Origin: an uncultured Flavobacteriales bacterium
GTDB lineage: Bacteria; Bacteroidota; Bacteroidia; Flavobacteriales_E; Vicingaceae
DNA length: 34,812 nucleotides
Direction: 5' to 3'
Assembly (NCBI GenBank): GCA_905479995.1
Contig: CAJQON010000043.1
Location: 1 to 34,812 of the forward strand
Shown one piece after another: positions 1-34,812 of this stretch. Every line of letters begins with the position of its first letter. Positions within the stretch are counted from its first letter, which is position 1. Below the pieces are notes generated by a model, which saw only the letters and a program-made list of their open reading frames with translations, did not search any database and was not told where the DNA came from. Made by a program: the position numbers and the translations under genes.

Positions 1-227
1 ATGGCTTTTTTCCATTAGGATTTGGTATTGGAGATCAGAATTACAACTTCTATATTTTTAACCGTTGGGGAGAACTCATCTTCGAATCTCATGCTAAGTT
101 TGAACCTTGGGATGGATCATATAAAGGAAAACTAGTACAAAATGGGGTTTATGTTTGGAGGCTAGAGTTTACTGATATTAACGGAAGCAACCACAATGAA
201 GTAGGGCGAGTGAATGTATTGAGGTAG
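1..227 (+). CDS. C-terminal end of a gliding-motility-associated (CHU_C-type) secreted protein, partial
   Basis: Reading from base 3 there is an open frame to the TAG at 225-227; the 5' part lies outside the window. The visible 74 residues contain the signature of the gliding-motility-associated C-terminal domain: a Phe-Asn-Arg-Trp-Gly core (FNRWGELIFES), then PWDGSYKG, then NGVYVWRLEF, and a short ending with GRVNVLR. In Bacteroidota this module directs large, often adhesive, proteins through the type IX secretion system to the cell surface. The rest of the protein, and so its actual role, cannot be read here. Transcription probably ends at the palindrome just downstream. The domain assignment is secure; the parent protein is unknown. 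Confidence 0.88.
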   Translation, partial: GFFPLGFGIGDQNYNFYIFNRWGELIFESHAKFEPWDGSYKGKLVQNGVYVWRLEFTDINGSNHNEVGRVNVLR

Positions 228-233
228 GAGAGG

Positions 234-289
234 TATAGTATAAAAAAAAGGCTCTTAATAATTATTAAGAGCCTTTTTTTTATACTATA
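234..289. terminator. 56-bp perfect palindrome, bidirectional intrinsic terminator
   Basis: Bases 234-261 are the exact reverse complement of 262-289 (28-bp arms, no mismatch). The GC-bearing core at 250-273 is flanked by eight A on the left and eight T on the right, so a transcript from either strand ends in a hairpin plus U-tract. It sits between the convergent genes ending at 227 (+) and 280 (-). The palindrome includes the last codons and stop of the minus-strand gene (280-289). Confidence 0.9.
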
Positions 290-963
290 GAAGTTCCATT
301 AGAATCTGTGGTAACACTCTCACTCATGTAATCTAAGAAAGGTCTCATTTTTTTAAACCCTTCGTTTACTTTATTAACAAAATCAGGACTCAACACTTCT
401 TCATCTGTAAATCGTGTAGAAATAATAAATTGCTTGTATCTCAATAAATCAACATCGGGATGTTCTTTGTCAAATCCTTTTGGAGCAGTTTTTAATTGTT
501 CTCCTTGAAGTGATCCAAATGTATCTTTAAATGATTTACTATCTAAAACTTTTCTTAGGTCAGAGGCATTAGAAGCAATGTCTTCTCTAATTCTTAATAA
601 ATCCTCTTTGTTTGGTCCCCAAAATCCACCACCAAGCATAGAATTACCTGGTTCTATGTGAAAATAATAACCACCTCTGAGTTCATTAGTTGCTCTTTTA
701 AAACCACCAGCCCAATGAGATTTGTAGGGTGATTTATCTTTACTAAAACGGACATCACGATAAATCCTATACAAACTTTTTTTACCTGTTGGGGTTTCTA
801 TGTTATCGTGAGTAGAGATCTTATTAAGTAGTAAATCGGCAAAATCAATAGTATTTTGATGTTGTTTAAGGTATTCTTCCTTGTTCTCGTTAAACCAATC
901 TCGGTTGTTGTTTTTTTGCAGCTTTTTTAAAAATTGAAAATTCTCTTTTGTTATAACAGCCAT
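280..963 (-). CDS. DUF2461 (TIGR02453) family protein
   Basis: The 227-residue product matches the DUF2461/TIGR02453 family over its whole length, which is the usual size of the family. Recognisable family blocks are the N-terminal FLKKLQKNNNRDWFNENK, the central SLYRIYRDVRFSKDKSPYKSH and GGYYFHIEPGNSMLGGGFWGP. The family is widespread in bacteria and fungi and has no established biochemical activity; conserved Arg, Asp and His residues suggest an enzyme-like pocket, which is inference. No signal peptide or membrane segment is visible, so it is probably cytoplasmic. It is transcribed alone, convergent with the gene at the left edge, and ends in the 234-289 palindrome. Confidence 0.9.
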   Translation of the reverse strand: MAVITKENFQFLKKLQKNNNRDWFNENKEEYLKQHQNTIDFADLLLNKISTHDNIETPTGKKSLYRIYRDVRFSKDKSPYKSHWAGGFKRATNELRGGYYFHIEPGNSMLGGGFWGPNKEDLLRIREDIASNASDLRKVLDSKSFKDTFGSLQGEQLKTAPKGFDKEHPDVDLLRYKQFIISTRFTDEEVLSPDFVNKVNEGFKKMRPFLDYMSESVTTDSNGTSIV

Positions 964-1088
964 AAATAGTAAAATTTTGAAATATAAAAGTAGGAGAAAT
1001 TTTACAATCTAATGCTGCAAAATTAATAGGGTTATGAATTTTATAAAATAGAGATAAACAGTCTACGAATAATGGATTTGTCTGTTAT

Positions 1089-1907
1089 CTAAGTGTTTAG
1101 CCACTTAATAAAACGTTTAAATGCACTTGCCTCAATAGGTTGTTGCTGCTCTACTGGCTCTTGTTGTGACGTTGATTTAACTTCAACAGTTTCAACTTCT
1201 TTAGCTTTAGTTGGAGCCTTTTTCTTTTTACTTTTAACTTGGTTCTTAGAAACCTGATTTAAGTAATGCGCTTTTTGTTCCTTTTTCCTTTTTTGTTCTA
1301 ATTTTTGTTCTCTTAATTCTTGTTCTTTTAATAGTTTAGCTTTTTTCTTTTCTTCTTCAGCAGATAAAGTGTTGTGTTTTTCTTGAGCCAACATTGCTTC
1401 TCTTTCAGCTTCAATTTTACGTTGTTCCATAGCCAAAGCTCTCTTCTCTTGCTCTTCTTTTTGTTTAGCTTCTTTTTCTTTGATTTTTTCTTCTCTTGAA
1501 GCTTTTAAATCATCTTTTTTCTTTTGATCTAAAAATTCTTGGTCATAAACTACGCCATCAATTTCTACTTGAATATCCTTTTTATTAGGTAAATCTATTT
1601 TTCCAATAATTTTAGGCTCAATAATTTCTGTTTTAGGCGTTTGTATATGTTCCACAACGGGTAAAGGTTCTGCAATTTCCTCTTCTTCAACAATAACTTC
1701 GGGTTCAATAGCCTTAGTTTCTACTTCAATAACAGGTTCTTCTACTTCAATAACTGGAGCAAAATGAGCTGACAACTCGTCAACAAGAACATCATCTACC
1801 TTTGTATTTGGATGAGATCCAATTTCTAATCCTTTTTCTTTAGCTAAAAAAGAAACAATTTTTTCTGGTTTCACTTCTAGTTTTCTTGATAGTTGCCCTA
1901 ATCTCAT
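1089..1907 (-). CDS. Free-standing IF-2 N-domain-like protein with long charged coiled coil
   Basis: The 272-residue product starts with about 50 residues resembling the first helical domain of Bacteroidota translation initiation factor IF-2 (MRLGQLSRKLEVKPEKIVSF, then an HPNTK segment; IF-2 of this phylum carries a comparable NPNTK). Residues 51-125 are rich in Glu, Pro, Val and Ile. Residues 125-235 are a Lys/Glu/Gln-rich stretch with long heptad-like runs, expected to be a coiled coil or single alpha-helix. The GTPase part of IF-2 is absent. There is no signal peptide. Function is unknown; nucleic-acid or ribosome contact is a guess from the N-domain likeness. It is a single gene with a TAtcTTTG box 24 bases before its ATG. 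Confidence 0.72.
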   Translation of the reverse strand: MRLGQLSRKLEVKPEKIVSFLAKEKGLEIGSHPNTKVDDVLVDELSAHFAPVIEVEEPVIEVETKAIEPEVIVEEEEIAEPLPVVEHIQTPKTEIIEPKIIGKIDLPNKKDIQVEIDGVVYDQEFLDQKKKDDLKASREEKIKEKEAKQKEEQEKRALAMEQRKIEAEREAMLAQEKHNTLSAEEEKKKAKLLKEQELREQKLEQKRKKEQKAHYLNQVSKNQVKSKKKKAPTKAKEVETVEVKSTSQQEPVEQQQPIEASAFKRFIKWLNT

Positions 1908-1930
1908 AATGCTATTCGTTTTATTCGCTA

Positions 1931-1938
1931 CAAAGATA
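1931..1938 (-). promoter_or_regulatory. TAnnTTTG promoter -7 box for the IF-2 N-domain-like gene
   Basis: On the minus strand these bases read TATCTTTG, matching the Bacteroidota -7 consensus TAnnTTTG. The box lies 23 bases upstream of the ATG at 1907. I do not see a clear -33 TTTG element. Confidence 0.45.
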
Positions 1939-2024
1939 AATTTATGAAAATGAAAAGAAAAGAATTTTTAGAATTATTATGGAAATTGATATTTAGTGCC
2001 TATAATTGCTTAGAAACCCAATGA

Positions 2025-3062
2025 ATGAAAAGCATTAAGAATATAGCTATAATAGGTTCTGGGCCAATCTCATTATTTGAAGCCATTTACCAGCGTAAAT
2101 TGGGGCACAATGTTGTTGTGTATGATGAGCGAGATCAAATTGGGGGAGCATGGGGAAATGTTAAATACAATGAGAACGTTGATGTTGAATTGGGCTGCCA
2201 TATTTGGGATGTGGATAAAGAAACGTATCAGTTTATTGAACGATTTATTGGAGATTCTTTAAAAACATTGCCTTATTCACCAAAAATTATTTAAAAAAAC
2301 AGAACGTTTCCATACGATTGGAAGAATAATATTTTATTTCTTAAAACCATAAAGCATGATTTTAAATCATTTCTAACAGGCAAGAAATTTATTAAGCCCA
2401 TTTTAATTTCTAGAAAATACAAGTACCCTGTAAGAGGTAGTCAACAATTGCTACAAAAACTTTTACAAGGAATAGAGAAAGAAGGGGTTGAATTGAAGCT
2501 TAATACAAGAATTGATGAACTTGAAATAATTGGAGACAATTGCACATTAAAAAGTAATGGTCAGAAATATAATGCTGATCAAGTTATTTGTAGCTCTCTT
2601 TCAAGCATTAATAAAATTAATTATCAAAAAAAAGAGCTAATCCTAAATCATCGTATTACTAATTTTACTCATTTCCATTTAATTATTAAGGGAAAAATAA
2701 AAAAGCCTATTTCTTATATTCGGGTTATGGATCATTTGTTTATTCACAGGGTAAGTGATATTAGTTATTATGCTGAAAACGGAAGTCAAGTTTTTGCTAT
2801 AGGAGTATTTAAGGAGAAGGTACCAAACAAAAGTGCTGCTGAAATTGTTGAGTTAATTAAATCTTATTTTATCCAACAAAATTGGATATCAGAAAGCTCT
2901 GTAGTTGAGCAGTATTTTGAAAACACTTTTGAAACCAAAACAATTGATCATTTTCAAGTTAAAGAGTTGCAGGAAATAAGCGGAATAACAGTATTGCGCT
3001 CAACAAATTTAATTTTTGGAATTGGTAATAACATTGAACGATGGAGTAAGGTTACTTTTTAA
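2025..3062 (+). pseudogene. FAD/NAD(P)-binding amine-oxidase-like oxidoreductase, interrupted by an in-frame TAA
   Basis: A single frame runs from the ATG at 2025 to the TAA at 3060-3062 (345 codons) but holds one internal TAA at 2292-2294, at codon 90. Before the stop, a Rossmann dinucleotide-binding start is clear: IAIIGSGPISLFEA, VVVYDERDQIGGAWG. After it the same frame continues with sensible protein (FPYDWKNNILF, KYPVRGSQQLLQKL) and later a beta-rich substrate-domain-like part. The layout resembles flavin-dependent amine-oxidase or protoporphyrinogen-oxidase-like proteins that act on lipids or sugars; the substrate cannot be named. A single base change such as TTA to TAA would explain the stop, so this is a young pseudogene, a sequencing error or (less likely) readthrough. 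The last four bases overlap the convergent cyclophilin gene. No start with support is seen for a separate downstream protein. Confidence 0.78.
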
Positions 3063-3835
3063 CGAATAACTTTTGCAGAATCAATAAATAGGTCAACTAC
3101 TGGCCAATCACGAGAATCTTTGTCAACCCGGGTTAACTTTCCAACAACAGAATATCCACTTATAATTTGTCCAAACACAGTATGTTCTCCATCAATGTGA
3201 GCAGCTCCTTTATTGGCTTTGTAATAGTTGCGTTGGCTTTGGTTGTATTTGTAATGGTTTTCTTCTTCGTAATGATCTAGCGATAATTCACTGTAATTAA
3301 ACCCTTCAACCATATAAAACTCATCACATTCAGATCGCTTATCAGGATTGTTGTTGTAACTTCTTGCGGCTCCTACAGCTCCTTTTTTATGGTAACGATG
3401 TCTCAATATTTCGGAAGGAATAGAATATACACCAATAGTGTCTTGAACTTCTCTTTGATGTTCGTCATAAGAACCACCACATTGAGCCATAAAATCGACT
3501 ACAACTCTAGAGAATAAACAGCCGTTTAAATAACCACTTTTTACGAGTAGAATAAAATTGGCTCGATGCAAAGGAGTGTCCTTAAAGAGTTGAATTCGTA
3601 TTTTTCCTTTAGAAGTGTATAAGTCTACTACTGTCTCTTTATTGTTTTTACCATATTGAGTTAAGCGTTCAACTACATTTTTGTTGGTAATTAAGTCTGA
3701 CTTTTCAATTGTGTCAACAGGTTCTATAATAACAGTTTTGATGGTGTCTTTGTCTCCATGAATAACGACCTGGGGTTTATTGTCGGAGCAACCCCATAAA
3801 ACAACGATAGATAAAATGATGAAAAACAACTTCAT
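3059..3835 (-). CDS. Cyclophilin-type peptidyl-prolyl cis-trans isomerase lipoprotein
   Basis: The 258-residue product begins with a lipoprotein signal peptide; the lipobox LWGC puts the lipidated Cys at residue 16. Residues about 65-255 form a cyclophilin fold: TSKGKIRIQLFKDTPLHRANF, CLFSRVVVDFMAQCGG (the Arg of the FxR motif is kept), and GEHTVFGQIISG near the end. Cyclophilins catalyse isomerisation of Xaa-Pro bonds; here the enzyme should work in the periplasm or at a membrane on exported proteins. There is an insertion of roughly 40 residues with many Tyr, Asn and charged residues (SYNNNPDKRSECDEFYMVEG onward) before the last block, as in Bacteroidota relatives. The canonical Gln of FMxQGG is replaced by Cys (MAQCGG shifts the pattern), so catalytic rate could differ. 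Confidence 0.88.
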   Translation of the reverse strand: MKLFFIILSIVVLWGCSDNKPQVVIHGDKDTIKTVIIEPVDTIEKSDLITNKNVVERLTQYGKNNKETVVDLYTSKGKIRIQLFKDTPLHRANFILLVKSGYLNGCLFSRVVVDFMAQCGGSYDEHQREVQDTIGVYSIPSEILRHRYHKKGAVGAARSYNNNPDKRSECDEFYMVEGFNYSELSLDHYEEENHYKYNQSQRNYYKANKGAAHIDGEHTVFGQIISGYSVVGKLTRVDKDSRDWPVVDLFIDSAKVIR

Positions 3836-3885
3836 AATTATATGATCAATTCAGTGAGCTAAATTAAACCAAATACAAATAGCGA

Positions 3886-4512
3886 CTATTGCAATGACTT
3901 AGATTTATTAACAATTGAAAATTTTAATCCAAGAGAAATAAGGTCATGATTAGAGCTTTTAGAGTCAGATATATTTGCTCCAGATATGTGGGTAAAGCCA
4001 AGTGATGTTGAAAATCGTTTGGAAATAGGTTTGCTTAAAGAAATGTAATGGTGTAATGCAAAGCCACTGTTTAAATCAGGCTGAGCAGCAATGGTAGCCT
4101 CTAAATAAACTAACCCAAGTTGATATTCAAAATAGAAATCGGAAATAAGTTTCCAACTCAACTGGCAAGCACCTCCAATAGCATAACTACCATTATTTAC
4201 ATAGTGGAATAAGAAGGAAGGTCTTACCAAAAATATTCTTGAATTATATTCATCGTTTGAAATAGAGGAGTCAGTAAAATTAGATTTATAATCGATAACC
4301 AATTGAAACGGGAAATAGAGTTGAGAAAACCCTGCAGCTCCTTGCTCAAAAAATCGATTGGTAGTTAAAGTTCTGCCTCGATAAGAACCAACATTTAAAC
4401 TCAGTTTTGAAGATACAATTTCAATTCTGGCCTTACCTTCGCTGTTTTGTGCACAAAGGATAAGGTCTCCAAATGTTAAAAATATAAGCAGACAATAGGT
4501 AATAAACTTCAT
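3886..4512 (-). CDS. PagL-like / acyloxyacyl-hydrolase-type outer-membrane beta-barrel protein
   Basis: The 208-residue product has an N-terminal signal peptide ending near CAQN (residues 20-23) and alternating hydrophobic strands typical of a small outer-membrane barrel. The C-terminal part LGFTHISGANI followed by NHDLISLGLKFS resembles the Bacteroidota acyloxyacyl-hydrolase family and the lipid A 3-O-deacylase PagL, whose catalytic His-x-Ser would be His175 and Ser177 here. If active it would remove an acyl chain from lipid A in the outer membrane. The likeness is confined to this motif and the strand pattern, so a plain barrel protein without enzyme activity remains possible. It is divergent from the MFS exporter at 4560 with only 47 bases between the starts. 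Confidence 0.55.
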   Translation of the reverse strand: MKFITYCLLIFLTFGDLILCAQNSEGKARIEIVSSKLSLNVGSYRGRTLTTNRFFEQGAAGFSQLYFPFQLVIDYKSNFTDSSISNDEYNSRIFLVRPSFLFHYVNNGSYAIGGACQLSWKLISDFYFEYQLGLVYLEATIAAQPDLNSGFALHHYISLSKPISKRFSTSLGFTHISGANISDSKSSNHDLISLGLKFSIVNKSKSLQ

Positions 4513-4547
4513 GCTACGAAAATACTAATAAAGGTCGCAGATTAATT

Positions 4548-4555
4548 TACCTTTG
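4548..4555 (+). promoter_or_regulatory. TAnnTTTG -7 box four bases before the MFS gene start
   Basis: TACCTTTG is followed by CAAA and then the ATG at 4560. The same spacing recurs at 20068, 25416 and 27530. Transcription starting a few bases after the box would give an mRNA with almost no leader. Confidence 0.55.
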
Positions 4556-4559
4556 CAAA

Positions 4560-5816
4560 ATGAAATCCAATGATCCATATGAAGCATTACGTTTTAAAGA
4601 GTTTAGACTCTTTTTGATTATTCGGTTTGCAATGGTAATGGCATGGACAATGCAGTTTATAGTAATTGAGTGGGAGGTTTATAGCTTAACCAAAGACCCA
4701 TTGTCCTTAGGATTAATTGGGTTGATGGAAGTGATTCCTGCTGTTTCTATGGCACTTTTTGCTGGGCACATAGTCGATCAAAAAGAAAAGAAAGGACTCT
4801 TAATTAAATGTTTACTGGCTTTTTTTACCATCAGTTCCTTAATGTTTGTGGTGTGTTTGCCTCATTTTCAAGAAGTGTTTGCCACCAATACTGTGGTATG
4901 GTGTATTTATACTTTAGTGTTTTGCGGTGGCTTGGTTCGTTCATTCATTAGTCCTACAATATTTTCAATGTTTTCGCTGGTTATTCCTAAAGCATCTTAT
5001 CTAAATGGTGCAACATGGAGTAGTTCTGTTTGGCAAATTGGTTCTGTTTTAGGACCTGCAATTGGCGGATTTTCTATCTTGTGGATTGGTGTGCATTGGT
5101 CTATGCTGGTTATTATTGGATTTACCATTTTAGCATTTTTGGTATTAACTCAAATTGAAACAAAACCAATTTTAAATACAAAAATAGGAGAGAAGGTAAA
5201 AGATAGTTTAAAAGAAGGGTTAAGGTTTGTGTTTAATACTAAAGAGATTTTGGGAGCATTAACCCTTGATATGGCTGCCGTATTATTTGGCGGAGCAGTG
5301 GCATTGTTGCCAATTTTTGCTCAAGACATCTTAAAAGTCGGCCCAACAGGTTTTGGGTTTTTAAGAGCAGCTCCAGCAATAGGGTCTTTCATTACCATAA
5401 TTATTGTAGCCTATTTTCCAATTACGGTTAAAGCAGGGTTTAAACTGTTTGTAGCCATATTTGGTTTCGGAATAAGCATCATTGTTTTTGGCTTATCAGA
5501 ATGGTACATCGTTTCTTTAATAGCATTGTTTTTTAGTGGAGTGTTTGATGGGGTTTCAGTAATAGTTAGGCAAACTATTTTACAATTAAAAACACCCGAT
5601 AATATGCGTGGAAGAGTTGCTTCGGTAAATGCAATGTTTATCGGCTCATCAAATGAGTTGGGTGCTTTTGAAAGTGGAGTAGCCGCAAAAGTATTGGGAG
5701 CTGTAAATGCAGTTGTTTTTGGTGGTGTAATGACCTGCATAATAGTGCTAAGTTCAGCTTTTACCTTCCCGAAACTGAGAAACTTAGATTTGTCTGAAGA
5801 AGAAGATGAAAACTAA
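4560..5816 (+). CDS. Major facilitator superfamily exporter
   Basis: The 418-residue product has about twelve hydrophobic segments and belongs to the MFS group that includes EntS and MFS_3-type efflux proteins. Signature regions are LRFKEFRLFLIIRFA at the start, the loop 2-3 motif FAGHIVDQKEKKGLL (the G-x-x-x-D-x-x-x-[RK]-K class of motif), WQIGSVLGPAIGG, and RQTILQLKTPDNMRGRVASV near the end of the second half. This group exports siderophores, drugs or metabolites by proton antiport; nothing here fixes the substrate. It is a single gene, divergent from the PagL-like gene and overlapping the convergent methyltransferase gene by four bases at the stop. Confidence 0.88.
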   Translation: MKSNDPYEALRFKEFRLFLIIRFAMVMAWTMQFIVIEWEVYSLTKDPLSLGLIGLMEVIPAVSMALFAGHIVDQKEKKGLLIKCLLAFFTISSLMFVVCLPHFQEVFATNTVVWCIYTLVFCGGLVRSFISPTIFSMFSLVIPKASYLNGATWSSSVWQIGSVLGPAIGGFSILWIGVHWSMLVIIGFTILAFLVLTQIETKPILNTKIGEKVKDSLKEGLRFVFNTKEILGALTLDMAAVLFGGAVALLPIFAQDILKVGPTGFGFLRAAPAIGSFITIIIVAYFPITVKAGFKLFVAIFGFGISIIVFGLSEWYIVSLIALFFSGVFDGVSVIVRQTILQLKTPDNMRGRVASVNAMFIGSSNELGAFESGVAAKVLGAVNAVVFGGVMTCIIVLSSAFTFPKLRNLDLSEEEDEN

Positions 5817-6334
5817 AACAATTTTGCTTGATTTGATTCTAACTCCAATAAAAACTTTTTTCGCCAAAGTTCTCCTCCATAACCCGTTAAACTGCCATCG
5901 CTTCCAATAATTCTGTGACAAGGAATAACAATAGAAATTCTGTTTTGGCCATTGGCAGTTGCAATAGCACGAATTGCCTTTAGATTTCCTATTGCTAGAG
6001 CTTGTTCCTTATATGACCGAATAGTTCCATAGGAAATAGTTAGTAATTCATTCCAAACTTTGGTTTGAAAATCAGTACCATGCAATAGGAACGGAAAATC
6101 AAAAATCTTTCTTGAGCCATTTAAATATTCACTTAATTGAGTAGAAGCAATATCTATCAGTTCATTTGATTGATCAATGATCTCGTAATTAAAGAATTGT
6201 TTTAGCTGCTTTAAGTGGTTCTCAATTCTTGTTTGATTGTCAAATTCTATCATACAAATCCCTTGTGATGTAGCTGCAATGGTTAGGTTACCTAAAGCAC
6301 AATTGTAGTTGGAAATAAATAATTTTTCAATCAT
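5813..6334 (-). CDS. ogt: Methylated-DNA-[protein]-cysteine S-methyltransferase (Ogt type)
   Basis: The 173-residue product repairs O6-alkylguanine and O4-alkylthymine by moving the alkyl group to its own cysteine. The active site IPCHRIIG is present with the acceptor Cys139, preceded by the DNA-binding helix-turn-helix region (TISYGTIRSYKEQA) and the arginine-finger segment LKAIRAIATANGQN with Arg122. The length fits the single-domain Ogt/Mgt form without an Ada N-terminal regulatory domain. The residue before the active-site block is NR rather than the usual NP. Start: ATG at 6334. The stop overlaps the MFS stop (TAG against TAA in four bases). Confidence 0.95.
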   Translation of the reverse strand: MIEKLFISNYNCALGNLTIAATSQGICMIEFDNQTRIENHLKQLKQFFNYEIIDQSNELIDIASTQLSEYLNGSRKIFDFPFLLHGTDFQTKVWNELLTISYGTIRSYKEQALAIGNLKAIRAIATANGQNRISIVIPCHRIIGSDGSLTGYGGELWRKKFLLELESNQAKLF

Positions 6335-6381
6335 TTTATGAATGTAACCAAAATAATTGCGGATAAATTTATAAGAACTAT

Positions 6382-6389
6382 TATATTTG
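6382..6389 (+). promoter_or_regulatory. TAnnTTTG -7 box for the cold-shock-domain gene
   Basis: TATATTTG lies 57 bases before the ATG at 6447, leaving a moderate leader, as is common for cold-shock genes. A TTG at 6357-6359 could be part of a -33 element but the spacing is slightly long. Confidence 0.4.
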
Positions 6390-6446
6390 TAAAAATTGAA
6401 GGAAGTTAATTACCTTAAATTTTAATAAAAAACGAACAAATATTCA

Positions 6447-6899
6447 ATGGCAAAATCACAACAAAGCTTTAACAAGAAAGAGAAAGAGAAGAAAAGACTG
6501 AAGAAGAGACAGGATAAAATGTTAAAAAAAGAAGAGCGAAAAGCAAATTCTGATGGTGGTGGTTTAGAGAATATGATGGCTTATGTTGATGAGAATGGAC
6601 AAATTACTGATACACCACCAGATCCGACTATCAAAAAAGTTAAGATTAAAGCGGAAGACATTGAAATAGGCATTCCTAAAAAAGAAATTGATCCAGATGC
6701 AAATGCTGATAAAACTGGAAAAGTAGATTACTTTGATAGTTCTAAAGGTTTTGGATTTATTATTGATAGCAATACTCAAATGAAATATTTTTACCACATT
6801 AGTGGTTGTATTGATGAAATTAATGAAGGAGATAAAGTAACCTTTGAATTAGAAAAAGGGATGAAAGGAATGAATGCCGTAAGAGTTAAAAAATTATAA
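6447..6899 (+). CDS. Cold-shock-domain protein with basic N-terminal extension
   Basis: The 150-residue product ends in a cold-shock domain (about residues 90-150): GKVDYFDSSKGFGFI carries RNP1 (KGFGFI), and YFYHISG takes the RNP2 place. Such domains bind single-stranded RNA or DNA and melt RNA structure. The first 35 residues are a very basic Lys/Arg/Glu run and the middle is a low-complexity acidic linker, an arrangement seen in Bacteroidota. RNP2 is divergent from the usual VFVHF. It is followed by a strong terminator and then by a DEAD-box helicase, so cold-induced RNA remodelling by both is a reasonable inference. Confidence 0.9.
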   Translation: MAKSQQSFNKKEKEKKRLKKRQDKMLKKEERKANSDGGGLENMMAYVDENGQITDTPPDPTIKKVKIKAEDIEIGIPKKEIDPDANADKTGKVDYFDSSKGFGFIIDSNTQMKYFYHISGCIDEINEGDKVTFELEKGMKGMNAVRVKKL

Positions 6900-6921
6900 G
6901 CTAAAATTATAGCCGATAAAA

Positions 6922-6950
6922 AGCTATCCTTAAGTAAGGATGGCTTTTTT
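6922..6950 (+). terminator. Intrinsic terminator after the cold-shock-domain gene
   Basis: An 11-bp stem (6922-6932 with 6935-6945, one G-T pair, two-base loop) is followed by a run of T to 6950. It separates the cold-shock-domain gene from the helicase operon, whose promoter box starts 12 bases later. Confidence 0.85.
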
Positions 6951-6962
6951 CGTTTTATAGCT

Positions 6963-6970
6963 TACCTTTG
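6963..6970 (+). promoter_or_regulatory. TAnnTTTG -7 box for the helicase operon
   Basis: TACCTTTG lies 16 bases before the ATG at 6987, directly after the 6922-6950 terminator. No obvious -33 TTTG. Confidence 0.5.
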
Positions 6971-6986
6971 AATAAATTATAGATGA

Positions 6987-8336
6987 ATGGAAGATTTTGT
7001 TGATTTTAGGCTAAATAAGCACTTGCAAAATGCAGTTGATGATTTGGGGTTTACAAAACCGACAGACATCCAGAAAGAAGCATTCAATGTAATTCTTGCA
7101 GGAAAAGACATTGTTGGTGTTTCGCAAACTGGTACAGGTAAAACTTTGGCTTTTATGTTGCCAATACTAGAAGAACTTAAATTCTCAAAACAAGTAAACC
7201 CTAGAGTTTTAGTATTAGTTCCTACAAGAGAACTCGTAATTCAATTGGTAGAACGGATTAACGAATTTGCTAAATACCAAACCATAAGAGTGGTTGGTGT
7301 GTATGGTGGAGCAAACATTAACACCCAAAAACAAGCTGTAATGCAGGGTGCCGATATTGTTGTGGCTACTCCTGGTAGATTGTATGATTTAGCATTAAGC
7401 AGAGCATTACAGCTAAAAGCAGTTAAAAAACTCGTTATTGATGAAGTAGATGTAATGTTGGACTTGGGTTTCCGTTTTCAGTTGACGAATATTTTTGAGT
7501 TATTGCCAGAAAAAAGGCAAAACATTATGTTTTCGGCTACTATGACTGAAGATGTGGATATATTGATTGACGACTTCTTTATTGAACCACATAAAGTATC
7601 AATAGCTGTAAGTGGTACACCATTAGATAATATTGCTCAATCGAGTTATCCAGTACGAAATTTTTATACTAAAGTTAACTTACTGGCGCACTTACTAAAA
7701 AATAAAGAAGAGTTCCATAAAGTGTTGGTATTTGTAGATAGTAAAAAGAATGCCGACCGTGTTTTTCTAAACTTGGAAGAACAATTTGGTAGTCAAATGG
7801 CAATTATACATTCTAATAAATCGCAGAACTATAGAATAAATTCCATCGAAAAATTTGATGATGGATCCAATAGAATTTTAATTGCAACAGATGTTATAGC
7901 ACGTGGTTTGGATTTAGATAAAATATCTCATGTTATAAATTTTGATGTACCATTTTACCCAGAAAACTACATGCATAGAATTGGTAGAACTGGTAGGGCT
8001 GAAGAAGAAGGGAAATCTATTGTGTTTTATACCGAAAAAGAAAATGATGATAAAGAAGCCATAGAAAGCTTGATGGAGTATGATATTCCTGAATTAGCAT
8101 TTCCAGAAGAAGTTGAAATAAACGAACAATTAACACCTGAAGAACGACCTAATGATGGTAAAAACCATAACCGTAACTTAAAAACAATTCAAAGTTCGGG
8201 AGGGTTTCATGAAAAGAAAGCAAAAAACATGAAAACCAATCAGGGAGGATCTTATAGAAGAGAGCTGGCTAAAAAGTATAAAAAGAAAAAAACCAGAGGA
8301 GACAAGAATTTTAATAGAAGAAACAAGAACAAATAA
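6987..8336 (+). CDS. DEAD-box ATP-dependent RNA helicase (RhlE-like), DEVD variant
   Basis: The 449-residue product has all helicase motifs in order: Q motif GFTKPTDIQ (21-29), motif I SQTGTGKT (46-53), PTREL, TPGR, motif II DEVD at 152-155 in place of DEAD, SAT, then in the second domain RGLD and [10 protein letters not shown]. After about residue 375 comes a basic Lys/Asn/Arg-rich tail of the kind that tethers these enzymes to RNA. It unwinds short RNA duplexes with ATP, in ribosome assembly or RNA decay at low temperature. The Ala to Val change in motif II is conservative and should not abolish ATP hydrolysis. ATG at 6987 was chosen because the ATG at 6983 leads to a short frame. It is the first gene of an operon with the next three. 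Confidence 0.96.
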
Positions 8337-8341
8337 AACGC

Positions 8342-8581
8342 TTGAAAAAAAACACCAATACACCAGAAAACCAACCCAACAACCCACTTCATGGCGTTAA
8401 GCTAAGCGAGGTTCTTGAGTTTTTAGTAGAGAAATATGGTTGGGAAGAGCTCGGCTTAATGATTGATATACGTTGTTTTAACTATGATCCAACTATAAAA
8501 TCTAGCTTAACCTTCTTAAGAAGAACACCTTGGGCAAGAGAGAAAGTGGAGAAACTTTACATCAAAAGCAAAAACAAGTGA
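8342..8581 (+). CDS. VF530 family (DUF2132) small DNA-binding-like protein
   Basis: The 79-residue product matches the VF530/DUF2132 family almost end to end: [46 protein letters not shown] and [11 protein letters not shown] are the conserved blocks. A structure of the Vibrio member suggested DNA binding; the cellular role is not known. The frame must begin at TTG 8342, five bases after the helicase stop, because no ATG lies before the conserved NNPLHG block; this start is inferred from conservation. Its stop overlaps the next start in the four bases GTGA (8578-8581). Confidence 0.88.
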
Positions 8582-9087
8582 GCAAGAGAGATTTAAAAAA
8601 ATACCTCAAATCACTCAAGAAGAAACAGCTCGAAGAGCAGATATTAGACCTATACACTCGATTTAAGCCTGTTAAAACCTATTACAACTTCGTATTTAAG
8701 CCAGATGAAGAAAAGCTCTTAGAAGATGCTAAATTTAAAATTAGTAAAGAGTATTTTCCAATAAATACTAGAAAGCCTAAAATGAGGAGGTCTGTGGCAC
8801 AAAAACTAATAAAACACTTTGTACAATTAGGAGTAGATCCTTACGTAATTACTGAGTTAATGTGTACTAATATTGAGCTCGCTCAAAAATTTACTGCTAA
8901 CAAACCCGTAAAACAAGATGCCTTTTACAAAAGCATACTAAACAGCTATGTTGAATTGGTTCGTTATGCCAATGAAAACGGAACGAGCAATAACTTTATG
9001 CCTCGAATTACCAGAATTCATAAAACTTCAGAAGATCAACATTGGATTAATTCAGAAGGTTTTTACAATGCCTTAAATCAACATTAA
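8578..9087 (+). CDS. DUF6155-like conserved protein
   Basis: The 169-residue product reads [20 protein letters not shown] from the GTG at 8578, which matches how this Bacteroidota/Firmicutes family (DUF6155) begins. A longer frame from 8530 would add 16 unrelated residues lying over the previous gene, so the GTG is preferred; GTGA shares bases with the upstream TGA, suggesting coupled translation. The protein is basic and mainly helical ([29 protein letters not shown]), with no signal peptide. Function is unknown. Its place behind a helicase and a DNA-binding-like protein hints at nucleic-acid work, but this is context only. Confidence 0.72.
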
Positions 9088-10059
9088 ATGCAGCCTAATA
9101 TTGAAGCTTTTGTGTTAAAGGCTATGGGTGCATCTGCAATCATATCAGAGCAAAACATACAATCCTTGTGGAGTGGTTACGGATCTATTAAACGCTTAAC
9201 ACTCCAAGGTGGTGAGTTAAATTCAGTTATCATAAAACACATCAATCCTCCAAAAAACGTTAATCATCCCAGAGGATGGAATACCGATCAATCTCATGCC
9301 AGAAAGTTAGAGTCTTATAATGTTGAGACTTACTGGTACGAACACTACAATTCATTGCTTACGTTAGGTTCTCGATTACCAAAATGTTTTGCGACTGAAC
9401 AAATGGGAGAGGAACAAGTAATTTTATTAGAAGATTTAGATGTAGTTGGTTTCCCCATCCGTAAAGAAAAACTTACAATAGAAGAAGTAAAACTTTGTTT
9501 AAAATGGTTGGCTAACTTTCATGCACAATTTATGGGAGTGGAACCTGAAGGATTATGGAAAATAGGAACCTATTGGCATTTGGCAACTAGACCAGACGAA
9601 TTCAAAGCCATAAATCATCATGCTTTAAAAACTAGTGCTGCTGCTTTAGATCAAAAACTAAACAACTGCAAATACAAAACATTAGTACATGGAGATGCTA
9701 AAGTGGCTAACTTCTGCTTTAGTGTTGATGGAGAGTCAGTCGCTGCAGTTGATTTTCAATACGTTGGAGGTGGTTGTGGAATTAAAGATGTAGTTTATTT
9801 ATTGGGTAGTTGTTTATCCGATAAAGAATGTGAACAGCATGAAACTCTACTCTTAGATTATTACTTTCGTGAACTAGAAATCACTTTAAGTAAAACTAAT
9901 AACTACTTAAATTTCAAAAATATACATCTCGAATGGGAATCGCTTTATGCAGTTGCTTGGACAGACTTTACACGTTTCTTAATGGGATGGATGCCCACAC
10001 ATCAAAAGATAAATGCTTACAGTTTAAAGTTAATGAAACAAGCCATTAACAAGAGTTAG
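9088..10059 (+). CDS. Small-molecule kinase of the APH / CHK (EcKinase-like) family
   Basis: The 323-residue product has the aminoglycoside-phosphotransferase-like kinase fold. The catalytic loop [11 protein letters not shown] places His201-Gly202-Asp203 and Asn208, and VDFQYVGGG gives the metal-binding Asp222. [10 protein letters not shown] marks the hinge. This subgroup resembles choline/ethanolamine and ecdysteroid-kinase-like enzymes (DUF1679/CHK), which phosphorylate hydroxyl groups on small molecules; the substrate is not evident. The ATG follows the preceding TAA with no gap. It ends the helicase operon and its stop overlaps that of the convergent secreted-protein gene by four bases. 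An antibiotic-resistance role is not supported. Confidence 0.85.
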
Positions 10060-11342
10060 TAAAGCATTTCGGCAACAGCACTTTCAAATCGAGACTTCGT
10101 ATACTTTTCCAAGACTATCTTTTCCGTATCATTTTCGCCTACAACAACTTCCTTGTAACCCATAATGGCATTATCATCCTTTAAAGAATAGGCCAGTATT
10201 AGTACTTTTTCACCCGTAGGTATTCCCATTGCTTTATACTGGTCTTTATGGTTAGAACTTGCATAAGCAGGCATAACCGACTCAATGTCTCTAAAAACAA
10301 CACGAACAGAAACGGGCTCTTTAGTGTCAACCACAACAGCCAATGCGCTCGTTGACTTAGCATCATAAAAACGATCGCAATTAATCCAACCCAGCTTACC
10401 TGCCGACAACTGGTAAAAAGTCTCATCTCCTTCATCTTCATACCAAGCTGCATCTTCTTCATATTCAAGCGGAGAATCCCAAACTGTTGTAGCTATTGTC
10501 GGATCTCCGAATTCATCTTCAGACATTACAGTACGCTCTGAAATAGATGATGGACTTGTTTCACTTAAATAAACTGGTTCACTTTTATTGACTTCCCAGT
10601 TAACAGCACCATCTCTACTAGCTCCATAGTAGGTAAACATATCTTTAAAATTTTGCTTGGTCTTTAATTGTACCTGGTAGTTTGTTCCATTACTTAATTG
10701 TAAAGGCTCACCATCTAATTTCGCTTCAATGTAAAATGAACCTCCTGTTTCTAACATTTTATCACTAGAGTGGGTAGTAAGATTAGCATAAATCAATGAC
10801 TTTTTATCGGCAAACTCCCAAATACAAATGTCAACATTACCTGTTTTAACTTGTTGTCCTTCCAGCGTTTCAAATGCTCCAGCCGGAAACGAAAAAGTAT
10901 TGCCATTATCGGTGTAAATTGTTTTGGGTTGGTTTGCAGTATAAGAATAGCATTGGCGGTATTTTTCTTCTAAATTAATTTCTCCACTAATGGCATAAAG
11001 CGCTTTTGGCTTACGAATATGCAATAATGGGAACTCTCCACCATATTGAATTACAACATTTTCTAGGGCTAAGCCTTGCTCTGTAACAAAGTATTGTTGT
11101 AAGATTAACGCTCTTTCTTTTGCCATTTTCAGCAATCGTTGGTACTGGTAAGTACTTCTTTCTTTTGTATCAATAAATTGAAAGAAGTGATTGTTGTCGT
11201 CATTCATTGCGTAATAGGTTTTAGTAACAACAGCTTTATTCGCAGATGTTAAACCAGTAAAATGATTGAATACAATTGTTGATGTTTGACTAAATATTGG
11301 GAAAGAGATTAGTACAGCAATGCAAAGAAATAGGTTTCTCAT
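10056..11342 (-). CDS. Secreted hypothetical protein with OmpA-like N-terminal stretch
   Basis: The 428-residue product has a signal peptide ([16 protein letters not shown], cut after about residue 19). Around residues 55-85 it reads [19 protein letters not shown] and then a VVIQYGG, which recalls the helix-strand part of OmpA/MotB peptidoglycan-binding domains, but the domain is not complete. The middle ([30 protein letters not shown]) is a beta-rich region seen in other Bacteroidota surface proteins. A long acidic stretch with Glu, Asp and Tyr ([19 protein letters not shown]) follows. I do not recognise a function. It is probably periplasmic or outer-membrane associated, and is transcribed singly. 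Confidence 0.7.
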
Positions 11343-11442
11343 AGCGGAGTGGTTTAAATGAATAGTGCCTTGAATTATAACTAGTTAACGTTAATGCGTG
11401 TTGTTTTATTGTTGATGGTCTAGAAAATTAAAATCGATTAAT

Positions 11443-11450
11443 TATTTTTG
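11443..11450 (+). promoter_or_regulatory. TAnnTTTG -7 box for the HEXXH/YD-repeat gene
   Basis: TATTTTTG lies 28 bases before the ATG at 11479 in the divergent gap between 11342 and 11479. Confidence 0.45.
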
Positions 11451-11478
11451 AATACATAGATAAACCTTGTTAACTTAA

Positions 11479-14400
11479 ATGATCCAAGAAACAAATCCTA
11501 TTATTGAAGATGAAAACAAATGGATGTGGCTTCCAAAGCGGCACATCTTACACCTCATTAGTTTTTATGCTTTAGTATATCTAATAATGATGTTCTTTTC
11601 CTTGCCTTTATTTGGTGAAGACCCTTGGTTTTGGCCCTTTTTATTGTTGGCTCCAATTATTCCATTGTGGCAATCTAATATTCTAGCCAATTCAGCCAAT
11701 AAAAGAGTATTTCATATTCACTCTAGAGGAATATATGGTGTATGTATGGCCTTTGCTGTAGAGATACGCAGATACATACTCTTTAAAGAATTTGAGTTTT
11801 TTCATATCGTATTTATATTCTTTTTACTTATCGTATTTAGTGGCGTTTATTCTTTACCACTTTATTTTACCAAAAGGAATTTCTTTACCGATAAAAAAAA
11901 ATACTTCCTTCAATTTTTTAATTACATCTCACCAGCCCCAATTTGCTTTACGCTTTACTTTGTTATTACTACAGCAGGTTGGTTAAACCCGCATAGGGGA
12001 GAACTACTGCATTGGAGTGATGATATGAACATGAGTTTTGAAGACTTTAAAGGACATCCTAATTTATTTTCTGAATATGCAGCTGCAATAAGGTCTGATA
12101 TTGACACAGAATTTGATGACAACGGCCAACTTAAAAGCTTAAATGCAGTTTGTATGTTAGATCAAACTTGGGTAAATCCTTGGGATAAAGACGAAAGCTA
12201 TTTTTTACTACAACACGAAGTTTACCACTTTAACATTACTGAAATGGTTACCAGAATGGCACGAAAAGCTGTTTATGAAGCGATACAAAACGAAGCTACC
12301 AAATACGAAATAGAACAACTTATTTTAGATCATAGAATTTTGCTTGATGAAACCCAAGACAAATATGACTTTGAAACAGATCATAGCCTAATTATAGATG
12401 CACAAAGTCGTTGGCAATATGTGGTAGATAGTACGCTATCTGATTTAGATGCTTATTGGAACTCGAATATGTTTAAGCAAAACGCTAACAACACCAATAC
12501 AAAGTACTATAGAAGTTGTACGATAAACGAACAATTAGATGTGGTGGGCAGAAACGCATTACTTCCAAATGAAGAACTTTATGCTAAACATTATAAGTTT
12601 AGTTATAACGACAACAAAGAACTTAAAAAAATAGCTTACTACAAAAACGGTAAATTAACTAAAGATGAGTTTTTTGGTGCTGCTATAGTCAGAGTAAAAA
12701 CTACAAAAGCTGGGACTAGTTGGAGTTATTACGATAAAAACAATGTTAAGACATTAGGTGAAAACGGATATCATAAAAAGGAATATGACACTTCAAAAAA
12801 GTACGAAACAACCTTAAAATATTTCGATGTAGAAGACAATCAAATAGAACATTCTAATGGTTATTATACCATGAAGATATCACTCGATACATTACAGCGA
12901 ATGTCTGACAAATATTATTTAGACAAAAAGGAGAATAGAATAAAGAATACCAAAGGGTTTTATCATAGAAAGTATTATTATAAAAAGAACGAGCTTTTTT
13001 CTTACAAAGACCGAAACTATGGCCCAAACCATAAACCTATAAACAATGCTGATGGAGAATATGAAAACTACTATGAATATAATGAAGTTGGCAACATTAC
13101 AAAAGCTTGGTCAAAAAACACAAAAGGGAAGTTTGTATATACAAACGGGCATGCCATAATTGAATACATCTACAATGAATTAGGTGTTTATGTAGCTGCT
13201 ATTTTAATGGATGAAAACAACAATTGGGCAGAGGATGAAAAAGGAATCGCTAAATATGATTTTTTAGAAGATCGTTTTGGCAACATTAACAGAAGAACTT
13301 ATTACAATAGCAACAAAGTATTAACGAACAATGAAAATGGTATTGCTACCTCATTGAACCGTTACAACAAAAAAGGTGAATTACTTTCAGTAGGAAATTA
13401 TGATACTGGATCTTTGTTGATTTTTGATGAAGACGGTTATGGTAAAGTAGCGTATAAATATGATTCTTTAGGTCGAAAAAAATACATTGTTAATTACAAC
13501 GGTTACGACAACCCTTTTAAGTCTAGTGCAGCAGGGCCAATAGAGTCATTAACGTACGATAGCCTTGATCACGTTATTAGGGGAGACTTTTTAAATGTTT
13601 ATTACCAGCCCGACACATCTTTAAAAGGAGTAAGTCATTACAAACGTTTGGCTGACGACAATAACAACGCTATCGAAATAAAATACTTTGATGAAAAAGA
13701 TAGTCTTGTACCTGTAAATTTAGGGGTTGCAATATTTAGGTATAAATATGATAAAAACAACAATAAAATAAAAACCAGTTACTTTACTGTAAACGATCAA
13801 CCAGCCTATTCTGATCAAGGTGCATCGGTAAATCTTTATAAATATGATAAAGCTGGCAATATGACTGAACGATCATACCTTGACACTAACGGAGTACCCA
13901 TAGAGTATGACGATTATGCCAAATTAAAATACAAGTACGATGACAACGGTAATATGATAGAGTGTCGTTATTACAACTGGAATAACCAACTTATGAATAG
14001 TGGCTTAGCTATACTAAAACAAGGTTACGATGCTACTAATAATTTGTTGTATCAAAGCGAATACACTAGGTATGAGGAAGGTATAATTAAACGCAATTAT
14101 AAATACGATAAACTTGGAAATGAAATCGCTTTATGGTTTACCACCACCAATAACCAACCAATAACAAAAACGGATAACATACATCGCTATAAATACCAGT
14201 ATAAAAACAAATTATATATGGGAGAATCCTATTACGGTGTTAATGGAAGATTAATAGAAAATGAAAGCGGAATTGCCCGCGTAAAAATAATTAGGAACGA
14301 GAAAGGAATAGCAACTAAAAGAAAAACCTACGGAAAAAACAATCAATTAAAAAAAGATGAAGCTACGGGCTATGCAATGTTAAAATACTTATACGATCCA

Positions 14401-14727
14401 TACAAACGAATTATAGAAGAGAACTACTATGACAATAAACAAGAATTAATAGAATTCAACGATTTTTATACTACTGTAAAGTACAATCGAGACAATAGTG
14501 GAAACATTTTAAAAACACACTTCTATAATACCGAAGGAGAGTTAGTTGAAGATGAAAATGGAGTAGCATTATATGTCTCAACTTACAACAGAAACGGAGT
14601 AAGCAATGGTACTGATGAATATGACCTATCTGAAGCTTTAGAATATTTAATGATAGAAGAAGAGATGTCGGATGAGGCGTTGAATGAATTGTTAGATTTA
14701 CTTGAAGAAGAAGGCGAGGAGATTTAA
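11479..14727 (+). CDS. Membrane protein with DUF922-like HEXXH domain and about fifteen YD-like repeats
   Basis: The 1082-residue product has three parts. Residues about 20-170 hold roughly four hydrophobic segments (for example FHIVFIFFLLIVFSGVYSL). Residues about 175-330 resemble DUF922-type metallopeptidase-like domains of Bacteroidota: HWSDDMNMSFEDFKG, a TWVNP, then LLQHEVYHFNITE, with the zinc motif His246-Glu247-x-x-His250 and Glu255 as possible third ligand. Residues about 370-1045 are tandem repeats of 34-40 residues with the pattern Y-x-Y-D-x-x-G-N followed by an NQP or NGxL loop (YKYDKAGNMTERSY; YKYDDNGNMIECRY), like RHS/YD or wall-repeat sheets. The last 30 residues are strongly acidic. 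A membrane-anchored protease with a long beta-rich exposed region is the simplest reading; topology and substrate are unknown. It is transcribed singly, divergent from 11342. Confidence 0.8.
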   Translation: MIQETNPIIEDENKWMWLPKRHILHLISFYALVYLIMMFFSLPLFGEDPWFWPFLLLAPIIPLWQSNILANSANKRVFHIHSRGIYGVCMAFAVEIRRYILFKEFEFFHIVFIFFLLIVFSGVYSLPLYFTKRNFFTDKKKYFLQFFNYISPAPICFTLYFVITTAGWLNPHRGELLHWSDDMNMSFEDFKGHPNLFSEYAAAIRSDIDTEFDDNGQLKSLNAVCMLDQTWVNPWDKDESYFLLQHEVYHFNITEMVTRMARKAVYEAIQNEATKYEIEQLILDHRILLDETQDKYDFETDHSLIIDAQSRWQYVVDSTLSDLDAYWNSNMFKQNANNTNTKYYRSCTINEQLDVVGRNALLPNEELYAKHYKFSYNDNKELKKIAYYKNGKLTKDEFFGAAIVRVKTTKAGTSWSYYDKNNVKTLGENGYHKKEYDTSKKYETTLKYFDVEDNQIEHSNGYYTMKISLDTLQRMSDKYYLDKKENRIKNTKGFYHRKYYYKKNELFSYKDRNYGPNHKPINNADGEYENYYEYNEVGNITKAWSKNTKGKFVYTNGHAIIEYIYNELGVYVAAILMDENNNWAEDEKGIAKYDFLEDRFGNINRRTYYNSNKVLTNNENGIATSLNRYNKKGELLSVGNYDTGSLLIFDEDGYGKVAYKYDSLGRKKYIVNYNGYDNPFKSSAAGPIESLTYDSLDHVIRGDFLNVYYQPDTSLKGVSHYKRLADDNNNAIEIKYFDEKDSLVPVNLGVAIFRYKYDKNNNKIKTSYFTVNDQPAYSDQGASVNLYKYDKAGNMTERSYLDTNGVPIEYDDYAKLKYKYDDNGNMIECRYYNWNNQLMNSGLAILKQGYDATNNLLYQSEYTRYEEGIIKRNYKYDKLGNEIALWFTTTNNQPITKTDNIHRYKYQYKNKLYMGESYYGVNGRLIENESGIARVKIIRNEKGIATKRKTYGKNNQLKKDEATGYAMLKYLYDPYKRIIEENYYDNKQELIEFNDFYTTVKYNRDNSGNILKTHFYNTEGELVEDENGVALYVSTYNRNGVSNGTDEYDLSEALEYLMIEEEMSDEALNELLDLLEEEGEEI

Positions 14728-14830
14728 CACTTTTAAAAACCTTTAATATATCCTTATTGTCATCTAACTGACTTTTAAACGGTATATTTTCTCACTACCT
14801 TTATGAATCGATAAAATAATTAACGTTATA

Positions 14831-15343
14831 ATGAAACTAAAACTATCTACAAAGCAAGACATTGATGCTATAATGAGCATTATAAAGGACGCTCAAAACT
14901 ATTTAGCTAATCTTGGAATAGACCAGTGGCAAGATGGCTATCCGAATGAAGAGCAAATTCAATTAGACATTTCCAATAAAGACAGCTATGTTATAGTAGA
15001 CGATATGGAAAGGGTTATGGCCACAACAGTATTCACAACAAAAGAAGAACCTACTTACCAAACAATAGAAGGAAATTGGAAAACGAAAGGAACGGTTTTA
15101 TATGGTGTTATTCACCGATTGGCTGTTAGCGATAATTTTAGAAGTTGTGGTATTGCAAATTTTGTTTTTGAAGAATGTGAGGCTAGATTAAAAAAAATGA
15201 ATGCTGATAGCTTAAGAATTGATACACACAGACAAAACAAGGGAATGCAATACCTTATGGATAAAATGGGGTATGCCTATTGCGGCATTATTTACGTTAC
15301 CAATGGTGACGAACGCTTAGCCTATGAAAAGCTACTTCAATAA
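14831..15343 (+). CDS. GNAT family N-acetyltransferase
   Basis: The 170-residue product has the GNAT fold: N-terminal STKQDIDAIMSIIKDA, and motif A as IHRLAVSDNFRSCGIANFVFEE with the acetyl-CoA pyrophosphate-binding Arg-x-x-Gly-x-Ala loop, then a Gly-Tyr near YLMDKMGYAYCG. Members acetylate amines on small molecules or protein N-termini; the substrate is open. It begins after a gap of 103 bases, with a near-consensus TACCTTTA box about 30 bases upstream, and probably heads the run of genes to 16731, with 18 bases to the next gene. Confidence 0.88.
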   Translation: MKLKLSTKQDIDAIMSIIKDAQNYLANLGIDQWQDGYPNEEQIQLDISNKDSYVIVDDMERVMATTVFTTKEEPTYQTIEGNWKTKGTVLYGVIHRLAVSDNFRSCGIANFVFEECEARLKKMNADSLRIDTHRQNKGMQYLMDKMGYAYCGIIYVTNGDERLAYEKLLQ

Positions 15344-15361
15344 CACTAAAACAGATAGATT

Positions 15362-15631
15362 ATGAGCAGATTAATTGATAACATTAAAAGCTACTTTGCT
15401 AAAAAAGAAAGCAATGATCAAACCGAAAACGCTCCTATTGGAATGTGTCCTATTTGTTGGGGACACAACGAGTGGGATGGACAATATTATGAAGTGATTA
15501 AAGACAAACATTCTATACCAGGAAAGGATATTTATGAAAGCTTTATCAGTAAAATAGCAGATGAGCACGTAAACACTTCTCATCAACATGAAGACAAATA
15601 CATTTGCACAACTTGTGACAAAGAAATTTAA
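15362..15631 (+). CDS. Small four-cysteine zinc-ribbon-like protein
   Basis: The 89-residue product has CPIC near residue 29-32 and CTTC near the C-terminus (IC-TTCDKEI), a two-knuckle pattern that would hold one zinc ion. Between them lies a conserved-looking stretch (WGHNEWDGQYYEVIKDKHSI, then DEHVNTSHQHEDKY) with several His. There is no signal peptide. Similar short proteins occur next to redox genes in Bacteroidota, but I know of no assigned role. It lies nine bases before the FMN reductase gene, so co-expression is likely. Confidence 0.75.
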   Translation: MSRLIDNIKSYFAKKESNDQTENAPIGMCPICWGHNEWDGQYYEVIKDKHSIPGKDIYESFISKIADEHVNTSHQHEDKYICTTCDKEI

Positions 15632-15640
15632 AATAATACC

Positions 15641-16255
15641 ATGAAAATAGTAGCATTTGCTGGAAGTAATAGTAAAAAATCCATTAACAAAAGTTTAGCT
15701 ACTTATGCTAGTTCGTTGTTTGAGGGAGCCAATACCAATTTACTTGACTTAAATGATTATGAAGTTACTCTTTATAGTATTGATAAAGAAGAAGTTGATG
15801 GAATACCATTGCCTATCAAACAATTGGCAAGTCAGTTAGATGAAGCTGATTTGATTATCATTTCATTAGCTGAACACAATGGAACCTATAGCGTAGCATT
15901 TAAAAATGTTTACGATTGGTTGTCTCGAATTACAGATAGAAAAACATTTGGAAATAAGCCAATACTATTAATGGCGACTTCTCCAGGTAGCAGAGGTGGC
16001 ATTGGAGTTTTATCGGCTGCTCATGAAAGATTTCCTAGAGATGGAAGCGAAATATTAGACGTATTTTCTTTGCCTAGTTTTTACGAAAATTTTAATGCAG
16101 ATAAAGGTATTACAAGCACTGAATTACGAACAGAACTCATTAAAAAAGTGAATACAATAAAATACAAACAGTTTAGCAGTTTTTATAAAGATGATAGCTT
16201 TACTTGTGGCATCGATACTACAAAAGATGATGCTGGAGATGCCATTGAATATTAA
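15641..16255 (+). CDS. NADPH-dependent FMN reductase family protein
   Basis: The 204-residue product has the flavodoxin-like fold of NADPH-dependent FMN/quinone/azo reductases: the phosphate-binding loop FAGSNSKKSINKSLA at the N-terminus, LIIISLAEHNGTYSVAFKNV with the EHN/Y flavin loop, DWLSR, and LLMATSPGSRGGIGVL. It would reduce free FMN, quinones or other acceptors with NAD(P)H in the cytoplasm. The C-terminal 35 residues go a little beyond the usual fold. Neighbours (zinc ribbon, OsmC) point to handling of electrophiles or peroxides. Confidence 0.88.
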   Translation: MKIVAFAGSNSKKSINKSLATYASSLFEGANTNLLDLNDYEVTLYSIDKEEVDGIPLPIKQLASQLDEADLIIISLAEHNGTYSVAFKNVYDWLSRITDRKTFGNKPILLMATSPGSRGGIGVLSAAHERFPRDGSEILDVFSLPSFYENFNADKGITSTELRTELIKKVNTIKYKQFSSFYKDDSFTCGIDTTKDDAGDAIEY

Positions 16256-16278
16256 CAAATAACCCTTAAAATAAAGAT

Positions 16279-16731
16279 ATGTCAGAACACGTAGAAACAT
16301 TTAAAGCAACAGCAATTGGTAAAGGATGGCCAACAACAGTAGCAATTTCAGGCACAGAATTTACGCTGCAATTAGACGAGCCTGTTGAAGACGGAGGAAC
16401 AAACAGTGGAGCCAATCCAATGCAATACTTTGCAGCATCATTAGTAGGATGTCAAAATGAGCAAGCACAAGTTGTGGCAGATGAACTTTCAGTAACATTA
16501 TCGAAAATAGAAATTGACTTAGCTATAGATTTAGATTTGGCTGGTTTTATGGGTATGGCACAAAACTCTGATGGAAGCTATAAGCGAGTAAACTTAAATG
16601 CAACAGTTTTTGGAAAAATAACAAATGAACAAGTTCAAGAATTGGGTAAAAAAGTAGATGCTCGTTGTCCTATTTTAGCATTATTACGAAGTAGTGGTTG
16701 TAAAATTGAAAGTGCATGGAGTAAGGCATAG
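16279..16731 (+). CDS. OsmC/Ohr family protein
   Basis: The 150-residue product matches the OsmC family: NPMQYFAASLVGCQNEQAQV gives the first conserved Cys on the central helix, and CPILALLRSSGCKIES the second. These two thiols reduce organic hydroperoxides in Ohr and OsmC; in many OsmC-like proteins the activity is kept. Length is normal for the family. It is the last gene of the 14831-16731 run, 23 bases after the FMN reductase, and no strong terminator follows. Confidence 0.9.
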   Translation: MSEHVETFKATAIGKGWPTTVAISGTEFTLQLDEPVEDGGTNSGANPMQYFAASLVGCQNEQAQVVADELSVTLSKIEIDLAIDLDLAGFMGMAQNSDGSYKRVNLNATVFGKITNEQVQELGKKVDARCPILALLRSSGCKIESAWSKA

Positions 16732-16877
16732 GTATAATATAGATAGTTATACTAAACTTATCACTGTATAATGCTTTTTTGTTGGTTTTTTAAAACAAGT
16801 TTTTTTTATTTTAAAAGACCTACTTTTTTTGTGGAAACAACTTAATAAGTTTCTTTTTATAGCTAGTATTAATAGCT

Positions 16878-16885
16878 TATTTTTG
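16878..16885 (+). promoter_or_regulatory. TAnnTTTG -7 box for the SprB-repeat gene
   Basis: TATTTTTG lies 22 bases before the ATG at 16908, in the 176-base gap after the OsmC gene. Confidence 0.45.
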
Positions 16886-16907
16886 CTTTTTCTAAAAACT
16901 ATCTATC

Positions 16908-19900
16908 ATGAAGAAATTTTTGACTCTTACAGCTTTAACTATTGCATTATTAAGCGCTTACTCTCAAAATACGTATTACAAAAAAGTAACACAGCTTGGA
17001 CATTTAAATCTAAATGATGGGATAGTAACTTCAGATAACAACTCCATTATAATAGGAAGTATTAACAATGGTTTAAGTATAGGGTCTCCATTTATTGCAA
17101 AAATGGATGTTAATGGTGATACGATTTGGACTAAAACCTTTCTTAACCTAGGAACACGAATATCTTCTAGTTTTAACAAAGTTGTAGAGTTAGCTAATGG
17201 CAATTTAATTGCTTCTGGTGCTCATGTAAATGTAACTGATCAAACGGAACCTATTGTAATAGAAATATCTCCATCGGGAGCCGTAATTAATGAAAAGAAG
17301 TTTCCAATTAATTTTTTAGGTAATTATGGAATGATTGCTCCTAGCACAGCAATTATTGAAACAGATGGAGTTAACTCCTTTGTTGCTTATGGATCTGGAT
17401 GGAATGATGGAGGCTTTCCTAGAAACTCGTATGGCTACCTTAATATAGCTAAACTGGATCAAAACTTAGATACCCTTTGGACAAAGAAAATGGACCTAAC
17501 CCCTGAAATTAGCTTTGATATGAACGTTGGTCTAATTCTGCACTCGATTAAATTAACCAATACTGGAGCCATAGTATTGTTGTATCAAGCACAAACTGGT
17601 ACAGGAATAATCCCTAACAGTATGCCTTATTTTGTTAGTAAACTATCCAATACAGGAGACTTAATTAATAGCTACAAACTGACTACTACGGATAACAGGA
17701 AGAACATCTACCTTTCTTCTATTACCATTTTAGACAATCACAACATGTACCTAACTGGTCAAATTCAATCAGACTTAAGTTCTCTTACAGCTAATGCTTC
17801 TATCCTAGAGTTAGATTCAAACCTTAACATCGTTAATAAAGCTGTTTATTTTGACACTAGAGGAACAAGTGAAGCAATGATTCAATTAACGAATGGAGAT
17901 TTCTTAATGGCACTGTCTGGATCTAGTTTTGCGCCCTTAACCCAAAAGCCCGCTATCGTTAAATTTGATGCTAACTTAAACATGAAATGGATCAAACAGT
18001 ATGGGTCTGCATCTACAACTATTTGTAACATTGATGTAGACCAAAATAAAAACATTCATTTATTCGGAGGATCTCGAATTTTCTCAACAGCCAATTACTT
18101 TAGTGGACTTATCTTAAAAGCCGATTCAAACGGAATAATTCCTAGTTGTATAGAAAGCTTTAATTCTTTGAACATCGATTCTATGATTGTTCTTCAAACT
18201 GCTACGGCAAACTATATCATTAGTGCAGATACAATTACCACAACAACATCAATTGCTCCTAGTGCAGCAATTATTGAAACAGAGAGTTTAGAAATAAGTT
18301 TTACTGACTCTATAATCCAGCCACTGTGTAATGGCCAGCAAGGTGCAATAGATTTAACAATGCTTAGCGCTAATACTCCTCATATTTTTACATGGTCTAA
18401 TGGAACTTCGGCTGAAGATTTAAGTGACTTTTCATCAACTTATTCTGTTATTATTACAGACAAACACAATTGTGTGCACCTTGATACCTTTAATTTAATT
18501 GAACCAAATGTAATAGGAGCAAACTTTACATCAACCAATGTAAATTGTTTTGGTGCTGCAAATGGAACAATTGATTTAACTGTTACTGGAGGTACACCAG
18601 GCTATACTTATAGCTGGACTAATCTTGCTTCTACTGAAGACTTAACCAATCTTTCTGGTGGATTTTATCAAGTAACTATTTCTGACACCAATGGATGTCA
18701 AAAGGTGGTTGGTATTTCTGTTACGGAACCACAACAACTAATTTCGGTTGTAACAAAAACCACTCATGCAAGCTGTAATAATGTTTGTGATGGAGAATTA
18801 GTTTGTTTTGCATCTGGAGGAATGCCTCCTTATACTTATTTATGGAATGATGTATTAGCACAAACTACTGATACTGCAATTGGCTTATGTGATGGACAAT
18901 ATTTTGCAACAATTACAGATTCCAACGGATGTCAAACCTATGTAAATGGAATGGTAACAGAACCTATCGCTTTAACTTCTTCAATGTGGGAATCTCCAAC
19001 AGAATGTGGTTTAAGTAATGGTGCTGCAGGTGTTACACCAAACGGTGGAACCTTACCTTATAGCATTGTCTGGTGGGGAACTTCAGTTACTAACGATACT
19101 ATTACTGGTAGAGATTTTGGTCAGTCTGGAGTTAATGTTATTGATGGAAACGGTTGTTTATTAAGAGATTCAATTGACATTACAACAACAACACTTGGAA
19201 ATGAAGAATGCTTAGTTTCTGTTAGTGCTTCTAATCAAAACAGAATTATTTGGGAAAAGCCTATAGCTTCAAACATTTCAGGGTATAATATTTATAGAAA
19301 TGTAGCAAGTACTTATACATTAATTGCTTTTCATCCTTATGATTCTCTTAGTGAATACACCGACCTAAGTTTTGGTGTAGATCCTAATGTAACATCTTAC
19401 CGATACAAAGTTTCTGTTGTGGATACGTGTGGTTTTGAAAGTGGATTAAGTTTCTATCATGAAACAATTCATTTAACTGCAAATCTTGGTGTTGGGGGAG
19501 AAGTTAATCTTATTTGGGATGATTATGAAGGCGCTTCTTTTAGCAGTTATAATATTATGTTAGATTCGACAGGAACAGGTAATTATAATCTATTGGCTTC
19601 TGTTGCTGTAGGAAGTTTCACTTATACACATTTAACTCCACCGCAAGATTCTGCTGAATACATTATTGAAGTTGTTTTAGATAGCACATGTACTTCTACT
19701 CAAAAAGCAAATCATAATACAACCAGAAGTAATAAAGGGAAAGTACAAAGTGTATCAACTGGAATAATTGATCAAGTACTACATAATTCTGTAATATATC
19801 CTAACCCTGCCAAAAACCTATTAAACATTCAATTACCAGGTGCCAAAACATGGAGCTACCAAGTATTTAATGTTGTAGGAAAATTAGTAACTGAAACAAC

Positions 19901-20015
19901 TAATATTGATTCAGAAAATAAAACGTTAAACATTGAAGCTTGGCCAAAAGGCATGTACATTATTAACTTGCAAATAGGAAAACAAAGCATCAACAAAAAA
20001 ATAGTGAAGCATTAA
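16908..20015 (+). CDS. Secreted SprB-repeat protein with type IX secretion C-terminal sorting domain
   Basis: The 1035-residue product starts with a signal peptide (FLTLTALTIALLSAYSQN). Residues about 20-440 are a beta-propeller-like region built of strands such as GDTIWTKTF and DLDTLWTKKM, common in Bacteroidota exoproteins. Residues about 470-770 hold four SprB-type repeats, each opening with a CN/CF/CG plus NG motif and having YTYxW and I(T/S)DxNGC; the fourth is divergent. Then an Fn3-like module (ISGYNIYRNV, YRYKVSVVDTCG) and, from about 955, a type A sorting domain: IYPNPAKNLLNIQ, VVGKLV, GMYIINLQ, with Lys-rich end. The protein should be exported by the T9SS and sit on the surface or be released; SprB repeats occur in the gliding adhesin. 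Adhesion is inferred. Confidence 0.92.
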   Translation: MKKFLTLTALTIALLSAYSQNTYYKKVTQLGHLNLNDGIVTSDNNSIIIGSINNGLSIGSPFIAKMDVNGDTIWTKTFLNLGTRISSSFNKVVELANGNLIASGAHVNVTDQTEPIVIEISPSGAVINEKKFPINFLGNYGMIAPSTAIIETDGVNSFVAYGSGWNDGGFPRNSYGYLNIAKLDQNLDTLWTKKMDLTPEISFDMNVGLILHSIKLTNTGAIVLLYQAQTGTGIIPNSMPYFVSKLSNTGDLINSYKLTTTDNRKNIYLSSITILDNHNMYLTGQIQSDLSSLTANASILELDSNLNIVNKAVYFDTRGTSEAMIQLTNGDFLMALSGSSFAPLTQKPAIVKFDANLNMKWIKQYGSASTTICNIDVDQNKNIHLFGGSRIFSTANYFSGLILKADSNGIIPSCIESFNSLNIDSMIVLQTATANYIISADTITTTTSIAPSAAIIETESLEISFTDSIIQPLCNGQQGAIDLTMLSANTPHIFTWSNGTSAEDLSDFSSTYSVIITDKHNCVHLDTFNLIEPNVIGANFTSTNVNCFGAANGTIDLTVTGGTPGYTYSWTNLASTEDLTNLSGGFYQVTISDTNGCQKVVGISVTEPQQLISVVTKTTHASCNNVCDGELVCFASGGMPPYTYLWNDVLAQTTDTAIGLCDGQYFATITDSNGCQTYVNGMVTEPIALTSSMWESPTECGLSNGAAGVTPNGGTLPYSIVWWGTSVTNDTITGRDFGQSGVNVIDGNGCLLRDSIDITTTTLGNEECLVSVSASNQNRIIWEKPIASNISGYNIYRNVASTYTLIAFHPYDSLSEYTDLSFGVDPNVTSYRYKVSVVDTCGFESGLSFYHETIHLTANLGVGGEVNLIWDDYEGASFSSYNIMLDSTGTGNYNLLASVAVGSFTYTHLTPPQDSAEYIIEVVLDSTCTSTQKANHNTTRSNKGKVQSVSTGIIDQVLHNSVIYPNPAKNLLNIQLPGAKTWSYQVFNVVGKLVTETTNIDSENKTLNIEAWPKGMYIINLQIGKQSINKKIVKH

Positions 20016-20040
20016 TAACTGTAAAGAATGAATACAAAAA

Positions 20041-20068
20041 AGCCTCTTAACATTAAGAGGCTTTTTTT
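20041..20068 (+). terminator. Intrinsic terminator after the SprB-repeat gene
   Basis: A 10-bp perfect stem (20041-20050 with 20053-20062, two-base loop) is followed by seven T. The A-run just before it could let it work in the other direction as well. Its T-tract overlaps the promoter box of the next gene. Confidence 0.88.
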
Positions 20069-20075
20069 ATATTTG
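20068..20075 (+). promoter_or_regulatory. TAnnTTTG -7 box four bases before the sensor-phosphatase start
   Basis: TATATTTG begins in the last T of the preceding terminator and is followed by TAGC and the ATG at 20080, the same four-base spacing as at 4548, 25416 and 27530. Confidence 0.55.
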
Positions 20076-20079
20076 TAGC

Positions 20080-23000
20080 ATGAGATTTCTATCCTTAATT
20101 ATTGTTTTAACATTCCCAATTCTTCTTTTGGGACAAAACGATAAAAACATACATAGCAGTACCTCTTTAATTAAAAACTACGCGCCAAAAACATACAAAG
20201 CAAACCCTCAAATATTTTCAATTATTCAAGACAAAAGAGGCGTAATGTTTTTTGCGAATCAACTTGGTGTAGTTGAATATGATGGCACAAATTGGAATTT
20301 AATTAAAACAGGAAATCATCATGTCTTAAATATTGCACAAGACAACAATGGTCAAATATATGTGCTTTGTGATGGTGATTTTGGAATACTCATACCAAAT
20401 GCTTCAGGTAAATTAATTTTTCAATCTAAAATTGAATTATTTAAAGAATTGGTTACGGATTATTCATTTCTTGAATTTGATGCGATAGTCTTTGATAAAG
20501 ACCGAATATACATTGAGACTTCTAAAGGGTTATATCTTCTTCAAAAAAACAAAATAACACCACTAAAACTTACTGGTAAGGTAGCTTTTATAAAAAAGGT
20601 AGATGAAACCATTTTCCTTCAAATTATAGGAAAAGGATTACATCGATTAGAAGATGGAGTAGTAAAACCAATTCAACAAGGAACACTATTTAAAGAAGAC
20701 CTAATTGTTGACATAATCAAGTTTAATAATAACGTAAACATTATAACCCGTGAAAAAGGTATTTTTAAAATATCCAGCAAACAAAACATACAACCTCTTA
20801 ATCCTTTAGCCGGAAATATAATTACTTCTTCCCAAAACAACAGAAACATTCACCTAATATTAGGAACGTCAAATGGTATTATAATTTTAGATAAAGACTT
20901 AGCTGTTTATAAAGAAATAGGGGTTAGGGAGGGTATTTCAGATGCTACAATAAAAGAGGTTTATTTAGACAATGAAAATAACTTATGGATAGGTACACAA
21001 AATGGGATTAGCAAAGTTGAAATTGATACTCCAATAGAAGTATTCAATAAAAACAACAGTCTCAATGGATCAATAGAAGCTGTGGAGGGATTTAACAACA
21101 CTATTTTTTGTGCAACAGGAAATGGCGTTTATTACTTAAGCAACGGAGGCAATGCTGTAAAAATTAAAAACCTTGAATCTGACTGTTATGGATTATCATC
21201 ATTGTCTTTTGGAAGTGACACCACCTTATTGGTAGCCGAAGTAAATGGGGTTTACCAGATAAATCAAAACTACAAAGCCAAACAAATCTCTTCTGGAGGA
21301 CCTTATATGTTTAAGCAATCTCCATTAAATACAAATGAAATATTTACAATTCACTATGATGGCCTATCGAAGTTTAACTATGAAAATGGAAAATTGGTAG
21401 AGGAGAATTACATCAAGAGTTTTAGTAAAGGAGAAACGCATAACTTTTTCATTCAACAAGATGGTACTATTTGGATTGGGACGTTAGATGATGGAATTTA
21501 TCAAACTACAGTAAGCACTTATACAGATTTAGCTAAATACAAGCATTATGACGCAGATGATGGCTTGCCAAATGAACAATGCTATCTATTTGAACATGGT
21601 GATAATATTTATGCAGGAACAAATCTTGGATTGTTTATTTTTCAAAATGACAAATTTATTCCCTCTGTTGCTTTTTCTTTTGGATCAATTAAAGGAATGA
21701 AAGGGATTCATCGAATTAGTGAAGATGAAAAAGGAAACATTTGGGCCGTCTTATTTGATGAGAAAAATAATTATGAGATTGGTTATTCTGCATTAGTTGA
21801 TGGGAAATATAAATGGAATCATCACGACTTCATTAAGTATTCTGAAGAAATTGTGCATGATTTTTATCATTCTATTAGTGGAAACACATGGTTTGGAGGC
21901 CCGAATGGCTTAATAAAATACGACAATAGCTATTCAAAGAAAAAGGTCCAAAAATTCAATTGTATTGTACGTAATATAGCACTTGGAGACAGTATCCTTT
22001 TTGGTGGCTCTTCAAAATTAAACAGTAAAAATATAGTTAACATTAACTTTGCTGGTAACACTCCAATTGCAATCGAATATGCAGCACCAACATTTATTGA
22101 CGAGAAGAAAACGGTCTATAGTTTTTATTTAGAAGGATTTAATAATACTTGGAGCGATTGGAGCTCGAGGACATTAAAAGAATACAACCTTAATGAAGGG
22201 ACCTATGTTTTTCATGTAAAAGCCAAAAATATTTTAGGAGTAGAATCAAACATTAGCTCTTATTCAATTGTAGTAGCTCCGCCTTGGTACAGAACATTTT
22301 TAGCAATATTTTTTTATGTTATTACTATTGGACTTCTGATATACGGCTTAATTAAGCTAAGTGTAAAAAGAGTAGCTAAGTTGAATAAAAAACTGGAAGA
22401 TACCGTAACATCTAGAACAAAAGAAATTGAAGCTCAAAAACTAGAAGCAGAAAAGCAGCGTGATGTGATTGGCGAAAAAAACCAAGAAATAATGGATTCT
22501 ATTGCTTATGCAAAACGGATCCAATCTGCCATACTACCACCAGCAAAAGCAGTAAAGGAGTTTTTACCAGAATCCTTTATCCTTTATAAACCAAAAGATG
22601 TTGTAGCTGGAGACTTCTATTGGTTAGAGTCCATTTGTCCTAGTGAGCATCTCGAACCAACTATAAATGAATCATCATTGCGAGGCACGAAGCAACCTTC
22701 TGAAAATGAACAGATTGCTTCACTCCAAAAAAGTTCCGTTCGCAATGACGTAATTTTATTCGCAGCAGCAGATTGTACTGGACATGGAGTACCAGGAGCA
22801 TTAGTAAGTGTTGTTTGTAACAATGCTTTAAATAGGAGTGTTAGAGAATATGGATTATCTGATCCAGGTAAAATTTTAACAAAAACAAGAGATATTGTAA
22901 TTGCTGAATTTGAAAAGTCTGAAGAAGTCGTGAAAGATGGGATGGATATCGCATTGTGTTCATTAGAAGGAATGACATTAAACTATGCAGGAGCGCATAA

Positions 23001-23331
23001 TCCCTTATGGATAATAAGAAATGGTGAAATTATAGAGACCAAAGCCAATAAACAACCCATAGGACAATTTGATAACCCTGAGCCCTATACAACACATACA
23101 ATTGAGTTGGAAAAAGGAGATACTATTTACCTCTTTTCAGATGGATATGTTGATCAGTTTGGTGGAGAAAAAGGCAAGAAGTTTAAAGCCAAAGCATTTA
23201 GATCGTTGTTATTGTCTATACAAGATAAAAGCATGGAACAGCAAAAGGTTATTATAGATAATACTTTTGAAAAATGGAAAGGTCACTTAGAACAAATAGA
23301 TGATGTATGCGTTATAGGCGTTAGCATATAA
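20080..23331 (+). CDS. Membrane sensor with Reg_prop propeller, Y_Y_Y domain and SpoIIE/PP2C phosphatase output
   Basis: The 1083-residue product begins with a signal peptide ending LLLGQ. Residues about 25-660 are two-component-regulator propeller repeats (ENNLWIGTQNGISK, DGTIWIGTLDDGIYQ). A Y_Y_Y domain follows at about 675-730 (YSFYLEGFNNTWSDWS), a transmembrane helix at about 738-760, a coiled coil to about 805 and then a SpoIIE-type Ser/Thr phosphatase (SIAYAKRIQSAILPP, GDFYW, AAADCTGHGVPGA, GMDIAL, LFSDGYVDQFGG, DDVCVIGV) with all metal-binding Asp in place. It probably reads an extracytoplasmic ligand and dephosphorylates a partner, as anti-sigma antagonists or other phosphoproteins, in the cytoplasm. 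Residues about 852-890, between GDFYW and LFAAADCTGHG, are an extra in-frame insert made of a palindromic repeat. Confidence 0.92.
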   Translation: MRFLSLIIVLTFPILLLGQNDKNIHSSTSLIKNYAPKTYKANPQIFSIIQDKRGVMFFANQLGVVEYDGTNWNLIKTGNHHVLNIAQDNNGQIYVLCDGDFGILIPNASGKLIFQSKIELFKELVTDYSFLEFDAIVFDKDRIYIETSKGLYLLQKNKITPLKLTGKVAFIKKVDETIFLQIIGKGLHRLEDGVVKPIQQGTLFKEDLIVDIIKFNNNVNIITREKGIFKISSKQNIQPLNPLAGNIITSSQNNRNIHLILGTSNGIIILDKDLAVYKEIGVREGISDATIKEVYLDNENNLWIGTQNGISKVEIDTPIEVFNKNNSLNGSIEAVEGFNNTIFCATGNGVYYLSNGGNAVKIKNLESDCYGLSSLSFGSDTTLLVAEVNGVYQINQNYKAKQISSGGPYMFKQSPLNTNEIFTIHYDGLSKFNYENGKLVEENYIKSFSKGETHNFFIQQDGTIWIGTLDDGIYQTTVSTYTDLAKYKHYDADDGLPNEQCYLFEHGDNIYAGTNLGLFIFQNDKFIPSVAFSFGSIKGMKGIHRISEDEKGNIWAVLFDEKNNYEIGYSALVDGKYKWNHHDFIKYSEEIVHDFYHSISGNTWFGGPNGLIKYDNSYSKKKVQKFNCIVRNIALGDSILFGGSSKLNSKNIVNINFAGNTPIAIEYAAPTFIDEKKTVYSFYLEGFNNTWSDWSSRTLKEYNLNEGTYVFHVKAKNILGVESNISSYSIVVAPPWYRTFLAIFFYVITIGLLIYGLIKLSVKRVAKLNKKLEDTVTSRTKEIEAQKLEAEKQRDVIGEKNQEIMDSIAYAKRIQSAILPPAKAVKEFLPESFILYKPKDVVAGDFYWLESICPSEHLEPTINESSLRGTKQPSENEQIASLQKSSVRNDVILFAAADCTGHGVPGALVSVVCNNALNRSVREYGLSDPGKILTKTRDIVIAEFEKSEEVVKDGMDIALCSLEGMTLNYAGAHNPLWIIRNGEIIETKANKQPIGQFDNPEPYTTHTIELEKGDTIYLFSDGYVDQFGGEKGKKFKAKAFRSLLLSIQDKSMEQQKVIIDNTFEKWKGHLEQIDDVCVIGVSI
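22673..22750 (+). repeat. Palindromic dispersed repeat inserted in frame inside the PP2C domain
   Basis: The ends are inverted copies: TCATTGCGA at 22675-22683 and its complement at 22740-22748, with a second pair around GAAGCAA (22689-22695) and TTGCTTC (22715-22721). It codes for SLRGTKQ and SVRND, phrases I know from spurious and fused coding regions in many Bacteroidota, where this repeat is intergenic. The insert may reach back to about 22633. The frame stays open throughout. Confidence 0.75.
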
Positions 23332-23375
23332 CGTATAGTTTACCCTGAGCCCAGCCGAATGGGCGTTATAGGTGT
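23318..23375. repeat. 3' flank repeat, copy A
   Basis: This stretch, covering the last codons of the sensor-phosphatase gene and 44 bases beyond, is similar to 24040-24098. Both have TATAACGTATAGTTTACCCT, then a form of the dispersed element that ends in CGAATGGG, then GGTGT. Together they mark a local duplication of the gene's 3' end. Confidence 0.75.
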
Positions 23376-23625
23376 TCGAATACAACGTATAGCTTTTTGA
23401 AAAAATCACTTAAACAACTTTGTACTACAACCCGCTTTAACACAAGATTCATTAAGTTTCAACCATACAACAATCTGCCAAATATACCCGTAATCACCTA
23501 TGCGTTAAATACTTATTGTTGATAATTATTTTTAATAAAATCTAAATTGTATCGTAAAAATTCAATAAATTTATCATAAAGGTTTAATAATAAACCAATA
23601 ACTAATTTACTAATAACTAAAAAAA
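23376..23625. other. Non-coding gap between the sensor-phosphatase and the small gene
   Basis: No coding frame is convincing. AT-rich; contains a short inverted repeat at 23581-23596 (GGTTTA with TAAACC) close upstream of the small gene. A promoter for that gene must lie here, but I see no clear TAnnTTTG. Confidence 0.5.
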
Positions 23626-23850
23626 ATGGACTTAACATTACACGAATTTGTATCAATAGTAAGGAAAGATAAACGATTTCTTGTTTCTAAATACACCCCA
23701 AAAGAAATATTAACACTCATAGATGAAGCCCTAGAAAAACATTACATAAAAAATGCCAATGTTGACAGAGGAGAATACATTATGGATATGCCTGGTTATA
23801 TATTCTTAGATGGAGAAGAAAAAAGTTCTTCAAACAAAAAAAAGGCATAA
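23626..23850 (+). CDS. Small hypothetical protein, 74 residues
   Basis: The product (starting MDLTLHEFVSIVRKDKRFLV) is hydrophilic, with an amphipathic region (YTPKEILTLIDEALEKHYI), an aromatic middle (DMPGYIFLD) and a Lys/Ser tail. There is no signal peptide or membrane segment. I do not recognise it. Amino-acid composition and codon use look like real protein, and an A-rich stretch precedes the ATG as is usual for translation starts in this phylum. It lies between the intact sensor-phosphatase and a decayed second copy of its C-terminus; its stop is two bases before the first recognisable residue of the remnant. It could be the leftover of an insertion between two paralogues. Confidence 0.5.
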   Translation: MDLTLHEFVSIVRKDKRFLVSKYTPKEILTLIDEALEKHYIKNANVDRGEYIMDMPGYIFLDGEEKSSSNKKKA

Positions 23851-23851
23851 G

Positions 23852-23996
23852 CTCAAAACCTTAGCATTACAGTTTAATGCACTAACAAATATTCCAATGG
23901 AGCAACAAAAAGCCATTATAGATTAAGCCTTTTGAATCTTGGAAAGATAATCTAGAACAAATAGATGATGTATGCGTTATAGGCGTAAGCGTATAA
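23852..23996 (+). pseudogene. Remnant of a second SpoIIE/PP2C sensor-phosphatase C-terminus, frameshifted
   Basis: Translation gives ALQFNALTNIPMEQQKAIID, then after skipping one T, KPFESWKDNLEQIDDVCVIGVSV and a TAA at 23994-23996. This aligns without gaps to the last 30 or so residues of the intact gene (MEQQKVIIDNTFEKWKGHLE, QIDDVCVIGVSI). Only the last 45-50 codons are kept and one extra base breaks the frame. Start coordinate is the first recognisable residue, not a real start. It shows that a paralogous sensor-phosphatase once stood here. Confidence 0.82.
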
Positions 23997-24009
23997 CGCA
24001 TACATCATC
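23964..24009. repeat. 18-bp perfect inverted repeat with 10-base loop
   Basis: 23964-23981 is the exact reverse complement of 23992-24009. The left arm is the codons for DDVCVI of the remnant. There is no T-run, so it is not an ordinary terminator. Confidence 0.85.
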
Positions 24010-24039
24010 AACTGTAATGTGAGGATCTATTCCAATATT

Positions 24040-24098
24040 GCGTAAGCGTATAACGTATAGTTTACCCTAAGCGATAGTCGAATGGGAGTTGTCGGTGT
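24040..24098. repeat. 3' flank repeat, copy B
   Basis: Second copy of 23318-23375 (see there). It begins with a 16-base sequence, GCGTAAGCGTATAACG, that also occurs at 23983-23998, so the 41 bases between them (with the right arm of the 18-bp hairpin) look inserted. Confidence 0.75.
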
Positions 24099-24159
24099 GA
24101 GAATTTAACGAAGTTAAAGATCGAATAGGGCCTAAATTAATTCTTCTTCTAGGTTTTGA

Positions 24160-25404
24160 TTATGCCGAAGTACTCAATTCGTAAATTTCTAAACCAAAAG
24201 AACTTGCAGCAGCAATTAAGTGATCTAAGATATCCGATTGAATACCTTCATAAACTTCCCACTCAGTAGTAGTAGCAAAACAATAAATTTCTATTGGCAA
24301 ACCATATTGATTGGATTGCAATTGCCGAACCATCAAAGTCATCTCTTCATTAATTTCAGGATGGTTTATCAAATACAATTCAGCATACTGTCTAAACACC
24401 CCAATGTTAGTCATGTTTCGACCATTAATATTTTCAGATTTATCAATCTTTAAAGAAGAGTTTTCAGCCTCAATTAGCTGTTGGCGTTCACTTACATATG
24501 CCTCAATTAACTGAAAATGCTTGAACTTTTCAAGCATAACAGTATCTGCAAAACTAATGCTATTTGGTCTAATGTAAATGTGACGTTTAATTCTTCGTGC
24601 TCCAGTCTCTTGCATACCTCTCCAATTCTTAAAAGAATCCGAAACCAATGCATAAGTTGGAATAGTGGTAATGGTGTTGTCCCAGTTTTTAACCTTTACT
24701 GTATTCAATGTTATTTTAGTAATGTTACCATCCGCACCATACTTTTCCATCTCTACCCAATCACCAACTCTAACCATGTCGTTGGTAGCAATTTGAATGC
24801 TTGCAACAAAGCCAAGAATAGTATCTTTAAAAATAAGTAACCCAACCGCAGTCATGGCTCCAAAAGCACCCATAAGGTATATAGGCGACTTTCCTAATAC
24901 TAATGACAATATAAATATTCCCGCAATAAAATATATAATCAGTCGAGCCAACTGAAAGTATGACTCTATCGGCTTGTCTTTAAATTTTTTAGCATTAGAA
25001 AAATAGTACTCTAAAGCATTAAATACCGCAACCGCAACACTAGTAAATACAATAATAATGTAAATGTGTATTATTTTTTCTATTGCAGTAATAAGGTAGG
25101 GAAAGTCTAAAAAGACAAAGCCAATGCTCCAACTTAGTAATATAGCTGGAAAGAAATGGGACAGTTTAGCAAAAACTCTTTTTTCAATTAGAACATCGTC
25201 CCACTTGTTTTTTGTTTTCAAAAATATTTTCTTAACCCCTTCACGTAAAATATTTTTTGCGATAAAATCTACAATACCTAGCAGAAATAGCAATACTACA
25301 ACCATAATAAGTAGTCGAAGGTAAGGTGCTGTTTCTTGGCTAACACCTTGTTTAATTAGCCATCCTGATAGGTTTTTTGTTGTATTGATGATGTTGTTTA
25401 ACAT
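24160..25404 (-). CDS. MscS-family mechanosensitive ion channel (YbdG-like)
   Basis: From the ATG at 25404 the product has 414 residues. Five hydrophobic segments fill the first half (LRLLIMVVVLLFLLGIVDFI; FFPAILLSWSIGFVFL; IIHIYIIIVFTSVAVAVFNA; then two more), followed by the pore-lining helix LMGAFGAMTAVGLLIFKDTI and the beta-domain MVRVGDWVEMEKYGADGNIT with VPTYAL-like TTIPTYALVSDSFKNW. The C-terminal domain is of the larger YbdG/YnaI type. It should open on membrane tension to release solutes after hypo-osmotic shock. A GTG start at 25431 would add nine residues, but a TAcaTTTG box at 25409-25416 covers that stretch, so the ATG is preferred. Confidence 0.92.
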   Translation of the reverse strand: MLNNIINTTKNLSGWLIKQGVSQETAPYLRLLIMVVVLLFLLGIVDFIAKNILREGVKKIFLKTKNKWDDVLIEKRVFAKLSHFFPAILLSWSIGFVFLDFPYLITAIEKIIHIYIIIVFTSVAVAVFNALEYYFSNAKKFKDKPIESYFQLARLIIYFIAGIFILSLVLGKSPIYLMGAFGAMTAVGLLIFKDTILGFVASIQIATNDMVRVGDWVEMEKYGADGNITKITLNTVKVKNWDNTITTIPTYALVSDSFKNWRGMQETGARRIKRHIYIRPNSISFADTVMLEKFKHFQLIEAYVSERQQLIEAENSSLKIDKSENINGRNMTNIGVFRQYAELYLINHPEINEEMTLMVRQLQSNQYGLPIEIYCFATTTEWEVYEGIQSDILDHLIAAASSFGLEIYELSTSA

Positions 25405-25408
25405 TTTG

Positions 25409-25416
25409 CAAATGTA
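25409..25416 (-). promoter_or_regulatory. TAnnTTTG -7 box four bases before the MscS gene start
   Basis: The minus strand reads TACATTTG, then CAAA, then ATG (25404): the same as TACCTTTG-CAAA-ATG before the MFS gene at 4548-4560. Confidence 0.55.
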
Positions 25417-25498
25417 AGATTTTACTAACACTTTTGAAGAGGGAAACTAAGGTGCTGTTCTCTTCTAAAATCTTTAGTATAGTTATTGCTTCTAAACA

Positions 25499-25798
25499 AT
25501 GTCCATGAATAAAATATTTTTCTTGTTTTTTATCTTTCTTTTTACTTTTCTAGGAAAAGACAGTTTTGAACATGGACAAGCTGTTGGTTTCGATCAGGCA
25601 CTGGTCTATTTAAAAGAACCAGAGGCGTATTTAGAAAAATTGAAGTTAAATAAGATAACTAAAAAGTTGTGGAAGGAAAATTTAAAGAATTTAGGAACTT
25701 TTATTCTGCTCAATACCGTTACACTGGAAATGGAAACTCCTGAGTTAATTGAATTATTAAGGCACTACAAAGCTACTTCGGACAAAAGGTTAGGGTAA
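25499..25798 (+). CDS. Small secreted hypothetical protein
   Basis: The 99-residue product has a strongly hydrophobic start (IFFLFFIFLFTFLG) that is a signal peptide or a single membrane anchor, then a hydrophilic, mostly helical part (DQALVYLKEPEAYLEKLKLN; TPELIELLRHYKATSDKRLG). I do not recognise a family. It is divergent from the MscS gene with 94 bases between starts and stands alone. The amino-acid make-up of the mature part is ordinary and supports a real gene. Confidence 0.55.
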   Translation: MSMNKIFFLFFIFLFTFLGKDSFEHGQAVGFDQALVYLKEPEAYLEKLKLNKITKKLWKENLKNLGTFILLNTVTLEMETPELIELLRHYKATSDKRLG

Positions 25799-25833
25799 GG
25801 GAACTGTTTTTTTTAGTCCATACGTAAATCTTA

Positions 25834-25852
25834 AATGCTGTTAGCCCAACCT
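25834..25852 (+). repeat. Short dispersed repeat (TAGCCCAACC type), copy 1
   Basis: AATGCTGTTAGCCCAACCT here is 17 of 19 bases the same as AATGCGGATAGCCCAACCT at 30892-30910. Both are in non-coding gaps. Confidence 0.5.
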
Positions 25853-25944
25853 GCTGTTATTTTTTATTAATAAACGTGGCTTAGAAAGGGGGCGTCTATA
25901 ATTTAACCAATTTCTTTTTCAATAAAATATTTTACGATAGTTTG

Positions 25945-25985
25945 TGCTTGATGTATGAAAGCGTTTCGCTAAGAGTAAGGATAAG
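25945..25985 (+). repeat. Dispersed non-coding repeat (TGCTTGATGTATGAAAGC type), copy 1
   Basis: About 41 bases align with 27586-27627 (shared: TGCTTGA, ATGAAAGC, CTAA, GTAAGGA). It lies in the 266-base gap between 25798 and 26065, where I see no gene. Confidence 0.6.
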
Positions 25986-26064
25986 TTTATCAGGGCAGTG
26001 CCAAATTAACGGAATAGCGTTAATAGCATAAAGTAAACTGTGAAAAGCTCCATAAACTCTTTAA

Positions 26065-26925
26065 CTAACCTAATATTTCTTCCACATTAGTTTTGATAGT
26101 TAATGCCAAAGCGTCTGTAGGTAAATCATTAGCATCAGTTCCAAAAGGATCTTCAATCTCTTCAGCTATTAACTCAATACTTCCTAAAACATATAAAATA
26201 ATGGTTGCAATAGGTACAGTCCAATACTTAAATTCATAAGTCATACCAAAGGGTATTGTTATTACATAAAGAAAAATAAATTTCTTTAAAAACAGACTAT
26301 AAGAGTATGGAATAGGAGTCTTTTTAATTCTTTCACAACCACCAATAATATCAGTAAATGATTTCACTTCTTTATCTAAAGTTATTAATTGGTCTCCCGT
26401 AATTTCATTGTTTCTGTACAACTGATGAAGTCTTTTATACATTTCACTAGCGATTATATTGGGTGCATGTTTGGCGTTTTTAATTTTATCTAAATCACCA
26501 TTCAAAGTCAATTCCTCTATTTTTGTACCATCTCTTAAATGTTCTTTCATTGCAAAAACATAATTCGGTATCATTACACTCCAAAATTCTTTTTCTTTAG
26601 AGTTAGTAGTTACAGCATTAATTTTTAAAGACAAGTTTCTAGAATTGTTAACTAATGCTCCCCATAGTTTTCGTCCTTCCCACCATCTATCATAAGCAGA
26701 GTTTGTTCTAAAAACGAGTAATAATGCCAATACAAAACCTAATAAAGAATGAACTTGAATTGTACTCTTAAATTGAAGTGTATCTTTAAAATACAATTCT
26801 AAATAAACGATAACAGTTGTATATAGCGTAAAGGTAAGTAATACCCATCCCATTTTTCTAAAAGTATCACTCTTGTGAAACTTAAATATTAAACCAAACC
26901 AATTTTTAGGATTATACTTAATCAT
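26065..26925 (-). CDS. Bestrophin-like (UPF0187) anion channel protein
   Basis: The 286-residue product matches the bestrophin/UPF0187 family: LLGFVLALLLVFRTNSAYDR followed by WWEGRKLWGALVNNSRNLSL is the family hallmark, and CERIKKTPIPYSYSLFLKKF is the second conserved block. Four membrane segments are visible. Bacterial members form pentameric channels that let anions, or in some cases sodium, across the cytoplasmic membrane. The length is usual for bacterial members. Asp/Glu-rich EEIEDPFGTDANDLPTDAL near the C-terminus is also conserved. It stands alone. Confidence 0.93.
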   Translation of the reverse strand: MIKYNPKNWFGLIFKFHKSDTFRKMGWVLLTFTLYTTVIVYLELYFKDTLQFKSTIQVHSLLGFVLALLLVFRTNSAYDRWWEGRKLWGALVNNSRNLSLKINAVTTNSKEKEFWSVMIPNYVFAMKEHLRDGTKIEELTLNGDLDKIKNAKHAPNIIASEMYKRLHQLYRNNEITGDQLITLDKEVKSFTDIIGGCERIKKTPIPYSYSLFLKKFIFLYVITIPFGMTYEFKYWTVPIATIILYVLGSIELIAEEIEDPFGTDANDLPTDALALTIKTNVEEILG

Positions 26926-27059
26926 ACCTACATATTTTTAAGCTAAAATAATTATTCTAATCTGTTTATTGAAAATATAAATGCTCAAATAACTATAGAG
27001 TTTTATCTGAATATACTAGCAGCTTTATGTCATAAGTTTGGTGGGAGAGGAGGTATCTA

Positions 27060-27518
27060 TTAATTCTTCAACACTATGTAAGCATTCAAAGAGGTAGCAA
27101 TCAATAACCACAAAAAGTAAGGTGCAATGTAAAGTGATTTAAACTCAAGAACAGACCAATAATTAATAAGGAAATAAGTTACTACAATAGTAAGACTAAT
27201 GATGATTACTAGGCCTATTGTAGCATTGTGAAAATAGAAGAAGGCTGGATTCCAGGCCACATTAAGCAACCATTGACTTGTAAATACCATTATTAATAAA
27301 TTATAGTTACTCATACTTTTCCAAAGGTAAGCCATATAAAAAGAGAAGCATATCATAATTAATGACCACGCAGCTCCAAACATCCACCCTGGAGGAGTCC
27401 AAGGAGCCTTATTTAAATTTTGATACCATTCAGATGGAACTCCTTTACCAGTAAAGAAACCTCCAAGTCCCAATGCTGCAAAATTGATTGCAAGAAATAT
27501 AATTACCCTTAATACCAT
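27060..27518 (-). CDS. tspO: TspO/MBR family membrane protein
   Basis: From the ATG at 27518 the product has 152 residues and five membrane helices, as expected for TspO (translocator protein, peripheral benzodiazepine receptor homologue). Family signatures are WYQNLNKAPWTPPGWMFG and the Trp/Asn-rich SQWLLNVAWNPAFFYFHN. TspO binds tetrapyrroles and takes part in porphyrin handling and stress regulation; bacterial members sit in the outer or inner membrane. The ATG at 27533 would add five residues, but a TAttTTTG box at 27523-27530 overlaps it, so 27518 is the likely start. Confidence 0.94.
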   Translation of the reverse strand: MVLRVIIFLAINFAALGLGGFFTGKGVPSEWYQNLNKAPWTPPGWMFGAAWSLIMICFSFYMAYLWKSMSNYNLLIMVFTSQWLLNVAWNPAFFYFHNATIGLVIIISLTIVVTYFLINYWSVLEFKSLYIAPYFLWLLIATSLNAYIVLKN

Positions 27519-27522
27519 AAGG

Positions 27523-27530
27523 CAAAAATA
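27523..27530 (-). promoter_or_regulatory. TAnnTTTG -7 box four bases before the tspO start
   Basis: Minus strand TATTTTTG, then CCTT, then ATG at 27518. Confidence 0.5.
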
Positions 27531-27585
27531 CATCTTTTAGGCATAGCAGAATTATGTATTAAACTAAGTACTCTTGTAGTGGGAA

Positions 27586-27627
27586 TGCTTGAAGCATGAA
27601 AGCATTCTCACTAAAGGTAAGGAAGAG
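27586..27627 (+). repeat. Dispersed non-coding repeat (TGCTTGA..ATGAAAGC type), copy 2
   Basis: Second copy of 25945-25985. It contains an exact 8-bp inverted repeat, GAATGCTT at 27583-27590 with AAGCATTC at 27600-27607, so it can fold into a hairpin. Confidence 0.6.
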
Positions 27628-27801
27628 TATCCGGACCCCAACAGTTCCAAAACAAAATGACAAGATAAAGTTCGTTAAATGTTGTAAATACCTTTAAATA
27701 ACAAAACTATCCTCTTAAAAAATGCTAAAAGCTGAGAATTGAACGTTTTTTAGCTTATATACGATTGATAAAGGTGAATATTGCGTCATTACCTAGGGAG
27801 T

Positions 27802-27822
27802 GTAATTACCCATGGTAATTAC
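27802..27822. promoter_or_regulatory. Palindrome, possible operator
   Basis: GTAATTACC and GGTAATTAC separated by CAT: a perfect 9-bp dyad with a three-base centre. No T-run follows. The nearest starts are far (tspO at 27518 reads away), so its target is unclear. Confidence 0.35.
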
Positions 27823-27981
27823 CATTTAATCTACATATTACATATTCGCTGTTTTCGATATTTTGGAGCCATTTTTGGATAATTCCTAACACCTGCTAAA
27901 ATTAATGCCAAATGGTAAGTGGTAGGGGATTATTATTTTAGCAAAATCTAGTAAACACGAATCACTAAAGACCTTTACTAA

Positions 27982-28332
27982 TTATATAGAACCATGAATG
28001 GTTTTAACAGCGCCTCGAGACACCCTATCATCTTTATTTATTTCAAACATACCATATTTATTGTTTCTTATGATGTAAATAAACTGAGTGGTTACTCCAT
28101 TGTTATGGTAGCTTAAAGCTTCAGTATAATTTTCAGGAACAAAAGTTATTTGGTAAGCAACAACTAATTCTTCATAATCATAGCCACAAAAAGAAGCTAG
28201 TAAAGAATCATTTTCTACCTCTTCTTCCTTATCATTATTACTTGATGCAATTCTTACACTTCTTACTAATTTCCTAGTGTTTTCGGATACGAAATAAACT
28301 TTCCATTGAACGCCATTATTTTCAAACTCCAA
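27982..28332 (-). CDS. Lipoprotein-like hypothetical, apparently 5'-truncated
   Basis: A TTG at 28332 would give 116 residues, but the frame is open 13 codons further, to a TGA at 28372-28374, and reads CFLTDCSSKPLLDLEFENNG. The DCSSK segment looks like the end of a lipoprotein signal peptide with the start missing, and no ATG exists in frame. The rest is soluble and beta-rich (VQWKVYFVSENTRKL; QFIYIIRNNKYGMFEINKDD). It follows the T9SS gene by a few bases. The simplest reading is that a deletion or shift removed the beginning of the lipoprotein gene; expression from TTG by read-through translation is possible. Function unknown. Confidence 0.45.
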   Translation of the reverse strand: MEFENNGVQWKVYFVSENTRKLVRSVRIASSNNDKEEEVENDSLLASFCGYDYEELVVAYQITFVPENYTEALSYHNNGVTTQFIYIIRNNKYGMFEINKDDRVSRGAVKTIHGSI

Positions 28333-28378
28333 ATCTAATAGAGGCTTTGAAGAACAATCTGTTAAAAAACATCAATTA

Positions 28379-29734
28379 TTAATTTTTTAAAATTTTTCTT
28401 GTTATTAACTGGTTGTCAATTTCAATTCTTAAAAAGTAGATGCCCGACTTATAAGAAGATAGATCTATTTCTGCTTGGTTTTGTTCAATTATCTTGTTGT
28501 TAATTAAAAGTTGTCCTAAACTATTTCTTAGCATTATACTAATATCGCTTGCAGCATTAATGTCAACAATTACATTTCCAGAAGTAGGATTAGGGTATAG
28601 TTTAAATTGAATTTCATTAATATTTTTAATAAAAATAGTTGAATGGTTAGATATATCGCCATTAAAATCTACTTGTTTAAGCCGATAATAATAGCTGTCC
28701 GATCCAATTCGATCATCATAAGTCTCATAAGAAAACCCATTGTTATTACCGTTTCCATCTACTGTTTTTATTTGTTCGAACTGATGCCCATCAATTGAGC
28801 GTTCTATAATAAAATAATCATTGTTTATTTCTGATACAGTTGTCCATTCTAAAATGTTGTAATTAGCCTCATTGCTTCCAATAAATTCAACTAGTTTAAC
28901 GGGTAATGGACTAAATGTACATGGAGTAGAAATTTCTAAATTAAATACACCTTGAGAGTTAGATGAATATCCCTCAATATTTAAATAATATTTCCCCACA
29001 TTAAGGTTCGTAGTAATTGAACTTTGAAGTCCACAGGCATCATCGCTAAAAGCTATTACTGTACCACCGCAAGCTGCATTTGTTAAATATAAATAGGTAT
29101 CCCAAGTTGCTCCGGAACAAGTTGTTAGTGTATAATTTCCTGCACAAGAAATATCTATTTCAAGAACAACATCATTGCTGCTTCTTAAAGAACAATCGTT
29201 GCACTGACCAAGTGTAGTTGCAATAATATTTACAACATTTGTATCTACATTAACTAATGTATCCACATTTCCGGGAGGAGGGATACAAGGACAAGAAACC
29301 TCAATTGTTCCAGCACTAAGGGTTGTGTTTTCATCATCTATAAGAAAATAATAAGTAGTTCCTGCAGTTAAATTTAAAACCGAAGAGTTAGTGCTATAAA
29401 TATCATCTAAATAGGTCCAACCAGAGCTTGAGCAAGATGATGTTTTATAAAAAAGATCTACATAGTAATTGTTGTTGGTTACTGTTATGGTGTATGATCC
29501 TGTTGCAAGAGCGGTATATTCAAATACAGCTTCTGATCCTGGTGTTCCCCAAGGTCCTGGAGGAGACCAAGCTCCAGAAGTCCCTGGTAAGGAATAATTA
29601 ACGGCAATATCACAACTTAGGGTTACTAGTCCAAGGCATGGGTTTGTTTGCGCTTTAATGTAACTTGATGTAAACAATAAAATGAAAAATAAACTAAAAC
29701 ATTTAGATTGCATTATTTGTAGAGATTGTTTCAT
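28379..29734 (-). CDS. Secreted protein with type IX secretion sorting domain
   Basis: The 451-residue product has a signal peptide (FSLFFILLFTSSYIKAQ, after an unusually long N-region). Residues about 30-275 hold two beta-sandwich modules resembling bacterial pre-peptidase or carbohydrate-binding folds (GSYTITVTNNNYYVDLFY; GTYYFLIDDENTT; then GKYYLNIEGYSSNSQGVFNL) rich in Cys, Gly and Ser. From about 285 comes the Bacteroidota linker LPVKLVEFIG with LEWTTVSEINNDYFIIERS and YYYRLKQVDFNGD, then the type A sorting domain at about 380-451 (LYPNPTSGNVIVDI, SGIYFLRIE). It should be exported by the T9SS. No catalytic motif is visible. Confidence 0.9.
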   Translation of the reverse strand: MKQSLQIMQSKCFSLFFILLFTSSYIKAQTNPCLGLVTLSCDIAVNYSLPGTSGAWSPPGPWGTPGSEAVFEYTALATGSYTITVTNNNYYVDLFYKTSSCSSSGWTYLDDIYSTNSSVLNLTAGTTYYFLIDDENTTLSAGTIEVSCPCIPPPGNVDTLVNVDTNVVNIIATTLGQCNDCSLRSSNDVVLEIDISCAGNYTLTTCSGATWDTYLYLTNAACGGTVIAFSDDACGLQSSITTNLNVGKYYLNIEGYSSNSQGVFNLEISTPCTFSPLPVKLVEFIGSNEANYNILEWTTVSEINNDYFIIERSIDGHQFEQIKTVDGNGNNNGFSYETYDDRIGSDSYYYRLKQVDFNGDISNHSTIFIKNINEIQFKLYPNPTSGNVIVDINAASDISIMLRNSLGQLLINNKIIEQNQAEIDLSSYKSGIYFLRIEIDNQLITRKILKN

Positions 29735-29739
29735 GTCTT

Positions 29740-30222
29740 TTAATCTATTTTGGTTAAAACTTTATTGGAATTATTTTCTTCTTTATCAATTATTTTAATG
29801 TTTTGAAGGTTTTTTTTAATAGCAACATAGTTATAACTAGCACTATTTTGCTTTTTATATACAAGAATATATTTTGTGCTAAAGTCAGAGAAAACAACAT
29901 CATACTTCATGATGAAACTCCCTGACGAACTACTTTTAACATGGAGAGATTTTGTTAAGCCATCTTTTCTATGAAAAATTACGTAATGGTTGTAATTGAG
30001 GTTTAAATCTAATTGATACTTTAACCTCGATTTCATGGTCCTAATTATTTTCCAGTCGCTATTTACTTCTCTAAACACTGCAATGTCAGATCGTTTCCCA
30101 TCTAATATTTTTCCGTGCTTCACTAAGTTTTCATTACTGCTTGTTTGTGAACTACCTATAATAGGAGAGAGCAATAACAACAATGCAAATAATATGGATA
30201 CTATTTTTTGACGAGCTAACAT
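29740..30222 (-). CDS. Secreted hypothetical protein
   Basis: The 160-residue product has a clear signal peptide (IVSILFALLLLLSPIIGSSQ), then a Lys/Ser/Tyr-rich, probably beta-sandwich body (IAVFREVNSDWKIIRT; YNHYVIFHRKDGLTKSL). No family recognised; the second half (KYDVVFSDFSTKYILVYKK) is reminiscent of small periplasmic proteins that carry a DxF or carbohydrate-binding-like sandwich, but this is weak. It lies five bases before the T9SS gene on the same strand, so the two are co-transcribed. Confidence 0.65.
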   Translation of the reverse strand: MLARQKIVSILFALLLLLSPIIGSSQTSSNENLVKHGKILDGKRSDIAVFREVNSDWKIIRTMKSRLKYQLDLNLNYNHYVIFHRKDGLTKSLHVKSSSSGSFIMKYDVVFSDFSTKYILVYKKQNSASYNYVAIKKNLQNIKIIDKEENNSNKVLTKID

Positions 30223-30526
30223 AATATTTAATTTAAATTTAAGAGAAGCATAAGAATTATTGTGCCAACTAAATAAATTACTGATAATGAGTATTTTAAC
30301 CTTTTTTTCTGCGATTGTTTTTTCCCGATTTTGGAAAAAATTCCATTAAAGACCCTTCTTCTTAGCAATTTAAAAAAGTGAATCATGACATAGCAATTGA
30401 CGAAAATGAGGTTTTGGTAGTTATAATGCTTTTGAAATTTGTAGGTATTTAAACTGATAATACGTTATATAAAAACAGCTAAAACAGAATTAATTTTTAA
30501 AGATGCTGAGCCTTGAGCGGCAATTT

Positions 30527-30549
30527 TATACTTCGACTAGCTCAGTATA
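30527..30549 (+). repeat. Dispersed element of the CTTCGAC..GCTCAG type
   Basis: TATACTTCGAC-TAGCTCAGTATA resembles the complement of the TGAGC..GTCGAA cores at 23342-23363 and 24064-24086. Its ends TATACT and AGTATA are inverted repeats. Cores of this type are scattered through many Bacteroidota genomes. Confidence 0.5.
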
Positions 30550-30891
30550 AACTCCATGACTAATTATAAGGACAAAATGATAACCTTATAAAGTACAAAG
30601 CTCCTGAGAAACGAGTTTACGAGTTCATAAACACCAAAAAAATAAGCAAGGAGTGAGTAAAAAATAATTTTATAATAATTAAAGCGTAAGTGTTGGAAAT
30701 TTGCGATTCACTTCAAGAAAACTTTACAACTCTTACAATACCGCTTAAGTAAAGCGATAAATAGGTAAAGTGTAAACACTACAAAAGAGTAGAAGAGGTG
30801 TTTTGTATTTACTTATTTAGATGCTGCGTGAGATTTGATATTAAGTGGAGGAATGCCAGTGGCATTTAGGTATTTTAAACAATTACTGTGT

Positions 30892-30910
30892 AATGCGGAT
30901 AGCCCAACCT
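30892..30910 (+). repeat. Short dispersed repeat (TAGCCCAACC type), copy 2
   Basis: Second copy of 25834-25852, with an adjoining TTTTAGGGCAAGCCC that can pair with its GCCC. Confidence 0.5.
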
Positions 30911-31050
30911 TTTAGGGCAAGCCCATAGTGTAAAACTTTGCCTTAATCCACCTCTTACCATTTGAGTTTGTAATAATAGAAAACGTATGAATTTTTTAGA
31001 GTATTATTCCTTAAATAAAATATAACTTCGTAAAACCTTAAATTAAACAC

Positions 31051-32835
31051 GTGACTCAATTAAACAATAAAACCATTGCTGTACTCCCTTTTGTAAACAT
31101 GAGTAGTAGTGAGGATAATGAGTTTTTTAGTGATGGGATTACTGAAGAAATTATTAATGCACTCGCTAAAATTGGTAGTTTAAAAGTTACCTCAAGAACC
31201 TCTTCTTTCTTTTTTAAGGGTAAAAATTTACCTATTTCAGAAATAGGTGATAAATTAAATGTATCAACTATAATAGAAGGAAGTGTAAGACTTGCTGGTA
31301 ATTCAGTAAGAATTACAGCTCAACTAATTCAAGTAGAAGAAGACTTTCATTTTTGGTCGGAAACATGGGACAGAAAGTTAGAAAACATTTTTGAAATTCA
31401 GGATGAGATTAGTTTGCTAATCGCTGAAAAATTACGAGAACATTTTGGACATTTTGAAATTCAAGAACGCCTAGTAGAAAAGCAAACAGAAAGTATTACT
31501 GCCTATGAATATTGTTTAAAGGCAAGATTTTACGAAAAAAAGTGGAATTCGGAAGATACAAAGATGGCCATTTCTCTTTATGAAAAAGCTTTAGCACTTG
31601 ATTCAAATTATTCTGAAGCTCATTTAGGATTGGCAGAATGTTATAGCTTTTTAGGTACAACCACATCTATTCCATTTGAAGAAGGGTGGGGAAAAACAAT
31701 CCAACATACCAACTTGGCACTTGCACTCAATGGTCAATCTTCTGGTGTTCATTATCAACTATCACATCAAGCTTTTTTTCTTGAATCTAACTTTAACAAA
31801 GCACTAATAGAAGGTGAAAAAGCAATTGCTCATAACCCTAACAATGCTTTAGCTCAACAAAATCTTTCTTTTTTATATACGCTTTCAGGTGACCGAGAAA
31901 AATCAAGTAATCATCTTAAAATAGCACTTGGTTTAGACCCATTGTCAGAGGAGACACTATTTTTTAGTGGCTATTATCATTATATAACCGAGAATTATGT
32001 AGATGCTTTAGAAACTATGGAATATTGTTTATCTACTAACGATAAAAACATTCCTGCTCATTCAATTAAAGCAACCTGTCTACTTCAATTGGGCAGATAC
32101 GATGAAGTAATAAATTATTTCGACAACATACCACAAGAAATAATCATTCCAGGAGAAAAAACTGGAATTGTAGGATTGGCTCACGCCTTAAAAAAGGATG
32201 AGCACAACACCTCTATCTATTTAGAAAAACTAATTGCACAGTCGAAAGAGGTAGATGGTTTTGCCGCAGATTCCTACCTTTTTATGATGTATGTAGTTAT
32301 TGGTGATCTTGATAAGGCTTTTGAATGGGTAGCACAGGCAATCGAAAATAATTCTTTTTTACTATTTCTAAGATATGTTGATCCTATAGTTAATCCTCTA
32401 AAAAAGGATACTAGGTATGATTCGTTTTTGAAAAAGATATTTCAAACAGATGAACTTGAAGCTCCTGTTAAGCAAAAGAAAGTATTATTAAATGAACAAG
32501 AAGCAACAGCTTACAGAACTCAATTATTAATACATATCAAAGAAAAAGAGCCTTATTTAGACGCAAATTTATCTTTAAGGCTATTAGCTGGTCAAATTGA
32601 AATTCAACCCAATCAGTTATCGTGGTTGTTGAATGAAACGATAGGAAAAAACTTTAATGAGTTCATCAATCACTATAGAATTGAACGCTTTAAAACAATA
32701 GCAAAAGACCCTCAAAATTCCAACCTTACAATTGAAGGCTTATCATATGATAGTGGTTTTAATTCCAAAACCGTATTTAATACTTATTTTAAAAAGGCAA
32801 CAGGCTTAACACCTAAGCAGTTTCTAAAACAATAA
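31051..32835 (+). CDS. Cytoplasmic regulator: TolB_N-like domain, TPR repeats, AraC-type DNA-binding domain
   Basis: The 594-residue product has no signal peptide. Residues about 8-125 are a TolB_N/FlgO-like domain (IAVLPFVNMSSSEDNEFFSD, ITEEIINALAKI, ITAQLIQVEEDFHFWSETWD). Residues about 150-440 hold several TPR helix pairs (AISLYEKALALDSNYSEAHL). Residues about 500-594 are an AraC-type double helix-turn-helix (LSLRLLAGQIEIQPNQLSWL, INHYRIERFK, GFNSKTVFNTYFKKATGLTP, KQFL). Regulators of this make-up are known in Bacteroidota but ligand and targets are not assigned. Start is GTG 31051 because no ATG precedes the conserved domain. The TonB-dependent receptor starting 128 bases downstream is the natural target. 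Confidence 0.9.
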   Translation: MTQLNNKTIAVLPFVNMSSSEDNEFFSDGITEEIINALAKIGSLKVTSRTSSFFFKGKNLPISEIGDKLNVSTIIEGSVRLAGNSVRITAQLIQVEEDFHFWSETWDRKLENIFEIQDEISLLIAEKLREHFGHFEIQERLVEKQTESITAYEYCLKARFYEKKWNSEDTKMAISLYEKALALDSNYSEAHLGLAECYSFLGTTTSIPFEEGWGKTIQHTNLALALNGQSSGVHYQLSHQAFFLESNFNKALIEGEKAIAHNPNNALAQQNLSFLYTLSGDREKSSNHLKIALGLDPLSEETLFFSGYYHYITENYVDALETMEYCLSTNDKNIPAHSIKATCLLQLGRYDEVINYFDNIPQEIIIPGEKTGIVGLAHALKKDEHNTSIYLEKLIAQSKEVDGFAADSYLFMMYVVIGDLDKAFEWVAQAIENNSFLLFLRYVDPIVNPLKKDTRYDSFLKKIFQTDELEAPVKQKKVLLNEQEATAYRTQLLIHIKEKEPYLDANLSLRLLAGQIEIQPNQLSWLLNETIGKNFNEFINHYRIERFKTIAKDPQNSNLTIEGLSYDSGFNSKTVFNTYFKKATGLTPKQFLKQ

Positions 32836-32867
32836 GACTCATTTTCATCTTATAATATTTCTAATTT

Positions 32868-32889
32868 GTTCGGAATTATAATTCCGAAC
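32868..32889. promoter_or_regulatory. 22-bp perfect palindrome between regulator and receptor
   Basis: Each half is GTTCGGAATTA; no mismatch. It starts 33 bases after the regulator stop and is 75 bases before the receptor ATG. The tail TTCTCATTTGTTAT is only moderately T-rich, so it may be a weak terminator, an operator for the AraC-type protein, or both. Confidence 0.6.
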
Positions 32890-32931
32890 TTCTCATTTGT
32901 TATATAGTACATTTTTCAAAGACCGGCTAAA

Positions 32932-32939
32932 TACTTTTG
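32932..32939 (+). promoter_or_regulatory. TAnnTTTG -7 box for the TonB-dependent receptor
   Basis: TACTTTTG lies 24 bases before the ATG at 32964 and 43 bases after the 22-bp palindrome, so that a factor bound at the palindrome could sit near the -50 region. Confidence 0.5.
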
Positions 32940-32963
32940 TGTTGTAATTAAAAATAAATCATT

Positions 32964-34812
32964 ATGAAAACAACAATCATATCAGCATTCATATTAACGC
33001 TAATTACTGCAAACGGTTTTAGTCAGAAATTAACACAAACGGTAAGAGGCCAAATTATTGATAGCGATAGTAAAGTTCCATTAATTGCTGCCGAAATTAG
33101 AATAATAGGAAGTGATCCTTTGGTTGGAACCGTTACTGATATCAACGGAAATTTTCGCTTGGAAAATATTCAGGTTGGTAGAGTTTCTTTATTACTTTCT
33201 TATTTAGGATATAACAATTCCACGGTTTCCAATATTATCGTAAACTCGGGTAAAGAAGTTGTTTTAAACCTGAGTATGCAAGAGTCTATTGTGAAAATAG
33301 ATGAATTTGTTGTAAAAGCATATGAGAATAAAGGTGAAGCAATAAATGAAATGGCATTGGTAAGTACTCGTTCCATTTCTTTAGCAGAATCTAAACGATA
33401 TGCAGGAGGTTTTGATGATCCTTCAAGAATACTGGCAAATTTTGCAGGAGTTACAAGCACGCAAGATGGAAATAATGACATTATTGTAAGGGGAAATTCT
33501 CCTAAATACATGCTATGGCGATTAGAGGGGGCGGAGATTACGAATCCCAATCACTTTGCAGATCAGAATGGAGTTGCTGGAGGTATTAGCGCTTTAAATA
33601 ATAATTTATTGGCAACATCCGATTTTGCTACAGGTGCTTTTGCTCCAGAGTATGGAAATGTTTTATCCGGAGTTTATGATGTTAAATTAAGAGCAGGTAA
33701 TAATGAGAAAAGAGAAGCTACAGCTGGTTTAGGAATTTTAGGAATGGACCTCGCTTTAGAAGGTCCATTTAAAAAAGGGTATGCAGGCTCTTATCTTTTA
33801 AATTATAGATATTCTACTATTTCGTTAGTAGATAATTTAGGTTTGGTAGATATTGGGGGTATACCAAAATTTCAGGATATGGCTTTCAAAGTGGTGCTTC
33901 CAACAAGAAAAGCAGGAACATTTTCTTTGTTTGGACTTGGAGGGAAAAGTGCCATTGAATTAACAGATATTACTCCAGCTATTTGGAAAACACCTACAGA
34001 TAATGGATTAAATAAAGACATAACTGAAGATTTAATAAAGGATACCTATTTAGCAAATGGAGGCATCAACCATACCTTAACAATTAATAATAAAAGTTTT
34101 TTACAAACCTCTTTATCGTATGCTGTTGAAGGATTGGAGGATGAAATTTATGATTCAAAAATAATAGAATCACTCAATATTAATGGACAATCGATTTATG
34201 ACACTTTAGGGAGAAACTTAAATTTTGAAGCTCGATTAAAAAAATCGATTTATAGGGGTGGGATGAAGTATAATTTCAAAGCGAATGCAAAAAACAATTT
34301 TCAAATAGGAGCCAAGTATTCATTATTCGCGTACGAAAGTTCTCAAAGTCAATTTACCGATAATCAAAAAAACAAAACTTCTTTAGTTGACTTTAATGAA
34401 AATATTGGAGTAGTTAATAATTTTATTAGTTGGAAACATCGCTTAAATGAGAAAGTAACTGTTGTATCAGGTTTACATAATATGAATGTTTTATACAATA
34501 AGAAAAGTACACTAGAGCCAAGAATTGCAGTCAGTTGGAAACCTAACAATATAAATACGTTTAATCTAGGTTATGGCAATCATAGTAAAATGGAAAGTGT
34601 ACATAATTACTTTACACAAGTAACCGATAATGATGGGAATGTTACAGAACCAAATAAAGATTTGGGGTTATTAAAAGCGCATCATTTTGTGGCTGGATAT
34701 GAAAATAGATTGTCAGAAAATTTAAGAGCTAAGGTGGAGGTATATTACCAATATTTATACGATTTACCAGTAGAAAATAATGATACTAGTTATTACAGCA
34801 CAATTAATGAAG
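32964..34812 (+). CDS. TonB-dependent outer-membrane receptor with CarboxypepD_reg-like domain, partial
   Basis: The open frame from ATG 32964 runs to the window end (616 codons visible). It begins with a signal peptide (MKTTIISAFILTLITANGFS), then a carboxypeptidase-regulatory-like domain at about 25-110 (VRGQIIDSDSKVPLIAAEIR, GTVTDINGNFRLENI), a plug at about 130-240 (GGFDDPSRILANFAGVTSTQ, NDIIVRGNSPKYMLWRLEGA, FAPEYGNVLSGVYDVKLR), then barrel strands (SYLLNYRYSTISLVD and onwards). It takes up a ligand across the outer membrane using TonB energy; the barrel has no SusD partner in view, so the ligand is not fixed. It lies directly after an AraC-type regulator, which suggests regulated expression. 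The C-terminus is outside the window. Confidence 0.93.
   Translation, partial: MKTTIISAFILTLITANGFSQKLTQTVRGQIIDSDSKVPLIAAEIRIIGSDPLVGTVTDINGNFRLENIQVGRVSLLLSYLGYNNSTVSNIIVNSGKEVVLNLSMQESIVKIDEFVVKAYENKGEAINEMALVSTRSISLAESKRYAGGFDDPSRILANFAGVTSTQDGNNDIIVRGNSPKYMLWRLEGAEITNPNHFADQNGVAGGISALNNNLLATSDFATGAFAPEYGNVLSGVYDVKLRAGNNEKREATAGLGILGMDLALEGPFKKGYAGSYLLNYRYSTISLVDNLGLVDIGGIPKFQDMAFKVVLPTRKAGTFSLFGLGGKSAIELTDITPAIWKTPTDNGLNKDITEDLIKDTYLANGGINHTLTINNKSFLQTSLSYAVEGLEDEIYDSKIIESLNINGQSIYDTLGRNLNFEARLKKSIYRGGMKYNFKANAKNNFQIGAKYSLFAYESSQSQFTDNQKNKTSLVDFNENIGVVNNFISWKHRLNEKVTVVSGLHNMNVLYNKKSTLEPRIAVSWKPNNINTFNLGYGNHSKMESVHNYFTQVTDNDGNVTEPNKDLGLLKAHHFVAGYENRLSENLRAKVEVYYQYLYDLPVENNDTSYYSTINE

Follow-up and report, generated by a model that had tools for sequence, protein, structure and literature searches.

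The window analysed here, a stretch of 34,812 nucleotides from an uncultured Flavobacteriales bacterium of the Vicingaceae, contains a gene for a Reg_prop / Y_Y_Y sensor with a C-terminal SpoIIE (PP2C-type) phosphatase domain (Table 1). The domain was assigned to PF07228 (Pfam, E 5e-22), and the best Foldseek match for its PP2C fold was SiaA-PP2C (6k4e, E 5.8e-20). An earlier note, made from the letters alone, had described an in-frame repeat inserted in this domain, with the reading frame kept open and the metal-site residues retained. The gene is indeed intact, and the Asp residues in the GDF, DCTGHG, SDG and DD positions, which we take to be the expected metal ligands, were invariant in a 60-row alignment that included the host protein.

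The gene upstream (16908-20015) encodes a SprB-repeat protein with a Por secretion tail. Just downstream of the host gene, at 23860-24000, a second SpoIIE C-terminus, MEQQKAIID*AFESWKDNLEQIDDVCVIGVSV, with an internal stop, was recognized by eye; it is probably the remnant of a decayed tandem paralogue. Segments of the type GCGTTATAGGCGT(T/A)AGC.TATAACGTATAGTTT recur where the intact SpoIIE gene and the decayed one end (23309-23395 and 23974-24063), in four copies, the other three being 70-85% identical to the first. An Rfam search over 22400-24200 gave nothing relevant, the single match (23936-24038) being below threshold. SpoIIE-domain matches to the host protein are numerous in each of the 14 genus members (21-40 per genome), and the length of the loop between the GDFYW and DCTGHG motifs is very variable across the SpoIIE domains of the genus.

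Table 1. Features of the phosphatase gene and of the element within it (positions in the window)
Feature	Position	Strand	Basis or remark
Host gene, Reg_prop / Y_Y_Y sensor with C-terminal SpoIIE (PP2C-type) phosphatase domain	20080..23331	+	open, 1083 aa
GDFYW motif, strand before the insert	22609..22623	+	strand 48-55 of predicted model
Loop extension before the element, about 10 residues beyond the common form, outside the repeat	22624..22672	+	loop lengths; similar stretch in paralogue (L002)
Palindromic element, 78 bp, 26 codons, in frame as (S)SLRGTKQPSENEQIASLQKSSVRND(V)	22673..22750	+	covariance model R1, 67.4 bits, E 1.1e-14; fold z -4.05
Outer inverted end TCATTGCGA	22675..22683	+	letters read; complement TCGCAATGA at 22740-22748
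Inner inverted repeat GAAGCAA	22689..22695	+	
Inner inverted repeat TTGCTTC	22715..22721	+	
Outer inverted end TCGCAATGACG, complement of CGTCATTGCGA	22740..22750	+	
DCTGHG motif, 3' of the insert	22771..22788	+	

The palindromic element in the phosphatase hairpin

The element lies in the hairpin that joins the GDFYW and DCTGHG motifs. This stretch spans 60 residues in the host protein vs 24 in 94 of the 144 distinct stretches read. About 26 of the 36 excess residues come from the element, and about 10 from the loop extension that precedes it. The earlier note had counted about 39 extra residues and bounded the insert at 22633-22750; its placement between the two motifs holds, while the size and the left bound are revised, the element itself being the 78 bp from 22673 to 22750. 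The inverted ends that it named are present.

Covariance model R1, from whose sources the host copy was absent, recovered this copy in a search of the whole genome at E = 1.1e-14. The arm pattern TTGCGAGGNNCGAAGCAA occurs in it without a mismatch, 0.13 matches being expected at up to three mismatches. Folded as a single DNA strand, the element reached -15.1 kcal/mol (z = -4.05 vs shuffles); the copy in a paralogous gene of the same genome has a weaker fold (z = -1.66), equalled by 13 of 200 shuffles. The host insert is a true repeat, beyond chance. In the structure prediction, which the earlier note had proposed, the insert forms a low-confidence segment between confident strands (block pLDDT 54-64).

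An orthologue free of the insert, as also sought by that note, was found in genome G005, with 68% identity over residues 1-850 and a plain 24-residue loop. The element was recognizable in 2 of the 144 GDFYW/DCTGHG loops read, both in its own genome (host and paralogue), and the loop is thus not one common to distant relatives. The long loops NTQNTNP (L020), SLEGGLKVGDNHPSSSPQGE (L021) and IANEIKQPAKNDEGA (L023) gave no covariance-model match at E up to 0.1; from its letters, the last may be a decayed copy. Repeat-like expansions at this loop were also seen in G006 (NTQNTNPNTQNTNPDTQ, L020) and in G007 (SLEGGLKVGDNHPSSSPQGE, L021).

Copies in this genome and in relatives

Of the 51 exact-pattern copies in the genus loci read, 34 served as sources for the covariance model. 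The host copy, its paralogue (L002), 15 unaligned copies and two dropped ones (L159 and L170) were left out. The sources include the aroA copies of G001, G005 and G007, the DUF2064 copy of G012 and the C24 copy of the window's own genome, so the model scores of these copies are partly given by construction.

The further copies expected by the earlier note were found in the genome by both blastn and the covariance model. At E up to 0.01, the model recognized 10 distinct places through 14 strand matches, the host and C24 among them. Two of the places are SpoIIE genes, with long frames spanning the element; a third spanning frame, of 101 aa (L356), overlaps a trp gene gap on the other strand; and at the remaining seven no frame spans the element with 25 codons on each side. 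The matches on C49 and C2, among the weakest by the model, resemble another repeat by eye and were set aside. With blastn, a second copy at 80% identity was found in another SpoIIE-domain gene. Weaker matches fell in intergenic DNA at two sites (E 0.0026 and 0.018), and another two were at chance level. At C24, the paired ends of the intergenic copy are long, ACGTCATTGCGAGG...CTTCGCAATGACGT.

Searched in 60 genomes, the exact pattern CATTGCGAN{40,70}TCGCAATG was present in 25, among them 11 of the 14 genus members; its backwards control had no match in any of the 60. By covariance model, copies were present in 12 of the 14 genus genomes. Copies read were 62-92 bp long, a range partly set by the search pattern. 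Of 58 exact-pattern copies in the genus, 52 were examined, 51 in loci read plus the one in the window. Seven of the 51 fall within a frame of 150 codons or more, counted from stop to stop; one of these, L150, was dropped (see below). With the host copy added, 7 of the 52 are located in an open gene: the aroA copies of G005, G007 and G001, a SpoIIE-type copy of G007, the DUF2064 copies of G001 and G012, and the host copy. The open-frame test detects only copies that keep a long frame open, and being in frame is therefore built into these counts.

For the 44 other copies among the 51, contact with frames of at least 150 codons was scored. Such a frame reaches one end or both of 29 copies, and neither end of 15. 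Nine of the 44 lie between two such frames on the same strand, which may represent two neighbouring genes or one broken gene. At least one of the six frames was open in 45 of the 51 copies. The mean of 1.53 open frames, vs 1.33 in shuffles, indicates that the element is just slightly more open than its composition predicts.

Several candidates for in-frame copies were rejected. In L150 the frame is long but the element precedes the gene's own ATG (lspA-like by eye); L056, judged by eye, resembles an ordinary match to coding sequence, in a DUF4143-like gene. The frames of L161/L344 and L338 are short and doubtful, and that of G007:C87, of 164 aa, is of doubtful reality. The matches at G035:C26 and G017:C9 are weak peptide matches in ordinary-looking proteins, and those at G002:C11 and G002:C38 contain a stop.

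A transposase link was sought with PF01797 (Y1 transposase), which had no match in the own genome and at least one in 42 of the 60 genomes searched. An 8-base element end was present at 8 of 49 distinct Y1 loci of relatives (by set, 3 of 30 and 5 of 20 loci, L114 being in both sets), and a pair of ends flanking the Y1 gene at none of the 49. Single ends lie within 300 bp of the gene in L096 and L111, at about 670 bp in L117, and beyond 1 kb in the other five. By a rough estimate, chance alone would give at least as many with six 8-base words over about 3 kb, and we claim no association with a RAYT.

In-frame copies in aroA and other enzymes

The paralogue with the same insert and the invasion of other enzymes in the genus are new relative to the earlier note. 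In-frame hosts comprise SpoIIE-type phosphatases (at three loops), aroA, a DUF2064 protein and a glycosyltransferase-like protein. The peptide-profile search that contributed to this list covered one reading-frame type, among the matches listed, and the genes named are a lower bound.

In the SpoIIE-type proteins, loop A, before FRPKDVVSGDFYW, carries the element in G007, and a near relative in L219 has the plain form. Loop B, between GDFYW and DCTGHG, is the site in the host and its own-genome paralogue. Loop C, after NPLWIIR or its equivalent, is the site in G007 and L218, and the predicted model again placed the insert as a low-confidence segment between confident strands (block pLDDT 57-62). 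The first G007 SpoIIE-type protein also contains a second in-frame copy, and the second G007 protein two copies in frame. Run over 79 named loci, the covariance model matched at five places, of which two are in frame in tandem SpoIIE-type genes (L218, NC_groundwater_320 MAG) and three (L201, L215, L223) are outside long frames. The tandem paralogues, at 1847-2779 and 4001-4897 of L218, have the element at the same loop C in each, and the two copies are nearest to each other, like the host's paralogue pair.

The DUF2064 protein was invaded in two species, G001 and G012; PF09837 matches the G001 protein at E 1.4e-28. These N-terminal cases were missed when 30 codons were demanded on each side, and were found by peptide profile together with frames of at least 150 codons. 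In both species the gene has an ATG before the element, with an apparent overlap, by eye, with the stop of the upstream frame, so the element is probably translated there; a TTG within the element could be an alternative start. In G002, a glycosyltransferase-like protein (PF13528, PF04101) contains an in-frame copy.

A second repeat type, CHPELVEG / CHPESVEG, was also seen in frame, in L260 (G001 aroA) and L313 (a G007 SpoIIE-type gene). It stands alone in another AroA loop, and within or adjoining the palindromic element in both SpoIIE copies. CHSEPVEG is part of a similar composite in the G002 glycosyltransferase-like protein.

A readable aroA loop was present in 13 of the 14 genus genomes. 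The element lies before the DHRMAMAFA motif in four of them (G001, G005, G007 and G010), a degenerate form is present in G006, and eight, the own genome included, lack it. Outside the genus it was absent from all 15 aroA loops read; of the 30 aroA loci in all, two, L277 and the truncated L282, were unreadable. Its presence requires four changes on a quick tree, at least three by well-supported branches. As few changes were needed in 213 of 500 label shuffles, and the presence label is thus not clustered.

The aroA copies of G001, G005 and G007 were compared at the DNA level. Scores between aroA copies were 53.0 (G005-G007) and 50.0 (G001-G007), and the G001-G005 pair did not rank among the five best. 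Against copies outside genes, the top scores were 55.5 (G005), 52.5 (G007) and 53.0 (G001). On these scores an aroA copy resembles intergenic copies and other aroA copies to about the same degree, although for G007 the best match, by half a point, is the aroA copy of G005. At the protein level, AroA of G005 shares 65-67% identity with its counterparts in G007 and G001. All three copies score high with the covariance model but were among its 34 sources, and the shared orientation of the four aroA copies decides nothing on their origin. We read the aroA pattern as suggesting that the element entered one site repeatedly and fairly recently; a single old gain, followed by losses and conversion, is possible.

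Origin of the insert and likeness to known palindromes

The host insert is very probably a copy of a dispersed palindromic element that lies in frame in the beta-hairpin of the phosphatase as a tolerated passenger. The element is an inverted pair of CGTC-tagged arms, located mainly outside genes in the genus and occurring more widely in the class, that landed between two strands of the SpoIIE/PP2C-type domain. Its length and frame left the host gene open, with about 26 residues now coded. It may have moved as non-autonomous mobile DNA via an enzyme acting in trans, with selection presumably keeping the in-frame, stop-free copies in flexible loops, and the loop may then have passed between the two phosphatase paralogues by gene conversion. 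The host loop is already variable across relatives. The evidence favours tolerance of the insert by the enzyme.

A broader reading, which we put forward tentatively and hold to be on the doubtful side, is that one element repeatedly and independently enters the same enzyme loops, with conversion between paralogues afterwards, and so acts as a source of new loops with its own site preference. It is based on the one aroA loop occupied in at least three lineages and on the three loops of SpoIIE-type proteins.

For the history of the two own-genome copies, a quick tree was made from 137 domains without the loop. The host domain falls in one group (SH-aLRT 96) with the G005 orthologue and four further rows, apart from the insert-bearing paralogue. 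Between host and paralogue, dS is 2.35 over 237 codons of the flanking domain, which is saturated, intermediate (0.94) over the 16 loop codons before the element, and 0.32 over 25 codons of the element (dN 0.10). This difference suggests that the element was probably copied between the paralogues, or inserted late in both. Third-position identity is 0.73 over the 41 loop and element codons, and 0.59 in the best 41-codon stretch of the 3' flank. Late in the gene, blocks of 14-15 codons reach third-position identities of 0.73 and 0.86, so the exchange may extend beyond the loop.

Independent insertion of near-identical elements into the same loop of both genes is a rather unlikely account. On the quick tree the surrounding domains do not pair as sisters, repeated hits at one aroA site are possible, and the all-position identity of the element is no better than that of the best 25-codon flank stretch (0.867 in both), all of which this account would accommodate; but the 16 preceding codons are also alike (third-position identity 0.69 vs 0.52 in the flanks), and among 59 copies the two elements are mutually nearest (56 vs 48 for the next). 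A single insertion, later passed to the other paralogue, would fit the sequences.

That the loop was instead adopted for a function, as a docking or regulatory segment selected in both paralogues, appears improbable. The insert is present in two paralogues of one genome, SpoIIE-type proteins are hit at three loops, and comparison of the paralogues gives the element a dN/dS of about 0.3, not 1, which makes some constraint on its peptide possible; that ratio, however, is based on about 10 changes between two sequences. The 144 loops vary freely in length and sequence, similar peptides occur in unrelated enzymes, and the predicted model has low confidence there, which all speak against adoption. 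It is extremely improbable that the insert is an ordinary coding loop with a chance or convergent resemblance to the repeat, since, even with a hairpin that is often long and of low complexity in relatives, the match to the model is full-length at E 1.1e-14, the DNA folds at z -4.05, and intergenic copies of the same DNA are present in the same genome.

This Bacteroidota lineage, which has an ordinary genome size, many species and natural empty and filled versions of the same gene, offers a system for comparing the tolerance, site choice and reuse of inserts. Stretches such as SLRGTKQ, IASFLAMT and RND in the proteins of these bacteria are repeat-derived, which matters for alignments and structure prediction.

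In-frame palindromes were reportedly first described in Rickettsia, whose reduced genomes might explain their tolerance. Later they were described from other phyla too (PMC3733652). We presume a resemblance between CGTCATTGCGAG and a Rickettsia RPE sequence. Like RPE-4, RPE-6 and RPE-1, the present element is a short dispersed palindrome that stands in frame in unrelated proteins, sometimes twice per protein, and the same element is present outside genes as well. Unlike the RPEs, it belongs to a Flavobacteriales lineage, and the likeness drawn here is one of description. The comparison with Rickettsia drawn in the earlier note was apt: PMC3733652 counts RPE-4 and RPE-6 as CGTC-tagged palindromes, and the copies here begin with CGTC. 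This tag was present at 89 of the 102 ends of the 51 exact-pattern genus copies; the host copy has CATC on the left and GACG, the complement of CGTC, on the right. In-frame RPEs are also the subject of a review (PMC10969869).

PMC3733652 places CGTC-tagged REPs in five phyla, including Bacteroidetes, with intragenic cases in many species, inserts that often code for 20-30 residues, and no transposase link. The element shares with these the tag, the missing transposase link, some intragenic copies and, in the copies aligned, the inverted-pair organization. In that paper stems measure 8-9 bp and loops 4-5 nt, and the tails are mostly CCA-like. The element differs: its 26-nt arm folds with a 5-bp stem (ATTGC/GCAAT) and a 10-nt loop, at z -0.68 vs shuffles (two arms folded), and its consensus arms end in GCAATCT, those of the host copy in GCAACCT. 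The 38-nt long arm folds otherwise, in the test for AT first and second stem pairs. All 34 aligned copies are inverted pairs, but the search pattern demanded two inverted ends, and single units would escape it. On the stem, loop and tail measures of the arms folded the element departs from the CGTC-tagged REPs, and we do not file it in one of their four families. Like GTAG REPINs, or REPs with a RAYT, it consists of paired inverted short palindromes in several to many copies, probably moved in trans; unlike them, it has the tag CGTC and not GTAG, and no RAYT link was seen.

SpoIIE-type phosphatases and aroA are not named in the available part of PMC3733652, and in the open-licence literature we found no paper on such inserts in SpoIIE-type phosphatases, AroA or the Vicingaceae. 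The letters of the element matched 23 open-licence papers; among the matches listed, all were to one 10-base word, in papers unrelated by title. By analogy, the element works like an RPE. In-frame palindromes are already known, as the RPEs of Rickettsia and as CGTC- and GTAG-tagged REPs (PMC3733652), and the present element is a variant of them.
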